A DNA stretch of 64,000 nt from Terriglobia bacterium (lineage in GTDB: Bacteria; Acidobacteriota; Terriglobia; Acidiferrales; UBA7541): assembly GCA_020073605.1 (NCBI GenBank), contig JAIQEW010000008.1, positions 1-64,000 of the forward strand, in the 5' to 3' direction. Positions 1 through 64,000 of the stretch are shown in pieces. A program made the translations under genes and the position numbers. Below the pieces are notes generated by a model that saw nothing but the letters and a program-made list of their open reading frames with translations, did no database searches and had not been told where the DNA came from. Every line of letters starts with the position of its first letter. Within the stretch, counting starts at the first letter, position 1.

Positions 1-1278
1 AGGGTCAGGATCTGAGGTGAGCTCCGCTGTACCCTGCGGAACATTCATCGCCGCAGCAGCGCCCGCTCCGGGCGGAGGTGGAACGAACGAACCGAGGGCA
101 GCCTGGAGCTCGCTTTCCGAATCGATGAGGAAGTTGGCCGATGTGATGATCTGCTCACCGGCATCCAGCCCTTTCAAAACGATCACGTCATCTCCCGAGC
201 GTGCGCCCAATTGGATCTCTCGCGGCTCGAGATAGCCGTCGTCCCGGCTCACAAAAGCGATCTGCCGGGCGCCGGATTGAAGCACGGCGCTTGCCGGAAT
301 CACGAGTTGGCGGCCCAGCGGCACACTCAGCGAAACGACCGCGAACATCCCAGGTTTCAGTTGCAGACCCGGGTTCGGGAAGATGATGCGGACCTTCGCT
401 GTTCGCGTATCCGTGTCCACCTGGGGATAAATGAAATCCGTCCGGCCGCGGAAGGTGCGGCCCGGAAACGTATCCACAGTCAACGTCGCCGCGTCTCCCA
501 ACTTGATCCGGCCGAGATCGCTCTGAAACACCTGCGCCTGCACCCACACGGTCGAGAGATCAGCGATGGTGTAGAGGCGCATTTCCGGCTGAACGGCCAC
601 GCCGGCGAGGGCGTTGCGTTCGATCACGTAGCCGGAGACAGGAGAATCAACCTCCAGCTCTTGCTGGACCTCGTTGCTGGAATTCAGCCTAGCGATCTCC
701 TCGGGAGGAACACCCCACTGCTTCAGGCGCTCCTGAGCCGCGTCCAACAGCGATGTGGCACCGGCCGAGACTCCCTGCACTCGGCTCATTGCAACGTCTT
801 TCGCATTTTGTTTAGCCACCAAGTACTCGCGCTCGGTCGCAACCAGGTCGGGGCTGTAGATGGTGAACAGGGGCTGCCCTTTGCGAACGAATTCGTAGGT
901 GGCATTCACGAAAACTTTCTTGATGTAGCCGGAGAATCGTATCTGGACGTAAGCCAGCCGGGTTTCGTCCACGGCGACGTTGCCGGTGGTCCGAATCTCG
1001 TCCGCGACCGTCTTTCGCTCCACTTTGCCGATCTTCACGCCAATGCTCTGCAATCGCTGCGGCGAAATTTGCACGGGAACGAGAGGCGTTTCCGAGGACG
1101 GGGGCGCCACCGTGGGGCCTTCCGCTGAAGGCTGCGCGCCAGAACTAGCCTGCGTGGGCGGAGTAGAGTCCATCGCCGGCTTAGAGCCCCTGTAGTGCAA
1201 CCAAACTCCCACCAGGATGGCGGCCAGCGCAATGTTTCCGGCCACGGCCAGCAAGAATCCAATGCGATAGGTTTTCAT
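1..1278 (-). CDS. Efflux RND transporter periplasmic adaptor (CusB/CzcB-like), 3' end outside window
   Basis: An open frame of 426 codons runs from the ATG at 1278 to the window edge without a stop, so the C-terminus is missing. The N-terminus (MKTYRIGFLLAVAGNIALAA) is a membrane-anchor or signal segment, followed by a Pro/Ala/Ser-rich linker and the usual adaptor layout: a beta-barrel/lipoyl segment, a helical hairpin (around YLVAKQNAKDVAMSRV) and a membrane-proximal region. The family links an inner-membrane RND pump to an outer-membrane channel. The ATG overlaps the TGA of the TolC-like gene by four bases (ATGA), so the two are translationally coupled. The CusB/CzcB type suggests export of Cu/Ag or other divalent metals, with the RND pump gene probably just beyond the window. 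The metal itself cannot be read from this sequence. Confidence 0.85.
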   Translation of the reverse strand, partial: MKTYRIGFLLAVAGNIALAAILVGVWLHYRGSKPAMDSTPPTQASSGAQPSAEGPTVAPPSSETPLVPVQISPQRLQSIGVKIGKVERKTVADEIRTTGNVAVDETRLAYVQIRFSGYIKKVFVNATYEFVRKGQPLFTIYSPDLVATEREYLVAKQNAKDVAMSRVQGVSAGATSLLDAAQERLKQWGVPPEEIARLNSSNEVQQELEVDSPVSGYVIERNALAGVAVQPEMRLYTIADLSTVWVQAQVFQSDLGRIKLGDAATLTVDTFPGRTFRGRTDFIYPQVDTDTRTAKVRIIFPNPGLQLKPGMFAVVSLSVPLGRQLVIPASAVLQSGARQIAFVSRDDGYLEPREIQLGARSGDDVIVLKGLDAGEQIITSANFLIDSESELQAALGSFVPPPPGAGAAAAMNVPQGTAELTSDPDP

Positions 1279-2615
1279 CGGCTTGCCCCCTCGTCGCGGA
1301 GCGGTAGCCCCGTTAATTCTTCGAGCTTCGCCAGCGCCGCCTCGCGGTCGGCGACGCTCTGCCAGTACTCCTCGTCCAATCGCAGGACGTCACGAAACGA
1401 CGCCAGAAGCGGCTGGAAATCCTGGCGATTATTCTGGTAGGCGGCCATCCCCGCTTGAAATTCAGCGCGCGCCTGCGGAAGCAAGCCTTCGCGGTCGATT
1501 TTAATCAGCTCGTCGGTCCTCTGGATCGTGTCGTATTCCGTCCGGAGTTCGAAGGCCGCCTCTTGGGACCGGGCATCGTACTCGTCCCGAGATTGGCTCA
1601 GCTGAGCTTCAGCCTGGGCCAGTTCTGGGCGCTGCTTCCGGCTGCGGTAGATCGGCACGCGAACACCCAACGTGAACACGTAATAGGCCCTGAATTCCGC
1701 GGGATCCGTCCGCTGCCACATGAACTGGAGATTGAAGTCGGGATAGAAGTCCTTGTGGGCGAGGTCAATTTGCAGATTCTGCCTCTCGACCATCTTCTGC
1801 GCGCCCACAACCTCGGGATTCTGCGTCTTCACTCTGGCCACGAGTTCATCGAATTTGTACGGAAGGGGCGTCTGAGGCAGGTCGACAGGTTCGATGTCCG
1901 GCGAAAACTGCGTGCGGCCGGCCAACTGTTTGATCTTGGCCTGCAACTTGTCCACATCCAGGTGGTGCATCATGATCTCGCGCAGAAGTTTCGTTGCTTC
2001 GAGCTGCGCCTGAATGAGGTCCTGTTGGTTGCCGATTCCTGAGCGATATCTTGCGTCCGCCGCCTTCGCCATCTGCTGAACCAGCTGTTGGTCGCTTTCC
2101 AGGATGCCCAGGGTCTTCGATAGATACGAAAGCTGAATGTATGCCGACTGGAGATCGCTGAGAACCGCGCGGCGCGTGGCTTCGACTTGCTGTTCCATAA
2201 CTTCGGCGTCCCGCTTCGCGATCTCTCCCTTGAGACGCAGCTTTCCCGGATAGGGAAGATCCTGCGACACGCCCAGGCCCAAGTAGGCGAAGTCACTATT
2301 CGTGTATCCGGCGAATGGCCTCGGGCTGCCGACGTTCACCTGCTGCAGCGCGAACTGCGGATCGGGCAACGTCGAAACCTGCGTCGGCACCAGCTGCGCC
2401 GCTTTCCATCCCTGGCGCGCCGCTTGAATCTGGGGATTGTTCTGCTCGGCTTCCCGGAGCAGCTCGGCGAGCGGCGTCACGAGGCCCGCGTGCTCGGCCT
2501 CTTGCGCAAGACTTGTGCCGGCAAGTGCAAGCACGCAAATCACAGCGCCCAACGCCATTCGCTCAAAGGCGAATGCTCGCTTGGTGGTGGTGCTTTCTCG
2601 CAACGTCGAGAACAT
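1275..2615 (-). CDS. TolC/CusC-family outer-membrane efflux protein
   Basis: 446 residues. The N-terminal signal peptide has its hydrophobic core around residues 20-38 (ALGAVICVLALAGTSLAQ). Two outer-membrane-efflux-protein repeats follow, rich in Gln/Ala/Glu heptads (for example QVEATRRAVLSDLQSAYIQL and AEAQLSQSRDEYDARSQ), as expected for the long periplasmic helices of a trimeric TolC-type duct. AGGAGAC lies just before the ATG. The gene is first in a coupled pair with the adaptor (4-bp overlap), so it should be the outer-membrane exit of a tripartite heavy-metal or drug efflux pump. Substrate assignment rests on the neighbouring CusB-like adaptor and the Cys-rich protein upstream. Confidence 0.88.
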   Translation of the reverse strand: MFSTLRESTTTKRAFAFERMALGAVICVLALAGTSLAQEAEHAGLVTPLAELLREAEQNNPQIQAARQGWKAAQLVPTQVSTLPDPQFALQQVNVGSPRPFAGYTNSDFAYLGLGVSQDLPYPGKLRLKGEIAKRDAEVMEQQVEATRRAVLSDLQSAYIQLSYLSKTLGILESDQQLVQQMAKAADARYRSGIGNQQDLIQAQLEATKLLREIMMHHLDVDKLQAKIKQLAGRTQFSPDIEPVDLPQTPLPYKFDELVARVKTQNPEVVGAQKMVERQNLQIDLAHKDFYPDFNLQFMWQRTDPAEFRAYYVFTLGVRVPIYRSRKQRPELAQAEAQLSQSRDEYDARSQEAAFELRTEYDTIQRTDELIKIDREGLLPQARAEFQAGMAAYQNNRQDFQPLLASFRDVLRLDEEYWQSVADREAALAKLEELTGLPLRDEGASR

Positions 2616-2763
2616 CTTCGTCTCCTAACAGTGCAGGTCGGTATCCGGCACTCGTTGGCCCGCGACAAATGGCACTCGCAGCCGATCCGGCGCGGCGGAT
2701 TGTAATGACACACTTTTGTTGTGGAACGAGACGCGGCGCGGAATCGCACCGCTCGAGCGCGGT

Positions 2764-3120
2764 TTAGATCAAAAGCGAGGAATGAAGGGTGTAAAGCTCG
2801 GGGGGAGAATGTTCGGGCGCTTCCGATCTTGCATCAAGCAACGAGGCTGGAATGAAGTCCAAGTTCGAAGGGAGCCGGACTCCCGCTACTTGCAACGGCG
2901 AACGCGAGACGGCATGTTCTCGCGGCAGCACCGTCGGCGGATGCGCCGGATCCACCGGGCTGCAACAAGCCTGGAAATGACCGGTCATCTTGCACGATCT
3001 CGCGCAACAACACCGCGCTGCGTGCCGACCGGAGGACGTGGCGGAGGCAAAGCTCGCAAACTGCAGCGAGAAGAGGGCCATGGCTGCCAACGCGAGAAAT
3101 GTGCCTCTGCGACTCATCAT
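2764..3120 (-). CDS. Small Cys-rich exported hypothetical protein
   Basis: 118 residues from the ATG at 3120 (an ATG follows directly at 3117, and the frame stays open upstream to 3153). A signal peptide (GTFLALAAMALFSLQFASFASA) is followed by a cysteine cluster, CCCARSCKMTGHFQACC, then a Pro-rich segment without recognisable domains. I do not recognise the family. Seven Cys within about 20 residues of a presumed exported protein next to a metal-type efflux operon suggest metal binding, which is inference. A perfect 6-bp inverted repeat (TTGACG-N4-CGTCAA, 3138-3153) sits just upstream. Confidence 0.55.
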   Translation of the reverse strand: MMSRRGTFLALAAMALFSLQFASFASATSSGRHAARCCCARSCKMTGHFQACCSPVDPAHPPTVLPREHAVSRSPLQVAGVRLPSNLDFIPASLLDARSEAPEHSPPELYTLHSSLLI

Positions 3121-3137
3121 TCTGACTCTAAGTCTGT

Positions 3138-3153
3138 TTGACGCACCCGTCAA
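3138..3153. promoter_or_regulatory. Palindromic operator-like site TTGACG-N4-CGTCAA
   Basis: A perfect 6+6 inverted repeat with a 4-base spacer lies 18 bases upstream of the Cys-rich protein start. The half site resembles a -35 hexamer, and a TTGACA also occurs on the minus strand at 3199-3194. Binding by a metal-responsive repressor or activator is inference from the neighbouring efflux genes. No regulator gene is present nearby. Confidence 0.35.
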
Positions 3154-3246
3154 GTGTATGGGTACAACTGTGCACGGATGGGGACGCCGGGCTTGTCAAT
3201 AAGCGCGATTCGAGGAAAGGCTACGCGGCGCTGGTCCGCGACCGAC

Positions 3247-4881
3247 TCATGAGGCCTTTTCTTGCGCGTAGACCAGATACTCTGCGTAGGGGCCTTTGAA
3301 ATCCTCGATGCGCCCCCCCTCGAAGTGCCAGATGCGCGTGGCGACTTCGTCGATCACATCGTGGTCGTGGGTAACGAGCAGGACCGTCCCCAGGTACTTT
3401 TGCAGGGCGATATTGAGCGCGTTGATTGATTCCAGGTCGAGATGGTTGGTGGGCTCGTCGAGCACGAGAATGTTCGGCTTCTGCAGCATCAGCCGGCAGA
3501 AGATCAGCCGGGCCGCTTCGCCGCCCGAGAGGGCGCGAGTGGGCTTCAACGCATCTTCCCCGCTGAATAGCATCTGTCCCAAGAGGCCCCGCAATTCCTC
3601 CTGCGACGCTCGCGGATTGAATTGATGCAGCCACTCGATGGCCGTGGTTCCCTTCGCGATGGACTCGGAGTGGTCCTGCGCGAAATACCCCACGGCCGCA
3701 TTGTGGCCCCAAATTACCGTCCCGCCATCGACTGGGAATGCCTTGTCCACGTCCTCGATAAATCCGGTGGCATTGCGGATCAGAGACTTCAACAGCGTCG
3801 TTTTGCCGGTACCGTTGCGGCCCATGAGCGCGATCTTTTCCCCACGCTCCACGCTTGCGGTGAACGGCTGGAATACCTTCACGCCGTCATAAGACTTTGC
3901 GATGCTCTTGATCTCGAGCGGATGCCGGCCCGAATGCTGGTCCATCTGGAAGCGGATGAATGGGCGCGCGATATTGGACCTCGCAAGCTCCGCGGTCTGC
4001 AATCGCTCGACTTCCCTTTTGCGCGAGGTCGCTTGCGCCGAGCGAGTGCCTGCGGAAAATCGGGCGATGAATTCGTTCAATTGCGCGATCTTTCGCTCGC
4101 GCTGGGCATTTTCCGACTCGATGCGCGAACGAATCGACGTTTTCGCGACCACCATGTCGTCGTACCCGCCGTTGTACATGATGACCGTCTGATAGTCGAT
4201 GTCGGCGGTGTGCGTGCAAACGCTGTTCAGAAAGTGGCGGTCGTGCGAAATCACGATCAACACGCCTTCGTATTCGCGCAGATAGTCCTGCAGCCAGTGG
4301 ACTGAATCGAGATCGAGGTGGTTCGTGGGCTCATCCAAAAGCAGCGCGGGAGGGCTCCCGAACAGCGCCTGCGCCAGCAGGACGCGAACCTTCTGCCCGC
4401 CCTGCAATTCGCGCATCTTTCGCTCATGCAGCGGCTCTTCCAATCCGAGCCCGTCGAGCAGGATCGCGGCATCGGCTTCCGCGGTGTACCCGCCCTCTTC
4501 GCCTACGATCCCCTCCAACTCCGCCAGACGCATGCCATCCTTGTCCGTCATCGACTCGTGCGGCATGGCGTAGAGCGCGTCGCGCTCCTCAAGGGCCTTC
4601 CAGAGACGGGAATTGCCCATGATGACCGTGTCGATCACGCGAAATTCGTCGAAGGCGAACTGATCCTGGCGCAGGATTCCGAGCTTCTTCGGCCGGCCAA
4701 CCTCGCCTTTGGTCGGCTCGATTTCGCCCGTGAGGATCTTCATCAAAGTCGATTTGCCGGCGCCGTTTGGCCCGGTGATCGCGTAACGCCGGCCGGCAAA
4801 AAACGTGCAGCTGACGTCTTCGAAGAGAATCTTCGGGCCGAAGCGCATGGAGATGGTGTTTAGAGAGAGCAAGATATTCAA
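3247..4881 (-). CDS. ABC-F family ATPase (YbiT-like)
   Basis: 544 residues, close to the length of E. coli YbiT. There are two ABC domains. The first has Walker A GPNGAGKST near residue 38, signature LQGGQKVR and Walker B ALLLDEPTNHLDL. The second has GRNGTGKTT, signature LSGGEAAR and ILVLDEPTNHLDLE. They are joined by the charged inter-domain linker typical of ABC-F proteins (SENAQRERKIAQLNEF). There are no membrane segments. ABC-F proteins act on ribosomes, as translation factors or in antibiotic protection. The start is TTG (4879-4881). The first in-frame ATG would begin at MRFGPKIL and remove the first beta strand, so TTG is preferred. Confidence 0.92.
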   Translation of the reverse strand: MNILLSLNTISMRFGPKILFEDVSCTFFAGRRYAITGPNGAGKSTLMKILTGEIEPTKGEVGRPKKLGILRQDQFAFDEFRVIDTVIMGNSRLWKALEERDALYAMPHESMTDKDGMRLAELEGIVGEEGGYTAEADAAILLDGLGLEEPLHERKMRELQGGQKVRVLLAQALFGSPPALLLDEPTNHLDLDSVHWLQDYLREYEGVLIVISHDRHFLNSVCTHTADIDYQTVIMYNGGYDDMVVAKTSIRSRIESENAQRERKIAQLNEFIARFSAGTRSAQATSRKREVERLQTAELARSNIARPFIRFQMDQHSGRHPLEIKSIAKSYDGVKVFQPFTASVERGEKIALMGRNGTGKTTLLKSLIRNATGFIEDVDKAFPVDGGTVIWGHNAAVGYFAQDHSESIAKGTTAIEWLHQFNPRASQEELRGLLGQMLFSGEDALKPTRALSGGEAARLIFCRLMLQKPNILVLDEPTNHLDLESINALNIALQKYLGTVLLVTHDHDVIDEVATRIWHFEGGRIEDFKGPYAEYLVYAQEKAS

Positions 4882-4909
4882 TTATATCGTGAAATTGCGG
4901 TCCGGCCGA

Positions 4910-5491
4910 TCAAGATGCCAGATTGTTCAATAGGTCCGCCACGGAATGGGATTTTGAGGTTTTCACGGAAACTGCGAAAAGCCCGCGAGGATCGCCGCCA
5001 CTATAAGACAAGGAATACTCGCCGCCCCCGAACAACTTCCTGGAAAAACCCTGAAAATCCGCCTTCAGCGCTTCGAGCGTAACCTCACGATTCGGAGCGA
5101 GCAGGCGGTCATTGACGAAAACTTCTAACTCTTGCCCGTTAAAGCGGAGCTTGCCCTTCAGACCGGGTTCCGCCTCCAGCCGCTGGCAAGCGGTGAGCGC
5201 GGCGCGGGCGGCCTGTTTCAATCGGTCCTGATTGCTGCCATCGAGCGCCGCCTTGCGGTTGTATCGAACGCCCAGGCGGCTGTCTGTATTGTCCACGCTG
5301 TAGTTGCCCTGGTGCCCGATCAGGACGACTCCCGGACCGGCGGGCACGTGGCGGTAATCGGCCACGTCCAGCAACAGTTCCTCGAAGACCTGGCCTTGAA
5401 TCCAGCTGTGAAATACCGGGATCAACGGCTCAAGGTCCACTTCCTCGGAGTTCTTCACGAGGAGTTTCACATTGACGTGCTGAAGCTCCAT
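4910..5491 (-). CDS. Conserved-looking hypothetical protein downstream of sulfite reductase
   Basis: 193 residues, mixed alpha/beta, no signal peptide or membrane segment. Segments such as LEPLIPVFHSWIQGQ and the C-terminal GGGEYSLSYSGGDPRGLFAVSV look structured, but I do not recognise a named family. It begins 19 bases after the reductase stop on the same strand, with AAGGA about ten bases before the ATG, so the two are probably cotranscribed. A role linked to the siroheme reductase is inferred only from this placement. Confidence 0.75.
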   Translation of the reverse strand: MELQHVNVKLLVKNSEEVDLEPLIPVFHSWIQGQVFEELLLDVADYRHVPAGPGVVLIGHQGNYSVDNTDSRLGVRYNRKAALDGSNQDRLKQAARAALTACQRLEAEPGLKGKLRFNGQELEVFVNDRLLAPNREVTLEALKADFQGFSRKLFGGGEYSLSYSGGDPRGLFAVSVKTSKSHSVADLLNNLAS

Positions 5492-5510
5492 GGGGCGGCG
5501 TTCCTTTGGT

Positions 5511-7760
5511 TTAGGCGCTGGCTGAGGTTCCCAGCCGATTGTAGCAACTGTGCGCCGCGTCGATGAAAAGCTGGGCTTCGTCGATCAGATAGCGGCTGGA
5601 GTCCGAAGTGTAGGCCCCATTGGACTTCTGGTGAGCGTCGAAGAGGTAGTTCGCGAACTTCCCTCCAGCAAACGGATCGAAAAATTTCTGCGTGTCGTAA
5701 TACAGCGTCCGGAATTCGGAGACGATCCGGTCGGGATCATCCGAAATGTTCTGGTTGCTGATCTTCACGAGCGCCTTCGCGGCATGCAGCATGGAGTGAT
5801 AGGCCGTCTTGCCCGCCTGATCGATCTGGCCGTTTTCAAACGCCAGCTGGGCCTCGAACACTTCCCTTTCGGCCGCGGCAAGATCAAACTCGACGGAGGA
5901 GACAACTTCTCCAGCGCATTCCCCGACGCCGATGTCCTCCAAGCCGTACTCCCGCGGATCGCCCCAATCGCTGAAATACGAGCGATCGCCGGCCGGCGGG
6001 CGCGCCAGATCGTCCAGCAGGCTCTTGATCTCCACTTTGCCCGTACGCTTGACGAAATCCTTGAACGTCTCGTTCTTCGTCCGATTCGCCACGTAGCGGT
6101 CCGTCAGGCGAGTCACCACCTGAGGGATGTTCTTGGACGGAATCGCCGCCACGGGAAGGCCATATGAACCCGCGTTGTGCTCCCACTCCCCGCCCAGCAC
6201 GACCTGGAAATGAGGCACCGCGTATCCCCCAACCTTGCGGCTGACGCCGTAGAATCCGAGATCGGCCACATGATGCTGGCCGCAACTATTGAAGCAGCCG
6301 CTGACTTTGATGTGCAGGTTTTCGACCGCCTCGTCCGCCTGAAAGCTTTTCTCCGCCAATCTCTTTCGCAGCTCCGCGGCCAGTCCCCGTGAAGAGGAGA
6401 TGCCGAGCTTGCACGTGTCTGTTCCGGGGCAGCTGACGACGTCCACGATCGTGCCGGCTCCGGGGTCGCCCAATCCGACGGCCTGCAGCGCTTTGTAGAG
6501 CTCGGGCAAGTCACTCTTGCTGACCCAGCGGATCACGAAGTTCTGCTCGACTGTCGTGCGGATCGTTTCCCTGGTGAAGCGGCGCACGATATCCGCGAGG
6601 GAACGAAGCTGGCTCGACGTGATGTCGCCCAATGGAAGCGTAACCGTGACGGTTACGTAGCCCGGCTGTTTCTGCGGGCGCGTATTGCTCTTCAGCCAGC
6701 GTTTGAAGGCTTCGGAAGCCGACGACGGCCATTCTCCGGCGGGGCGCAGCGCAGATTCCACGAATTGCGCGGCGTCCTTCACGTATTCCGTCCAGCGAGG
6801 ATCGGCCGGCAAAGTCTTGCGCTCCTCCAGAACTAGTTCCTTGAACTTCTCGATTCCCAGATCCTGAATAAGGAACTTGATCCGGGCCCGGTTGCGATTC
6901 CTCTTCTCGCCAAGCCGTGCAAACACCCGGGCGATCGCCTGCGTGAGGGGGAGTATCTCCTCCGCCGGAACAAACGAATCGAAGAGCTTCGCCATGTAGG
7001 GCACGGCCCCAAGTCCGCCGCCGACCACCATTTCAAAGCCGCGCTTTTCCGTGCCGTTCTCGCTTCGCGTTTTGGCGATGAATCCTACATCGTGCAGGCT
7101 CGTGAGGCCGCACGCGTGCTGCGAGCAGCCGCTGAACGCCGGCTTGAATTTTCTGCCGAAATTCTGGCAATCGGGGTGCCCGAGCAGGAATTTCGCGAGC
7201 GCGCGGGAATAGGGCGTGACGTCGAACACTTCATCCTGGCAAACGCCCGAATACGGGCAAGCGGTGACGTTGCGGACCGAGTTTCCGCAGGCCTCGCGCG
7301 TGGTGATGTTCGCGGCGGCGAGGCGGCGCATCAGGCTGGGCGTATCCTCGATATGAACGTAGTGGAGCTGAAAATCCTGGCGCGTGGTCACGTGCGCGAT
7401 GTTGTCCGAGTACTCCTCGGCGAGATCGGCCATCGTCTCGAGCTGGTCGGCGTTCAATCCGCCGCCGGGAATCTTGATGCGCTGCATGCCCGGCGCGTCC
7501 CACATGGTATTGGGGCCCTTGGTGAGCTCGCCGGAGGGATATGGCATCTGCTGAACTGCCTGGCCGTTGTGGCGCTGGCCGTTGTCATAGCGCTGGCCGT
7601 AGACGCCTCTGCGAAGGCGAGTTTCGGCGAATAGCCTCTCGTCCATTTTGCCTTGTTTTCGCAAGGCGACTTCCGTATCGAAAATGTCGATCTCCCGAGC
7701 CAGATCTTCCGGCATTTTCCCGGCGAGCCGTTCCTTCCACAATGTGTTCGAGGCTTTCAT
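5511..7760 (-). CDS. Siroheme sulfite/nitrite reductase (ferredoxin type) with extra C-terminal helical domain
   Basis: 749 residues from the ATG at 7760; an in-frame TTG at 7787 would add nine. It has two ferredoxin-like half domains and two catalytic halves. The four ligands of the bridged [4Fe-4S]-siroheme centre are present: C444 and C450 (CPGTDTC), then C489 and C493 (CFNSC). An earlier half carries CPYSGVC and FSGCSQHACG. The family reduces sulfite to sulfide or nitrite to ammonia with six electrons; the sequence does not decide which. The reductase core ends near residue 605. About 130 further residues contain AYHSMLHAAKAL, resembling HEPN-type four-helix domains, an unusual addition. 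It is the first gene of a probable operon with the 4910-5491 gene. Confidence 0.88.
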   Translation of the reverse strand: MKASNTLWKERLAGKMPEDLAREIDIFDTEVALRKQGKMDERLFAETRLRRGVYGQRYDNGQRHNGQAVQQMPYPSGELTKGPNTMWDAPGMQRIKIPGGGLNADQLETMADLAEEYSDNIAHVTTRQDFQLHYVHIEDTPSLMRRLAAANITTREACGNSVRNVTACPYSGVCQDEVFDVTPYSRALAKFLLGHPDCQNFGRKFKPAFSGCSQHACGLTSLHDVGFIAKTRSENGTEKRGFEMVVGGGLGAVPYMAKLFDSFVPAEEILPLTQAIARVFARLGEKRNRNRARIKFLIQDLGIEKFKELVLEERKTLPADPRWTEYVKDAAQFVESALRPAGEWPSSASEAFKRWLKSNTRPQKQPGYVTVTVTLPLGDITSSQLRSLADIVRRFTRETIRTTVEQNFVIRWVSKSDLPELYKALQAVGLGDPGAGTIVDVVSCPGTDTCKLGISSSRGLAAELRKRLAEKSFQADEAVENLHIKVSGCFNSCGQHHVADLGFYGVSRKVGGYAVPHFQVVLGGEWEHNAGSYGLPVAAIPSKNIPQVVTRLTDRYVANRTKNETFKDFVKRTGKVEIKSLLDDLARPPAGDRSYFSDWGDPREYGLEDIGVGECAGEVVSSVEFDLAAAEREVFEAQLAFENGQIDQAGKTAYHSMLHAAKALVKISNQNISDDPDRIVSEFRTLYYDTQKFFDPFAGGKFANYLFDAHQKSNGAYTSDSSRYLIDEAQLFIDAAHSCYNRLGTSASA

Positions 7761-7787
7761 AAGTGTTTGAGCCTTCAAGGATAACAA

Positions 7788-8146
7788 ATCCCCCGGCGAA
7801 CTGCATCGTTAACGGCTGACTCCCACGTCAGCACGATCGGATGTCGGCGAAGATGGCACGGATTCGGGATTGGCACAGGATTTGGCACAGTCAGGCTTCC
7901 ACGATCCGCGAAAGCCTCACACGGATCTCTCCCACTGGGGGCCGGAAATCATGCAGATTGTGGCGGGCGCGCGCTGTCCCTTTTGACACAGTTTTGCGGG
8001 AGGCCTTTCTGATAAGGTCAAGATGGCCTGAGAAGTGAGCCGGGATTCGACGCGAAAGCACAGCAGACAAAGCACTTCCAGCAGAAACCATTCCTGGGTA
8101 GTCATGCGGTGATTCTTCCGCAAATCAAGGAATCACAAGGAATCAG
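7788..8146. other. Intergenic region between divergent sulfite reductase and glycosyltransferase
   Basis: This 359-base stretch must hold both divergent promoters. It contains a 6-bp perfect hairpin (GCTGAC-N6-GTCAGC, 7815-7832) close to the reductase start and two tandem TTGGCACAG copies near 7871-7892. No convincing -35/-10 pair, RNA gene or riboswitch was recognised. Confidence 0.4.
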
Positions 8147-10525
8147 ATGTCACTTTCTAAGATACTGCCTCTCGAAGAAATCGATCAGTTGATTGAAGTG
8201 CAGTCTCTCGTATTGGGAGACAAACCGGTAATACCGGCACCCCTACCGCTGCGCCCAGCACTCCCGAATCGAATCGCAGTGGTGGGGAATTATCTTCCGA
8301 GGCGTTGCGGAATCGCGACGTTCACGACAGACTTGTGCGACGCCATACACTCGGAATATGGCGCGACGGAACTGCTGGCACTCCCCGTCAACGATACCGA
8401 AGAGGGTTATTCCTATCCCGCCAGAGTGCGGTTCGAACTGTCCGAAGGTAGCGTGGATTCCTACCGAAAGGCCGCCGACTTCCTGAATTTCAGCAATATC
8501 GATCTGGTTTGCTTGCAGCACGAATACGGAATCTTCGGAGGACGAGCCGGGGCACATGTCCTCGAGCTTCTGCGGCGACTGCGAATGCCTTTCGCGACGA
8601 CGTTGCACACGGTACTTCGCGATCCAAATCCTGACCAACGAGCAGTAATGCAGGAGATTGCAGACCTGTCGGATCGGCTGATCGTCATGAGCCAGCACTC
8701 CGCAGAAATCCTACAGGAAGTTTTCCACGTTCCGATTCACAAGATCGATCTGATCCCGCACGGCATTCCCGATTTACCTTTCACCGATCCCAGCTTCTAC
8801 AAAGACGGGTTCGGGACGGAAGGGAAAGATGTTCTGCTCACGTTTGGCCTGCTCTCTCCGAACAAAGGCATTGAGAATGTCATCCAGGCGTTGCCACATA
8901 TCCTCTCGCGCCACAGCAATGTTGTCTACATGGTGGCTGGCGTGACTCATCCGCATATCTTGCGGCATGAAGGCGACACATACCGAACTTACTTGCAGAA
9001 CCTGGCGAAGGACCTCGGAGTGGCGGACAGTGTGATCTTTCGCAATCGTTTCGTAAGCCCCCAAGAGATGGTTGAAGTGATTGGCGCGGCGGACATTTAC
9101 ATCACGCCATACAAACACAAGGAGCAAGTCGTTTCCGGCACGCTTGCGTATGCCTTAAGCGCCGGCAAAGCAATCATTTCGACGCCATACCTACACGCGA
9201 TCGAGCTCCTGGACGACGAGCGCGGCGCACTTGTTCCGTTCGACGATCCGGAAGCTATCGCCGCAAAGACGGTTGAGCTGCTGGACAACGACACCGCAAG
9301 ACACGCCATGCGGAAACGCGCTTATCTATACGCAAGAGACATGGTGTGGAGTCGCGTAGCGCAGAAGTATATGAAGAGCTTCGAAAGCATATACAACGAG
9401 CGATTGCGGAATCCGCGCGCCACATTTTCGGCACAGAACACGGAAAAGACGCTCGACCGTCTCCCCGCCATAAAGCTGGATCACCTGCATCGAATGACGG
9501 ACCACACGGGAATCCTCGAGCATGCCGTTTTCGCGGTCCCGAATTATCCGGAAGGTTACACGACGGATGACAACGCTCGCGCACTCATCGTCGCCGTACT
9601 TCTCGAAGAGCACGGGGCGGGCGCACTCACACGCTCGACCGATCTCGCCTCCCGGTATCTTGCCTTTCTGTGGCTTGCTTTTGATGCAAGCACGAAGCGC
9701 TTCAGAAATTGTCTGAGTTATGAACGCCAGTGGCAGGAACCCGAGGGTTCCGAAGACAGCCACGGGCGAGCCCTGTGGGGACTGGGAACCGTTCTCGGCA
9801 GATCCAAGGACGCCGGGTTGAGGGGCGCTGCCGGGCGACTGTTTGAACTCGCCATTCCAGCAGCTGTCGAATTCAAGAGTCCCCGCGCGTGTGCTTTCGC
9901 CTTGCTGGGACTGGAGGAGTACCTCGGCTCGTTCCCCGGCGATCGCGCGGCTCTCGGCGCGTCCGATGCTCTGGCCAACCGATTGTTGAATTCATATCGA
10001 GCCAATCATTCCGATGACTGGAATTGGTTCGAACATGTCCTCGCATATTCAAACGCGCGGTTGCCACAAGCTCTCATTCGTGCGGGGATGCGCGCCGGAA
10101 ACGATGAGATGCTTGCAGCGGGACTCGATGCGCTGGATTGGCTGGTCACGATTCAACGTTGTGAGGTGAAAGGCCATTTCGTGCCGATCGGATCGCAGGG
10201 CTTCTATGCAAAGACCACGGAGAAGGCCCGATTCGATCAACAGCCGATTGAAGCCTGTGCAGTCGTCTCAGCATGCTTACAGGCCTATCGCGCCACGGGA
10301 AAGAGCCGCTGGCGCAAAGAGGCGTGGTCCGCAATGAACTGGTTTTTGGGAGACAACGATCTTCAGATCGCACTGTACGATCCGACTACGGGCGGCTGTC
10401 GAGACGGCCTCCATCCCGACAGGGCAAATGAAAATCAGGGAGCGGAATCCACGTTGTCCTTTCTGATGGCACTCCTGGAAATGCGCAGTCTGGAACAGGC
10501 GAACATTACAAACAGCAAGCTCTGA
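8147..10525 (+). CDS. Glycosyltransferase family 4 protein fused to a C-terminal helical (alpha/alpha toroid-like) domain
   Basis: 792 residues. Residues from about 40 to 420 form a GT-B glycosyltransferase: N-terminal lobe NRIAVVGNYLPRRCGIATF, then VLLTFGLLSPNKGIENVI and the nucleotide-sugar region PYKHKEQVVSGTLAYALSAG. Residues from about 435 to 792 form a second, all-helical domain (GYTTDDNARALIVAVLLEE, EDSHGRALWGLGTVLG) that looks like a carbohydrate-processing toroid. AAGGAATCAG precedes the ATG. A GH130 phosphorylase gene follows after 53 bases, so the pair is probably one transcription unit acting on a mannose-type oligosaccharide. The acceptor and the catalytic role of the C-terminal half are unknown. 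Confidence 0.82.
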   Translation: MSLSKILPLEEIDQLIEVQSLVLGDKPVIPAPLPLRPALPNRIAVVGNYLPRRCGIATFTTDLCDAIHSEYGATELLALPVNDTEEGYSYPARVRFELSEGSVDSYRKAADFLNFSNIDLVCLQHEYGIFGGRAGAHVLELLRRLRMPFATTLHTVLRDPNPDQRAVMQEIADLSDRLIVMSQHSAEILQEVFHVPIHKIDLIPHGIPDLPFTDPSFYKDGFGTEGKDVLLTFGLLSPNKGIENVIQALPHILSRHSNVVYMVAGVTHPHILRHEGDTYRTYLQNLAKDLGVADSVIFRNRFVSPQEMVEVIGAADIYITPYKHKEQVVSGTLAYALSAGKAIISTPYLHAIELLDDERGALVPFDDPEAIAAKTVELLDNDTARHAMRKRAYLYARDMVWSRVAQKYMKSFESIYNERLRNPRATFSAQNTEKTLDRLPAIKLDHLHRMTDHTGILEHAVFAVPNYPEGYTTDDNARALIVAVLLEEHGAGALTRSTDLASRYLAFLWLAFDASTKRFRNCLSYERQWQEPEGSEDSHGRALWGLGTVLGRSKDAGLRGAAGRLFELAIPAAVEFKSPRACAFALLGLEEYLGSFPGDRAALGASDALANRLLNSYRANHSDDWNWFEHVLAYSNARLPQALIRAGMRAGNDEMLAAGLDALDWLVTIQRCEVKGHFVPIGSQGFYAKTTEKARFDQQPIEACAVVSACLQAYRATGKSRWRKEAWSAMNWFLGDNDLQIALYDPTTGGCRDGLHPDRANENQGAESTLSFLMALLEMRSLEQANITNSKL

Positions 10526-10578
10526 CGGTCCGGCCGGCTACGATCCCGGCCTGGGCGGAACCGCGAGGAATCCATTCA

Positions 10579-11583
10579 ATGAGTACCGTGAAATTCTCCA
10601 TGAAGGCCGTCGTGAAAGAGCACGAGGCACTTTTTCGCCGTCACCTTGCCAATCCCATCTTGACTGCGAAGGATTGGCCCTATGACGTCAGCACCGTCTT
10701 CAACGCCGGCGCTACGCGTCTGGCTGATGGTTCAACGCTCCTGCTTTGCCGCGTGGAAGATCGCCGCGGACTCTCACATCTTTGCGCAGCCCGGTCAGTG
10801 AACGGCATTGATGATTGGAAAATCGATCCTGAACCGACACTCCTACCCGACCCGGAGCAATTTCCTGAGGAGATTTGGGGCATCGAGGACCCGCGCATTA
10901 CCTACGTGCCGGAACTCAAGAAGTTTGCAGTGGCATACACCTCCTATTCCCGCGGTGGTCCCGGAGTATCGTTGGCACTCACCGAAGATTTTCGGAGCTT
11001 CGAGAGATTCGGCGTCGTCATGCCGCCGGACGACAAGGACGCCGCTCTGCTGCCCCGCAGGATTGGCGGATTCTGGGCTTTGATCCATCGGCCCATGACG
11101 CCGCTCGGAGCTCACATCTGGATCTCCTACTCTCCCGATCTGCGGCACTGGGGAAGCCACAAACTCATGCTGGAAGCCCGCCGCGGTGCGTGGTGGGATG
11201 CAAACAAGATTGGCATGTCGCCTCCGCCGATCGAAACTCCCCGAGGCTGGGTGATGATCTATCACGGCGTGCGAAGGACGCCTTCCAGCTCCATCTATCG
11301 GCTGGGTCTGGCACTCTTCGATCTCGAGCAACCGGAAAAGTGCCTGATCCGAGGAGATTCCTGGATGTTTGCGCCCGAGGCGGAGTACGAGCGTCACGGA
11401 GATGTCCAGGACGTCGTATTTCCTTGCGGCTACACGCTCGGGGCGGATGGCGACACGATCAATCTATATTACGGAGCTGCCGATTCAAGTATCGCTCTGG
11501 CGCACGGCAGCATTCGCTCTCTTCTGAGCTGGCTGGACGCCAACGGCCATTCAGAAAACTCCGGCGATCGACGTCACAAGTAA
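10579..11583 (+). CDS. Glycoside hydrolase family 130 (beta-mannoside phosphorylase-like)
   Basis: 334 residues with the five-bladed beta-propeller pattern of GH130: NAGATRLADGSTLLLCRVEDRRG, GIEDPRITY, and near the end MIYHGVRR and LYYGAADSSIALA. GH130 enzymes phosphorolyse beta-mannosides to mannose-1-phosphate or run the reverse reaction; the exact linkage cannot be told here. The length is normal for the family and no signal peptide is present, so it is cytoplasmic. AGGAA lies eight bases before the ATG. It is coupled in position to the preceding GT4 fusion, suggesting synthesis and recycling of one mannose-containing glycan. Confidence 0.87.
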   Translation: MSTVKFSMKAVVKEHEALFRRHLANPILTAKDWPYDVSTVFNAGATRLADGSTLLLCRVEDRRGLSHLCAARSVNGIDDWKIDPEPTLLPDPEQFPEEIWGIEDPRITYVPELKKFAVAYTSYSRGGPGVSLALTEDFRSFERFGVVMPPDDKDAALLPRRIGGFWALIHRPMTPLGAHIWISYSPDLRHWGSHKLMLEARRGAWWDANKIGMSPPPIETPRGWVMIYHGVRRTPSSSIYRLGLALFDLEQPEKCLIRGDSWMFAPEAEYERHGDVQDVVFPCGYTLGADGDTINLYYGAADSSIALAHGSIRSLLSWLDANGHSENSGDRRHK

Positions 11584-11644
11584 CTTCTTGTACTGCGTCT
11601 TCGCGTGCCTTCGGACATTTCCAACCGCATGAGAAGGAAGAAGA

Positions 11645-11670
11645 TGTTGGTAGGGGCGGTGGGGATCGAA
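11645..11670 (-). repeat. Direct repeat of the tRNA-Lys 3' end (attachment-site-like remnant)
   Basis: These 26 bases are identical, in the same orientation, to 19036-19061, which covers the T-loop, T-stem 3' side, acceptor 3' side, discriminator and CCA of tRNA-Lys plus three flanking bases. Similarity stops abruptly on both sides. A displaced tRNA 3' end at the far border of an insertion is the classic trace of site-specific integration into a tRNA gene. Here it brackets the 11721-18811 operon. No integrase is visible. Confidence 0.75.
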
Positions 11671-11720
11671 AACAAGGGCGATCGGAATCCCGAAGACTTA
11701 CGGGGAAGGCGAGGCGACGT

Positions 11721-12605
11721 CTATTTTTCCTGCCGAACGAGTGCCGCTCCTCGCGGGACCGCAGTGAGCTGCAGGATTTCGCCGAGTTCGCGCAGGACTC
11801 GGTGCGGCCGCCTGCCCATGGGCTGCGCGGCCCAGTCCTGCGCTGTCGTAACGCCGGTGGTCACGCCGAAACCGATTGCTCTGCCGCGCCGCGCCATAAT
11901 CATTTCCACGAGCGGGTCATCGCCGACTACGCCCACCCTGCGCATGGGAATCCCGAGTCTCTTTGCAACCAGCTTCAGCGCGTGCAACGAAGGCTTGCCG
12001 GTAAGAATCATGGGAGCGCGGGTTATCTTGCGCACGGCGGCGGCAATGGCATGCGAATAACCCATCGCCTTGCCGCCGGCCGTTGCGAAGAACGGCACGT
12101 CGGAAGCGACGTAAAGCTCGGCGCCATTCCAGATCGCTTTGCAGGCCGCTTCGATATCCTTCATGCCGCAGTCTGGGTGCCAGCCGATATAGACGGCCTG
12201 TACGTCCTCGGCGCGGTCCTGGCCGGTGAAGACAATCTCGATCCCAGCCTCCGCCAGCGGCTGGCCGACTCCCGGCAAACCCAGCACGAGGGCGCGCTTC
12301 ACGCCACGCCTCGGCATTAGGTCCGCTGCCACAGTGGAGGGCGTCAGCAAAGCCTCATCGGAAATGGGCAAGCCCAGCGCGCGAAGTTTCGGCGCTTGTT
12401 CGGCCGCCGGATACGCGCTGCCGTTTGTGAGTGCGACGAATGGTATGCCGCGAGCTTGCAACTCGCGCAGAATCTCGACGGCGCCCGGCAGCAAACGGTA
12501 GCCGCCGAGCGAACGGTTGCTCAGAATCAATGTGCCGTCGACGTCGAACATGAAGCCTTCGACAGGTCCCAACGGCTCATTCCAGCCGTTGTTACGAGAA
12601 TCCAT
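11721..12605 (-). CDS. HAD-IIA family phosphatase (NagD-like)
   Basis: 294 residues from the ATG at 12605, preceded by GGAGG at seven bases (a GTG at 12611 is the alternative). HAD motifs are intact: motif I FDVDGTL (nucleophile and acid Asp), motif II TNGS, the motif III lysine in TGKPS and motif IV GDDPLVE. The C2-type cap fits the NagD/4-nitrophenylphosphatase subfamily. It is last in a six-gene overlapping operon with a split PEP-synthase-like kinase and a biotin-dependent carboxylase. Removing phosphate from a phosphorylated intermediate of that system is inference. A phosphatase of the HAD superfamily is also associated with phenylphosphate carboxylase, a partial precedent. Confidence 0.85.
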   Translation of the reverse strand: MDSRNNGWNEPLGPVEGFMFDVDGTLILSNRSLGGYRLLPGAVEILRELQARGIPFVALTNGSAYPAAEQAPKLRALGLPISDEALLTPSTVAADLMPRRGVKRALVLGLPGVGQPLAEAGIEIVFTGQDRAEDVQAVYIGWHPDCGMKDIEAACKAIWNGAELYVASDVPFFATAGGKAMGYSHAIAAAVRKITRAPMILTGKPSLHALKLVAKRLGIPMRRVGVVGDDPLVEMIMARRGRAIGFGVTTGVTTAQDWAAQPMGRRPHRVLRELGEILQLTAVPRGAALVRQEK

Positions 12606-12607
12606 GC

Positions 12608-14089
12608 TCACGCCTCCACCGGGGCAGCCTGGCCGCGCAGCTCAAGCTTGAAGCCGCCCTTCTCGATCGATAGGTAAGTGATATCGCGCCGGGCAGTCAA
12701 CTGACGAACCAGACTCATCACGGGAGCCATATCAGGATCATATGTTTGTTGCGCAGGGCCGGCCGCCTTCATCGCGTCGACTTGGCCAGCGGGCATTGTG
12801 GCTCGAAGGAGAAATTCCTCGTCGCTTAGTTCCGGGCCGATGCGCTGTCGCAATTCGCGCAGAGGCGGCATGCCCGGCTGTTGGCGCAGCTCGCGCGTTC
12901 GCGGCAGAGATTCAATGCGATCCATCACCTCTGGCGCGATCGGGATGTTGGGTCGCCCGAATCTTCCCAGCGCATAGCGGATGATTTCGTCTGGAATGGT
13001 GGCATAGCGCTGTTTTCCGGTGACATTCAGAACCGCTTGCGTGATCAACATCTGCGCGAAAGGAGTCATTACGATTGGCCAGCCAAGCTCCTGGCGCACG
13101 CGGCCCAACTCCTCGATCACTGCGCCTTCCAAATGGGAGACTCTGGTTTCGGCGAGGTGGCGGCGCATCGTCCCAATCGTTCCGCCCGGCAATTGGTGGT
13201 GGAGATAGCTGGCGTCGAACGCCTGTGGGCAGCCCGCGGGAAGTCCTTCCGCTTCCGCAAGGCGGGTGAAGTAGCGGCCGACTTCAGCCAGCGCCTGGTC
13301 GTCGATGTCCACATGATGCCCAAGCGCGCGCAGATTGGAAACCACGCGCTCGGAGGGCGGATTGGAAATGCCGTCCGCGGCGGCGCCCGAGGCGCATTGA
13401 ACAGCGCTGACACCCCACTCGGGTGCATCCATGTAAGTCAGCTCGCCGATGCCGATTGTGCAGTGCGAATGGAGTTCGAGCGGCTTATCGCCGATTGCGG
13501 CCTTTACGGCTGGAATGAGCGTGCGAGCGCGCAGCGGTGTCAAAAGGCCGCCCATATCCTTGATGTATAGCGCGTCCACATCGGGGCTTTCTGCAAGGGT
13601 GCGGGCGCGGGCAACGTAGTGGGCGTCGTCGTGAATGGGACTCAGCGTAAAGACCAGGGCGCCGATGACGTATTCGCCCCCGGCTGCTTTGATCATGCGC
13701 GCGCAGGCGACGTTTGAATCCGCATCGTTCATAGGATCAGCCAATGCGAACCGGCGCAGCCCTTTGTTAATGAGGGTTTTGAACGCGAGCGCCATGAACT
13801 CAGGGCTGGCCGTTTCCCAGGAGATGAAACGAAAGCCTGTCGAGAGGAATTGCAGCGGCGTTTTCGGCACGGCTTTGGCCATGAGGCGAATGCGTTCCCA
13901 GGGATCTTCTTTCTTGTAGCGGACGGCGACGCCCATGTGAGTTGAGGTCGTGAAGTCGATGGCTTTGAAACCCACGCGGTCCATGACGGGCGCGATGGTC
14001 AGGGTCTTGGCTGTGTCGATGCCGAGCGCCGACCAGAGACACTGGTTGCCATCGCGCAGGGAGGTCTCGATGAGTTGAACATTAGCCAT
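12608..14089 (-). CDS. Biotin-dependent carboxyltransferase subunit (HMGL/OadA/PycB-like) with altered acceptor site
   Basis: 493 residues from the ATG at 14089 (GGAGG nine bases upstream; GTG at 14095 is possible). It has a TIM-barrel carboxyltransferase domain with metal ligand D13 in SLRDGNQ, a probable carbamylated lysine K177 in YIKDMGG and metal histidines 207 and 209 in LELHSHC, then a PYC/OadA-type C-terminal helical domain. In pyruvate-using relatives the second strand reads roughly WGGATFD; here it is FTTSTHMG, and DGHQSLLATR is DGNQCLWSAL, so the acceptor is probably not plain pyruvate (inference). It lacks its own biotinyl domain, which a neighbouring gene supplies. It overlaps the biotin carboxylase gene by eight bases and ends within four bases of the HAD start. 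Confidence 0.82.
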   Translation of the reverse strand: MANVQLIETSLRDGNQCLWSALGIDTAKTLTIAPVMDRVGFKAIDFTTSTHMGVAVRYKKEDPWERIRLMAKAVPKTPLQFLSTGFRFISWETASPEFMALAFKTLINKGLRRFALADPMNDADSNVACARMIKAAGGEYVIGALVFTLSPIHDDAHYVARARTLAESPDVDALYIKDMGGLLTPLRARTLIPAVKAAIGDKPLELHSHCTIGIGELTYMDAPEWGVSAVQCASGAAADGISNPPSERVVSNLRALGHHVDIDDQALAEVGRYFTRLAEAEGLPAGCPQAFDASYLHHQLPGGTIGTMRRHLAETRVSHLEGAVIEELGRVRQELGWPIVMTPFAQMLITQAVLNVTGKQRYATIPDEIIRYALGRFGRPNIPIAPEVMDRIESLPRTRELRQQPGMPPLRELRQRIGPELSDEEFLLRATMPAGQVDAMKAAGPAQQTYDPDMAPVMSLVRQLTARRDITYLSIEKGGFKLELRGQAAPVEA

Positions 14090-15458
14090 GCGCACGAACC
14101 TCCTGCATGAGGCGCCGCTTCTCGAGGAAGCGCGGCAGATAGCCGGTATCGACGCCGCCGGTATTGAATTCCGGATCGCTCAGGACGTCTGCGTGAAATG
14201 CGAGATTCGTGGCGACGCCTTCGATGCGAGTCGCAGCGAGTGCGTGGCGCATCCGCTCGAGCGCCGTCGGACGATCGGCGGCATGAACAATAATCTTGGC
14301 CATCAGCGAATCATAATAAGGCGGGACGCGGGAGCCAGAAGCAATATGGGTATCGACGCGCACGCCCTCGCCTGAGGGCCACACGGCCGTCCGAACCGTG
14401 CCGGGGCTGGGATGGAAGTCGCGCGCCGGATCTTCCGCATTGATCCTGCACTCGATGGCGCAACCCTCTCTTTTGACATCGTCCTGCTTCAAACGCAGGC
14501 CGCGACCGTCGGCGATGGCGATCTGCTCGGCCACCAAATCGATGCCGGTTACCGCTTCGGTGACTGGGTGCTCAACCTGGATTCGGGCGTTCATTTCCAG
14601 GAAGTAGAAAGCGTCACGCTCCAGGTCAACCAGGAATTCGACCGTGCCCGCGCTACGGTAAAAGAGCCTCTCGGTAAAGTGCACGGCTGCCGCATGGATG
14701 CGTGCGCGCAAGTCCGCGGAAAGGCCCGGAGCGGGGGTTTCCTCGATCAGCTTCTGATAACGGCGCTGGACTGAACAGTCTCGCTCGCCGAGATGAACCA
14801 CGCGGCCGTTCCCGTCACCGAGGATTTGAACTTCCACGTGGCGACCGCGTGCCACGAAACGTTCGAGGTAAACCCGCGCATCGCCGAACGCGGATCCCGC
14901 TTCCGCTCCGGCAAGCTCCATGGCCGAGGGCAGGTCCTCCAGGCGATCGACTCGCTTCATGCCGCGACCGCCGCCACCGCCAACTGCTTTGATCAGGAGC
15001 GGCGGGCCGATTTCCCGTCCGAGCGCCATGGCCTCGCGCACGGTTTCGACGGCACCGCCGGGCGCGGTCGGCACGCCGGCGGTCTCGGCCTCGGCGCGGG
15101 CGCACAACTTATCGCCTACGGCCTCGATCTGAGCCGCTGTTGGGCCGATGAAAATCACACCTTCTTGCTCGCAGAGCCTGGCGAGAGCCGGGCGTTCGGA
15201 AAGAAATCCGTAGCCCGGGTGGAGGGCATCTGCCTTCACGCCCAGCGCGGCCTGGACGATAGTGTCTACTCGCAAATAGCTGTCAGCAGGTCGGGCCGGC
15301 CCGATGCAGATGGTGCGGTCCGCGAGCCGAGCGGGCAGCGAGTCCAGATCGGCCTCGGACGCAGCCAGCACGGTTTCGATGGCGAGCGCCCTGCAAGTGC
15401 GGATCACGCGGAGGGCAATTTCGCCGCGATTGGCGATGAGTATGCGGCGGATCGCCAT
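14082..15458 (-). CDS. Biotin carboxylase (AccC-like ATP-grasp)
   Basis: 458 residues, full length for a stand-alone biotin carboxylase. The start RRILIANRGEIALRVIR, the glycine-rich ATP loop VGGGGGRGMK, the HVEVQILGD and GERDCSVQRRYQKLIEE segments and catalytic EMNARIQVEHPVTE are all intact. It carboxylates biotin on the carrier protein using ATP and bicarbonate. It starts two bases after the carrier gene and overlaps the carboxyltransferase, so the three are subunits of one acyl/keto carboxylase. It could also serve as AccC for acetyl-CoA carboxylase, but the carboxyltransferase next door is of the pyruvate/oxaloacetate class, which argues against that. Confidence 0.9.
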   Translation of the reverse strand: MAIRRILIANRGEIALRVIRTCRALAIETVLAASEADLDSLPARLADRTICIGPARPADSYLRVDTIVQAALGVKADALHPGYGFLSERPALARLCEQEGVIFIGPTAAQIEAVGDKLCARAEAETAGVPTAPGGAVETVREAMALGREIGPPLLIKAVGGGGGRGMKRVDRLEDLPSAMELAGAEAGSAFGDARVYLERFVARGRHVEVQILGDGNGRVVHLGERDCSVQRRYQKLIEETPAPGLSADLRARIHAAAVHFTERLFYRSAGTVEFLVDLERDAFYFLEMNARIQVEHPVTEAVTGIDLVAEQIAIADGRGLRLKQDDVKREGCAIECRINAEDPARDFHPSPGTVRTAVWPSGEGVRVDTHIASGSRVPPYYDSLMAKIIVHAADRPTALERMRHALAATRIEGVATNLAFHADVLSDPEFNTGGVDTGYLPRFLEKRRLMQEVRAHG

Positions 15459-15460
15459 CG

Positions 15461-15916
15461 CTAGACTCCGGGACGCACGCGCAGCAGAATCTCGTCGTAC
15501 TCGACCAGCGCCCCGTTTTCCGCCAATATCTCGACCACTTCCCCTTTTGCTCCCGCGCGCACGGAGTTCATCAGCTTCATCACTTCGATGATGCCGACCA
15601 CCGTGTCCTCTACGACGTTTGAGCCCACTTCGACGAAGGGCGGCTCGCCGGGCTTGGGCGCACGATAGAAAATCCCGAGCAGAGGAGAGGCGACTTCCGC
15701 GAGGCCTGGCTCGGACGGCGGTTTGGCTTTCCGCGGAGCTGACTGGACCGGCTGCGACTCGGCCGGGGGGGCAGGAGATGCGGGCTGCCGGACGGGTGCG
15801 GCCGAGCCGCGTTGCAGGTTCAGCTTCACTCCATTTATTTCGAGCGACAGGCTGTCAAAACTCGATTCTTCAAGCAGCCGCATGATCTCTGCCACGTCCT
15901 TGGCGGTGAGAGTCAT
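15461..15916 (-). CDS. Biotin carboxyl carrier protein (AccB-like)
   Basis: 151 residues from the ATG at 15916, whose ATGA overlaps the stop of the kinase ATP-binding subunit; upstream in-frame codons lie inside that gene and are not used. The layout is AccB-like: an N-terminal helix region (AKDVAEIMRLLEESSF), a Pro/Ala-rich linker (residues about 38-72) and a biotinyl domain with the biotinylated lysine K114 in EVMKLM. It shuttles carboxybiotin between the carboxylase and carboxyltransferase subunits encoded immediately downstream. Confidence 0.9.
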   Translation of the reverse strand: MTLTAKDVAEIMRLLEESSFDSLSLEINGVKLNLQRGSAAPVRQPASPAPPAESQPVQSAPRKAKPPSEPGLAEVASPLLGIFYRAPKPGEPPFVEVGSNVVEDTVVGIIEVMKLMNSVRAGAKGEVVEILAENGALVEYDEILLRVRPGV

Positions 15917-16962
15917 CGGCGGCCTCCGAAGATCTTCATAACGTGTTGGAGCGGGTCCTCGGTCGGTCTGGCGACGGGCGCCCGTTCCTTGGAGGACCAA
16001 ACGGTTTCTGGCCGGCTCTGCAACAACAGGATCTCGCCGGAGTGATCGATTGCCCACTCAATATCTTGCGGTCGGCCGTAATGGCGCTCGACCCGCCGGG
16101 CGATGTCTTTCAGCGCCGCAATCTCTCCGTCGCTAAGGCAGGGCACTCGCCGGGCGTGCTCTGGAGTCTCGACATCGATGACGCCGCCACCCGACGCAGG
16201 CAGATGTTGGATGTGCTTATCGGAAATCTCGCGTACGGAGATTTCGCCCGTGATCTTACCGATCACGAACCGGTCTGGTGTGACCTCACCGCTCACAACA
16301 GCCGAGCCGAGGCCCCATGCGCCTTCAATGGTGATTACGGAACGGTCGCCCGTCAGTGGGCTCCGAGTGAACATCACTCCCGCTGTTCGCGCATTGACCA
16401 TCCGCTGAATCACGACGGCCATTGCCACACCGGATTCAGGCAGACCATGCTTGCGGCGATAGGCTATCGAGGGAACGGAATAGAGGCTTGCCCAGCAGGA
16501 GCGTACGTATTTCAATGTCGCTTCCGCGCCCATCGTCCACAAGTACGTGTCCTGAAGTCCTGCAAAGCTGGCGTCTTCCGCATCTTCGGTGGTGGCAGAA
16601 GAGCGTACGGCCAATGGCCCATTGAGGTCTGCGCCACAAAGCTCCATGTGCGCTGCGACAAGCTCTGATTTCACTTCGTCTGGCAGTGGGGCATTCTCGA
16701 GCCGCGTCCGAAGGTGTTCGGACAGAGTGGTGATCTCTTCGAGTTCGTTGGCATCCAGGGCCTCCACCTTCGGTCGGATTGGCTCTTCCTTCTCCAGCGC
16801 ACTAAGAAAGCGCTCGAATGCGGCTGTGCGCACGACGAAGCCGGGCGGCACCGGAATGCTCGCCCGCGTCAATTCGCCCAGTGAGCCGCCTTTACCCCCT
16901 ACAGTTGGGCGGTCAACCAGGCAGATGTCGGCGAACCAGCCAATGATCTCTGAAGAGTGCAC
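15913..16962 (-). CDS. PEP-synthase-type ATP-binding subunit (phenylphosphate synthase beta-like)
   Basis: 349 residues carrying only the N-terminal ATP-grasp half of the PEP synthase/PPDK family: GGKGGSLGELTRASIPVPPGF near residue 22, LAVRSSATTEDAEDASFAG, VQR/VMFTRSPLTGD and the terminal ILLLQSRPETVW. It stops where a full PEP synthase would continue into the phosphohistidine domain, which a separate upstream gene encodes. This two-subunit split (about 39 and 70 kDa) matches phenylphosphate synthase rather than single-chain PEP synthase. The predicted role is transfer of phosphate from ATP to the partner's histidine. It begins 10 bases after the partner's stop and overlaps the biotin carrier start by four bases. 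Confidence 0.83.
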   Translation of the reverse strand: MHSSEIIGWFADICLVDRPTVGGKGGSLGELTRASIPVPPGFVVRTAAFERFLSALEKEEPIRPKVEALDANELEEITTLSEHLRTRLENAPLPDEVKSELVAAHMELCGADLNGPLAVRSSATTEDAEDASFAGLQDTYLWTMGAEATLKYVRSCWASLYSVPSIAYRRKHGLPESGVAMAVVIQRMVNARTAGVMFTRSPLTGDRSVITIEGAWGLGSAVVSGEVTPDRFVIGKITGEISVREISDKHIQHLPASGGGVIDVETPEHARRVPCLSDGEIAALKDIARRVERHYGRPQDIEWAIDHSGEILLLQSRPETVWSSKERAPVARPTEDPLQHVMKIFGGRR

Positions 16963-16972
16963 GTAATCTATC

Positions 16973-18811
16973 CTACTCGAGAAGGGTTACCACGCCCCGG
17001 CCGCCGTCGACGCGGATACGCTGGCCATCCTTTATTTTCTGAGTGGCCGTGCCCGTGCCGACCACGGCGGGCAGGCCATACTCTCGCGCCACGATTGCCG
17101 CGTGGCTCATCGAGCCGCCTATGTCAGATACTGCTGCGGCGATCTTCTGGAAAACCGGAGCCCAAGTCGGATTGGTGACCTGGCAGACCAGTATGTCGCC
17201 TTTGCGCAAGCGACTAATCTCCCCCGCCGACTTCACAACGCGGGCTATACCCTCAACCACACCATTCGAGGCGGCGAAGCCCTTGATCTCATTGGAATGT
17301 GGCTGCTCGCCCGCCGTCAGCCAAGTGTCCAGATTCTCGCGGGTAATGCCCCACAGCATGACAATAGCGGGGTCGTCGATGATGTCGGGAACAGGCCCGA
17401 GCGCCGGCGCAGTTTCGTGCTTCGCCCATTCCGCGATTGCCGCCTTGCGCTCTCGAACAATCGCAGGCCAGCGCGAGATACCGCGCGGAGGCGAACCGTT
17501 CGACCAGGAAGTCATCACGTCGACGATTGCCGCCTCAAGCTCGTAGTGGCTCAATTGGAACACGTCTTCGGGATCCGAGAAAAGGCCGTGCTCGACCAAG
17601 AGCGCGCCGAACTCCCTGATCTTGTTGAAAAACAGGTTCGTGTACCAGTGCTCGCAGTAGAACTTGTGCCCCTCGACGTAGGGGAAGACACGGTGCGCCA
17701 GCGTAATCATCTGATCGTAGGCGGCGCGGTCCTCGTCGGTCTCCAGAAGCTCGCGGTAGTCAGCAATTAGCTGCTTGCGCTCAGCCATGAGCCTGTCCGT
17801 TTGCCTTTCAAGGCGCTCGCCCTTCTTCGCATTTGCGATGTAGCCTGGCAGTGCAGCGAAAGGCATCGACAAATCATCGTTCCATGAGCGGTGGTAATGA
17901 TAGAAGCCGTCGCCGACATTGATGTTGAACCAAGGGTCGCGAGAAACAGCAAGCTCTTTCAGCCACGCCAAGCCGGGCTTGCCTAGTTGCTCCAGCGACT
18001 TGATGATTTCGTCTGGCGAGGCACCTTCCCGGAACTGGCTATCGACGCCCAGTTCGATGGCACACTTGGCCAGACGCCTGAGCTCGTCATCCGGACGAAA
18101 GATTTCCGCCTCTATGCCTGCTACCATGCGTGCTACTGTCTGATCGCTGATCTCCGGGAATGCCTTCTTGCAAAAGTCGAAAAACGTCAAATAGGCCCCG
18201 TATCCGAGCAGGAGAAATTCGAAATGGTGTTGCCACATCCGAAAGTAACCCTCAAGGGTCTTCTGATACGTTTCAAGAATGTAATGGTTAGACGCGACGC
18301 CGCGGCCGGCATGGACGTGCTCCAATGGCTCGAACTCCGGAAGCTCAGGCTTCGGTAGAGCCTGGGCGTCCCGAATCAACGCCATCATCTTGTTCTTCCA
18401 CTGGGCGAAGAGCCGCTCCCAGTTCGCGTAGTAGTAGAAGGCTCGCCGCTGAAACTCTTTTGTGCGCCGCTCGATCTCGGCCGGGTCCGTCACAGCGTTA
18501 CCGCCGATATAAACACGGCCATTAATGATGCGGCAATCGATGCCGAGCGTCGTGGGGAGGCAGTGTATTCGTGTGTTCGCCGAGCCCAACGCGCAATAGG
18601 CAGCCTCGGCCGTGATCATATCGAAGACACACATCGGCTCAGGAAAGTGCATGGAATTGTAGAACCAGAACCGCTCGTCGTCGTCCTTGGCGAACTGCAT
18701 GTAGTAGGGATACGCGGCTTGCGCCCGCTCAGTCCCCGCGACCACTTTCAGCGAACTAGGAAGCGGGAAGCCCGTTCGTTTCGCGGTTGCGTTCATATTT
18801 GTGGTTTTCAT
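16973..18811 (-). CDS. PEP-utilising-type phosphohistidine subunit (phenylphosphate synthase alpha-like)
   Basis: 612 residues. The C-terminal swivelling domain (about 505-612) carries the phospho-accepting histidine H570 in GGSMSHAAIVAREYGLPAVVG. The N-terminal 500 residues are a helical substrate-type region (YPYYMQFAKDDDERFWFYNS, ANWERLFAQWKNKM) quite unlike the PEP/pyruvate TIM barrel. That arrangement, with the ATP-grasp on another gene, resembles phenylphosphate synthase PpsA, which phosphorylates phenol for carboxylation. A relative that phosphorylates a different hydroxyl or enol is equally possible. It is the first gene of the six-gene operon; GAGG lies eight bases before the ATG. 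The true substrate is unknown. Confidence 0.8.
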   Translation of the reverse strand: MKTTNMNATAKRTGFPLPSSLKVVAGTERAQAAYPYYMQFAKDDDERFWFYNSMHFPEPMCVFDMITAEAAYCALGSANTRIHCLPTTLGIDCRIINGRVYIGGNAVTDPAEIERRTKEFQRRAFYYYANWERLFAQWKNKMMALIRDAQALPKPELPEFEPLEHVHAGRGVASNHYILETYQKTLEGYFRMWQHHFEFLLLGYGAYLTFFDFCKKAFPEISDQTVARMVAGIEAEIFRPDDELRRLAKCAIELGVDSQFREGASPDEIIKSLEQLGKPGLAWLKELAVSRDPWFNINVGDGFYHYHRSWNDDLSMPFAALPGYIANAKKGERLERQTDRLMAERKQLIADYRELLETDEDRAAYDQMITLAHRVFPYVEGHKFYCEHWYTNLFFNKIREFGALLVEHGLFSDPEDVFQLSHYELEAAIVDVMTSWSNGSPPRGISRWPAIVRERKAAIAEWAKHETAPALGPVPDIIDDPAIVMLWGITRENLDTWLTAGEQPHSNEIKGFAASNGVVEGIARVVKSAGEISRLRKGDILVCQVTNPTWAPVFQKIAAAVSDIGGSMSHAAIVAREYGLPAVVGTGTATQKIKDGQRIRVDGGRGVVTLLE

Positions 18812-18992
18812 GAGGCGCCTCGATCCAGCCGTCCTTCTTTCAATCTTACTAGACTTGAGGCTGGCTGCGCGACGATTGCGTTCGCAAGCGGTTGCAATTC
18901 CTGTTTGCTGTCACGCGCGCGATAGTATTTGTCCGCCAGAGGCACCAGTACACGGATTCCTTGCATGCCAAGGTCCCTAGATGCGGATTTTG

Positions 18993-19028
18993 GATCCTGC
19001 GACCTCGCTTTTCAACTACAGCAGGATC
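18993..19028 (-). terminator. Possible stem-loop between tRNA-Lys and the carboxylase operon
   Basis: An 8-bp perfect inverted repeat (GATCCTGC and GCAGGATC) with a 20-base loop lies just downstream of the tRNA 3' end. There is no U run after it in the direction of the operon, so it may end the tRNA transcript only weakly or mark a border of the inserted segment. The remainder of 18812-19038 shows nothing recognisable. Confidence 0.3.
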
Positions 19029-19035
19029 AGGAGGT

Positions 19036-19061
19036 TGTTGGTAGGGGCGGTGGGGATCGAA
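19036..19061 (-). repeat. tRNA-Lys copy of the 26-bp direct repeat
   Basis: This is the tRNA-proximal member of the direct repeat pair with 11645-11670; it spans the tRNA 3' end from the T-loop outward. Together the two define a 7.4-kb segment that contains exactly the six-gene kinase/carboxylase operon. Confidence 0.75.
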
Positions 19062-19113
19062 CCCACGACCTTCGGCTTAAAAGGCCGCTGCTCTACCACT
19101 GAGCTACGCCCCT
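19039..19113 (-). tRNA. tRNA-Lys (anticodon UUU)
   Basis: 75 bases including an encoded CCA. Folding by eye gives a perfect 7-bp acceptor (AGGGGCG with CGCCCCU), D-arm GCUC/GAGC, an anticodon arm with loop CUUUUAA (anticodon UUU; the first stem pair 27-43 is a G-A mismatch), a 5-base variable loop, T-arm GUGGG/CCCAC with loop UUCGAUC, and discriminator A. The six-gene carboxylase operon lies downstream on the same strand. The last 23 bases of the tRNA plus three flanking bases are repeated at 11645-11670. Confidence 0.96.
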
Positions 19114-19266
19114 GGCGTGCTACGGCACAACACATTGCGTGTCGGGCGAGATGGCACGGACGGCACCGCGTCAGCTTCGAGCGGTAGTTGATTCTAGCGT
19201 GCGCAGGGGAATCGGGCAACCCGCGCGGCACGGCTCGGTGGAAACTTGTACGAGGGGAGATGCGGC

Positions 19267-19635
19267 TTAATCCGCTGCGGTCGTCTCGCCCGGCTTGAGG
19301 TCAACCCGCACTCGCTTGCGCTTCCAGACGTAGTCCTTGCGCAGCTTTTCCAAGTGCTTCTTCAATTGGCTCTCGATCTCGGTGAACGCGGCCCGCGCAC
19401 TCGTCGGCACGTCCGCGCCGCGTCCGGTCGCGTAGAGCGCTCCGGTGGGCAGGGTCAAACTTAAAGAGAAGCTGTACTCGGTCTTGCGAGGCGTCTTCTC
19501 AATCGTACTGTGGAGCTGGACCAAATCAGGAGCGTACCGCTTTAGCAAGCGCCCCAGTTTCTCGATACGATTCGCACACTCTTTCTCGACGGACTCGCGA
19601 AATGCGGCTTCGACATGGCTGTAGGTGATTTTCAT
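19267..19635 (-). CDS. Ribosome hibernation factor HPF/RaiA family
   Basis: 122 residues, the length of short HPF/RaiA. The beta-alpha-beta-beta-beta-alpha pattern is visible: MKITYSHVEAAFRESVEKE, the strand pair YSFSLSLTLPTGALYATG, and the last helix ARAAFTEIESQLKKHLEKLRKDY, followed by a basic tail KRKRVRV. The family binds the decoding centre of idle ribosomes in stationary phase. It stands alone, close upstream of tRNA-Lys on the same strand. Confidence 0.8.
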   Translation of the reverse strand: MKITYSHVEAAFRESVEKECANRIEKLGRLLKRYAPDLVQLHSTIEKTPRKTEYSFSLSLTLPTGALYATGRGADVPTSARAAFTEIESQLKKHLEKLRKDYVWKRKRVRVDLKPGETTAAD

Positions 19636-19806
19636 TCGAGCACCCTGTGATCGAGAGATAGACGACCTGAAGAAACGTTCTCATAGCGGCAAATTCAGAA
19701 TAGCGCCGCGGGCAGCGCCACGCAACCCCGGCGCGCGCGATCGCGCGAATTGACAGGCTTGCAGCGGGCGTCATAGGCTCGGTACGAGATCCGCAAACGA
19801 CCGCTC

Positions 19807-20739
19807 ATGCCCTCGAAATCCAAACCAGACGGCGCCCGGCGAGGCCGGATTCTTGTCGGTCCCGCCGGATGGTCCTACTCCGATTGGAACGGCATCGTCT
19901 ATCCCGCGCGGCGCCCGCGCGGTTTTCACGAGGCGGCCTACCTCTCCGAGTTTTTCGACACGATCGAGATCAACACGTCGTTCTACAACCCGCTCCGCCC
20001 CGATTTCGCCGCGCAGTGGCTCGAGCTCGTCGCAGGGAACCCAAGATTCCTATTCACCGCCAAGCTGTGGCAGAAATTTACGCACGAAGAGGGCGCAAAC
20101 GCCGCGGACGAGAAGGCGGTGCGCATGGGTTTCGACGTTCTGCATGGCGCGGGGCGGCTGGGAGCCGTGCTATTGCAGTTCCCTTTTTCATTTCACAACA
20201 CGCCCGAGAATCTCGCGCGCCTGCGGCAGATTCTTGACGCATTCCGCGACTACCCGCTCGTCGTCGAGGTGCGCCATGCGTCGTGGGCGCTGCCGGAATT
20301 CTACGCGTTCCTGCACGAACACAATGCGGGGATCTGCAATATTGACCAACCGCTGATCGGGCGCTCGATCAAACCGGGCGAGCGCGCCACGTCCGGGTTG
20401 GGTTACGTCCGCTTGCACGGCCGCCGCGCCGACACGTGGTTCAGCGACGATCCCGACGTTGCCAGCCACGAGCGCTACAACTATCTCTACAGTGAGCGGG
20501 AGCTAGAACCCTGGGCCCGGCGCATTCGGCTCGTGGCCGAACAGACCGAGACGACGTTCGTCATCTCGAACAATCACTTTGAAGGCAAGGCCGTGGTGAA
20601 CGCCCTGCAATTGATTCACATGCTGACGGGCAGCAAAGTGAAGGTTCCCGAAACGCTGCGCCACCGCTACCCTGAGCTGGAGCCAATTGCGGATGCGCCA
20701 TCGCAGGAGCCGACGCTTTTCCCTCTGCCGCCGAAGTAA
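19807..20739 (+). CDS. DUF72 family protein (YecE-like)
   Basis: 310 residues with the DUF72 TIM-barrel signature: start ILVGPAGWSYSDWNGIVYP, then YLSEFFDTIEINTSFYNP, FLFTAKLWQKFTHE, GAVLLQFPFSFHNT and VVEVRHASWALPEFY, ending with YVRLHGRRADTWF and FVISNNHFEGKAVVNALQL. The family is widespread and its molecular function is not established. No signal peptide. It is a single gene with no clear operon partner. Confidence 0.88.
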   Translation: MPSKSKPDGARRGRILVGPAGWSYSDWNGIVYPARRPRGFHEAAYLSEFFDTIEINTSFYNPLRPDFAAQWLELVAGNPRFLFTAKLWQKFTHEEGANAADEKAVRMGFDVLHGAGRLGAVLLQFPFSFHNTPENLARLRQILDAFRDYPLVVEVRHASWALPEFYAFLHEHNAGICNIDQPLIGRSIKPGERATSGLGYVRLHGRRADTWFSDDPDVASHERYNYLYSERELEPWARRIRLVAEQTETTFVISNNHFEGKAVVNALQLIHMLTGSKVKVPETLRHRYPELEPIADAPSQEPTLFPLPPK

Positions 20740-20823
20740 GTCCCCAATGAAGTCGACCTCGAGGCATGGTCCCGACGCAGACGATGAATCGGTTGAGCAA
20801 TTGATTTGTATGGTGGATGAAAG

Positions 20824-21297
20824 CTACTTCTTGAAGAGGTCTTCGAAGGCCTGACGCGCGTTGCTGGGTCTGGCAGCAGCCGGAGCAGCGGGGGCATTCG
20901 TGGCGTAGGTCACCGGCGACGTGTCTTTCTCGACCGTCATGCGAAACTCAAAGAACGTGCATTCGTTCTTCGCGTCCTTCTTGGCGATGCGCTCCGGAAT
21001 CGGCTGCGTGCACTCGAATTGCCTGCCCGTGTCGAAGTGAACGCACTGCTTGCAGCAGTGCAGAGCCGTATGGCAGCGCGGGCATTCGCCGTTCGGATCG
21101 AATCCCGGCGCCAGCACCGCGCCGCAGCTCGAGCACCGCGCCCTCATCACCGTTCCGACCATGCGAGGCGTGCGCGGCCCGAGCATGTCCTGCTTCGGAC
21201 GCGGCTCGCTGGGGCGATCGGTGCGTTCAGCACGCTCGCGTTTCTTATCTTCGGATTCGCGGTCGTGATATCCCCTCTGCTTATACTTCCGCTCCAT
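20824..21297 (-). CDS. Zinc-ribbon-like conserved hypothetical protein
   Basis: 157 residues. A charged N-terminus (about 1-45) is followed by two metal-type knuckles, CSSCGAVL and CPRCHTALHCCKQC, with further cysteines in FECTQPIPERI and ECTFFEF, then a low-complexity Ala/Pro tail. AGGAGG precedes the ATG at ideal spacing. I do not recognise a named family. The Cys pattern suggests zinc binding and possibly nucleic-acid or protein contact. Confidence 0.72.
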   Translation of the reverse strand: MERKYKQRGYHDRESEDKKRERAERTDRPSEPRPKQDMLGPRTPRMVGTVMRARCSSCGAVLAPGFDPNGECPRCHTALHCCKQCVHFDTGRQFECTQPIPERIAKKDAKNECTFFEFRMTVEKDTSPVTYATNAPAAPAAARPSNARQAFEDLFKK

Positions 21298-21410
21298 GAA
21301 AACCTCCTGGGGGGTTAACCTAATGATACCCCGGAACGCTCCGCGTCAAACGGCATCTTCATGCTGGGTGCACAAATGACTTTCTGCTGAGTCACCGGCG
21401 ACATGATCCA

Positions 21411-22880
21411 TCACCCGCGAGCGATTCGCCGCCTCGCCCAGAACTTGGAAAGACCCTCGAACGGCAGGTCGGGTTGCAGAAACTTTCGCGGCCGGCCGAA
21501 ACCGGAAAGCACAGCCTCGGCCGCCAGATAACCGCTGCGCACGGCCCCTTCCATCGTGGCGGGCCAGCCGGTGCGCGTCCAATCACCCGCGAGGTAGAAA
21601 TTCTTCACGCCGATTTCCTGCCCGGGACGCCAGCGGTCCACGCCCGGCTCGGGCGAAAATGTCGCGCTGATTTCCTTGATCACCGTGGCCTTTATGAGTT
21701 GGGCCTCGCGCGTGGCGGGAAGAACGTCCGCTAGCTCGCGGCGGCAAAGGTCGATAATCTCCTGCCGCGAGCGCGAAACCAGATCATAAGACGCACTGAT
21801 GACCAGTTGCAAGTACTGGCCGGTCGTGCCGCTCTTACCTCCGCCCAATTTGGCTTCCTCGGTCTTCGCACCGCCGGCGGCTCCGCCCCCGTACAGCAGG
21901 GACTTGTTGAAGACCCACTGCGTCGTGTGGTCCAGCAACGACAAAAACGGTTCCTTCATCACGGTGCGGTCGAACCAGAGATGCACGCCCGTGATGGGTG
22001 AATTCCGGAGATGCCGCAGTCCTTCGAGAGGCCCGCCCTCCTCTCCCATTTCCTTCGGGAGCAGCCCCGGGAGCGCGTTGTGCGTAACGGCCGCGATGCA
22101 GGCGTCCGCGGAGACTTCCGAGCCGTCATCGAGCACAGCGCACTCAAATCGTCCTTCGCGCAAGCGGATTTCGCGCACTCCGCATCGTAGCCGCACAGGA
22201 CCGCCGCGTCGCTCCACTGCTTCGCGGCAGCCTTCGTAGAGTTCGCCGAGCGGCACCGATGGAATTCCCACGCGGTACCCGGCGCGGCTGCCCAAGAACG
22301 CCTTCCAGAAAACGTCGATTCCGTAGCGTGCACCGGTGCGCGCAAGCTCTTCATCCAGCGCGCTCACAAGCACAACGCGCCAGAAGCGCTCGATCGCGCC
22401 CGGCGTCTGCTTCATCCGGTGCAGCCAGTCGAGCATCGAGATGGACTCGATGCCGCGCGGCTCGCCGCCGGACCACGCAACCACGAGCAGCGCCCTCGCG
22501 ATGCCGCTTTTGTCCGCCAGCGTTAATGCGCCGAACGATACGAAAGACGGGGCCATGTGCAGCGGCGGAGGAAGCCAGGACGATTCGATCGTCGAGCGGC
22601 GGCCCCGCCGATCCGCGAAATACAGCCGGTCGTAGAAGCGAATCTTGCCCTCAGCCCCGGCGCGGCGATAGAAATCGGCGAGGTTGGTGCAGCAACCGAG
22701 AGTGACGTGCTGGCAATTGTCCACTTCGCTGCCATCCGGCAGCGTATAAGAAGTGGCGCGCCCGCCGAGGTGGGGGCGCTTCTCGAGCAAGCGGACCTCG
22801 AGGCCCGCTTCAGCCAGCGCGACGGCGGAGGCCAGGCCCGCCAGACCGCCGCCGATCACCAGAACGCTTTGCGAGGGCAT
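21411..22880 (-). CDS. hpnE: Hydroxysqualene dehydroxylase HpnE
   Basis: 489 residues. An N-terminal FAD-binding Rossmann motif (VLVIGGGLAGLASAVALAEAG, then LEKRPHLGGRATSY) and a C-terminal FAD motif (YLAGDWTRTGWPATMEGAVRSG) give the phytoene-desaturase-like flavoprotein fold of HpnE, which converts hydroxysqualene to squalene. The gene starts inside the 3' end of the HpnC-HpnD fusion gene, with a 71-base overlap, so it is the last gene of the hopanoid operon. A carotenoid desaturase is the main alternative, but the neighbours decide for HpnE. Confidence 0.88.
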   Translation of the reverse strand: MPSQSVLVIGGGLAGLASAVALAEAGLEVRLLEKRPHLGGRATSYTLPDGSEVDNCQHVTLGCCTNLADFYRRAGAEGKIRFYDRLYFADRRGRRSTIESSWLPPPLHMAPSFVSFGALTLADKSGIARALLVVAWSGGEPRGIESISMLDWLHRMKQTPGAIERFWRVVLVSALDEELARTGARYGIDVFWKAFLGSRAGYRVGIPSVPLGELYEGCREAVERRGGPVRLRCGVREIRLREGRFECAVLDDGSEVSADACIAAVTHNALPGLLPKEMGEEGGPLEGLRHLRNSPITGVHLWFDRTVMKEPFLSLLDHTTQWVFNKSLLYGGGAAGGAKTEEAKLGGGKSGTTGQYLQLVISASYDLVSRSRQEIIDLCRRELADVLPATREAQLIKATVIKEISATFSPEPGVDRWRPGQEIGVKNFYLAGDWTRTGWPATMEGAVRSGYLAAEAVLSGFGRPRKFLQPDLPFEGLSKFWARRRIARG

Positions 22881-24738
22881 CCGTCTTCCACCGGCCTGTC
22901 ATCCTTGCCGTCAGGAGATATTGAATCTTTTCCGTGCTTGATAACGACACACGCGAGGAAAAAACGTCGAACCCGCGCTCCTCGATCCGCGCGAGCAGGC
23001 TGCTATAGGTGCGGATCAATGCTCTCAGAGTGGCGCGGCTGTCGGCGTCCACCTGTGCGACGAGCGGAGCGCCTTCCTCGTAGAAACGCCACGCGCGATC
23101 CGCTGAAAACTCAAGAAGCTCCCGCAGTGCCGGCGTCAACGGTCCGCACAACTCCTCTTCACGCACCCCGAATTGTTCGAGATCCTCCTGCGGCAAGTAC
23201 ACGCGGCCCATCTCGTAGTCGCCCGGCACGTCGCGCAGGATGTTCGTGAGTTGGAACGCGAGGCCCAGCCGCTCGGCCAGGTCGGGAGCGCGCAGATCGC
23301 GGAAGCCGAAGACGTGCAGGCACGTGAGGCCGACGGTGCCCGCCACCCGGTAGCAGTATTCCGAGAGCCTATCGAATGTAGCATAGGATGTGACGGTCAG
23401 GTCCATCTCCGCGCCGAGAATCAGATCGTGAAAGTAGCGCGTGGGAATCTCGAAGCGCGCGATGGTGTCGGCGAGCGCGGGAAGAATCGCGGTGCCGTCC
23501 GTTCGGCCAGAGACAGCTTCGTCGAGCATGGCGCGCCAGCGGGCCAGCCCGCGGCGCTTCGATTCAAGGTCGCCCGGCTCGTCCGAAACGTTGTCCACGA
23601 GCCGCATGAAGGCGTAGAGCGCGCACAGCGCGTTGCGCTTTTCCTTGCGCAAGCCAAAGAACGCGAGATAGAAGCTGCTGCGCGCCGCTCGCGCAATGCG
23701 ATTGCACTCCGCGTAGGATGCGGATATGTCCGCCGGCTCAGCTGACGCCGCGAGAACGGGCGAGGTCGCCAAACGGAGGTCGCGCGCGGTCTCACTCGAC
23801 GCGGAACCGCCAACCGGCTGAGGAGCTGCTTGCGTAAGTGCTTTCGAGACGAGCGCGCGACTGAGCAACTTCAGTTTGGCCCACTTCGTAAGCGCCGGCC
23901 TGTGCTCCAGCGTGTTGTATCCGGCAGCTTCGATGGCGTCGAGAATGGCCATCCCGCCGCGGCTAAAAAGCTCGATATCAATCCGAAGCGCCCCATCGAC
24001 GCGCTGAGCCAGCGGCAGCCCGGAGTCAAACAGTTGGCGCGTGCGGGCGATCAAGGACTTCATCAGCGCCACGTAGCGTGAATCGAATCGCCGCGCGACG
24101 ATGTCCGCCTCGGTCAATCCGTGCGCTGCGAGCGCGTCGAGCGGAATGTAGATGCGGCCTTTTTCGAGATCGCGCGAGACGTCTTGCCAGAAATTCGCGA
24201 GCTGTAACGCCGTGCACGTGTAATCCGAAAGCCGCTGCCGCCCTTCATCCCGGTAACCGCAGACGTAGAGCACCAAACGCCCCACGGGATTCGCCGAATA
24301 GACGCAATAGTCCAGGACCTCGTCCCAGCTCTTGTAGCGATGGACTACCTGATCCTGCCGGAAGGCACGCAACAAATCCCGAAAGGGCTGCGCGGGAATA
24401 TCTTTTGCGCGAATCGTTTCCCCAAGGGCGATGAGAACCGGATGCGCGGGCGCGCGGCCCGGCTCGTAAATCAAGGAAAACTCTTCTTCCCATTTATCCA
24501 GCAAGTGGAGCGCCCGATCTCGGTCCGGGACTTCGTCACCGAGGTCGTCCGACCAGCGGCAATACGCGTAGACGTTGTAGAAATGCTGATGCAGGTGGCG
24601 CGGGAGCAGCCACGAGACGACGCCGAAGTTCTCATAGTGGTGCGTGGCAAGCCAGCGCGTGTAGCGCTGGGCTTCCTCGGCGCTGCAACCTTCGGGCGGA
24701 AGGTGGCGTGCGATATCGAGTTCGGGTGTAGGCAACAT
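22810..24738 (-). CDS. Fused HpnC-HpnD: hydroxysqualene synthase and presqualene diphosphate synthase in one chain
   Basis: 642 residues in one uninterrupted frame holding two trans-isoprenyl diphosphate synthase domains. The N-terminal domain (1 to about 300) is HpnC-like with DDLGDE (64-69) and DVSRD (186-190). After an Ala/Ser/Pro linker (about 301-335) the C-terminal domain is HpnD-like with DNVSDE (382-387) and DVPGD (503-507). HpnD makes presqualene diphosphate from two farnesyl diphosphates, HpnC converts it to hydroxysqualene, and HpnE next door finishes squalene. The two enzymes are usually separate genes. The last 24 residues overlap hpnE and look like an unstructured basic tail. 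Confidence 0.88.
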   Translation of the reverse strand: MLPTPELDIARHLPPEGCSAEEAQRYTRWLATHHYENFGVVSWLLPRHLHQHFYNVYAYCRWSDDLGDEVPDRDRALHLLDKWEEEFSLIYEPGRAPAHPVLIALGETIRAKDIPAQPFRDLLRAFRQDQVVHRYKSWDEVLDYCVYSANPVGRLVLYVCGYRDEGRQRLSDYTCTALQLANFWQDVSRDLEKGRIYIPLDALAAHGLTEADIVARRFDSRYVALMKSLIARTRQLFDSGLPLAQRVDGALRIDIELFSRGGMAILDAIEAAGYNTLEHRPALTKWAKLKLLSRALVSKALTQAAPQPVGGSASSETARDLRLATSPVLAASAEPADISASYAECNRIARAARSSFYLAFFGLRKEKRNALCALYAFMRLVDNVSDEPGDLESKRRGLARWRAMLDEAVSGRTDGTAILPALADTIARFEIPTRYFHDLILGAEMDLTVTSYATFDRLSEYCYRVAGTVGLTCLHVFGFRDLRAPDLAERLGLAFQLTNILRDVPGDYEMGRVYLPQEDLEQFGVREEELCGPLTPALRELLEFSADRAWRFYEEGAPLVAQVDADSRATLRALIRTYSSLLARIEERGFDVFSSRVSLSSTEKIQYLLTARMTGRWKTDALAKRSGDRRRSGGPGLRRRAG

Positions 24739-24872
24739 CGGATTTTGTCGCGACTAGAGCCGCGCGCGGCCCTTTTCTTCAGCCCCTTGCTATGGAGAAC
24801 ATGTTAGTGAGCGGGCGGCGCAATGCAAGGGGTTGCTCGTGCTAAAACGGCGGCGATGGGATCAGGCGACGC

Positions 24873-25934
24873 TCAAGGGATGACGGCCGTCTTCAGCTCG
24901 CCGTTCCGCTTCTTCATGTGCTGGAACACGTCAGGGAGCTCGACAAGCGGCACTTCACCTGTGATGAAATCACTCGCGCGAATTTCTCCGCGCACGATCG
25001 TGTCGAGCGCCTCGCGGATGAACCGCGGCGTATGGTGAAACGTCGACTTAATGCTGATCTCGGAATAGTGCAGTGCCGAAGGATCGATCTTCACTTCCGT
25101 ATGGCGCGGGCATCCGCCAAAAAGGTTCACGGTTCCGCCCTTGCGCACCATCTGGAGGGCCCACTGCCACGTCGCGGCCTGGCCGACCGCCTCGATCACG
25201 GCATCGGCTCCGCGCCCGCCATCGGTCAGCTGGCGGACGAGCCCCACCGGGTTATCGACTTCGGAGACGTCGAAGGCGGCAACCGCACCCAAGCGCTCGG
25301 CGGCCCGCATCTGGCTGGCGCGCTTGCCGATGGCAATCACGCGAACGTGCCGGCCGGAAAGAATGCGGATGAACTTCAATCCGATCGGACCACAGCCGAT
25401 CACGACCACGGTGTCGCCGGGATGAATGCCCGTTTCATGAACGCCGCGCAGCACGCAAGCAAGAGGCTCCACGATGGCCGCGTCGAGGAACGACACGCTC
25501 TCGGGAATCTCCAGCATGTTGTCGCGGACGATTCTGCCCGGGATGCGAATGTATTCGGCATAGGCGCCGTTATTGAACAGAAGGTCTTCGCAAAGATTGG
25601 GCTGCCCCTTGCGGCAGTAGAAGCACTGATTGCAGGGCGCGGAATTCGAAGGCACGACGCGCATGCCTTTGCGTACGATGCCGTTGACGGCGCTGCCCTT
25701 CTCTTCCACGACGCCGGAAAGTTCGTGGCCAAAAAGCGCGGGTGGACGAATCATGCGCTCGTGAAATCCCTGCTTCCAAACTTTCAGGTCGGTGCCGCAG
25801 GTGAGCGCCACCTGCACGCGCACCAGCACGTCCTCTTCACCGAGACGAGGGATATCGACGCGCTCGATCTTGACGTCTTCGCTGCCGTAGAGAACGGCCG
25901 CGCTCATGTGCCCATTCTTGTCTGATCTGCTCAT
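24873..25934 (-). CDS. Zinc-dependent medium-chain alcohol dehydrogenase (second of a coupled pair)
   Basis: 353 residues. The MDR fold has catalytic-zinc residues in CGTDLK and FGHE, a structural-zinc cluster CNQCFYCRKGQPNLC and NAD(P)-binding VVVIGCGPIGLKFI. The ATG at 25934 overlaps the stop of the preceding dehydrogenase (ATGA), which supports this start over the internal ATG at MSAAVLYG. It oxidises or reduces a polyol, sugar or alcohol. It lies between hpnG and the hpnC-hpnD fusion in the hopanoid operon, so a hopanoid side-chain substrate is plausible but unproven. Confidence 0.83.
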   Translation of the reverse strand: MSRSDKNGHMSAAVLYGSEDVKIERVDIPRLGEEDVLVRVQVALTCGTDLKVWKQGFHERMIRPPALFGHELSGVVEEKGSAVNGIVRKGMRVVPSNSAPCNQCFYCRKGQPNLCEDLLFNNGAYAEYIRIPGRIVRDNMLEIPESVSFLDAAIVEPLACVLRGVHETGIHPGDTVVVIGCGPIGLKFIRILSGRHVRVIAIGKRASQMRAAERLGAVAAFDVSEVDNPVGLVRQLTDGGRGADAVIEAVGQAATWQWALQMVRKGGTVNLFGGCPRHTEVKIDPSALHYSEISIKSTFHHTPRFIREALDTIVRGEIRASDFITGEVPLVELPDVFQHMKKRNGELKTAVIP

Positions 25935-27037
25935 TCGTGCGTAATCACCACTTTCAGAGTATCGTGTTTCGGGCGCGCCGCCAATTCCAATGCGTCCGCA
26001 ATCCGCTCGAGCGGAAACCGGTGCGAGATGAGTTCTTTCACCGGAAGGCGCCGCTCGAAAACCAGCGCCACGGACTCTTCCTGGTCGTCCACCGAAGCGC
26101 TGTAGCTGCCCAGAATCTCTTTCTCCTCGATCCCCACGGCTGCGGCCGGAAACTCCAATTTGAGCACAGGGTCGTTATGAGCAAACAGTAACACACGGCC
26201 GCCGGGACGGGCGATGGCGAGGGCCTCCGGCACCAATGAGGCACTAGGAGCCGCCAGCAGGACGGCGTCCGGCCCGCGCCCTTCCGTGCGGCGACGCATC
26301 TCTTCAAACAGATTCACGGCGGCCGGATCGAAGGATTCCTTCGCGCCGAAACGAACGCTTGCGGACCTGCGTCCTGGCATCGGGTCGCTCGTGTACACCG
26401 CCGCGCCCACATACTTCGCCAGCATTGCGAGGAGCATTCCAATCGGGCCCTGGCCGACCACGAGAACCGTCTCGCCACGAGCAACGCGCGCCTTCCGGAT
26501 AGCCTTCAGGCAGGTATTGACCGGCTCGACGAACGTGGCTTCCTCGAAGCTCACGTCCGATGGCAGCGCGACCATGCCGCGCTCGACAATCCAGGGCATC
26601 GCGCGTACGTATTCGGCAAAGCCACCGCCGTTCGGATCGAAGCCGGCGGTGAGGCCGGTCTTCTTGTATCCCGCGCACTGGGAGAAAAGTCTTTTCTCGC
26701 AGTAAAAGCAGGCGCCGCAGGGAATGTGATGAAAGCTGACGACGCGGTCGCCGGGCTTGAACTTCGTGACGCCGAGTCCCGTCTTGACCACCGTGCCGGC
26801 GAGTTCATGTCCCAGGATCTGCGGCGGCGCGATGAAGCCGTGTTGAATCTTCTTGATGTCCGTTCCGCAGATGCCGCACGCAGCTACGCGGAAAAGCACT
26901 TCGCCTGCGCCGATCTCCGGAATCGGCACGCTTTCGACCACCACGCGGCCCTGGCCGCGGTAAACGCCCGCTCGCATCTGCCCTTCCCGCCTGAGCGAGG
27001 AGTCCGACGCACCGACTTGAGTAACCGTGTTGCTCAT
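25931..27037 (-). CDS. Zinc-dependent medium-chain alcohol dehydrogenase (first of a coupled pair)
   Basis: 368 residues. It has the same MDR architecture as its neighbour: CGICGTDIK and LGHE for catalytic zinc, CGACFYCEKRLFSQC for structural zinc and VLVVGQGPIGMLLA for the nucleotide. It is only distantly similar to the second copy, so this is not a recent tandem duplication. The start overlaps the hpnG stop by four bases, and its stop overlaps the next start by four, giving a translationally coupled trio. The substrate is unknown; coupling with hpnG suggests ribosylhopane or bacteriohopanetetrol chemistry (inference). Confidence 0.83.
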   Translation of the reverse strand: MSNTVTQVGASDSSLRREGQMRAGVYRGQGRVVVESVPIPEIGAGEVLFRVAACGICGTDIKKIQHGFIAPPQILGHELAGTVVKTGLGVTKFKPGDRVVSFHHIPCGACFYCEKRLFSQCAGYKKTGLTAGFDPNGGGFAEYVRAMPWIVERGMVALPSDVSFEEATFVEPVNTCLKAIRKARVARGETVLVVGQGPIGMLLAMLAKYVGAAVYTSDPMPGRRSASVRFGAKESFDPAAVNLFEEMRRRTEGRGPDAVLLAAPSASLVPEALAIARPGGRVLLFAHNDPVLKLEFPAAAVGIEEKEILGSYSASVDDQEESVALVFERRLPVKELISHRFPLERIADALELAARPKHDTLKVVITHE

Positions 27038-27816
27038 CGAGTGGCTGCCGTCGCTTTCGGCTCCAGAGTTCTCGTCCGCTCTATGACCGTGGCAACATAC
27101 CGGTCGAGAAATTGCGCGAGCGACTCGGCCGCCTGCTTGCTGTTCTGGCGAAGCTTGACGAGACCCGGGATCGCCTGGGGGTGAAGCGCGACCTGGCCCA
27201 TGACGCGTGGAATGCTCACCTGGCCTTCGTCCGTAAAAAGCTGATTCATGTCGAGTGGCAGATCTTCATCCAGGCCGTCGCTGACGGCCCGGATTGCCAC
27301 GGCGGGAATTCCGCAAGCCGCGGCTTCGCGAAAGATTTCGAAACTCTCCATCTCGACGGCGTCCGACGTTCGGCCAAGGTGATGTTTTTCCTCGACGCGA
27401 GCGACCGCGCGTTCGGCAGTGTGAAATCTCTCGACGACGGTCGCGCCACATTCCGCCGCGAACGAGACCAGCGGCTGGCTGCTCGGCAGCAACTGGCTCG
27501 TCAGGTCCGGGTGGGGAAATTCCGAAAACACGCTGCGGGCCGCAAGCACCTGGGCGATCCGATACTCGGGGCGAAGCGCGCCGGCCAATCCCGAAGAGAT
27601 GCAGAAACTCAGTGAGTCACACTCGTTGCGGATGGCCCTGGAAGCTTCCAGCGCGGCCTGCTTCGGGCCAACGCCCGTTACTGCGACGCCGATTTCCGCG
27701 CCATCGATCGTGCAAACGTACACACGGGCGCCGCCCCGGCTTTCGGACCGAAACTCACGTATGGCACGCCACGGGGCGAATTCGCCTTCGAGCGCAAATG
27801 TAATGAGGACCTTCAT
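27034..27816 (-). CDS. hpnG: Hopanoid-associated nucleoside phosphorylase HpnG
   Basis: 260 residues from the ATG at 27816 (MKVLITFALEGEFAPWR); the longer open frame upstream overlaps non-homologous sequence. It has the MTA/SAH nucleosidase fold, with the nucleobase/ribose site around VTGVGPKQAALEASRA, CISSGLAGAL and the VEMESFEIFREA and RAVSDGLDEDLP segments that mark the purine-phosphorylase family. HpnG releases adenine from adenosylhopane to give (phospho)ribosylhopane. The hopanoid neighbours support this over MTA/SAH nucleosidase. It is coupled to the following dehydrogenase by a 4-bp overlap. Confidence 0.84.
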   Translation of the reverse strand: MKVLITFALEGEFAPWRAIREFRSESRGGARVYVCTIDGAEIGVAVTGVGPKQAALEASRAIRNECDSLSFCISSGLAGALRPEYRIAQVLAARSVFSEFPHPDLTSQLLPSSQPLVSFAAECGATVVERFHTAERAVARVEEKHHLGRTSDAVEMESFEIFREAAACGIPAVAIRAVSDGLDEDLPLDMNQLFTDEGQVSIPRVMGQVALHPQAIPGLVKLRQNSKQAAESLAQFLDRYVATVIERTRTLEPKATAATR

Positions 27817-27946
27817 GTTACCAGCGACAGACAATATGAACTTTCTCTGCCTCAGGGGTTCGATCCCCCGCTTATGAGTCACAGCCCGCCGCGGCAATTG
27901 CCGCGACCTAAGACAGCTTATGAAATCGTTTGCGCCGCAAATACAT

Positions 27947-28978
27947 CTAGGCGACCTGCGCCTGCGCGACCGCCTTTGCCCCGGCTCGGCCGTGAACATA
28001 ACCGTGCTCGCCATACCAGCGGACGGCGCTCTCGAGCGCCAATCCGACTTCGCCGGGTTTGTAGCCCAATTCTGTTTCCGCCTTGGAGCTCGCGACGAAC
28101 ATCCGGTGGCGCGACATCTTCACTCCCTCGACGGGAATCCGCGGCTCGCGCCCCGTGACACGCGAGAAGAGCTGATCGGCGTAGCCCGCGGCGAGCGCGA
28201 CGGCATGCGGCAATCGAATCCGAGGCGCGCGGCGGCCTGTTATCCCCGCCAGCGCGTCCAAAATCTGCTTCAGCGTCATGTTGCATGCGCCGAGGATATA
28301 GCGCTCCCCGATTCGGCCTTTCTCCGCAGCAAGCAAGTGCCCCGCCGCGACATCCTCGACCACCGCCAGGTTCAATCCCGTGTCAACGTACGCAGGCATC
28401 TTCCCATTCAGAAAGTCCAGAATGATGCGGCCCGTCGGCGTCGGCTTCCAATCGCCCGGCCCGACAGGCGCGGTCGGGTTTACGATCACGACCGGCAAGC
28501 CCGCGGCAGCAGCCTTGATCGCTTCGAGCTCCGCCAAAAACTTCGAGCGCTTGTAATGGCCGACCATCTGATCGAGCGTCGCGTGCGTTTCCTCGTTGGG
28601 AAGCGAGCCATCATGGGTGGGCACCGCTATCGTCGCCACCGTGCTTGTGTAGACGACGCGTTCGACGCCCGCATGGCCGGCGACATCCATGAGCCGGCGC
28701 GTGCCCTCGACATTGGTTTCGTAGATGTCGTACGGATTTGCCGACCACAGCCGATAGTCAGCGGCAACGTGAAAGAGGCGGCGCACGCCTTTCATCGCGC
28801 GGTGGAGCGATGCCAGATCCCGCAAGTCACCTTCGGCACGCTCGACGGCCAGTCCCTCGAGCGCCTGCAGATTGCTGGACCGGCGCACGAGGACGCGGAC
28901 CGAGTGCCCCGTGGCGACGAGCTGCCGCGAAATATGGCTCCCGAGGAAGCCTGTAGCGCCCGTAACGAGCGTGGTCAT
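27947..28978 (-). CDS. hpnA: Hopanoid-associated sugar epimerase HpnA
   Basis: 343 residues from the ATG at 28978 (MTTLVTGATGFLGSHISRQL), the natural start of the Rossmann fold. Extended SDR features are TGATGFLG, the catalytic YKRSK motif preceded by the Thr/Ser pair in VYTSTVA, and NPTAPVGPGDWKPTPTGRI. This is the HpnA type of NAD-dependent epimerase/dehydratase commonly found with squalene-hopene cyclase. The exact reaction is not settled in general. It lies between shc and hpnG on the same strand. Confidence 0.85.
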   Translation of the reverse strand: MTTLVTGATGFLGSHISRQLVATGHSVRVLVRRSSNLQALEGLAVERAEGDLRDLASLHRAMKGVRRLFHVAADYRLWSANPYDIYETNVEGTRRLMDVAGHAGVERVVYTSTVATIAVPTHDGSLPNEETHATLDQMVGHYKRSKFLAELEAIKAAAAGLPVVIVNPTAPVGPGDWKPTPTGRIILDFLNGKMPAYVDTGLNLAVVEDVAAGHLLAAEKGRIGERYILGACNMTLKQILDALAGITGRRAPRIRLPHAVALAAGYADQLFSRVTGREPRIPVEGVKMSRHRMFVASSKAETELGYKPGEVGLALESAVRWYGEHGYVHGRAGAKAVAQAQVA

Positions 28979-29064
28979 GGAGTGCGGAAAACCTCTTGGT
29001 CCCGCTGTGCCTGGAGAACTAGTGCAAGGCCGCTCGTCGGCAAGTGCGCACAAGCCGCCATCAT

Positions 29065-31101
29065 CTACCCCCAGTATCCGTTCGTCTGCTGTATCTCTTC
29101 TGCGGGAACCTGCACGCCCACATACTTCGGGCGACCTGCACGGAGGTTATCGTAGCGCGCCAGCGCGTACAGCGGGAAAGAATTTCGATACAAGTGATAT
29201 TTCAGATAGAACACTTGCGGGAATCCCGTACCGGTGAACTCGTCCTCATCCCACGTGCCGTCCTCATTTTGATGCGATATGAGCCAGGCAACCGCGCGCT
29301 CGACGGCCGGATCGTCGGAGCCAACAACGGCAAGAAGGCCGATCAAACCCCAAGCCGTTTGGGACGCGGTACTCGGTCCTTTCGCCTTGAGCGCAGGATC
29401 GTAGTAGGACAGGATCGATTCGCCAAAACCGCCATCGGGGTTTTGCACGGAGCGCAACCAATCGGCCGCGCGCCTGCATTCCGGAGCCGACGCCACTCCC
29501 ACAGCTTCAAGGGCGCGCAGGACTCCGCTCGTCCCATACACGTAATTCACGCCCCAGCGGCCAAACCAGGAGCCGTCCGGGGTCTGGTCGCTCCGCAAAT
29601 AGGCGCGGGCGCGCTCGAGCACCGGATGCTTCGGAGACCATCCCATCTGACCGAGGCATTCGACGGCGCGCGCGGTGACATCCGCCGTGGACGGATCGAG
29701 CATCGCGTTGTGGTCCGCGAAGGGAATGTGGTTAAGAAACTGCAAATTGTTTTCGTGGTCGAAAGCGCCCCATCCGCCGTCGCCATTCTGCATGCTCACG
29801 AGCCACGCAAGCCCGCGTCGAATTGCGGCGCGCAGGCGCGATGGCTCGGGGTCGGCCACTCGGCTCAGAGCCATCAGGACGAATGCGGTGTCGTCCACAT
29901 CCGGATAGAAATCATTGCGAAATTCAAACGCCCAACCGCCCGGCGCGGCCTTGCGATTCTTCGCCTGCCAGTCTCCTGGGCCGAGGATCTGATTGGCGAC
30001 AAGCCAACGCGATGCGGCCAGGAGCGACGGATGCGCCGGATCCAAGCCCGCTTCTTCGAGCGAAACCATGGCGATGGCCGTGTCCCATAGCGGAGAGATG
30101 CACGGCTGGACGCGCAGCGTGTCCTTGTTTTGGTCTTCGATTTCGTAGCGCGCGAGAAATTCAATTTCGCGAGCGAGCAGCGGATCGGTTGTATCTCCGC
30201 CTTCGGCCAACAGAGCGAAAATCGAGTTCATCATCGCGGGGTAGATCGTGCCCAATCCTTCGCTGCGCTCGAGACGCTCGAACATCCACGTCCGCGCGCG
30301 GGCCAGCGCCGCCTTGCGAAACGGCTTCCACGGCGAACTTTCGTACAACTTCACGCCTCGGTCCAGGGCGAGAAACACGTTTTTCCAGGAGATGACGCGC
30401 TTGTCCCATTTGAACGAACGCGGCTTTGCGCCGCGGCGCAGGAACAGCTCGTCGACGGTGATGCCATCGGGCAATCGCCAGCCGGGCTTGCGCGCGTACA
30501 CAATGGCGAGCGGAATGACGATCCCGCGCGTCCATGAAGACATTTCGTAGATGTTGATCGGACACCAGTCGGGCAGAAGCATCAACTCGGGAGGAATGGC
30601 AGGAACGAGGCTCCAATCGATCGCACCAACCATGGCGAGGTAGAAGCGCACGTAGGAATTCGTGGCTTCAAGTCCGCCCAGTTCGTGAATCTTCTTCCGG
30701 GCGCGATCGAGATGCGTTGAAGCCGCCGCGTCTCCGGCGAGACGGAGCGCGACCCATGCTTTCACCGTCGCGTTGAGTTCCGCAGGACCGCCGCAAAAGA
30801 TATTCCAGCCGCCGTCTGGAAGCTGACGCTCGCGAATATACTTCGCGAGTTTCTCGATTCTTTCGGATTTCGACTCGCCAAGAATGTGGAGGTAGAGGAT
30901 GTAGTCCGATTCAAGCGTCGTATCGGCCTCAAGCTCGCCCCACCAGTAGCCTTCCCGGCTCTGAGCGGAGAGGAACCAATCGACGCTTCGGCTGATGGAC
31001 CGTTCCAGCTCCGATTCGACGTTTCGGCGAGGAGCAGCTGCGGCGCCCGGTGCAGCGCCACTGCTGGAAACCTCCACGCGCAGTCTCGCCTCCAGTGTCA
31101 T
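29065..31101 (-). CDS. shc: Squalene-hopene cyclase
   Basis: 678 residues from the ATG at 31101 (GAGG five bases upstream); an in-frame TTG at 31116 is the alternative. It is an alpha/alpha-barrel cyclase with QW repeats (QLPDGGWNIF, QNGDGGWGAFD, QTPDGSWFGRWGVNY, QNPDGGFGES, QNEDGTWDEDE) and the protonating DXDD motif DVDDTA near residue 401. The length matches bacterial SHC. It cyclises squalene to hopene at the membrane. A 359-base gap separates it from lpxD upstream, where its own promoter may lie; hpnA follows after 86 bases. Confidence 0.95.
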   Translation of the reverse strand: MTLEARLRVEVSSSGAAPGAAAAPRRNVESELERSISRSVDWFLSAQSREGYWWGELEADTTLESDYILYLHILGESKSERIEKLAKYIRERQLPDGGWNIFCGGPAELNATVKAWVALRLAGDAAASTHLDRARKKIHELGGLEATNSYVRFYLAMVGAIDWSLVPAIPPELMLLPDWCPINIYEMSSWTRGIVIPLAIVYARKPGWRLPDGITVDELFLRRGAKPRSFKWDKRVISWKNVFLALDRGVKLYESSPWKPFRKAALARARTWMFERLERSEGLGTIYPAMMNSIFALLAEGGDTTDPLLAREIEFLARYEIEDQNKDTLRVQPCISPLWDTAIAMVSLEEAGLDPAHPSLLAASRWLVANQILGPGDWQAKNRKAAPGGWAFEFRNDFYPDVDDTAFVLMALSRVADPEPSRLRAAIRRGLAWLVSMQNGDGGWGAFDHENNLQFLNHIPFADHNAMLDPSTADVTARAVECLGQMGWSPKHPVLERARAYLRSDQTPDGSWFGRWGVNYVYGTSGVLRALEAVGVASAPECRRAADWLRSVQNPDGGFGESILSYYDPALKAKGPSTASQTAWGLIGLLAVVGSDDPAVERAVAWLISHQNEDGTWDEDEFTGTGFPQVFYLKYHLYRNSFPLYALARYDNLRAGRPKYVGVQVPAEEIQQTNGYWG

Positions 31102-31460
31102 CGACCCCTCAGACAAAACTTGTCGCTGATAGAATGGCAGAGCATGGCAGGTTCATCTCGACGCGCCCTCAACCCGCCGATTCTGCTTCCGGGCCGCACC
31201 CGTGTCCCGAGCGAGTCGGAATGTGCGCAATCTCCCGGCGTTGCAAGTACTTACAGGCCAACTCACTAATATTATCTTTTGTATGCCGCCCGCGGTCAAC
31301 TGAAAACACACCGCCCGATTCGCGTCTGCGCCAACCGTGAGATGCGGCGAACTCCGCAGGGGCTGGCTGAGGGAATGCAATCGGCTCTAGAAACTCGCCC
31401 GCCTTCGGATCTCGAACTCCATTGGGCAGCGAGCGGAAACCGAAAGTTTAGTCACCACCA
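31102..31460. other. Gap between lpxD and shc
   Basis: The 359 bases between the lpxD stop and the shc start, both on the minus strand, contain no credible ORF, RNA gene or clear -35/-10 pair. It is the likely promoter region of the hopanoid operon. Confidence 0.35.
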
Positions 31461-32489
31461 CTAGTGATTCTTGCCGCTCTTGCGCTCTTTTTCGAGACTG
31501 CGAATGCGCTCGGCCAGCTCGGGCAGACGTGCGAACCAGGCGTACTGCTCCTTGAATTTCTCAAGGGGCCGCGCCGGCGTTCCCCACACCGTCTGCCCCC
31601 GACGGATCGCTTTGCCGGTCGGGATTCCGGCCTGCGCGCCGACCACCGCGCCGTCTTCGATTTTGCAGTGGTCCGCGATTCCGACTTGACCGCCGATCAC
31701 CACGCGCTTGCCGAGGGTGCTGCTGCCCGAGACACCCGTCTGCGCCGCAAGGACGGAATGCTCGCCGATCTGGACGTTGTGGGCAACCTGAACCAAATTG
31801 TCGATCTTGACGCCATTGCCGATTTGCGTTGTTTCGAGCGCACCGCGGTCGATCGTCGCGTTCGCGCCAATTTCCACGTCGTCGCCTATCTCGACGCTTC
31901 CGATCTGAGGGAACTTCCAGTAGCGCCCCTCGCCAAAAACGTAGCCAAACCCATCAGCGCCGATGACGACTCCCGAATGCACCTCGACACGATGTCCCAG
32001 GCGAGAGCCGGCGTAAAGCGTGACTCGCGGGTGAAGGCGGCAATTCTCCCCCACGCGGACGCCCCGGCCCAAAAAGCAAAACGCCTCGATCGCGGTCCCC
32101 GCGCCGATTTCCGCGCGATCCTCGACGACCACGTACGGGCCCACGAAGACCCGCGGTCCAAGCTTTGCGTTCGCCGACACAACGGCGGTGGGATGGATCG
32201 CGGCTTCCGAAACGGGCCGTGGCAGCAGCCATTCGGCTGCTTTCGCGAACGCGAACTTCGGATCGGCTGCCTCGAGGATCGTCTTCCCAGCAAATCGCGC
32301 CCCCGGCTGCGCGAGCACGCACACCGCGGCTGACTGGTCCGCGCGGTCCTTATGGCGCGGCGAATCCAGATAGATCAGATCCTCCGCGCGGGCGCGCTCC
32401 GGACTTGCAACGCCCGAGATCGGCGCGGCCGGATTTCCTTCAAGTCTGATTTCGAGATACTTTGCGAGTTCACCGGCAGTGCGTGTCAT
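31461..32489 (-). CDS. lpxD: UDP-3-O-acylglucosamine N-acyltransferase LpxD
   Basis: 342 residues from the ATG at 32489 (AGAGAGG five bases upstream). The N-terminal uridine-binding domain ([28 protein letters not shown]) is followed by a long left-handed beta-helix of hexapeptide repeats ([20 protein letters not shown] onward), including the conserved FGYV region and the catalytic-type histidine in [11 protein letters not shown]. The C-terminal coil [16 protein letters not shown] is typical. It adds the second 3-hydroxyacyl chain in lipid A synthesis. It follows the LpxL-like acyltransferase gene by 48 bases. Confidence 0.93.
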
Positions 32490-32537
32490 GTCGGCCTCTC
32501 TTGTCACCGGACTCGACTCAGCCCAGGCGCGAACTTT

Positions 32538-33443
32538 TCAGAACGGATAGATCGGTTTCTCACCCGGCGGGCGCGTCTTCCATCGCTTGTGGACCCAGAG
32601 CCACTGATCGGGGTGGGCGCGAATGTAGTCCTCGATTACACGCGTAAAGCGCGAGGTGTTCTCGATCACGTCCGATTCTTCGTTGCCCGTGCGCGCGAGT
32701 TCGACCGCCGGCTCAAACCGCAGACGGTATTTCCGGCGCTGCGGATCCCACGAAAGAAAACCGGGCACAACGGCGGCGTCTGTCCGGAGGGCAATCCGCG
32801 CGAGGCCCGAGGTCGTGGAAGCCGGAATGCCGAAGAAATTCACGAAGACGCTCTCTTCTAAGGACGTGTTGTGGTCGGAGAGAACCCCGACCGTGCCCCC
32901 TTCGCCGAGGACTTTCAGCATCGAACGGGCGGCACGATTCTTTTCAATCGGTTGATTGCCGGAGCGGCAGCGGTACGCATTGATCATTTCGTCCACGCGG
33001 CGATTGGCGATGGGCCGGACGAGGAAATACAGCGGGTAACCGTACAGCGCTTGCGCGAAGGGAGCCAACTCCCACGCGCTCATGTGCCCGGTGAGGAACA
33101 GCACTCCCTTCCCCCGGCGGCGAGCCGCGTCAAAATTCTCGAATCCATCGACAACGACGATCCGCTCGATATTGTCGCGCGTATATTTCGGAAATTGCGA
33201 GAACTCGCCCGCCATCCAACCGATTTGCCGAATCATTCCGCGGATCGCCTGCTTGCGTTGCGCGTCGGTCCAATCCGGAAAAGCCAGCCGCAGATTGAAT
33301 AGAGCCGCGCGGCGCAAAGGTGCCCGCACTCGATAAGCGGCGGCGGCAAAGCAGGCGCCCGTGAATCTTGCCGCCGACCGAGGCAAGAGCCCAAGAAGCT
33401 TCAGTCCCGTCCAAGCCGCGGCGTACTCGAGCCATTCCCGCAT
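32538..33443 (-). CDS. Lipid A late acyltransferase (LpxL/HtrB family)
   Basis: 301 residues. The HX4E catalytic motif is present as HMSAWE near residue 119, followed by PLYFLVRPIANRRVDEMIN and the SDHNTSLEESVFVNFFG and GFLSWDPQRRKYRLRFEP segments of the LpxL/LpxM family. An N-terminal hydrophobic stretch anchors it to the inner membrane. It transfers a secondary acyl chain to lipid A. Which chain cannot be told. It is first in a lipid A pair with lpxD. Confidence 0.9.
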   Translation of the reverse strand: MREWLEYAAAWTGLKLLGLLPRSAARFTGACFAAAAYRVRAPLRRAALFNLRLAFPDWTDAQRKQAIRGMIRQIGWMAGEFSQFPKYTRDNIERIVVVDGFENFDAARRRGKGVLFLTGHMSAWELAPFAQALYGYPLYFLVRPIANRRVDEMINAYRCRSGNQPIEKNRAARSMLKVLGEGGTVGVLSDHNTSLEESVFVNFFGIPASTTSGLARIALRTDAAVVPGFLSWDPQRRKYRLRFEPAVELARTGNEESDVIENTSRFTRVIEDYIRAHPDQWLWVHKRWKTRPPGEKPIYPF

Positions 33444-33506
33444 CGCGAGCCATTATACGGTTAGGAAGTTCAAATTGAATCGGCCGATGCTAGACTCAGC
33501 TCCATC

Positions 33507-35165
33507 TTGAGCGAAATCAAAAATAGCGAACAACGCCCTGCGCGCGGGATTCTGCTCGCGTCCGCAGTCGCGATGGCTGTCTGCCTCTTCGGCAATCTTG
33601 GCGCGATTGGGCTCGTCGGTCCCGATGAGCCGCGCTACGCGTGGATTGCGCGCGCGATGGCGGAAACGGGAGACTGGGTGACGCCGCTCCTCTACGGACA
33701 GCCCTGGTTCGAGAAGCCGATTCTCTATTACTGGGCCGCGGCGATGGGATTCCGGTTGCACCTCCCCGCTGAATGGGCCGCGAGACTGCCGTCCGCACTC
33801 GCCGCACTTGTGGCGGCGATTGCGATCGGCTGGCTTGCACGCAGGCACTATGGTGATGGAGGAACATTTACGCAGCGCGTCCCGCTGCTTGCACCCCTCA
33901 TCTTCTCGACGAGCGTGGCAGCCATCGGATTCGCCCGCTCGGGTGGACCCGACATGCTCTTCGCGGCTTCGATTGCGCTCGCGATGGCGAGCGCGGCTTG
34001 TGCGCTTCGCCGCGCCGGAGCTCTCCGCGGAGAATCGGCCGCTTCGCGAAGCGATTCCCTTCCCCTTTTACTCTTCGGTGGGTTCCTCGGGCTTGGGGCA
34101 TTGGCGAAAGGTCCGGCGGCCGTCATTTTGGCGGGCGGGGCGATCGGTCTATGGGCGATTGCCACAGGGCACTGGCGCGCGGCGTTTCGGTCCGTGCATC
34201 CAATCGCTGTTGCCACATTCTGCGTCGTGGCGCTTCCCTGGTATGTTGTGTGCGCGCTGCGCAATCCGGAATTCCTTCGCGTCTTCATCTTTCAACACAA
34301 TTTTCAGAGATACCTGACACCTCTGTTCCAGCACCGCCAGCCGTTTTGGTTCTTCGGCCCCATTCTGCTTCTGGCGGTTCTTCCCTGGACTGTGCTCCTG
34401 TGGCCGGCGGCACGAGAAGGCCTTCGCCTGTGGCGCGAACAATCGTGGAAGAATTCTCCCGGCTTCTTTTTTGCCTGCTGGGCAACATTCCCTGTTTTCT
34501 TCTTCAGCCTTTCGCAGTCGAAACTTCCGGGCTACATCCTGCCCGCCATCCCGCCACTAGCTCTGTTGCTGGCAGTGGCTCTCTCGCGCGCGGCCGTCGC
34601 TGACTCGGAGGCGGGGCAACACAGCTTCAGGACCATCGGCGTTGCTCTTGGGATCACGTGGATCGTACTCGGGATTGCCGCCTTCCAATGGGCAAGCCGG
34701 CTCCCGCAAGCGGCTCGCGACGCTGCCGGCTGGCCGATTTTCATGACCGCGATCCTTGCGATCACCGGCGGGATCGGCGTGGCAACCGTTGCACTGTTGC
34801 GCAAGCGGGCGTTTGTGGCGCTGGCGCTTGCTCTCACCGTGCTGTGCGTTGCAGCCGCTGGGTTGCGGATCCTACCCGCGCTCGACGCATCCTTCTCGGC
34901 GAGATGGCACGGCCAACTGATGCGCAACGACGCGCACCCCGATCGGATCTTCACGTACCACTTGCAACGGTCCTGGAGTTACGGGATCGAATTTTACCTG
35001 GGCCGCGAGCTCTCCGAGTGGTCACCGGACGACCGGGAATCCGCGCTCGTGTTGACTACGCCGGAGGGTCTGCGCGAAATGCGGCGGCTTGGCAGGGTGC
35101 ACGGCGATCTCGATGAGTCCTATCGGGGAATCGTCTACGCGCCCGTCGCGCCGGCGCCGCACTGA
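33507..35165 (+). CDS. GT39/ArnT-type membrane glycosyltransferase
   Basis: 552 residues with about eleven to twelve hydrophobic segments. The first periplasmic loop carries the family motif LVGPDEPRYAWIARAMAETGDWVTP, followed by PILYYWAAA, as in dolichyl/undecaprenyl-phosphate-sugar transferases of the PMT/ArnT group. Such enzymes move a lipid-linked sugar onto lipid A, proteins or glycans outside the membrane. Adjacent lipid A genes on the opposite strand make lipid A modification plausible. The start is TTG at 33507 (MSEIKNSEQ); a later ATG (MAVCLF) would cut into the first membrane helix. Confidence 0.84.
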   Translation: MSEIKNSEQRPARGILLASAVAMAVCLFGNLGAIGLVGPDEPRYAWIARAMAETGDWVTPLLYGQPWFEKPILYYWAAAMGFRLHLPAEWAARLPSALAALVAAIAIGWLARRHYGDGGTFTQRVPLLAPLIFSTSVAAIGFARSGGPDMLFAASIALAMASAACALRRAGALRGESAASRSDSLPLLLFGGFLGLGALAKGPAAVILAGGAIGLWAIATGHWRAAFRSVHPIAVATFCVVALPWYVVCALRNPEFLRVFIFQHNFQRYLTPLFQHRQPFWFFGPILLLAVLPWTVLLWPAAREGLRLWREQSWKNSPGFFFACWATFPVFFFSLSQSKLPGYILPAIPPLALLLAVALSRAAVADSEAGQHSFRTIGVALGITWIVLGIAAFQWASRLPQAARDAAGWPIFMTAILAITGGIGVATVALLRKRAFVALALALTVLCVAAAGLRILPALDASFSARWHGQLMRNDAHPDRIFTYHLQRSWSYGIEFYLGRELSEWSPDDRESALVLTTPEGLREMRRLGRVHGDLDESYRGIVYAPVAPAPH

Positions 35166-35172
35166 AACTCGG

Positions 35173-36153
35173 TCAGCGGGACGTGGGCGGGATGTACTGA
35201 AGGAAGAAATTCACGATCTGGCTTTCGTAGGCCTTGCGGTCGTCGTCGGACATATCGCGATAGCTCATGCGTTCGCGCAACGCCTGCTTCGGGTCCGGCG
35301 CCTTGACGAAAAGCTGTAGCGTTGCGTTCGCCAGCGCTGGACGATCGTCCGATTCGATGAACAGCTTGGGAACTCCCCTTGTGGCTCCAAAACGCGTCGA
35401 TACGGGAGGCTCGCGCCGAAAGGGGTAGTTGAACATGCGGAACCCGAAATCCGCGAACCGCGCGACCCCAGGCAGGACCGTCAACCCGGACTTCCTCATC
35501 TCCATTCGCAACATGTCGCGGGGATCGTCATACGCATCGTCAACCGCAAAGGCCGTCACACGCGGGTCGGTGGCTGCCACCTCGAGAGCTGCGTATCCAC
35601 CCATGTCCACGCCCCATAGGCCGAGATGCTGCGGGTCCACGTCGTCGCGACTCAGTATGGCCTTCACGGCCGATCGGAGTTCACCGGTCTCCTGGTAGCC
35701 AAGCGTAGTCCGCCCTACGCTCGTTCCGTGCCCGATGAAGTCGAACAGGAAGACGTTGAACTGGTGATCCTGAAGCGCCGTGACCAGGGTCAGTACGTCG
35801 GCTCGCTGCGAGAGATAGCCGTGACACACCACGATCGCCGGGGCTCCACGCAATCCGGGAAAGAGCCATCCTTCGCGGGTCGATCCGTCGGCCAGCGAGA
35901 ATGAAAACGTGCTCGGGTGCCCCATCATCACGTTGAGGTCGAACGAGGAGGGATTCCGCGCCGGGCGGAGAATCTGGTAAATCAGAAAACCGGAAACCGT
36001 CGAAATGGACACGAGGGCGAACAGGAGCAACGCCAGAAGTATGGAGAAAAGTTTGGCGAGAAGCGTGGTGGGATAGCGAAGCTCGGAAAAGACGGCCATC
36101 CAGTGAGCGCGGGCGCTCCAGCGTACACGCCTCTGCGCGCCAAATGTTAGCAT
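35173..36153 (-). CDS. Alpha/beta-hydrolase-fold membrane-anchored protein lacking the usual catalytic residues
   Basis: 326 residues with one hydrophobic anchor (about 31-60). The hydrolase fold is clear: APAIVVCHGYLSQRADVLTLV for the oxyanion region, FNVFLFDFIGHGTS, and a nucleophile elbow that reads GVDMGGY, with Asp183 where Ser is expected. No histidine occurs anywhere after that position, so the normal triad cannot form. It may be an inactive scaffold or use a different mechanism. The ATG at 36099 (MAVFSELRYP) is another possible start. It is convergent with the glycosyltransferase, with seven bases between their stops. Confidence 0.75.
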   Translation of the reverse strand: MLTFGAQRRVRWSARAHWMAVFSELRYPTTLLAKLFSILLALLLFALVSISTVSGFLIYQILRPARNPSSFDLNVMMGHPSTFSFSLADGSTREGWLFPGLRGAPAIVVCHGYLSQRADVLTLVTALQDHQFNVFLFDFIGHGTSVGRTTLGYQETGELRSAVKAILSRDDVDPQHLGLWGVDMGGYAALEVAATDPRVTAFAVDDAYDDPRDMLRMEMRKSGLTVLPGVARFADFGFRMFNYPFRREPPVSTRFGATRGVPKLFIESDDRPALANATLQLFVKAPDPKQALRERMSYRDMSDDDRKAYESQIVNFFLQYIPPTSR

Positions 36154-36258
36154 ATTTCCATTCGCGTCCGGGTTTGTGCCACAGGGAAGTTGCGTAAGAG
36201 TGTGCCGGTTAGATTCGTGGGCCGGGCGAAGCTATAATAGCCGGGGGGAGGAAAGTAT

Positions 36259-37200
36259 TTGGCTTCCATGCAGATCGTCGATCTTCGGCAGCTGAATTCG
36301 CGGTCCTTGGAGGGTCTCTTCCAGGAGGAAGCGCAGAGGTGGCAGGAAGAGCTGCGCTGGGACTACCGCCCGTCGATTGATCTCGTCCGGAAGTTCATCG
36401 ATTCGCGGGCGCTGGGAGGGTGTGCGGCGATCGAGGACGGTCACCCGACCGGGTACGGCTTTTATGTCCTGGAAGACCACAAGGGGCTGATCGGCGGGCT
36501 GTTTGTGTCCGCCCAGCACGCGCAGGCAGCCACCACGCAGCGCCTTCTGACCGAAATGCTGGGAGCACTGCGCGCCACGCCGCGCCTTGAGCGCATCGAA
36601 GCCCAGCTGATGCCCTTCGGCACCGAGCTCGATCCCGCGTTTCTATCGCAGCATTTCCGGCTGCACACCCGCCAATTCATGCTGCTTCCGCTCGACGAAG
36701 CAAAGCTCAGCGGCAAGCCACTGTCGGCCGGGCTGCGGATCGAACCGTGGACCGACCGGGCGTTCGAGCCCGCCGCCCGGCTGATCCAGCTTGCGTATGC
36801 CGACCACGTGGACGGCCAGATTAACGACCAGTATTGCAGCGAAGCGGGCAGCTTGAAATTCCTGCGAAACATCGTTCTCTTACCAGGCTGCGGCCAATTT
36901 CTGCCCGAGGCTTCGTTTCTGGTGCGGCCGGCGTCGGGCGACCGCCTCATCGCCATGATCCTCACCTCAACCGTCGCTGAGGGCGTGGGTCACGTGACGC
37001 AAGTTTGCGTGATGCCAGGTTATCAGGGCCATGGCATCGGCAGGCAGTTGATGGAGTGCGCGATCGTGGCGCTCCGTCGCCGGAACTACGAATCGCTTTC
37101 CCTGACGGTCACGTCGGTCAACAAGCGCGCGGTTGAACTATACGAGAGGCTGGGCTTCCGCACGGTGAAGACGTTCGCGGCCGGCGTCTGGCAGGCGTAG
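36259..37200 (+). CDS. GNAT family N-acetyltransferase (two-domain)
   Basis: 313 residues. The C-terminal GNAT domain has the acetyl-CoA loop VMPGYQGHGIGRQLMECAI and the closing VTSVNKRAVELYERLGF. The N-terminal half appears to be a second, degenerate GNAT-like fold (GCAAIEDGHPTGYGFYVLED). The start is probably TTG at 36259, since GGAGG ends seven bases before it; the ATG at 36268 lies too far from that site. A TATAAT-like box is at 36234-36239. Substrate unknown. Confidence 0.85.
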   Translation: MASMQIVDLRQLNSRSLEGLFQEEAQRWQEELRWDYRPSIDLVRKFIDSRALGGCAAIEDGHPTGYGFYVLEDHKGLIGGLFVSAQHAQAATTQRLLTEMLGALRATPRLERIEAQLMPFGTELDPAFLSQHFRLHTRQFMLLPLDEAKLSGKPLSAGLRIEPWTDRAFEPAARLIQLAYADHVDGQINDQYCSEAGSLKFLRNIVLLPGCGQFLPEASFLVRPASGDRLIAMILTSTVAEGVGHVTQVCVMPGYQGHGIGRQLMECAIVALRRRNYESLSLTVTSVNKRAVELYERLGFRTVKTFAAGVWQA

Positions 37201-37205
37201 TCGTC

Positions 37206-37670
37206 TTACTTCTTGGCGCGATCCTTCAACAAGCCCTTCAGCTCGTCCATGAATTCCTTCACGTCCTTGAAATCGAGATAGACGGACGCGAAGCGGACAT
37301 AGGCGACTTTGTCGAGCTTCTTCAGGTGCGCCATGAGCAGTCCGCCGATCTCGGCCGTGCTGCGCTCGCGGTCGGGCGCTTCGCTGACAAACGCCTCGGC
37401 CTGATCGACGATCGTTTCGAGCTTGTTCACCGGCACGGGTCGTTTTTCGCACGCCTTCAGTAACCCTTGCAAAATCTTCTGGCGGTCAAACTTCTCGCGG
37501 CGGCCATCTTTCTTGATGACCATGTAGGGAATTTCGTCGATGCGCTCGTAGGTGGTGAACCGGCGGCCGCACTTGAGGCACTCGCGGCGGCGGCGGATCA
37601 AATCGCCTGTGCGCGCTTCGCGCGAGTCGATTACTTTGTCATCGAGGTGCGCGCAGAAGGGGCACTTCAC
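37206..37670 (-). CDS. nrdR: Transcriptional repressor NrdR
   Basis: 154 residues. An N-terminal zinc ribbon (CPFC...CLKCGRRFTTYER) is followed by an ATP-cone domain (VIKKDGRREKFDRQKILQGLLKAC). The family represses ribonucleotide reductase genes by sensing dATP/ATP through the cone. No NrdR boxes or nrd genes were noticed nearby. Its ATG overlaps the stop of the upstream flippase-like gene (ATGA). It is convergent with the GNAT gene at close spacing. Confidence 0.96.
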   Translation of the reverse strand: MKCPFCAHLDDKVIDSREARTGDLIRRRRECLKCGRRFTTYERIDEIPYMVIKKDGRREKFDRQKILQGLLKACEKRPVPVNKLETIVDQAEAFVSEAPDRERSTAEIGGLLMAHLKKLDKVAYVRFASVYLDFKDVKEFMDELKGLLKDRAKK

Positions 37671-38788
37671 CGCGACCTCTCCCTCGGCTCGGCGGCGTGT
37701 TCAGCCTCGGCCAGAAGCTCGGCCTCTCCCGCTCGCTCTTCCGCCTGCGCCATGCGCCGCAATTCGCCCATCGACCAACCTTCCCGGAACAGCAACGGCA
37801 ATCCCGCAATGCAGCAGCCTGCGAAAGTGATCAACCACAGCACGATCGAGGCGATCGCCGCAGGCTCCTTTTCTACTCTAAAGATGAGACTCAATACAAG
37901 AAACGTCGCGGCCTGCGATCCCCCGCCAACCGCAGGAGCTTGGGCCGCAGAACCGATCAGGGTAAACGCAGCGACGAGGACGACACTGCCAAAGCTCAGG
38001 GTGGCAAGTTTCCCCGGAAACGCCCGGAGGACCCAGACATACACGAGTATGACCAGCGCCCAGTGCGCCAGCGTGTAGAACGACAGCGCTCCCAGATCGC
38101 TCCACGTGCGTATGCCCTGCAACCCTTCGCAGAATCCCTCGAGGAGCGCGGCGACCTTCTTGCGCCAACCGGTTCGCCAAACCTCGTGCTGCAGTTTTCG
38201 TGCGAGCCACGCCGCGCCGCGATACCGAAAGTAGATCAAGAACACGATGACAGCCACGAGTCCGGCGAGCAGCAACACCCCCGCGGAGCGCGCGACTTTC
38301 AGCACTAGATCGTTCTCCGGGCCAACCGCAACTCTCCGTTCGAACGAGAGCAAGGCGAAGACGGCCAGCAAGGCCGCGGCCGCCATGTCGAAGACGCGCT
38401 CGAGAACATAGATCCCGAACATCCCCGGCATCGAAAGCGAATCCTTTCGGGCGATCAACACGGGGCGGATCGGCTCTCCTGGCCGCCCCAGAAGGAATAC
38501 GCACGTGAAGCCAACGAGGGTCGCGCGAAATACGTTCCAGAAGTGCGCTGCACCTAGAGCCCGGCAAAGGCGCACCCAGCGCAGCGCCCGGATCGCGTAA
38601 CAGACGTAGATCGCCACGAGCGAGAGAAACAGCAGAGAAAGGCGGGCCTGGCGGAGAGACGCCACCACCGTCCCCCACCGAAATCCCTCCAGCGTGATCG
38701 AGTTGCGGAACCTGTAAAGAAAGTACGCGAGAGCAAGGAGGACGATGACGAGCAGGACATACCGTCGCGATTTTCGGAGCATTCGCAT
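37667..38788 (-). CDS. Flippase-like integral membrane protein (LPG synthase transmembrane-domain family)
   Basis: 373 residues from the ATG at 38788 (38782 also possible). The frame stays open upstream to 38872 but that part is not hydrophobic. Some eight to nine membrane helices and the family segments AIRALRWVRLCRALG, CVFLLGRPGEPIRPVLIARK and GGGSQAATFLVLSLIF resemble the UPF0104/lysylphosphatidylglycerol-synthase membrane domain. No C-terminal lysyltransferase domain is present. A role in lipid or glycolipid transport is likely by family. It is translationally coupled to nrdR. Confidence 0.85.
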   Translation of the reverse strand: MRMLRKSRRYVLLVIVLLALAYFLYRFRNSITLEGFRWGTVVASLRQARLSLLFLSLVAIYVCYAIRALRWVRLCRALGAAHFWNVFRATLVGFTCVFLLGRPGEPIRPVLIARKDSLSMPGMFGIYVLERVFDMAAAALLAVFALLSFERRVAVGPENDLVLKVARSAGVLLLAGLVAVIVFLIYFRYRGAAWLARKLQHEVWRTGWRKKVAALLEGFCEGLQGIRTWSDLGALSFYTLAHWALVILVYVWVLRAFPGKLATLSFGSVVLVAAFTLIGSAAQAPAVGGGSQAATFLVLSLIFRVEKEPAAIASIVLWLITFAGCCIAGLPLLFREGWSMGELRRMAQAEERAGEAELLAEAEHAAEPRERSR

Positions 38789-38955
38789 TGAACCGTAGCA
38801 GCAAGGTTTCAGCAGTGTCAAGGAGCGCGTCGGCGCGATTGCAACGGCGAGCGATGGGAGGTAATCGAGCACGCGTCGTGCGCCTTGCTCGCGTACAACG
38901 CCGAGCAGCGTCCTTGTGTTCGCGGGCCAAGCAAGCCTAAGATGCGCCCCAGCAT

Positions 38956-38983
38956 GGAACTTTTCGGCCCGGATTTACGTTCC
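38956..38983 (+). promoter_or_regulatory. ECF-type promoter GGAACTT-N15-CGTTCC
   Basis: GGAACTT (38956-38962), 15 bases, then CGTTCC (38978-38983) matches the GGAAC...CGT-type signature recognised by group IV (ECF) sigma factors. It ends 45 bases before the ECF sigma gene, a position expected for autoregulation. An inverted repeat (TTTCGGCC 38962-38969 and GGCCGAAA 38993-39000) overlaps it and could form a hairpin in the leader. Confidence 0.55.
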
Positions 38984-39028
38984 TTAAATTGAGGCCGAAA
39001 GGAATGAAGGTCGCGAGGCCAGAAACGA

Positions 39029-39598
39029 TTGGAGCCCGACGCCCAACTGGTTCAACTTTGTCTCCGGGGCGATGGACCTTCCTGGGAGGAGCTTGTGCGG
39101 CGGCACACGCGGCGCGTGTATAACCTATGCTACCGGTTCACGGGAAATGCGGCATCGTCCGAGGACCTGAGCCAGGAGGTTTTTCTGCGCATTTACCGCA
39201 CACTTCCGAGTTACCGCCCCGAGCAAGGAGCCTTCCCGACCTGGCTCACGAGCGTGACGCGGAACCTGCTCGTCGATCATTACCGGCGCACGCGCCGCGA
39301 CCGCTTGACCGATTCGATCGAGGATGCCATGCCTCAGCTCGAGGAAAAGCATTCCCCGGCGCGCACCCCGGACCGCCTCGCTCAGGCCTCGGAATTGAGC
39401 GCGCAGTTGCAGCGCGGACTGGCCCGGCTCTCACCGGAACTTCGCGAAGCGGTGATCCTGCGAGATTTGCAGGGCCTCGATTATGCTGAGGTTCAGAAGG
39501 TGCTTCAGGTTCCCGAAGGAACGGTGAAATCGCGGATCAACCGAGGACGCATCGAGCTCGCGCGAGTCCTCGAGGAAATGGGGTTGCGCCCGGCATAG
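39029..39598 (+). CDS. ECF RNA polymerase sigma factor (RpoE-like)
   Basis: 189 residues. Region 2 (WEELVRRHTRRVYNLCYRFTG, EDLSQEVFLRIYRTL, TWLTSVTRNLLVDHYRR) and region 4 (LSPELREAVILRDLQGLDYAEV, then VPEGTVKSRINRGR) are complete and nothing else is attached. The start is TTG at 39029. A zf-HC2 anti-sigma gene follows after 17 bases, and an ECF-type promoter lies upstream. The following genes (B-box membrane protein, LiaF-like and DUF4097 proteins) suggest an envelope-stress regulon. Confidence 0.92.
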   Translation: MEPDAQLVQLCLRGDGPSWEELVRRHTRRVYNLCYRFTGNAASSEDLSQEVFLRIYRTLPSYRPEQGAFPTWLTSVTRNLLVDHYRRTRRDRLTDSIEDAMPQLEEKHSPARTPDRLAQASELSAQLQRGLARLSPELREAVILRDLQGLDYAEVQKVLQVPEGTVKSRINRGRIELARVLEEMGLRPA

Positions 39599-39615
39599 CC
39601 GGCGAAGCGAAGATC

Positions 39616-40329
39616 ATGGATTGGAATTGCACACTCACGGAAGAACGGCTCAGCGATTACCTGGAAGGCTCCCTGCTTCCTGGAGAAGCAGCGGCATTTT
39701 CAGCGCATGCATCCGGATGCGTCCAATGCACGCAGCTCGTGGCGCAGGTGAAAATGCTTGTCAGCCGAATGCAGCAGGCTCCTCCTGTCGAGGAGCCGCG
39801 CCACCTGGCCGGAAGGATTCTGGACGCGACGCTTGGCCCGCGCGAGCGCGAACATAGCGGAAGTGGAATGTTCGCGTGGTTGCCGTCGATTTGGCAGCCG
39901 CGGTTCGCGATGGGATTGGTCACCGTGGCGGCGTCAATCCTGATCATTTTCCACGCGTCTGCGACAGCCGGCGGCAAAACCGCGTTGAATCCCGTGAACA
40001 TGTTCCGCGCCGCGAACCGGCAGGTTCATCTTGCGTACGCGCACGGAGCGAAATTCGTCAACGGTTTGCGCGTCGTCTATGAAATTCAATCGCGACTGAC
40101 GTCCCAGCCCGAAACCATGTCGGAACCGATCTCCGAGCCCGCCCGCGCGCCGAATGCCGAGCCTCGGCCGGGTCAGCCGGCGCAGCCGCCCGCTTCCGAG
40201 CAGCGCCAGAAGTCGCAATCAATTCCGCACTCGGGCCGCCGCCATACGCACGGAGCGAGCGAGCTGGCAGCGCTGTCGATCATCTCGCGCGAAGACCTCA
40301 CGAACGGTGCCATCAGGAGCATTCTATGA
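39616..40329 (+). CDS. Zinc-finger (zf-HC2) anti-sigma factor
   Basis: 237 residues. The N-terminal ZAS motif is HASGCVQCTQ (H-x3-C-x2-C) near residue 31, one hydrophobic segment follows at about 97-116 (FAMGLVTVAASILIIFHAS), and the extracytoplasmic tail is Pro/Glu-rich (PISEPARAPNAEPRPGQPAQ). The layout is typical of membrane anti-sigmas that bind their ECF partner until a signal arrives. The stop overlaps the next start (ATGA), and the sigma gene precedes by 17 bases. Confidence 0.88.
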   Translation: MDWNCTLTEERLSDYLEGSLLPGEAAAFSAHASGCVQCTQLVAQVKMLVSRMQQAPPVEEPRHLAGRILDATLGPREREHSGSGMFAWLPSIWQPRFAMGLVTVAASILIIFHASATAGGKTALNPVNMFRAANRQVHLAYAHGAKFVNGLRVVYEIQSRLTSQPETMSEPISEPARAPNAEPRPGQPAQPPASEQRQKSQSIPHSGRRHTHGASELAALSIISREDLTNGAIRSIL

Positions 40330-40925
40330 AATGTGCCGAGCACGCCGAAGTTGACGCCACCGGTTATTGTCGCCAGTGCGGCAAGCCTCTCTGCACGGCT
40401 TGCACGCGGGAAGTGCGCGGCGCTCTCTACTGCGAGCCGTGCCTCGCGGGTATGGTTTCCGCGCCCCGTGAACAGACGCAGAGCGCACCAGGCACCGGCC
40501 ATCCAGGCACCGCTCTGGCTCTGGGATTCATTCCCGGACTGGGCGCCGTCTACAACGGCGAGTACGTCAAGGCGCTGATTCACGTTGTGATTTTCGGTGG
40601 GATTATCGCGGCGCTAAGCAGCGACCTGCCCGGCGCCTACTATCCCTTCCTTGGAATCGGCCTCGGGTGCTTCTACTTCTACATGCCGATCGAAGCCTAC
40701 CGCGTCGCCAAAGCGCGCCAGGCCGGGGAACCACAGCCGGCGGACTTGGTTCAGAGCGAGGGTAAGAAGCCGATCGGTGCAATCGTCCTGATCGTCCTCG
40801 GCGTTCTCTTCCTGCTTTCAAACTTCCACCTGCTGATGAGGGACTGGTTCGCCAAGGCGTGGCCGATGGGGCTGATTGTTCTAGGCGTGTGGATTCTGAT
40901 GGATCGAATGAGGAAGAGCTCGTAG
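40326..40925 (+). CDS. B-box zinc-finger membrane protein
   Basis: 199 residues. The N-terminal B-box-like finger is CAEHAEVDATGYCRQCGKPLC with CTREV...YCEPC, then three to four membrane helices (ALALGFIPGLGAVYNGEYVK, HVVIFGGIIAALSS, FLGIGLGCFYFYMPIEA, AIVLIVLGVLFLL). Function unknown. It overlaps the anti-sigma gene by four bases, so it belongs to the sigma operon and probably senses or modulates the envelope signal (inference). Confidence 0.82.
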   Translation: MKCAEHAEVDATGYCRQCGKPLCTACTREVRGALYCEPCLAGMVSAPREQTQSAPGTGHPGTALALGFIPGLGAVYNGEYVKALIHVVIFGGIIAALSSDLPGAYYPFLGIGLGCFYFYMPIEAYRVAKARQAGEPQPADLVQSEGKKPIGAIVLIVLGVLFLLSNFHLLMRDWFAKAWPMGLIVLGVWILMDRMRKSS

Positions 40926-40936
40926 GAGAGGCTGCC

Positions 40937-41152
40937 ATGGCGGATGGAACGAAATCGCGCTGCACCTGCATGAACTGCCGCGTGCGCGGGCTGATGGGAC
41001 CATTCATGCTGATCGCGGTGGGTGTCATATTCCTGATCGGCCAGTTCACCCGTTACGGCTTTGGTGACCTCTGGCCCGTCCTGCTGGTTGTGGCGGGGAT
41101 CGTACTCTTGACGCAATCGCTCGCCTCGCGGGCGGGGCACACGGGTTCGTGA
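40937..41152 (+). CDS. Small LiaF-type transmembrane protein
   Basis: 71 residues from the ATG at 40937, preceded by GGAGAGG; an upstream in-frame ATG at 40859 lies inside the previous gene. Two hydrophobic segments (MGPFMLIAVGVIFLIGQF and LWPVLLVVAGIVLLTQSLA) form the LiaF/DUF5668 transmembrane hairpin. An N-terminal CTCMNC could bind metal. It lies between the B-box protein and the DUF4097 protein, both on the same strand. Confidence 0.75.
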   Translation: MADGTKSRCTCMNCRVRGLMGPFMLIAVGVIFLIGQFTRYGFGDLWPVLLVVAGIVLLTQSLASRAGHTGS

Positions 41153-41159
41153 GGGGCGC

Positions 41160-42530
41160 GTGAGCAACAGCCAACCACAACGAAGCTCGATCTTCGCCGG
41201 TCTGCTCCTGATCGTGCTCGGAGCGCTTTTCCTTCTCAATCGCTTCGATCCCGCGCTCGGCCTTGGCCGCCTGATCCGCCTGTACTGGCCCGTTCTGATC
41301 ATTCTCTGGGGCGTCGCCAAGCTGATCGACTACCTCGCTGCTCGGAGCGCAGGCCAAGCCCGGCCGCCGATTCTTTCGGGAGGAGAAGCCGCGCTGCTGA
41401 TTCTGCTTGCGTTTGTGCTTTCCGGCTTCGCCTTCCATGATTGGATTCGCCTGCACATTCCTGACGATGAGATCAATATCTCTCCGTTCGGTGAATCGTT
41501 CTCACAGACTCGCGAGGTCGCGCCGCAAACAATTCCCGCCGGGGCTCACGTGACGATCGAAACCTTTCGAGGCAACATCGCGGTTCATGCGGCCGAAGGA
41601 AACGAGATCCGGGCGTCCGCCAACGAATCCGCCTCCGCGGCGAATCAATCCGACGCAAACACGAAGATGAACCAGGTCGAGGTTGCAATCGAGCAGACGG
41701 GCGATGGCTACATCCTTCACCCGTCGCGCCACAGCGACTATCACGATGGCGTGCGCGTCGATCTCGACGTGCAGTTGCCGAAGACGGCGAGTGTGGACGC
41801 CCATGCATCGCACGGCGATATCAGCATCGCCGGAGTGGCGGGGAGAATCGATGCCCATACGGAAAGCGGGGACATAGAAGTCCATGACGCCGGCTCGGAT
41901 GTCACGGCCGCCTTGCAGAGAGGTGTCGCCCGAATCACGAACGCCGCCGGCAACGTTCGAATTTCGGGGCGTGGAGGCGACGTGGACGTGGCCAATGTCG
42001 CCGGTGACCTGACCGTCGAAGGCCCATTTCTCGGATCAACCCGTGTGCGCAAGGTGGGAGGAACAACTCGCTGCCATTCACCATGGACCGATCTCACAGT
42101 CGCGCAGATGACCGGGCGGCTCGAGCTCGACGCGGGTCAGATCGATCTTTCCGACGCCGCCGGGCCCGCGAAATTGCTGACGCACAATAAGGATATCGAT
42201 GTCGAGAACGTGGCGGGGCGCCTTGAGATTGCGGATTCGCACGGTGACGTCAAAGTAGGCTATGCGGCGCCGCCACGCGAGGACATCATCATCACGAACC
42301 AAACCGGAGAAGTGAGGGTCACGCTGCCGGCGAAATCGAGTTTCGAGGTTTCTGCGGCGTCGCGATCCGGTGAAGTCGAGAGCGATTTCAGTGATCCGGC
42401 GCTGAGAACCGTAAATGAAGGCGCTATGGGGCGGCTGGACGGCCAGTTCGGAGCCAAGGCCGGGGCGCCCGTTCCCAAGATCACGATCACCACGAGCTAC
42501 GGCACGATCCAGCTTCGAAAGTCTCCCTGA
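41160..42530 (+). CDS. LiaF-type membrane protein with DUF4097 adhesin-like beta-helix domain
   Basis: 456 residues from a GTG at 41160, seven bases after the previous stop. The N-terminal transmembrane hairpin (IFAGLLLIVLGALFLLNRFDP, LYWPVLIILWGVAKLIDYL) and a further helix near 75-92 precede a long repetitive domain with short strands, for example SHGDISIAGVAGRIDAHTESGDIEVHDAG, typical of DUF4097 beta-helix proteins. It is the last gene of the ECF sigma operon. Likely an envelope-exposed sensor or structural protein; the specific role is unknown. Confidence 0.84.
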   Translation: MSNSQPQRSSIFAGLLLIVLGALFLLNRFDPALGLGRLIRLYWPVLIILWGVAKLIDYLAARSAGQARPPILSGGEAALLILLAFVLSGFAFHDWIRLHIPDDEINISPFGESFSQTREVAPQTIPAGAHVTIETFRGNIAVHAAEGNEIRASANESASAANQSDANTKMNQVEVAIEQTGDGYILHPSRHSDYHDGVRVDLDVQLPKTASVDAHASHGDISIAGVAGRIDAHTESGDIEVHDAGSDVTAALQRGVARITNAAGNVRISGRGGDVDVANVAGDLTVEGPFLGSTRVRKVGGTTRCHSPWTDLTVAQMTGRLELDAGQIDLSDAAGPAKLLTHNKDIDVENVAGRLEIADSHGDVKVGYAAPPREDIIITNQTGEVRVTLPAKSSFEVSAASRSGEVESDFSDPALRTVNEGAMGRLDGQFGAKAGAPVPKITITTSYGTIQLRKSP

Positions 42531-42539
42531 TTCGCTGCC

Positions 42540-42574
42540 AGCCGACCTTCGGGCGCAGCGCCCGGCTATCGGCT
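42540..42574. terminator. Nested hairpin between convergent genes
   Basis: Outer stem AGCCGA/TCGGCT (42540-42545 and 42569-42574) encloses an inner GC-rich stem (about 42550-42564). It lies in the 35-base gap between the DUF4097 gene and aroA and runs into the aroA stop. There is no strong U run, so termination efficiency is uncertain. Confidence 0.4.
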
Positions 42575-43867
42575 CTCCGCTCCGCGCAGGCGATCCAGAG
42601 TCTCAAAGAACTGCGGAAACGAAACGCCGACGCAGTCCGCATCACGAATGACGGACTCGCCTTCGGCTCCGAGGGCCGCAACCGACAGTGCCATGGCAAT
42701 GCGGTGATCCCCGTGTGGATCGATCTTCGCGCCCCGCAACTTTCCGGATGAACGTCCTTCGACGCGCATGCCGTCCTGGAATTCCTCGACGCGCGCGCCC
42801 ATCTGGCGCAACCCCGCCGCGAGAGTCGCGATACGATCGCTTTCCTTCACCCGCAATTCCTGCGCGTCGTGAATCTCGATTCCCTTTTCGGTGAACGGTC
42901 CCAGAGCCGCAAGCATCGGAAGTTCATCGATCATTTCCGCCACCTGCGCGCCGGAGATGCTGCCGCCTTCGAGCGCCCCGTGGCGGACGGAAACATCTCC
43001 GGCCAGTTCCCCATCGCGCATCTGCACCGTGGCGATGCGAACGGGCGCACCGATGGAAATAAGAAAATCGAGAACTCGCGCGCGCGTGGGATTCAGCCCG
43101 ACGTTGCGGAGCATCAGTGACGATCCGGGCAGGACGAGCGTGGCTCCAATCAAGAACACGGCGGTCGAAAGATCGCCCGGGACGGTGAGCTTTCGCGCGG
43201 CAAGCTTCGGCCGGGGGTGGATGTGGATCGTGCCCCGGCTCCCCTCGACTTTGGCACCGAACTCGCGCAATGCAAGCTCGGTGTGGTCGCGCGTGCAAAC
43301 CGATTCGCGCACCGTGGTCACACCGTCGGCGTAAAGCCCGGCGAGAAGGATCGCCGACTTCACCTGCGCGCTGGGAGTCGGCGGCGCGTAGTCGATCGCG
43401 TGCAATTTTCCGCCGTGAATCTCGAGCGGCGCGCGGTCCCCTTCGCGGCTGCGGATTTCGGCGCCCATTTGGCGGAGTGGGTCGATCACTCGACGCATGG
43501 GGCGCCGCCGAAGCGATTCATCGCCTGTGATCGTGGATACAAAGGACTGTCCGGCAAGCACGCCTGCGAGCATGCGCATCGTGGAGCCGGAATTCTCGGC
43601 GTCGAGCACCTTGCGCGGCTGCCTCAGGCCGTCGAGGCCCTTGCCCGAGATGCGCACATGGGCGTCTTTCGATTCGATCTCGATGCCCAGCCGGCGGAAG
43701 CATTCGAGCGTGCTGTGGCAGTCCACTGCCGAAGCGTAGTTGGATATCTCGCTCGCGCCTTCAGCGAGAGCAGCGAGAATGGCATAGCGGTGCGAAATCG
43801 ACTTGTCGCCGGGAAGCTCGACCACTCCATCGACCGTCCCGCCGGGCGAAATGGTTTGTTTCTTCAC
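42566..43867 (-). CDS. aroA: 3-phosphoshikimate 1-carboxyvinyltransferase (EPSP synthase)
   Basis: 433 residues. The EPSP synthase signatures are intact: VVELPGDKSISHRYAILAAL near the N-terminus, AENSGSTMRMLAGVLAGQS, and near the end RVKESDRIATLA and GDHRIAMALSVAALG. It transfers the enolpyruvyl group of PEP to shikimate-3-phosphate in aromatic amino acid synthesis. The length is normal. It is convergent with the sigma operon and divergent from the pyrophosphatase gene. Confidence 0.96.
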   Translation of the reverse strand: MKKQTISPGGTVDGVVELPGDKSISHRYAILAALAEGASEISNYASAVDCHSTLECFRRLGIEIESKDAHVRISGKGLDGLRQPRKVLDAENSGSTMRMLAGVLAGQSFVSTITGDESLRRRPMRRVIDPLRQMGAEIRSREGDRAPLEIHGGKLHAIDYAPPTPSAQVKSAILLAGLYADGVTTVRESVCTRDHTELALREFGAKVEGSRGTIHIHPRPKLAARKLTVPGDLSTAVFLIGATLVLPGSSLMLRNVGLNPTRARVLDFLISIGAPVRIATVQMRDGELAGDVSVRHGALEGGSISGAQVAEMIDELPMLAALGPFTEKGIEIHDAQELRVKESDRIATLAAGLRQMGARVEEFQDGMRVEGRSSGKLRGAKIDPHGDHRIAMALSVAALGAEGESVIRDADCVGVSFPQFFETLDRLRGAESR

Positions 43868-43984
43868 GTTGGAATTCTAACATGCTCATGCCGTGCCACT
43901 TGCGCAGCTTCCGTCCCGCCGGCAGCCATTTTCTTGACGAAATGCGAGAATCCTGCTAAAAACGTCCCCTCTGAGCCGTAACTT

Positions 43985-44066
43985 CTCGCAAGTACAGGCT
44001 CCCGTTCAGGGAGTCTTCCTCCGGGGGGAAGGACGCCATTGCTGAGTAGGACGGTGGACTTGCGGG
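43985..44066 (+). ncRNA. Candidate structured leader RNA upstream of hppA (four-way junction)
   Basis: By eye, a 9-bp closing stem (43985-43993 with 44058-44066) encloses a 7-bp hairpin (43997-44003/44009-44015, five-base loop), a 5-bp hairpin (44016-44020/44026-44030) and a weaker 5-bp stem (44036-44040/44053-44057, 12-base loop). It lies 104 bases before the hppA start in the 303-base gap after aroA. It matches no riboswitch class that I can recall. The rest of the gap shows only a TATATA-like run near 44140. Confidence 0.35.
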
Positions 44067-44170
44067 TGCGGACAGATTCCCCGAGATGATCGACGACAAC
44101 GGCGAGAATTATTCGCAGAAGAACGCCTGAACAGTCCCTATATATGAAATCTTTCCATGGAGGATCACTG

Positions 44171-46642
44171 ATGCGCATCAGACTCGCAGCCGTCCGCCCG
44201 GCGGGTGAAGGCCGGCTCAGATCCCGCTTGACTAGGATATTCGCAGCCGGAGCCGCGCTGGCATTTGCGCTCCTGGGCGCGGGCACCTCCCGCGCAGCCG
44301 AGAGCGCCGGCGGCGAGGCCAACCTCAGGCTGCCTGATTTGTCGCTCGTGCAATTCCACAACGTGGACGGCCACAAATTGCTGCTGTGGGGAATCCTCTT
44401 CTGCATTTTCGGGCTCGCGTTCGGCTTGACGATTTACGTGCGGCTGAAGAACCTGCCGGTGCACCGCGCGATGCGCGAGATGTCCGAACTGATCTACGAA
44501 ACCTGCAAGACGTATCTTGTCACGCAGGGGAAATTCCTCTTTTTGCTGTGGATCTTCATCGCCGCCGTCATCGTGCTCTATTTCGGCGTCCTGCAACACT
44601 ATGAGGCAGTTCGCGTCGTCATGATCCTGTTCTTCAGCGTGGTGGGAATCTTGGGCAGCTATGGCGTTGCGTGGTTCGGTATCCGGGTGAACACGTTTGC
44701 AAACTCACGGACGGCGTTCGCGAGCCTGGGCGGAAAACCTTATCCGATCTATCAGATTCCGCTGCGCGCGGGGATGAGCATCGGCATGATGCTGATCAGC
44801 GTGGAACTCCTGATGATGCTCATCATTCTGCTGTTCGTTCCCGGTGACTACGCGGGACCGTGCTTCATCGGATTCGCCATCGGCGAATCGCTGGGCGCGG
44901 CGGCCCTGCGCATCGCGGGCGGCATTTTCACGAAGATCGCCGACATCGGCTCCGACTTGATGAAGATCGTCTTCAAGATCAAGGAAGACGACGCGCGCAA
45001 CCCGGGCGTCATCGCGGACTGCACCGGCGACAACGCGGGCGATTCGGTAGGACCGAGCGCCGATGGATTCGAAACCTACGGCGTCACGGGCGTCGCGCTG
45101 ATCACGTTCATCTTGCTGGGTGTCTCGAATCCGGTGGTGCAGGTGCAGCTGCTCGTGTGGATTTTCGTGATGCGCATTGCCATGCTGGTGGCAAGCGCGG
45201 CCGCTTATTTCATCAACAGCGCCATCGCGAGCGCGCGGTTTGCGAAAGCGGACGAGATGAATTTCGAAACGCCGCTGACGTCGCTGGTGTGGATTACATC
45301 GTTTGTTTCGATCGCGCTCACCTACCTGATTTCCTACTACATGATTCCCGATCTGGGCGGCGACACGACACAGTGGTGGAGGCTGGCGACGATCATTTCA
45401 TGCGGGACTCTGGCCGGCGCCGTTATTCCGGAACTCGTCAAGGTCTTCACATCGATGGACTCGAGGCACGTCCGGGAGGTAGTGCGTTCTTCGCAGGAAG
45501 GCGGCGCGTCGCTCGGAATTCTCTCCGGCTTCGTGGCCGGAAATTTCTCAGCCTATTACCTGGGATTGGCGATGGTCGCGCTGATGTCGATTGGGTATCT
45601 CGTCAGCCTCGGCGGGCTCTCCGCCTTGATGATCGCCGCACCGGTGTTTGCGTTCGGTCTCGTGGCCTTCGGCTTTCTGGGGATGGGGCCCGTGACGATC
45701 GCGGTCGATTCCTACGGCCCTGTGACGGACAACGCGCAATCGATCTACGAGCTCTCGCTGATCGAAAGCGTTCCCACGGCGGAGCTCAAGAAGGATTTCA
45801 ACATCGACGTGAACTTCGAGCGCGCCAAGCATCTGCTCGAAGCGAACGACGGGGCGGGCAACACGTTCAAGGCCACGGCGAAACCGGTTCTCATTGGAAC
45901 AGCCGTCGTGGGCGCGACCACCATGATCTTTTCGATCATCATGGCCCTCACGAACGGCCTCAAGATCAACGTCGAGAAACTTTCGCTTTTGCACGCGCCA
46001 TTCGTGCTTGGGTTGATCACCGGCGGCGCGATGATCTTCTGGTTCGTCGGCGCTTCCACGCAGGCGGTGACCACCGGCGCCTACCGGGCCGTTGAATTCA
46101 TCAAGGCAAACATCAAACTCGAGGGCGTGGAAAAGGCCTCCGTCGAGGACAGCAAGAAGGTGGTGGAAATCTGCACGAAGTACGCTCAGCGAGGCATGCT
46201 GAACATATTCATCGCCGTGTTCTTCGCGGCGCTCTCATTCGCGTTCGTCGAGCCGTTCTTTTTCATCGGCTACCTGATTTCGATCGCTGTTTTCGGCCTA
46301 TATGAGGCCATCTTCATGGCCAACGCCGGTGGCGCGTGGGACAACGCGAAGAAGATCGTCGAAGTTGAGCTGAAGCAGAAAGGGACTCCTTTGCACGACG
46401 CGACCGTCGTGGGCGACACGGTAGGCGATCCGTTCAAGGACACGTCCTCGGTGGCGCTCAATCCCGTGATCAAGTTCACGACACTGTTCGGATTGCTCGC
46501 GGTACAGCTCGCCGTTTCGCTGACTGCATCCCAGGGAAACACGCGGTTGACGCACATCCTCGCGGCGGCGTTCTTCATCGTGTCGTTTATTTTCGTCTAC
46601 CGGTCGTTCTTCTCAATGAGAATCAAGGCCGGCAACGATTAG
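44171..46642 (+). CDS. hppA: Membrane-bound ion-pumping pyrophosphatase
   Basis: 823 residues from the ATG at 44171 (GGAGG seven bases upstream). A probable signal peptide (RIFAAGAALAFALLGAGTSRA) precedes about sixteen membrane helices. Catalytic regions correspond to DIGSDLMKIVFKIKEDDARNP, VIADCTGDNAGDSVG and, near the C-terminus, GGAWDNAKKIVE and HDATVVGDTVGDPFKDTSS. The residue following GNTF is Lys (GNTFKA), where K+-independent enzymes have Lys and K+-dependent ones Ala; this suggests K+-independent H+ pumping (inference). The core motifs differ from standard plant/Rhodospirillum forms (for example CTGDNAGDSVG), so it belongs to a divergent subfamily. Confidence 0.93.
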   Translation: MRIRLAAVRPAGEGRLRSRLTRIFAAGAALAFALLGAGTSRAAESAGGEANLRLPDLSLVQFHNVDGHKLLLWGILFCIFGLAFGLTIYVRLKNLPVHRAMREMSELIYETCKTYLVTQGKFLFLLWIFIAAVIVLYFGVLQHYEAVRVVMILFFSVVGILGSYGVAWFGIRVNTFANSRTAFASLGGKPYPIYQIPLRAGMSIGMMLISVELLMMLIILLFVPGDYAGPCFIGFAIGESLGAAALRIAGGIFTKIADIGSDLMKIVFKIKEDDARNPGVIADCTGDNAGDSVGPSADGFETYGVTGVALITFILLGVSNPVVQVQLLVWIFVMRIAMLVASAAAYFINSAIASARFAKADEMNFETPLTSLVWITSFVSIALTYLISYYMIPDLGGDTTQWWRLATIISCGTLAGAVIPELVKVFTSMDSRHVREVVRSSQEGGASLGILSGFVAGNFSAYYLGLAMVALMSIGYLVSLGGLSALMIAAPVFAFGLVAFGFLGMGPVTIAVDSYGPVTDNAQSIYELSLIESVPTAELKKDFNIDVNFERAKHLLEANDGAGNTFKATAKPVLIGTAVVGATTMIFSIIMALTNGLKINVEKLSLLHAPFVLGLITGGAMIFWFVGASTQAVTTGAYRAVEFIKANIKLEGVEKASVEDSKKVVEICTKYAQRGMLNIFIAVFFAALSFAFVEPFFFIGYLISIAVFGLYEAIFMANAGGAWDNAKKIVEVELKQKGTPLHDATVVGDTVGDPFKDTSSVALNPVIKFTTLFGLLAVQLAVSLTASQGNTRLTHILAAAFFIVSFIFVYRSFFSMRIKAGND

Positions 46643-46674
46643 GCAGCTAAACCTCACGTTTCGACGCAAGCGAC

Positions 46675-46706
46675 AAAAAGGGGAGGGCCTTCGCCCTCCC
46701 CTTTTT
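46675..46706. terminator. Strong bidirectional intrinsic terminator
   Basis: A perfect 14-bp stem (46675-46688 with 46693-46706) with a CTTC loop has A5 on one side and T5 on the other, so it ends transcription of hppA and of the convergent DUF1501 gene alike. Confidence 0.92.
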
Positions 46707-46723
46707 GTTTGCACAAATCTGGT

Positions 46724-47971
46724 CTAAGACTTAATGAGGTCGAGGAACTGGCGCGGATCGTTGGCGAAACCGGGGAACACGGCGTTGAGATTGCGTCCGC
46801 CAAGATGCTTCGTCATGATTTCGCCGAGGACGCTGCGGTAATCGGTCGTCACGGCGAGGTCGCGTCCTTGATAGAGCTGGTCTTCATTCATCCCCGGCCA
46901 GCGCGTATAAACCTTCCCACCTTTGATGTCGCCGCCCATGAGGAACATGCAGTTGGCATGGCCGTGGTCGGTGCCGCGGTTCCCATTTTCGTGGGCGGTG
47001 CGCCCGAACTCCGACATGCTGACGAACACAACGTCGCCCATGCGGTCGCCCATGTCCTGGTGGAACGCGGCGATTCCCTGCCCCAGATCGCGCAGCAAAT
47101 TCGAGAGCTGCCCCTGTACGCCGCCTTCGTTGACGTGGTGGTCCCAGCCCCCGCTATCGAGGAATGCCACTTCTAGCCCGATGTCGGCCTTGAACAGCTC
47201 GGCGATCTCCTGAAGGCTCTGGCCGAACCGGCTCCGCGGGTACTGCGACCCGTTCTCCGGCTGATACGCGTCGGGATTGATCTTCTTGAGCTGATCGATC
47301 GCCTCAAACGTTTCGTGCCCAACTCCGCGCAGAGCCTGATCGACCGTCTGTGCGTACATCGCTTCGAAACCGCCCTCGACCGTCTGCTCGGGGCCGTACA
47401 TCTTGAACTGCTTGAGGTCCGGGATGGCGACCGCCGGCACACTGCCTTCGAGCGTGCGAGGCAGATACGGACCAAACGCGACGGCACGGAACGGGGACTG
47501 TTTTTCTTCCGGAATCGATTGCAACGCGCGGTTGAGCCAGCCGTCTTCGGTGGCTTTCATGCCGGGCGTGCCCGACTCCATGAAATCCTGCGCGTCGAAG
47601 TGCGACCGCGTCGGATCGGGCGAGCCAACGGCCTGCACGATCGCAAGCTGGCCATTCTGGAAGAGCGGCTGCAAGGGCTGGAGGCTCGGATGCAGACCGA
47701 AGAAACCGTCGAGGTCGATGGCAGCGTCCTCACCGCCGCGGCGCGGCTCCGGGATTGCGATGGTCGGACGGAGCTGGTAATAGTTCGGCTCGGCGAACGG
47801 TACGACCACGTTGAGGCCGTCCATCGCGCCGCGCTGAAACAGCACGACCATCTTCTTCTTGTTGGGCGCGGCGGTGGCTGCCACGGCGCGCTGCAAGAAT
47901 GACGGTAGCGACGCCATTCCGAGCATCGCGATGCCGCCATTCTTCAGAAAATATCGCCGGGAAATGTTCAT
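46724..47971 (-). CDS. DUF1501 family protein with Tat signal
   Basis: 415 residues. A twin-arginine signal (ISRRYFLKNGGIAMLGMASLP) shows folded export. The DUF1501 core includes MVVLFQRGAMDGLNVVVPF, GFFGLHPSLQPLQPLFQNGQLAIVQAVG, LDSGGWDHHVNEGG and the sulfatase-like MSEFGRTAHENGNRGTDHGHA. The family is related to alkaline-phosphatase-like enzymes, but no activity is established. It is coupled with the DUF1800 gene 11 bases upstream, a pair that occurs together in many Acidobacteriota and Planctomycetota. Confidence 0.9.
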   Translation of the reverse strand: MNISRRYFLKNGGIAMLGMASLPSFLQRAVAATAAPNKKKMVVLFQRGAMDGLNVVVPFAEPNYYQLRPTIAIPEPRRGGEDAAIDLDGFFGLHPSLQPLQPLFQNGQLAIVQAVGSPDPTRSHFDAQDFMESGTPGMKATEDGWLNRALQSIPEEKQSPFRAVAFGPYLPRTLEGSVPAVAIPDLKQFKMYGPEQTVEGGFEAMYAQTVDQALRGVGHETFEAIDQLKKINPDAYQPENGSQYPRSRFGQSLQEIAELFKADIGLEVAFLDSGGWDHHVNEGGVQGQLSNLLRDLGQGIAAFHQDMGDRMGDVVFVSMSEFGRTAHENGNRGTDHGHANCMFLMGGDIKGGKVYTRWPGMNEDQLYQGRDLAVTTDYRSVLGEIMTKHLGGRNLNAVFPGFANDPRQFLDLIKS

Positions 47972-47982
47972 CGTCGTTCTCC

Positions 47983-49908
47983 CTAACGGCGCTGAAATTC
48001 GGGCGTGCCCAATACCAGCCCGGAGAGCAATCCCTCGTTCACCTGCTTGACCGGGTCATCGAGGCGCGCCTGCAAAATCTGCGGATCGCTCAGCCGGCTC
48101 TCGAGCGTCTGGCGCGTCTGCGGTTCCACCTGCCCATCGAGGAAAAGCTCGAGAGCGCGCGTGAGCGCCATTTGGGGATCCTTCGACGCATCCTCCCCGA
48201 ACATCGCTCGCAGATCTGCGCTCGCGCCCGGCATGTGGCCTGTCGCGAAGGCGAGCGCGAAGTTGAGGCGGTTCAGTAGAGCGCCCGTGTTTACCCACGT
48301 CTGCGCCTTGTCCGAATAGCCGGTGGGCGGCTGGCACAGGAATAGCGGCTCGCCCATGCGGCCAACCCACATCACCAGCGGCAAAGAGATCCTGACGTCC
48401 GCGTTCAGGGCGCGCGCCGTGCTGGCGACCAACTCGAACGGCGTCTTCACCTTGGCGCGATACGCCCGCTTCGACCAGAACTCCGGCGAGTAGATCATCG
48501 TCTTCAGCACGCTTCGAATGTCCCCGCTGGTCGCTTCGTAGTTCTTGGCCATGCGATCCACAAGCGCGGGCGGCGGATTGTCCGAGACAAAATGGCGCGC
48601 GAGTTCGGTCGAAATGAACTTGGCCGTACGCGGATCGTTGGCGAGCATTTTCAGAGCTTCTTCGCCGTCTTTTTCGCCGCCGTAGTCGAACGTGCGGCCC
48701 ATCACCACCTTCTTGCCCTCGGCGTGAAATTCCGGCCGGAAGAGATATTCGGGATCGCGGCGCGGTTCGCGGACGGTCCATCCGGTAAGGCACTTCGCCA
48801 TCTCGATCACGTCCTGCTGCGTGTAACCGGCATCGACTCCGACGGTGTGCAGCTCCATCACTTCGCGCCCGTAATTCTCATTAAGGCCACGGTCCTGCTG
48901 CTTCAGGCGTGCACCGCCCTGCGTTCCCGGAAATGGAGGAAGAACTCCCCCAAAGAGTCCTTGATAGCGCGCGCGGCGCGCCGCGATTTCCTGCTTGTGC
49001 CGCTCAAATGCCGCCGGATCTACGCTCAACCAGTTGTCGAGGAAAAAGAGCATCGCCGGGCTCTTGGCTGTTGAGGTCAGCAGGTCCTGAAATGTTCCCA
49101 TCGTGTGCGGCCGAATCGTGTCGCGTACGTACGACGTCAGCAGCCAGCGGTCCACTCCTTTGTTCGCGAACACGTTGAAGTGGTTGAACCAGAAATCCTC
49201 CATCACGGCTTCGAGCTGCCGGTTGCTGTACACGGCGCGATCCAGCTTGCCCATCGAAAGCTCGGCGATGATGCGATTCGGACCCTGGATTTTCGCAAGC
49301 GCCTCCTGCGCCCTGTCCATATTCTCGTTGCCGGTCTCCACCACATCGGCCATCGCCGCCCGGCGCTTTTCCATGATCTGCTGCTTGTATTCGTCTTTCG
49401 TCTCGCCCGCTCTCTTGGCGGCAAGGTTGGGCGGAGGAAATTCGTCCAGGAGCTTCTTCGAGGACATCCCCAACGTCGGGTACTTCTCCAGACGCGCGTC
49501 GAGCGCGGAGTCGTCGATCGAATCCGGGTGGAGTTGCTGGTCGATCCATTTTTCGAGGCCCATCTGGCGAACGCGATCGATGTCGCCCTGGCGGGGGCCG
49601 TAGGCCAAGCGGTTCAGCGCGTGCAGAATCGCCTGGTCCTCGGTCAGCTCCGTAATGGGAAGATGGCCTTTGAATTTGCTGTCGAGACTAGTTGATTCCG
49701 GGTTGCCGCCGGCCTTCGCTTCGTGTTTATCGGCGTTGGCATTCGGTGCGGCCAGTGTGAACAGCACGGCGAGCACGGCGACAATGGCGGCCCCTAAGAA
49801 CAGCGCGCCCGCAGTGTCGAGGCGGCCCTGGCGGTACCCGCGCTTGGACCGGGCGATTTGCCTCGCCCGAGATCTGCACGCCGGACGGCGTATGCGGCTT
49901 TGCTGCAT
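47983..49908 (-). CDS. DUF1800 family protein
   Basis: 641 residues from the ATG at 49908; an upstream in-frame codon at 49977 is possible but adds no recognisable sequence. A hydrophobic N-terminal segment (AGALFLGAAIVAVLAVLFTLA) serves as signal or anchor. DUF1800 features follow: AILHALNRLAYGPRQGDIDRV, VMEDFWFNHFNVFANKG, GLNENYGREVMELHTVGVDAGYTQQDVIEMAKCLTGW and ILQARLDDP near the end. Function unknown; always-adjacent DUF1501 suggests a shared exported complex. Confidence 0.88.
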   Translation of the reverse strand: MQQSRIRRPACRSRARQIARSKRGYRQGRLDTAGALFLGAAIVAVLAVLFTLAAPNANADKHEAKAGGNPESTSLDSKFKGHLPITELTEDQAILHALNRLAYGPRQGDIDRVRQMGLEKWIDQQLHPDSIDDSALDARLEKYPTLGMSSKKLLDEFPPPNLAAKRAGETKDEYKQQIMEKRRAAMADVVETGNENMDRAQEALAKIQGPNRIIAELSMGKLDRAVYSNRQLEAVMEDFWFNHFNVFANKGVDRWLLTSYVRDTIRPHTMGTFQDLLTSTAKSPAMLFFLDNWLSVDPAAFERHKQEIAARRARYQGLFGGVLPPFPGTQGGARLKQQDRGLNENYGREVMELHTVGVDAGYTQQDVIEMAKCLTGWTVREPRRDPEYLFRPEFHAEGKKVVMGRTFDYGGEKDGEEALKMLANDPRTAKFISTELARHFVSDNPPPALVDRMAKNYEATSGDIRSVLKTMIYSPEFWSKRAYRAKVKTPFELVASTARALNADVRISLPLVMWVGRMGEPLFLCQPPTGYSDKAQTWVNTGALLNRLNFALAFATGHMPGASADLRAMFGEDASKDPQMALTRALELFLDGQVEPQTRQTLESRLSDPQILQARLDDPVKQVNEGLLSGLVLGTPEFQRR

Positions 49909-49990
49909 GGCTTCCACGGGGATTGTAACCCCGCCGGGCGGCAAAAGTTGCGGTATGGAGGGCGGAACGTGCAACATGCGCCGGAAGCTA

Positions 49991-50320
49991 TCAGGTGTGC
50001 AGCTGGAGCAGAAGCTCCCTCAGTTTCTGCTCATTCGCTGGCGTCAAGCTCGTGAACTCGACTCCCATTCCGTTTTCGTTGACGTGTCGCACGCTGCATT
50101 CCGCCTCGAGCGAGTTGGACCCGCACGTCAATGCCAACGGTAGGACAGTTCCGGGCGGCTGCGTGTCCTTCGTGCGGCAAAACATGCCCCCGACGCCGAT
50201 CACCGTCGCGATTCCTTCGATGCGCAGTCCATTCCCGCCGCGCGTCACTCGAATCGGGAGTGCCCCGGGCACCACGATCCGTTCGTGGCGCCGCATGTCA
50301 GCCCTGACTGTTTCTTGCAA
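49991..50320 (-). CDS. PilZ-like domain protein
   Basis: 109 residues, the size of a stand-alone PilZ domain. It has RRHERIVVPGALPIRV at the N-terminus and a beta-barrel segment VIGVGGMFCRT, where a c-di-GMP-binding PilZ would have a D/N-x-S-x-x-G motif. Here the motif is altered, so nucleotide binding is uncertain. The C-terminal helix is LTPANEQKLRELLLQLH. It lies between the DUF1800 gene and a small unknown gene on the same strand. Confidence 0.72.
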   Translation of the reverse strand: MQETVRADMRRHERIVVPGALPIRVTRGGNGLRIEGIATVIGVGGMFCRTKDTQPPGTVLPLALTCGSNSLEAECSVRHVNENGMGVEFTSLTPANEQKLRELLLQLHT

Positions 50321-50331
50321 TTGTGGCCTGC

Positions 50332-50565
50332 CTATTCGTGACGAACGGCGCGAAAGCCGTCGAGCGTCCAGAAATCCTGCGCTTCGTCGTGACGCAAAAC
50401 GTAGTAATTGCCATCATCGGCGAGAACGCGAAAATAGCTCGCTTGAGGGGAATACCACCGGCCATCGAGTTCGTGGATCACGTACTCGTGCCCACGAAGA
50501 ACGAACCGAAGAGGACGTTCGTCGGCGCGGTGTCCCGCATAACATTCGACGCGAATTTCGCTCAT
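50332..50565 (-). CDS. Small hypothetical protein
   Basis: 77 residues from the ATG at 50565 (MSEIRVECYAGHRADERPLRF); the frame stays open to 50595. It is a compact beta-rich protein without signal peptide or membrane segment, ending in DGNYYVLRHDEAQDFWTLDGF. I do not recognise a named family. It precedes the PilZ-like gene by 11 bases and is probably cotranscribed with it. Confidence 0.6.
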   Translation of the reverse strand: MSEIRVECYAGHRADERPLRFVLRGHEYVIHELDGRWYSPQASYFRVLADDGNYYVLRHDEAQDFWTLDGFRAVRHE

Positions 50566-50668
50566 CGCGCCTCCGCGGGGTGGAAGGGTGTCCACCGCAG
50601 GGGAACTTCTACCAACACGGATAGTGTAGCAGCTTTGACCGCTGGCACAATAGCTCGGCGGCGGGACC

Positions 50669-51523
50669 TTATGGAACGATCACGATGAGCTTGGTCTTCC
50701 GCGAGGTTTCTTCCCGGGCCTCGCGCGCCTCCGCGTTGTAGGCGGCGCCCAGAAGCACGATCATTGCGGTGAGAAACATCCACACGAGAAGGCCGATCGC
50801 CGAGGCCAAACCACGATAGACCACGTCGTAGGGCATCTTCCGAACATAGTAGCCGAACGAAACATCGACAGCCCACCAGAGAACCGTGGCCACTGCGGCG
50901 CCCGGCAAAAGCGCGCGGAAGCCGGCGTGGCCGGGACGCCCGATCCGATAGAGCACGACGAGCACACCCATCGCCAAAACGAAAACGCCCGCCGCATAAG
51001 CCGCTATTCCGAGCACGTGAGTGAGCTGCGGAGAAGACGTGTGATGCACCATCCAGGCGCGCACCTGCTTGCCGAACACCGTGAGTATCACGACGATCTG
51101 AATCGGCACGATCGTGAGGCATAAGAGGCCCAGAGCTCGCCCCTGCCGCCGCCAGTATCCCGGCTGCAGCAGGTCCCCCTCGACCAATCGAAAGCCTTCG
51201 ATGTAACCCACCATCACCTGGGTGCCGGCGAGCAGCGTCCCACCCAAACCGAGCAAGGCCCATCTTCCGGGATGCACGGCCTTTCGGACGAAGTACTCGG
51301 TGACCACTTGTGTGCTGCCGGGAGGGAGAATCTGAGTCAGACGCTCCGGGATTTCTCGCAAGGCATCGTGGAACATCGACGTGCCGCTCAGGAGACCCAG
51401 CACAAAAAGAAGCAATGGAAAGAACGCCAGGAACATGTTGAAAGCGATCGCCTGGCTGAGGGTCACGCAGTCCGGAAAGATCCGTCCGAACGCGCGCACG
51501 AGGTTTCTCAACACGGGTACCAT
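50669..51523 (-). CDS. YihY/virulence-factor BrkB family membrane protein
   Basis: 284 residues from the ATG at 51523 (MVPVLRNLVRAFGRIFPD); the upstream open part is not conserved-looking. Six membrane helices and the family pattern LSQAIAFNMFLAFFPLLLFVLGL, GSTQVVTEYFV, RWALLGLGGTLLAGTQVMVGYIEGF and FRALLPGAAVATVLWWAVDVSFGYYV are clear. The molecular role of this family is not settled. It is divergent from the aminotransferase gene. Confidence 0.88.
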   Translation of the reverse strand: MVPVLRNLVRAFGRIFPDCVTLSQAIAFNMFLAFFPLLLFVLGLLSGTSMFHDALREIPERLTQILPPGSTQVVTEYFVRKAVHPGRWALLGLGGTLLAGTQVMVGYIEGFRLVEGDLLQPGYWRRQGRALGLLCLTIVPIQIVVILTVFGKQVRAWMVHHTSSPQLTHVLGIAAYAAGVFVLAMGVLVVLYRIGRPGHAGFRALLPGAAVATVLWWAVDVSFGYYVRKMPYDVVYRGLASAIGLLVWMFLTAMIVLLGAAYNAEAREAREETSRKTKLIVIVP

Positions 51524-51653
51524 CGTCTTGGGCCGGATTATACGGGAACTCGGAAGAATCGCACGCTCTGTTTCGCGATGGCGAGCTTGCCGGCGGGTCT
51601 GTGCCGTGCCGCCCTTGCCGGAGTGCAAAGGCACAGAGTAAACTGCCCAAGAA

Positions 51654-52973
51654 ATGACAACGCAACCGAAGGCCACGCAGACCCGCAGCGAAGAGATCGT
51701 CCGCAAGCACAGGGAGTATCTGTGGCCGGCGGTCACGAACTACTACCGCGAGCCGCTCGTGGCCGATCATGCCTCGATGCAATACCTGTGGGACATCGAG
51801 GGAAACAAGTACCTGGACTTCTTCGGTGGAATCGTCACGATCGGCGTCGGGCACTGCAACCCGAAGGTGACCTCGAAGATCAAGGCGCAGGTCGACAAGC
51901 TCCAGCACACCTCCACGCTCTTCCCCACCGAGGCCATCGTCGCGCTCGCGGAAAAACTCGCGCAAATCACGCCGGGGAGATTGCAAAAGAGTTTTTTTAC
52001 GAATTCCGGGACGGAAGCGAACGAAGCCGCCATTCTGCTCGCCCGCATGGCAAGCTCCAGTTATGACGTCGTGGCGCTGCGGCACGCGTATGCGGGTGCG
52101 TCGACGCTGACGAAGGGAGTGACGGCGCAGGCGGCCTGGCGCAAAAGCGGCGTTATCAACGTGGGCGTGGCGCACGCCGTGAATCCCTACTGCTACCGCT
52201 GCCCGCTGCATTTGAAATACCCCGATTGTGGCGTGGCGTGCGCCAGCGACGTCGAAAGCCTGATACAGACCGCCACCAGTGGAACGATTGCCGCATTCAT
52301 CGCAGAGCCAATTCAGGGCGTCGCGGGATTCATCACTCCGCCGCCCGAGTATTTCAAGATCGTTTACCGCATCGTGAAGAATTACGGCGGGCTTTTCATT
52401 TCCGATGAGGTCCAGACCGGCTTCGGGCGCACGGGCAAGAAATGGTTCGGCATCGAGCAGTGGGAGGTCACGCCCGATATCATCACCTGCGCCAAAGGCA
52501 TGGCCAACGGCGTGCCGGTCGGCGCGACGATTACGACGGCGGAGCTGGCGGACAAGTTCCAGGGGCTGACGATTTCGACGTTCGGCGGGAATCCCGTGAC
52601 TTCGGTCGCCGCCCGCGCCGTGATCGAAGTGATCGAGGAGGAAAACCTCCGCGAAAACACGTACGTGGTCGGCGGATATTTCAGGACGAAACTCGAGGAG
52701 CTGAAGGAGAAGTATCCGCTGATCGGCGATGTGCGCGGGATGGGGATGATGCAGGCGCTCGAATTGGTCCGCGACCGCCAGACGAAGGAGCCCGCGCCTG
52801 CCGAAACCGCCGAGTTGATGGAGCGGGCGCGCGCGAACGGGCTGCTGATCGGCAAGGGAGGGCTTTACGGCAACGTGATCCGCATGGCCCCGCCGATGAA
52901 CATTTCGAAGTCGGACGTGGACGAAGGCATGCGCCTCCTCGATAAGTCTCTCGGGGAAGTTCCCGTCAGATAG
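51654..52973 (+). CDS. Class III PLP-dependent aminotransferase (AGXT2/GABA-type)
   Basis: 439 residues. The PLP lysine lies in ITCAKGMANGVPVGA; the cofactor ring contact is LFISDEVQTGFGRTGKKWF, and the N-terminal DIEGNKYLDFFGGIVTIGVGH and TNSGTEANEAAILLAR are intact. The sequence is nearest in style to alanine-glyoxylate aminotransferase 2-like and 4-aminobutyrate aminotransferases; the amino donor is not certain. An insertion with CYRCPLHLKYPDCGVAC is notable for its four Cys. It is followed by the RNase H-like gene after a short gap. Confidence 0.9.
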   Translation: MTTQPKATQTRSEEIVRKHREYLWPAVTNYYREPLVADHASMQYLWDIEGNKYLDFFGGIVTIGVGHCNPKVTSKIKAQVDKLQHTSTLFPTEAIVALAEKLAQITPGRLQKSFFTNSGTEANEAAILLARMASSSYDVVALRHAYAGASTLTKGVTAQAAWRKSGVINVGVAHAVNPYCYRCPLHLKYPDCGVACASDVESLIQTATSGTIAAFIAEPIQGVAGFITPPPEYFKIVYRIVKNYGGLFISDEVQTGFGRTGKKWFGIEQWEVTPDIITCAKGMANGVPVGATITTAELADKFQGLTISTFGGNPVTSVAARAVIEVIEEENLRENTYVVGGYFRTKLEELKEKYPLIGDVRGMGMMQALELVRDRQTKEPAPAETAELMERARANGLLIGKGGLYGNVIRMAPPMNISKSDVDEGMRLLDKSLGEVPVR

Positions 52974-53037
52974 CTACAGCTTGAAATTTGCCGTTTAGGA
53001 GATTCCCACGCCAGGACTATTCGATCGCGAAATCTAC

Positions 53038-53541
53038 TTGGACATTGAAACGCTGCGGCTGTCGCACGAAGTGCCGGGCGGCTGGGGAAATATCCCGGCT
53101 TTCGGGGTTGCAGTCGCCGTCACGTGGGACCGGGAGAATAACTTCCGCCGCTGGTTCGAGCCCGACGTGGGAAAGCTGGTGGCTGAGCTCGAGAGTTTCA
53201 CGCACGTCGTCACGTTCAACGGTAATCGATTCGATATCGAAGTACTTCGTGCCTACGCTCCCGTCGAAGGCATTCGCCAGCGCTCCTTCGATGTCCACGA
53301 AGCGCTATACAAACAGCTGGGACACCGCGTGAAGCTCGACCAGCTCGCCCGCGATACTCTCGGCACGGCAAAGAGCGGCGACGGCCTGCAGGCGGTCGAA
53401 TGGTGGCGCGCCGGGCAGAAGGATCGCGTCGCCGCATACTGCGAGCAGGACGTGGCGATTTTGCGCGACGTGGTCGAGCACGGGCGCTCGAAGGGGTACG
53501 TGGTCGTTTCCTCCCGGCAGGTGCGCGTGAAATGGGACTAG
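53038..53541 (+). CDS. RNase H-like (DEDD exonuclease-type) protein, start uncertain
   Basis: 167 residues from the TTG at 53038. Motif I reads YLDIET, motif II FNGNRFDIEVL and motif III YCEQDVAILRDV, a DEDD-type exonuclease pattern. The TTG would be the Leu inside motif I and cut its beta strand, since the same frame continues upstream as LFDREIYLDIET to an in-frame TAG ending at 52999. No ATG/GTG/TTG exists in that extension, so a rare start (ATT 53002 or ACG 53008; AGGAG lies at 52997-53001) is likely. Confidence 0.72.
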   Translation: MDIETLRLSHEVPGGWGNIPAFGVAVAVTWDRENNFRRWFEPDVGKLVAELESFTHVVTFNGNRFDIEVLRAYAPVEGIRQRSFDVHEALYKQLGHRVKLDQLARDTLGTAKSGDGLQAVEWWRAGQKDRVAAYCEQDVAILRDVVEHGRSKGYVVVSSRQVRVKWD

Positions 53542-53592
53542 CGCCGCACGCCGTGCTCCGCAACGCCTTCCGCTGATGTACTCTTCTAATTG

Positions 53593-54123
53593 ATGCGTTC
53601 CGCACTTCGAAAACTCAACAGCGGGCAAGCCGCTCATCGATTGACGCGGTTCCTCGCATTCGTGCTGATCGCACTTTTCGCGTCGGTCCCGAATGCGATT
53701 GCCGCCCCCCAGAAGAGCATGAGCGGTGAGTCGGGGCTCATTTACTGGAAGCAGATACCTGACGCCCAATTGCGACTTGACGGCAAAGCGCCGCTCGCCT
53801 GGAGCGTGTACGCACCCGGGAAAAAGGACAAGAAGGCCAAGACGAAGGACCCCAATTTCGTCCTCGTCCTGCTGGGTCACCGGTATTTGATGCTCGATAT
53901 CCGGGCCCGGCTCGTGTACCTGGTATTGCCGACGGATCTTCACGCACAGGGAAAGGACTTCGAAAGTGGCGACCTGGCGCAGGAGTCCCGCCTCATTCCC
54001 AGCACGGATTGGACAATGCGAGATGTAGGGCCGGCGGAACTAATTCGGCTCACGCTGGGCGATTACGGCCGCGTCCTGGAGGTGTCGCTGCCGCATATGC
54101 CGGACCTGCGCCCGTTCTACTGA
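53593..54123 (+). CDS. Exported hypothetical protein
   Basis: 176 residues from the ATG at 53593. A signal peptide (FLAFVLIALFASVPNAIAA) is followed by a 150-residue mature part with a lysine-rich loop (GKKDKKAKTKDPNF) and strands FVLVLLGHRYLMLDIRARLVYLVLP. I do not recognise a family. It stands alone between the nuclease gene and a convergent zinc-ribbon membrane protein. Confidence 0.65.
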   Translation: MRSALRKLNSGQAAHRLTRFLAFVLIALFASVPNAIAAPQKSMSGESGLIYWKQIPDAQLRLDGKAPLAWSVYAPGKKDKKAKTKDPNFVLVLLGHRYLMLDIRARLVYLVLPTDLHAQGKDFESGDLAQESRLIPSTDWTMRDVGPAELIRLTLGDYGRVLEVSLPHMPDLRPFY

Positions 54124-54148
54124 CGTGTGAGACTAGACCGGCAGCAAG

Positions 54149-54736
54149 TCAGTGGTGCGAAACGCCCGCAACCCACGGAATTCCGACCAGTCCTCCCTGA
54201 ACCTTCACTTCAACGAAGTCGCCGCGGCTGAAGCTGTCGAAGTCGCTGCGATCCACCCAGAGCCGCTCGACGCGGTGCCCTTCGCGCCACGACGTGACCA
54301 CGAGGCGGCGGCTCGGTAGAGCGCCTGCCATCGAGAATTTCCCAACGACGCGCGCGACCTGCGTCTGCGCGGGCGCGCGATCGAGCGCTCCGTTGGCGAG
54401 CAAAAGGACGGAGAAAAGCCAGGGGAGGGGCACCAGTCCGTAATAGATGCGCTTCATCGCTTCCACTTCCGCGTGGCGCAGCGCGCGGCGCTCCACCCAG
54501 ATGGCCAGGCCGAGCGTCGGGAAGAAGAGCGCACCGATGAAGATCAGCAGACCGTCCAGATCGAGTGCAGGATAGCGGCCGCTGGCGGCCACGAACGCAA
54601 GCGCTCCCAGGACAAAAAGAGCCGTGCGATTCAGCAGCTTTCTGCGCAGCGCGAACTCGGCAGCGGATGAACTGAGGCCGCAAGAAGCGCAAATGTCCGC
54701 ATCGCGGTCGGCTCCGCAATTCAGGCAACGCGTCAT
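54149..54736 (-). CDS. Zinc-ribbon membrane protein of unknown function
   Basis: 195 residues from the ATG at 54736, which overlaps the upstream gene's stop by four bases. The N-terminal zinc ribbon is CLNCGADRDADICASCG, followed by three hydrophobic segments (TALFVLGALAFVAA, LLIFIGALFFPTLGLAIWV, YYGLVPLPWLFSVLLLANGA) and a soluble C-terminal domain (GKFSMAGALPSRRLVVTSW). No named family recognised. Coupled to the small membrane-anchored protein upstream. Confidence 0.68.
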   Translation of the reverse strand: MTRCLNCGADRDADICASCGLSSSAAEFALRRKLLNRTALFVLGALAFVAASGRYPALDLDGLLIFIGALFFPTLGLAIWVERRALRHAEVEAMKRIYYGLVPLPWLFSVLLLANGALDRAPAQTQVARVVGKFSMAGALPSRRLVVTSWREGHRVERLWVDRSDFDSFSRGDFVEVKVQGGLVGIPWVAGVSHH

Positions 54737-55011
54737 CTGATCGGGCGGACGCTCAGGGGCTTGCCGTCTAGGCAAACCATATTTTCGTCGCGGCCGTTGG
54801 CCAGGAGCTGGCAATCGATCTCCTGAGCGCTGCGGACCGCCTGCTCGTAGGTCGCTCCCGCCGCGGTGGCGCAATGAGTTGCGCCCTTGAACTCGACGCA
54901 GACTTCGTATCGCTCGTGGGTCTGTTGGAACGAGGAGTAAACGAGCACTCCGACCAGCGCGATCGCGCCCAGCGCCATGATCCACCGAACCTGATTAGAT
55001 CTCTTCGCCAT
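54733..55011 (-). CDS. Small membrane-anchored protein
   Basis: 92 residues from the ATG at 55011. One N-terminal membrane helix (WIMALGAIALVGVLVYSSF) precedes a short periplasmic or cytoplasmic domain with four Cys (YEVCVEFKGATHCATAAG, IDCQLLA, MVCLDGKPL). Family unknown. It overlaps the next gene by four bases, and the two are probably made together. Confidence 0.65.
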   Translation of the reverse strand: MAKRSNQVRWIMALGAIALVGVLVYSSFQQTHERYEVCVEFKGATHCATAAGATYEQAVRSAQEIDCQLLANGRDENMVCLDGKPLSVRPIR

Positions 55012-55031
55012 AAGTCTTCCCAACCAGCCTA

Positions 55032-55832
55032 TCAGATCGGATGCCGCCGCGCATGCGCTCCGACGCTCTCAGCCCGGCGCGACAGCTCGTGCTGGATATG
55101 TTTTCTCAAATGCGCCGCCAAGCCTTCGAGCTTGGCTACATCCTTCAAATCGCGCAGCGTGAGATGCGGGAGAAACGCCAGCACCGATGACGTCGGCGTA
55201 TGCGAATTGCGAATGAGCGCAATCCGCACATTGTACTGGCACGACCATTTCGGATGATGCGCGATCGCCACGACGACGCGTTCGGGTACGCCCGGCTTGG
55301 CGAGCACCTTCAGCACCTGGCTCTCGGTGAGAAACGGGTTCACCAGCGCGAGCTTTACCGCCTGCGCGTGCCCCTCTGCTAGGAGTGCTCCAGCGACGCG
55401 CGCGGGCCCACGCCTCGCGAGCGTCAGTTTCTCTCCCACCGCAAGATGGGGCACGCGCGTCAAGATCACTTCTTCGGCCACGCGCCGAATGTCGGCTGGC
55501 GCGGACGGCAACAAGCTCAGCCGCACGAGATCGAACAGGAAAAGCTGCCGCACGGCGGCCAGTGCGAAGCGCTTGGGAGTGCGCGGATGCCGCGCCAGAC
55601 GCAGCCGCACTCCTTCACTCGATGTCCACTTCCCCTCCCCGGCCACAGCGGCGAGAACATTCGCCGGCAGGTCAAGGCGTTCGAGTAGCAGGACGACGTG
55701 GGGCTCTTCCAGGTTCGGATTCTCGAGAAGCGCGAGAAGTACTTCCTCACTAGCCTCGTGGACGAGGGACTTCAGTTCGTCACCGGAGGCTGACCGGGCG
55801 CGCTCGATCCGCGTTTCCGATTCAGGCGGCAT
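55032..55832 (-). CDS. HEAT-like helical hypothetical protein
   Basis: 266 residues, predicted all-helical with repeated helix pairs such as EVLLALLENPNLEEPHVVLLL and RLRLARHPRTPKRFALAAVRQL and QAVKLALVNPFLTESQVLKVL, resembling leucine-rich-variant/HEAT-type solenoids. No catalytic motif is seen. It overlaps the sugar kinase gene by 11 bases and probably shares its transcript. Function unknown. Confidence 0.68.
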   Translation of the reverse strand: MPPESETRIERARSASGDELKSLVHEASEEVLLALLENPNLEEPHVVLLLERLDLPANVLAAVAGEGKWTSSEGVRLRLARHPRTPKRFALAAVRQLFLFDLVRLSLLPSAPADIRRVAEEVILTRVPHLAVGEKLTLARRGPARVAGALLAEGHAQAVKLALVNPFLTESQVLKVLAKPGVPERVVVAIAHHPKWSCQYNVRIALIRNSHTPTSSVLAFLPHLTLRDLKDVAKLEGLAAHLRKHIQHELSRRAESVGAHARRHPI

Positions 55833-56781
55833 GTCCCGTTGCGCCGGCTGTCCGGACGGCCATTCTCGCAGCGGCCTCCGCGGGAGTAATCTCGACCTTC
55901 ACGCCACGCGCTCGAGGGATTGATTTCTTCACTTCCGCGTCGATCGCGTTATCGAAATACTTCGAGCGTCCATACACACCGCCCACATTCGCAATCGGCA
56001 CATCCCGCTCATGCCAGCCAAGGTCATTCGCCACGCTGGCCGCGAGCGCGGCGAGAGAAACGGCGGCACCCCCAAGAATTTCGCAGGAAACTGCGTCGCC
56101 CTCATCAGCCAGTTTCGCGACGAGCGGAAACGTCATGGGAAACACGGCGTCCGGATTCTTCGCGATCTGCTCGACGAGCAATTCCCAATCCCGGCACTGG
56201 TGCCAAGCGAAAATCTGCTTCGAGAGGGACGTCTCCGGGCCGCGATGCTCTTCGGCCAGCACAACAGCCTGAAACGCGCGGCGTCCGATGTCGAACGCGC
56301 TGCCTTCATCGCTGATCCACGGGCCTCTGCCGCCCGCCCGCGCGGTCCGGCCACCGGAATCGCGGCCGAAAGCGGCGGAGCCGGTGCCCGCGAGCAGGAT
56401 GATTCCTTCGGCCGGGCCGAAGGCCGCTTCGAGAGCAATCTCGAGGTCTGTCGTCACGCGCACCTTGGCATTCGGATAGCCGCGCTCGAAGAAACTCGTC
56501 ACGCTGCGCACGACGCCCGGGCGTCCCGCGCCTCCCATGCCGGCGCAGATGCCCCGAATGTGGCCCGCATGAATCTTCTGTTGCTTCAATACGGAGTCGC
56601 CTGCGTCGCTGAGAGCAAACCACGCACGCGCGTAGCCGGTGCGCAGCGGATTGGACGGCCCGGATGACGTCCGGGCCAGCACGCGGCCTTCCGCGTCGGC
56701 AAGCACGCACTCCGTCTTCGTTCCACCGCCGTCAAAGCCGAGAAAGTATGAAGCATCCGAAGCAGCGATCTCTTGCGGCAT
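55822..56781 (-). CDS. BadF/BadG-family ATPase, probable amino-sugar (GlcNAc/MurNAc) kinase
   Basis: 319 residues from the ATG at 56781. ASKHA-fold motifs are present: FLGFDGGGTKTECVLAD (phosphate 1), TTDLEIALEAAFG, ILLAGTGSAAFGRDSGG (phosphate 2) and GPWISDEGSAFDIGR, with the adenosine region IANVGGVYGRSKYF. This branch includes N-acetylglucosamine and MurNAc kinases. The downstream NamZ, GH3 and MurQ genes make peptidoglycan-sugar phosphorylation the best guess. It is divergent from the sodium:solute symporter gene. Confidence 0.82.
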   Translation of the reverse strand: MPQEIAASDASYFLGFDGGGTKTECVLADAEGRVLARTSSGPSNPLRTGYARAWFALSDAGDSVLKQQKIHAGHIRGICAGMGGAGRPGVVRSVTSFFERGYPNAKVRVTTDLEIALEAAFGPAEGIILLAGTGSAAFGRDSGGRTARAGGRGPWISDEGSAFDIGRRAFQAVVLAEEHRGPETSLSKQIFAWHQCRDWELLVEQIAKNPDAVFPMTFPLVAKLADEGDAVSCEILGGAAVSLAALAASVANDLGWHERDVPIANVGGVYGRSKYFDNAIDAEVKKSIPRARGVKVEITPAEAAARMAVRTAGATGHAA

Positions 56782-56854
56782 CAATTCCCTTCACATTGCT
56801 TGACAGTTTTCCAGGAGGGCGGTTAGCATCGCGCGGCCCGCCCGACCTGGCTCG

Positions 56855-58303
56855 ATGCGAATCAGCCCATTCGACTTCGCGATCATCGTACTGTATCTGG
56901 TGGGGATCACGCTGTTCGGCGCGCGCTTCCGCCGCGGCCAGCGAACCCTCCGCGACTACTTCCTCGGCAACCGCACGGCGCCCTGGTGGGCGCTTGCGTG
57001 CTCGATCGTGGCGACGGAAACCTCGACTCTCACGATCATCGGCACGCCCGCCATCGCGTTCGGAGGCAACCTCGGCTTTCTGCAACTCGTGCTGGGCTAT
57101 CTGGTCGCGCGGGTAATCCTGTGCGTGGTACTCATTCCCCAGTATTTCCAGGGCGAATTTTACACGGCTTATCAGCTTCTCGAAAAGCGATTTGGCAGGC
57201 GGATGAAGTCGGCTGCCGCGCTCGTATTCATGGGGACGCGCGCGCTGGCCGAGGGCGTGCGGATTTCGGCGATCGGCAAAGTCGTCAGCGTGGCGTTCGG
57301 CACGGGCGACCGGCTGTCCATCGCAATCGTTACGGCCCTCACGCTCGTTTACACGTTCGAGGGCGGAATGCGCGCGGTGATCTGGACCGACGTCATTCAA
57401 CTTGCGCTCTATTTGACCGGATCGCTCACGGCGTTCTTGCTCCTGCTTCACAAGATTCCCGGCGGCTGGCCCGCTGTAACACAAGCGGCAGCAGCGGCCG
57501 GAGGAAAGCTGCGCGTCTTCGATTTCACGGTCAGTTTGACGCAAACCTACACGTTTTGGTCGGGCGTGATCGGCGGGACGTTTCTCACGATGGCGAGCCA
57601 CGGCACCGATCAAACGATCGTGCAGCGGCTGCTCGCAGCACGAAACGAGCGGGACAGCAAGAAGGCGCTGCTCGCGAGTGGCGTCGTTGTGTTCGCGCAG
57701 TTCACGCTGTTTCTGGTCATCGGCGTGATGCTCTTCGTCTACGCGCAGCACGCGCTGCTGCCGGTTCCGGGCGGAGATACCGATCGCATCTTCCCAGAGT
57801 TCATTGTCCGCAATATGCCCGTGGGCCTGGCGGGACTGGTCCTCGCTTCCATCGTTGCGCTGGCCATGTCGAACGCGAGTGGCTCGTTGAACTCGCTTGC
57901 CTCGTCGAGCGTCATGGATTTTGGCGAGAATCGTGGCGCCGCAGCGCCGGCGCAACAGTTGAGCCGCTCGCGGAAGATCACACTCGCATGGGGCGTTGTC
58001 CTGGGTCTACTCGGGCTGGTCCGGTGGGGCGGCGTGCTCGAAGCGGGATTGACGATTGCGTCGATCACCTACGGCGGCCTGCTGGGAGTCTTCCTGCTCG
58101 GCACGTGGAATCGCCGGGCAAATGAAACCGGAGCGCTCGCCGGATTGGCGGCCGGCATTGCCGCGATGGTCGCCGTCAGATTCCTGACGCACCTCGCGTT
58201 TACCTGGTACGTTCTCGCCGGAACGATCGTGACGTTTGCAGCGGGGTCTCTCGCGAGCCTGGCCGGAAGCCCTCCGCCTGCGGCAAGAGATCGGCGAAAA
58301 TAA
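56855..58303 (+). CDS. Sodium:solute symporter family transporter
   Basis: 482 residues with about thirteen membrane helices. SSS features are the start FDFAIIVLYLVGITLFGARF, NRTAPWWALACSIVATETSTLTIIG, the central FEGGMRAVIWTDVIQLALYL and the sodium-site region SGSLNSLASSSVMDF. The position between an amino-sugar kinase and the NamZ/GH3/MurQ genes suggests import of a peptidoglycan sugar; this is inference. Its 3' end overlaps the convergent PP-loop ATPase gene by 104 bases. Confidence 0.86.
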   Translation: MRISPFDFAIIVLYLVGITLFGARFRRGQRTLRDYFLGNRTAPWWALACSIVATETSTLTIIGTPAIAFGGNLGFLQLVLGYLVARVILCVVLIPQYFQGEFYTAYQLLEKRFGRRMKSAAALVFMGTRALAEGVRISAIGKVVSVAFGTGDRLSIAIVTALTLVYTFEGGMRAVIWTDVIQLALYLTGSLTAFLLLLHKIPGGWPAVTQAAAAAGGKLRVFDFTVSLTQTYTFWSGVIGGTFLTMASHGTDQTIVQRLLAARNERDSKKALLASGVVVFAQFTLFLVIGVMLFVYAQHALLPVPGGDTDRIFPEFIVRNMPVGLAGLVLASIVALAMSNASGSLNSLASSSVMDFGENRGAAAPAQQLSRSRKITLAWGVVLGLLGLVRWGGVLEAGLTIASITYGGLLGVFLLGTWNRRANETGALAGLAAGIAAMVAVRFLTHLAFTWYVLAGTIVTFAAGSLASLAGSPPPAARDRRK

Positions 58304-58970
58304 ATCCGTCCCGCTCGACAATTTCGCCGACTGTGACCGGCACTGCGGCGCGGAACATCGGCCCCGCGTTTGTGAAAGTGTGGAACTCGCCGTTCTCACC
58401 GCAGGGATCCACATGGCGCGGAAAGCTGGCGATCAGTTCCGCATCAAAGCGGCGCCCGGCGAATGTGCGATCGAGCTGGCGCGGATCGACGCACGTCAGA
58501 TACGCGGAAAGGCCGCCCGCAACCATCTCTTCCGCGAGCCGGCATGTGTCCCTTCCCCAAAGAGGGAAAACGGGAGTCATCCCACACCTCGCGAGTTGCT
58601 TTTCCCGGTAGGCGCGAACGTCCTCAAGGAAGAGATCGCCGAAAATAATGTGGCGAATTCCCTCGGCTGTTGCGCGCGCCATCGCGTCGCTCATCGCCTG
58701 TTCGTAGACTTCGTTCGGGCATGGCGAGGGGATCGGCACCTTCACAAGCGGCAAGCCGGCCGCGGATGCCTGCAATTCAAGCAGGCTCTCCCGCACGGCA
58801 TGCATGGCCACACGCTCGTGCGTGCGATTCACCGTCGTGAGCAGGGCCACGACGTCGAATTCGCGCGCCTGGCGGACGGTGTGCAGCGCCCAGGCGCTGT
58901 CCTTTCCGCTGCTCCATGCGAGCCAGGCCTTTGGCCTCCCGGCATCCTGCGACTGTAAGCTAGTTGCCAT
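58200..58970 (-). CDS. Dph6-like PP-loop ATPase (ATP pyrophosphatase)
   Basis: 256 residues. The PP-loop is WLAWSSGKDSAWAL near residue 18, with HAVRESLLELQASAAGLPL, the IIFGDLFLEDVRAYREKQL segment and TCVDPRQLDRTFAGR typical of the diphthamide-synthetase-like ATP pyrophosphatase family. In bacteria the amidated or adenylated substrate is generally not known. The C-terminal 34 residues lie in the overlap with the symporter gene and look like an unconserved tail. Confidence 0.85.
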   Translation of the reverse strand: MATSLQSQDAGRPKAWLAWSSGKDSAWALHTVRQAREFDVVALLTTVNRTHERVAMHAVRESLLELQASAAGLPLVKVPIPSPCPNEVYEQAMSDAMARATAEGIRHIIFGDLFLEDVRAYREKQLARCGMTPVFPLWGRDTCRLAEEMVAGGLSAYLTCVDPRQLDRTFAGRRFDAELIASFPRHVDPCGENGEFHTFTNAGPMFRAAVPVTVGEIVERDGFIFADLLPQAEGFRPGSRETPLQTSRSFRRERTR

Positions 58971-59003
58971 TGGGTTCTCCGATCGCCCGCTGCACTCAAT
59001 CGG

Positions 59004-60254
59004 TCAATGATAGAGGAGATACTTCTCGCGCATTTTACGGAATTTGTCGAGATCGGCGGACCATCCACGAGCAATATCCGCTGGCGCATCGCCACGTCTG
59101 AGGCGATCGAGCGTGGATTGCGAGCCGACTAGTCCGATGATCTTATCGAGTTGGAACCTCTCCGGATACATCAGGTGCAGCGCATCGGCAATTTCGAGGC
59201 CCATCCATACCGACCCGAGCGAGCCACGGTTCGTGATCATGATCCTAACGCCCCTGCAGAGCTGCCTGCTGTAGGTGCCCTCACTCGGAGTGAATTCCGC
59301 CGGCACAAAGCTCACGCCTGGAATCCTGCGCTGGTTCAGGTCCGCCGCGAATTCATTCGCTTGAATCCAAGGCGCTCCCACAATTTCGAACGGCGAATCG
59401 GTGCCGCGCCCCACCGAAATGCCTCCTGCTTGCAGGATTTCGACTCCGGGATAGAGATACGCAGCATTGAGCGTGCGAAGATTCGGAGATGGCGGAATCC
59501 ACGCGAGGCCCGTTTGATCGTAGGCTTGATTGCGGCGCCAGTTCGTCATGGTGAAGACGTGAAGATCCGCGCCGATTTTGTTTTCGGCGTTGAACATCCG
59601 CGCGAGTTCGCCGAGCGTCATCGCGTAGCGCACTGGCATCGGAAAATATCCCGTGAACGAAGTGCGGTCGGGATCGAGCATCGGGCCTTCGATCGCTTCC
59701 CCGCCGAGCGGATTGGGGCGGTCGAGAACGTAGAATGGAATGTGGTGGTTCGCGGCCTCCTCCATGCAGTAGGCCATTGTCGTGACATACGTATAGAAAC
59801 GCACGCCGGCGTCCTGGATGTCGAAGACGAGGGTGTCGATGCCTTTGAGCATCGCGCTCGTCGGACGGCGCGCCTCGCCATAGAGGCTATACACGGGAAG
59901 CCCGGTCGCCGCGTCGGGGGCGTCTGCAACGGTCGCATCGAGCCTCCCGCTGATGCCGTGCTCCGGGCTGAAGAGCGCAACGAGCTTTACGTCGCGGGCG
60001 TGCGCCAAAAGGTCGATCGTGCGCCGCCCCCTGGAATCGACGCCCGTTTGGTTCGTGATCAGGCCGACGCGCTTGCCGCGGAGCGGCGCGAATCCCTGCT
60101 CTTCCAAAACGTCGATGCCGGTCTTCGTGTGGAGGGTGCCGGCGGACGATCTTGAGGACACCCCGGCAGAGCAAACAAACGCGATTGCCAGCGCGGTCAA
60201 AGCAACGAGAGAACGGAAACGAAACATCGCTTGAGACGCTTGATTGTGCGCCAT
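59004..60254 (-). CDS. DUF1343/NamZ-type exo-beta-N-acetylmuramidase
   Basis: 416 residues. A signal peptide (FRSLVALTALAIAFVCSAG) is followed by the DUF1343 core: VGLITNQTGVDSRGRRTIDLLA, VALFSPEHGISG, VFDIQDAGVRFYTYVTTMAYCMEEA, and LDRPNPLGGEAIEGPML. NamZ enzymes (GH171) remove terminal MurNAc from peptidoglycan fragments. The ATG at 60227 (MFRFRS) is an alternative start. It is divergent from the GH3/beta-lactamase fusion, and MurQ follows that gene, so the three form a MurNAc recycling unit. Confidence 0.87.
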   Translation of the reverse strand: MAHNQASQAMFRFRSLVALTALAIAFVCSAGVSSRSSAGTLHTKTGIDVLEEQGFAPLRGKRVGLITNQTGVDSRGRRTIDLLAHARDVKLVALFSPEHGISGRLDATVADAPDAATGLPVYSLYGEARRPTSAMLKGIDTLVFDIQDAGVRFYTYVTTMAYCMEEAANHHIPFYVLDRPNPLGGEAIEGPMLDPDRTSFTGYFPMPVRYAMTLGELARMFNAENKIGADLHVFTMTNWRRNQAYDQTGLAWIPPSPNLRTLNAAYLYPGVEILQAGGISVGRGTDSPFEIVGAPWIQANEFAADLNQRRIPGVSFVPAEFTPSEGTYSRQLCRGVRIMITNRGSLGSVWMGLEIADALHLMYPERFQLDKIIGLVGSQSTLDRLRRGDAPADIARGWSADLDKFRKMREKYLLYH

Positions 60255-60316
60255 GAAACCGCGTGCTATATACAGCTACGGGATGCAGGCGTCAACAAAG
60301 AAGGCCCGGGACGAAA

Positions 60317-63241
60317 ATGATGCATAAACGGGGGCTTTCAACGCTGCCGCTCGTCCTTCCCGTCCTATTCTCGCTCATGACACCTCCCGCCCGCGCACAA
60401 AAAAGCCCCAGCAGGAAGCAGCCGCCGGCATCGCAGTCAGCCTGGGTCGACCAGGCGCTCCGGAAGATGACCCTGCGCGAGAAGCTCGGCCAAATGTTGA
60501 TGGTTTCCTGTTTCGGCGTCTACAGCTCGGCCGAGAGTCCCGAATACAAAGAGCTGCTCCGCGAAGTCGAGGAAAATCACGTCGGAGGCCTGATCATCGT
60601 CACCGATCGCGGCCCGCTCGGCATCCTGCGCAGCCAGGTGTATCCGACCGCCGTCCTTACAAACGACCTGCAACGCCGCGCCAAGATTCCGCTGCTCGTC
60701 GGCGCGGACTTCGAATCCGGCACGGGGATGCGGCTGGACGAAGGCACGTCGTTTCCCTCCGCGATGGCCATCGGCGCGACGGGCGATCCGAAACTCGCTT
60801 ACACCGCCGGCAAGTACACGGCGCTCGAAGCGCGCGCCGCCGGGGTCCACTGGATTTTCGCGCCCGACGCGGACGTCAACAACAATCCCGATAACCCGAT
60901 CATCAATGTCCGGTCGTTTGGCGAGGATCCGCAGAGCGTGGCGGCGTACGTGAAGGAATTCGTGCGCGGCGTGCAAGAAAACGGTGCGCTCGCCACCGCA
61001 AAGCATTTCCCGGGTCACGGCGATGTGAGCGTGGATTCGCACCTTGCGCTCGCCGTGGTCTCAGGAGATCGCAAGGAGCTCGAAGGCAACGAACTCGTGC
61101 CCTTCCGCGCCGCGATTGCTGCGGGCGCGGGGTCCATCATGCCCGGGCATCTCGCGGTGCCAGCGCTGGACCCGGATCCGAATGTTCCCGCGACGCTTTC
61201 CCAAAGGATTCTGACCGGCCTGCTGCGTGATCAAATGAAGTTTCGCGGCCTGATCGTCACCGACGCTCTCGACATGGCCGGGGTCACGTCCTTGTATCCA
61301 CCGGGCGAGGTCGCCGTGCGTGCGGTCGAGGCTGGCGCGGACGTCCTACTGATGCCTCCTGTCCCCGATGCGGCCATGGCGGGATTGGAAGACGCTGTGC
61401 GCTCCGGACGCATCCCCGAGAAGCGAATCGACGCGTCGGTGCGCCGGATTCTGGCGGCCAAGGCGCAGCTCGGACTCAACCGGAGCCGCTTTGTCGATGT
61501 AGACCGCTTGAACCGCAGCTTTGCTCTGCCGGAATACGAAGCGCAGGCGCAGAAGATCGCCGACCGGGGCGTCACGCTGCTGCGCGATGTGCCGCATCTG
61601 TTGCCGCTCGATGCGACCCGCCCTCTGCGCGTCCTGCTCGTGGCGCTTTCCGCCGATCCCGATCCGTATCCGGGGGAAACGATCGAACCCGAGATTCGCC
61701 CGCGCGTCGATTCGATCACGGTTCTCCGCGCCGACACGCAGTATTCGACCGTCAGCGCGCTGAAGCTCCCTTCGCCCGACACCTACGACATCGCAATCGC
61801 CGCGCTCTTCGTGCGCGTCGCGGACCGCAAAGGCAACGTCGGTTTTCCGGACGATCAGCGCGCATTCGTGAATCAGCTCCTCGCAGCGGGAAAGCCGGCC
61901 GTGGTTGTTTCGTTCGGGAGCCCTTATCTCATCGAGAGATTCCCGAACGCGAAGACGTGGCTTGCGGAGTTTTCCACGAACGACGTTTCACAGCGCGCCG
62001 CAACTCGCGCTTTATTCGGCCAGGTCGCCATTGGGGGAAGAATTCCGGTTACCGTTCCGGGAACCGTGCAGCGCGGCGACGGTCTGAGTGTGGCCGCCAA
62101 TCCGATGATTCTTCAGCCGGCGCCCACAGCGATCGTCAATCGACTCAAGCCCGCATACACACTGCTCGACCGTGCTGTAACCGACGGAGCTTTTCCGGGC
62201 GGAGTCCTGGCGGTCGGCTGGAACGGCCAGCTTACCGTGCATCCGTTTGGCCAGCTCGAGCAGGAAGGCGAGGCCTATGACGCCGACAAAGATTCGATGT
62301 ACGACGTCGCATCGCTGACGAAGCCGATCGTCACGACCACTGCTGCGATGTTGCTCGTGCAGCAAGGGCGCCTCGACTTGAACCGTTCGGTGGAAAGCTA
62401 TCTCCCGGATTTTGCGCCGGCCGCGAAGACAGATCCGAACCCCGCCTGGCGCGCGCGAATCACGATCCGCATGCTGCTGCTCCACGATGCGGGTTTTCCC
62501 GCCCATCGCGACTTTTACAAGGAAGCAAAAGGCCGCGATGCGATTCTCGCGCGCGTGCTCGCGGAGCCGCTGGTCCATGAGCCGGGCGCGCAAGTGGAAT
62601 ATTCGGACATCGGATTCATCTTGCTCGGCGAGATCATCGAGCGGCTCACCGGCGAGTCACTCGACGTATTGGCGAAACGGGAGATCTTCAAGCCTCTCGG
62701 TATGGACCGGTCGATGTTCAATCCGCCCCGCAAGCTTCGCGAAGATATCGCCCCCACGGAACTGGACTCGGACTACCGGAAGCGGCTGGTGTGGGGCGAG
62801 GTCCACGATGAAAATGCGTGGGCGATGGGCGGAATCGCCGGGCACGCCGGTCTATTTTCCACGGCGGAAGACATCGCCGCGTTCGCACAGATGATTCTCA
62901 ACGGCGGCATCTACGGCCACGAACGCCTGCTCGCCCGCTCGACGATACAGCTTTTCACCGCCCGCCAGACGATCGGCGATTCGGCCCACGCGCTCGGCTG
63001 GGACGTTCCAGTCGAACCCTCCTCGTCGGGCCGCTACTTCTCGGCAAAAAGCTTCGGCCATACGGGCTTCACCGGCACATCGCTCTGGATTGACCCCGAG
63101 CGAAAGCTGTTCGTCGTCCTGCTCACGAATCGCGTGCATCCCACGCGGGCCAACGAGAAGATCCGCCAGGTACGCCCGGCGCTCCATGACGCGATTATCG
63201 AAAGCCTGGGGCTCGCACCCGGCCAGGCTGCCGCCCGATAA
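60317..63241 (+). CDS. GH3 beta-N-acetylhexosaminidase (NagZ-like) fused to class C beta-lactamase-like domain
   Basis: 974 residues from the ATG at 60317 (a second ATG follows at once). A signal peptide (LSTLPLVLPVLFSLMTPPARA) precedes a GH3 catalytic domain with the NagZ His/Asp loop KHFPGHGDVSVDSH at about 229-242 and the nucleophile Asp316 in VTDALDM. Past a GH3 C-terminal sandwich, a serine-hydrolase domain (about 600-974) carries the SxxK motif SLTK (666-669), YSD near 762 and HTG in GHTGFTG. So glycoside cleavage and a beta-lactamase/DD-peptidase-like activity sit in one exported protein, suited to degrading muropeptides. Close homologues with this fusion occur in other phyla. Confidence 0.9.
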   Translation: MMHKRGLSTLPLVLPVLFSLMTPPARAQKSPSRKQPPASQSAWVDQALRKMTLREKLGQMLMVSCFGVYSSAESPEYKELLREVEENHVGGLIIVTDRGPLGILRSQVYPTAVLTNDLQRRAKIPLLVGADFESGTGMRLDEGTSFPSAMAIGATGDPKLAYTAGKYTALEARAAGVHWIFAPDADVNNNPDNPIINVRSFGEDPQSVAAYVKEFVRGVQENGALATAKHFPGHGDVSVDSHLALAVVSGDRKELEGNELVPFRAAIAAGAGSIMPGHLAVPALDPDPNVPATLSQRILTGLLRDQMKFRGLIVTDALDMAGVTSLYPPGEVAVRAVEAGADVLLMPPVPDAAMAGLEDAVRSGRIPEKRIDASVRRILAAKAQLGLNRSRFVDVDRLNRSFALPEYEAQAQKIADRGVTLLRDVPHLLPLDATRPLRVLLVALSADPDPYPGETIEPEIRPRVDSITVLRADTQYSTVSALKLPSPDTYDIAIAALFVRVADRKGNVGFPDDQRAFVNQLLAAGKPAVVVSFGSPYLIERFPNAKTWLAEFSTNDVSQRAATRALFGQVAIGGRIPVTVPGTVQRGDGLSVAANPMILQPAPTAIVNRLKPAYTLLDRAVTDGAFPGGVLAVGWNGQLTVHPFGQLEQEGEAYDADKDSMYDVASLTKPIVTTTAAMLLVQQGRLDLNRSVESYLPDFAPAAKTDPNPAWRARITIRMLLLHDAGFPAHRDFYKEAKGRDAILARVLAEPLVHEPGAQVEYSDIGFILLGEIIERLTGESLDVLAKREIFKPLGMDRSMFNPPRKLREDIAPTELDSDYRKRLVWGEVHDENAWAMGGIAGHAGLFSTAEDIAAFAQMILNGGIYGHERLLARSTIQLFTARQTIGDSAHALGWDVPVEPSSSGRYFSAKSFGHTGFTGTSLWIDPERKLFVVLLTNRVHPTRANEKIRQVRPALHDAIIESLGLAPGQAAAR

Positions 63242-63304
63242 CTTCCTCGGCACACTCCCAGCCGGAATCCGCCCACGGCGCGCTATCCTAAGCTCCCCTG
63301 CCGA

Positions 63305-63310
63305 TATAAT
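63305..63310 (+). promoter_or_regulatory. TATAAT -10-like box before murQ
   Basis: A perfect TATAAT lies 23 bases before the proposed murQ start. No good -35 hexamer is seen at 16-18 bases upstream, so it may be a weak or activator-dependent promoter. Confidence 0.4.
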
Positions 63311-63332
63311 TATCCTGGGTTTGAGGGGCTCC

Positions 63333-64000
63333 TTGAAAGCAGTCCGGACAGAGCAGCGAAATCCCCGCTCGCGCGGGCTCGATCGGCGGTCCACGCTCGA
63401 AATCCTGCGTGCACTGAATCGTGAGGATGCGCGCGTTGCGCTCGCCGTGCGGCGGGAACTACCGAAGATCGCGCGTGCAGTCGACGCGATCGCAAAGTCT
63501 TTGCGGCGCGGCGGAAGGCTCATCTACCTGGGTGCGGGGACGAGTGGAAGGCTCGCTGTTCTCGACGCGGCGGAATGCCCGCCGACCTTCGGAACGCCGC
63601 CCCGGATGATTCAGGCGATCATCGCGGGAGGCGAGCGAGCTCTGCGCCATGCGGTCGAAGGCGCGGAGGACTCCGTCACGAACGGCGCGCGCGACCTCAA
63701 GCGTGCGGCGGTGTCGCGGCGCGACGTAGTCGTGGGGATCTCGGCAAGCGGAACGACGCCCTATGTGCTCGGCGCGCTTCAATTCGCTAGAGGGCGAGGC
63801 GCAATCACGGTGGGAGTTACTTCGAATCCGCGTTCGCCGCTGGCACGGCAGGCGCGAATCGCGATCGCGCCGGATACGGGGCCCGAGGCAATTGCGGGCT
63901 CGACGCGGCTGAAGGCCGGGACGGCGCAGAAGCTGGTCCTGAATTTGCTCTCTACTGCCTCGATGGTGCGGCTCGGCAGGGTCTATGAGAATTGGATGGT
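63333..64000 (+). CDS. murQ: N-acetylmuramic acid 6-phosphate etherase MurQ, 3' end outside window
   Basis: 222 codons are visible before the window ends. The start is TTG at 63333 (GAGGGG four bases upstream); a TTG at 63321 is in the same frame. The SIS-domain etherase signatures are GGRLIYLGAGTSGRLAVLDAAECPPTF, VEGAEDSVTNG, VVVGISASGTTPYVLGAL and STRLKAGTAQKLVLNLLST. It converts MurNAc-6-phosphate to GlcNAc-6-phosphate and lactate. It follows the GH3/beta-lactamase fusion after 91 bases, supporting a MurNAc recycling function for the region. Confidence 0.93.
   Translation, partial: MKAVRTEQRNPRSRGLDRRSTLEILRALNREDARVALAVRRELPKIARAVDAIAKSLRRGGRLIYLGAGTSGRLAVLDAAECPPTFGTPPRMIQAIIAGGERALRHAVEGAEDSVTNGARDLKRAAVSRRDVVVGISASGTTPYVLGALQFARGRGAITVGVTSNPRSPLARQARIAIAPDTGPEAIAGSTRLKAGTAQKLVLNLLSTASMVRLGRVYENWM

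Follow-up and report, generated by a model that had tools for sequence, protein, structure and literature searches.

Which pathway is served by an operon that joins a two-component kinase to a biotin-dependent carboxylase and a phosphatase? The question is raised by a locus in the window, i.e. the whole 64,000-nucleotide stretch analysed here, which comes from contig JAIQEW010000008.1 of an uncultured member of the Acidobacteriota (Terriglobia). An ORF check of the window located six tightly packed genes on the minus strand (18811–11721), all of them present. The first gene (16973..18811) encodes a kinase subunit (H) of 612 aa with a substrate-binding and a swivel domain, resembling HpeH/AcvA of the published systems described below. 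It is assigned by the tree and by a match to NCBIfam PRK08296.1-5 (790 bits versus a cut-off of 578), contains PF00391 (PEP-utilizers mobile domain) as its only Pfam domain, and carries its phosphohistidine, H570, in the motif GGSMSH. The next gene (15913..16962) encodes an HpeI/AcvB-like ATP-grasp kinase subunit (I) of 349 aa (PF01326, PPDK_N; best PDB match 9goj_A, 253.7 bits). The three components of the carboxylase follow: an HpeC-like biotin carboxyl carrier (C) of 151 aa (15461..15916; PF00364, Biotin_lipoyl) with biotinyl residue K114 in the motif EVMKLM, whose most likely start is at 15916; a biotin carboxylase subunit (BC) of 458 aa (14082..15458; PF00289/PF02786/PF02785); and an OadA/PycB-class carboxyltransferase subunit (CT; 12608..14089; HMGL-like and PYC_OADA domains) of the phosphophenylethanone carboxylase family. 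The last gene (11721..12611) encodes an HpeD/AcvF-like HAD-IIA phosphatase of 296 aa (PF13344/PF13242, Hydrolase_6). The spacings are +10 bases for H-I, −4 for I-C, +2 for C-BC, −8 for BC-CT (with an ATG start of CT; GTG at 14095 is also possible), and −4 for CT-HAD. The ORFs, Pfam domains and motifs thus bear out the initial annotation in its description of co-directional genes, a two-part kinase with H570 and a carrier with K114. A two-component kinase, a three-component biotin carboxylase and a HAD phosphatase are encoded in a single operon.

The same annotation stated that no pathway with this set had been described. This was wrong, as the activities of HpeHI, HpeCBA and HpeD were shown in 2022 and acvABCDEF is homologous (PMC9618137). 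The hpeHI-CBA-D genes of Rhodococcus rhodochrous GD02 belong to the hydroxyphenylethanone (Hpe) pathway (PNAS 2022, PMC9618137; kinase, JBC 2025, PMC12167813). The HpeHI kinase phosphorylates acetovanillone and 4-hydroxyacetophenone, HpeCBA is a biotin-dependent carboxylase that accepts only the phosphorylated ketone, and dephosphorylation by the phosphatase HpeD was assayed (PMC9618137). HpeHI, a phosphohistidine dikinase of two components, loses its activity when the His is mutated (PMC12167813). The reaction order proposed from the window, in which an acceptor is phosphorylated, carboxylated from carboxybiotin and relieved of its phosphate ester, is the same as the published Hpe chemistry (PMC9618137). 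Of the two acceptor phosphates then suggested, the aryl phosphate stands and the enol phosphate does not, since the Hpe kinase places the phosphate on the ring hydroxyl. The acvABCDEF genes of Sphingobium lignivorans SYK-6 are described as homologous and syntenous to the Hpe genes and are reported to be essential for growth on acetovanillone; SYK-6 is also reported to use this operon on acetosyringone (PMC9618137). Three such operons were compared in RHA1 by a later study (PMC13101465).

The window operon is in agreement with these systems in gene content and order. In Rhodococcus sp. JS3073, the genes occur in the same order (H-I-C-BC-CT-HAD), followed by an acyl-CoA-ligase-like ORF, and the window proteins are 45% (H), 43% (I), 36% (C), 52% (BC), 42% (CT) and 36% (HAD) identical to their counterparts there. 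The biotin carboxylase corresponds to that of JS3073 in both position and family, and the HAD protein is 36–42% identical to the copies in JS3073 (L113), Rhizobium leguminosarum (L110) and S. bisphenolicum AO1 (L112). The I protein of JS3073 shares 97.3% identity with PDB 9goj over 337 aa; 9goj is also the best PDB match of the window I protein. The PDB title of 9goj says only PEP synthase; from its length and genomic context, we take it to be HpeI. The window operon and Hpe have in common a two-subunit phenolic dikinase, a three-component biotin carboxylase and a HAD phosphatase in one operon, as well as the CT clade and signature described below. In contrast to Hpe, the window operon has no attached hpeE or hpeF, its host belongs to the Acidobacteriota, and its H, I and CT proteins are 42–45% identical, as measured against the near-identical Rhodococcus copy.

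In the kinase trees, the window proteins group with copies from Acidobacteriota, Gammaproteobacteria and Sphingobium, and then with the Rhizobium leguminosarum operon. The window clade thereby joins six-gene operons; the deeper branches are long, and either Rhodococcus HpeH or PpsA and CreH may be next to it. The H protein is present in 8 of 94 Sphingobium genomes, at 71–76% identity to window H (73–76% in seven of the eight). As no H copy of lower identity was found among the 94 genomes, AcvA of SYK-6 probably belongs in the window clade. Acv resembles the window operon in its six genes and in having the later steps encoded elsewhere, as far as these are described (PMC9618137, PMC13101465); it differs in phylum, and the comparison was made through the H proteins of Sphingobium relatives.

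In the CT tree, a single clade with 100/100 support unites the window with Rhodococcus sp. JS3073, the six-gene operon of Rhizobium leguminosarum and three further loci, namely L111 and L112, where the cluster contains a UPF0261-type gene, and L133, where the H-I pair was not detected. PycB, OadA, PC and two other groups of OadA-like carboxyltransferases fall outside this clade. In all clade members examined, Thr within a TGxRF motif takes the place of the Arg that binds pyruvate in pyruvate carboxylases, where it belongs to a QMLLRG motif (R621 in R. etli PC). Thr likewise occupies the Asn position of the PGGxx(T/S)N loop in all of them.

These features bear on a pyruvate node, in which a split PEP synthase and a pyruvate carboxylase would lead to oxaloacetate. 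The domain families do overlap with those of PEP synthase and PycB, and neither another OadA/PC-class carboxyltransferase nor a PEP carboxylase was found in the host's own genome. Yet the H subunit lacks the PEP/pyruvate barrel domain, the sole such barrel found in the genome sits in a separate protein of 861 aa, CT lies outside the PycB/OadA/PC group and has lost the pyruvate-binding Arg, and the operon was found in only a minority of genus mates. The initial annotation was right to disfavor this rival, and we reject it as highly improbable on account of the missing barrel in H, the separate barrel protein and the altered CT active site. Equally improbable is activation of phenol or 4-alkylphenols by a PpsAB- or CreHI-type kinase to which the carboxylase is unrelated. 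Window H is 41–45% identical to PpsA-like (L131) and CreH-like (L132) proteins, and phenylphosphate synthase PpsAB is also a two-subunit dikinase with a phosphohistidine mechanism. However, PpsAB of L131 is accompanied by genes for a UbiD-type phenylphosphate carboxylase and the CreHI-like pair of L132 by P450 and SDR genes, a biotin carboxylase gene is absent from both stretches, and window H and I group with six-gene carboxylase operons. A phenol or cresol kinase was thus rejected on operon context, the partner carboxylase being biotin-dependent, not UbiD-type.

A closer rival retains the Hpe/Acv chemistry but assigns it to another physiological aryl ketone, such as a larger lignin fragment or a plant phenolic, which would be processed further by a route of its own. 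It would fit the separation of the window clade (about 70–90% H identity) from the characterised Rhodococcus type (42–45% for H, I and CT), and an HpeE-like acyl-CoA ligase was not found in the host's own genome at E<=1e-60. Set against this are the Sphingobium members inside the clade, given the reported use by SYK-6 of its homologous operon on both acetovanillone and acetosyringone (PMC9618137), and the co-occurrence of LigM/DesA genes. We consider this rival unlikely. The operon very likely constitutes the upper part of the Hpe/Acv pathway, by which phenolic methyl ketones derived from lignin (acetovanillone, 4-hydroxyacetophenone and probably acetosyringone) would be broken down. For this assignment, gene content, gene order, clade, active-site signature and lower-pathway genes come from our analysis and the reactions from the cited papers.

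In the Hpe/Acv scheme, the I subunit would bind ATP, leading to phosphorylation of H570 in the H subunit, and the swivel domain of H would pass the phosphate on to the hydroxyl group of the phenol. K114 of the carrier would be charged by the biotin carboxylase, and CT would place the CO2 on the methyl carbon of the acetyl group in the phosphorylated ketone. Removal of the phosphate by the HAD enzyme would yield an aroyl-acetate (β-keto acid), to be split into vanillate, syringate or 4-hydroxybenzoate; the exact substrate and the cleaving enzyme in the host are putative. Enzymes for such a split in the Hpe/Acv pathway are HpeE/HpeF or VceA/VceB. These acids could then be degraded by LigM/DesA-like O-demethylases and a LigB-type ring-cleavage enzyme of the host. 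Such a lower vanillate/syringate pathway is represented on other contigs of the genome by LigM (777 bits versus a curated cut-off of 580), a DesA-like protein (798 bits, just under the cut-off of 800) and a LigB-type dioxygenase. No recognised aromatic gene adjoins the operon in the window genome. The only BKACE match of the genome was rejected as a poor candidate for the next-step enzyme, given the probable twin-arginine (Tat) signal at its N-terminus. Beside the relatives' operons, AraC regulators are encoded at 25 loci and LigM/DesA-type O-demethylases at 13; MarR regulators, LigB dioxygenases and acyl-CoA synthetases also occur there. A ChrR-type cupin adjoins the operon at L039:2351-2941 and four other loci, from Acidobacteriota and one Gammaproteobacterium. 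In one genus mate (L019:14043-20003), genes for an acetophenone-carboxylase-like ApcC and related hydantoinase-type proteins lie just upstream of the operon; a search of the host's own genome for an ApcC-like subunit was empty.

The gene order is not unique to this genome. A close CT (87–91% identity) is present in 6 of 19 genus mates, in which H and CT are 81–91% identical to the window proteins and the operon order is kept as far as the contigs reach. Of the best 80 loci kept from a GTDB genome scan (69–89% H identity; 16 from Acidobacteriota and 64 from Pseudomonadota), 62 have H, I, C and CT in a cluster. The order kept in genus mates where contigs allow and the recurrence of the cluster in two phyla indicate that the operon is not a chance arrangement. 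The clustered loci are evenly divided into 31 with and 31 without a BC gene. In the latter (L033, L035-L040, L047, L074-L109), H, I, carrier, CT and usually HAD are encoded with no BC gene between carrier and CT, and the stop codon of C lies at or near the start of CT. These operons presumably share AccC.

Related carboxylase genes also occur with a putative kinase of another type. On the plasmids of P. putida YC-AE1 (L111:5883-7130) and S. bisphenolicum AO1 (L112:5972-7204), a Tm-1-like/UPF0261 gene replaces the two-part kinase beside the carboxylase and phosphatase genes. The protein from S. bisphenolicum AO1 matches PDB 9mpy (578 bits) and is probably a MarK-type kinase. MarK-type clusters have a single-component kinase (cited in PMC13101465); L111 and L112, as their putative representatives, share the carboxylase and phosphatase genes of the window operon but not its H-I pair. 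XccABC of Aromatoleum aromaticum EbN1, set beside the window by its description, is a biotin carboxylase with homology to HpeCBA, and its genes lie together with homologues of hpeHI, but it serves an anaerobic p-ethylphenol route (PMC9618137).

The window operon is therefore very likely a member of the known Hpe/Acv pathway in a new phylum setting, and its chemistry is not new in kind. The new points are modest: the occurrence in uncultured Acidobacteriota, the frequent variant without its own BC gene, and more clusters than reported. In published counts, the complete eight-gene cluster was present in four further genomes (PMC9618137), and kinase and carboxylase were clustered in 52 of 836 cases (PMC13101465), numbers exceeded by the 62 clustered copies that a single genome scan gave among its best 80 loci. 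The finding extends a lignin-ketone pathway of recent description to uncultured soil Acidobacteriota, supplying variant enzymes for lignin valorisation and giving these soil bacteria a role that can be tested. A broader view, doubtful but conceivable, is that the Acidobacteriota/Pseudomonadota clade forms a widespread, largely uncharacterised branch with its own aryl ketone and downstream route, in which about half of the operons have lost the BC gene and share the subunit of the fatty-acid enzyme, and which would represent a significant soil lignin sink.

Elsewhere in the window, a single ORF of 642 aa (22810-24738) matches both HpnC and HpnD of hopanoid squalene synthesis above the curated cut-offs. 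This apparent HpnC-HpnD fusion is adjoined by HpnE (21411-22880).
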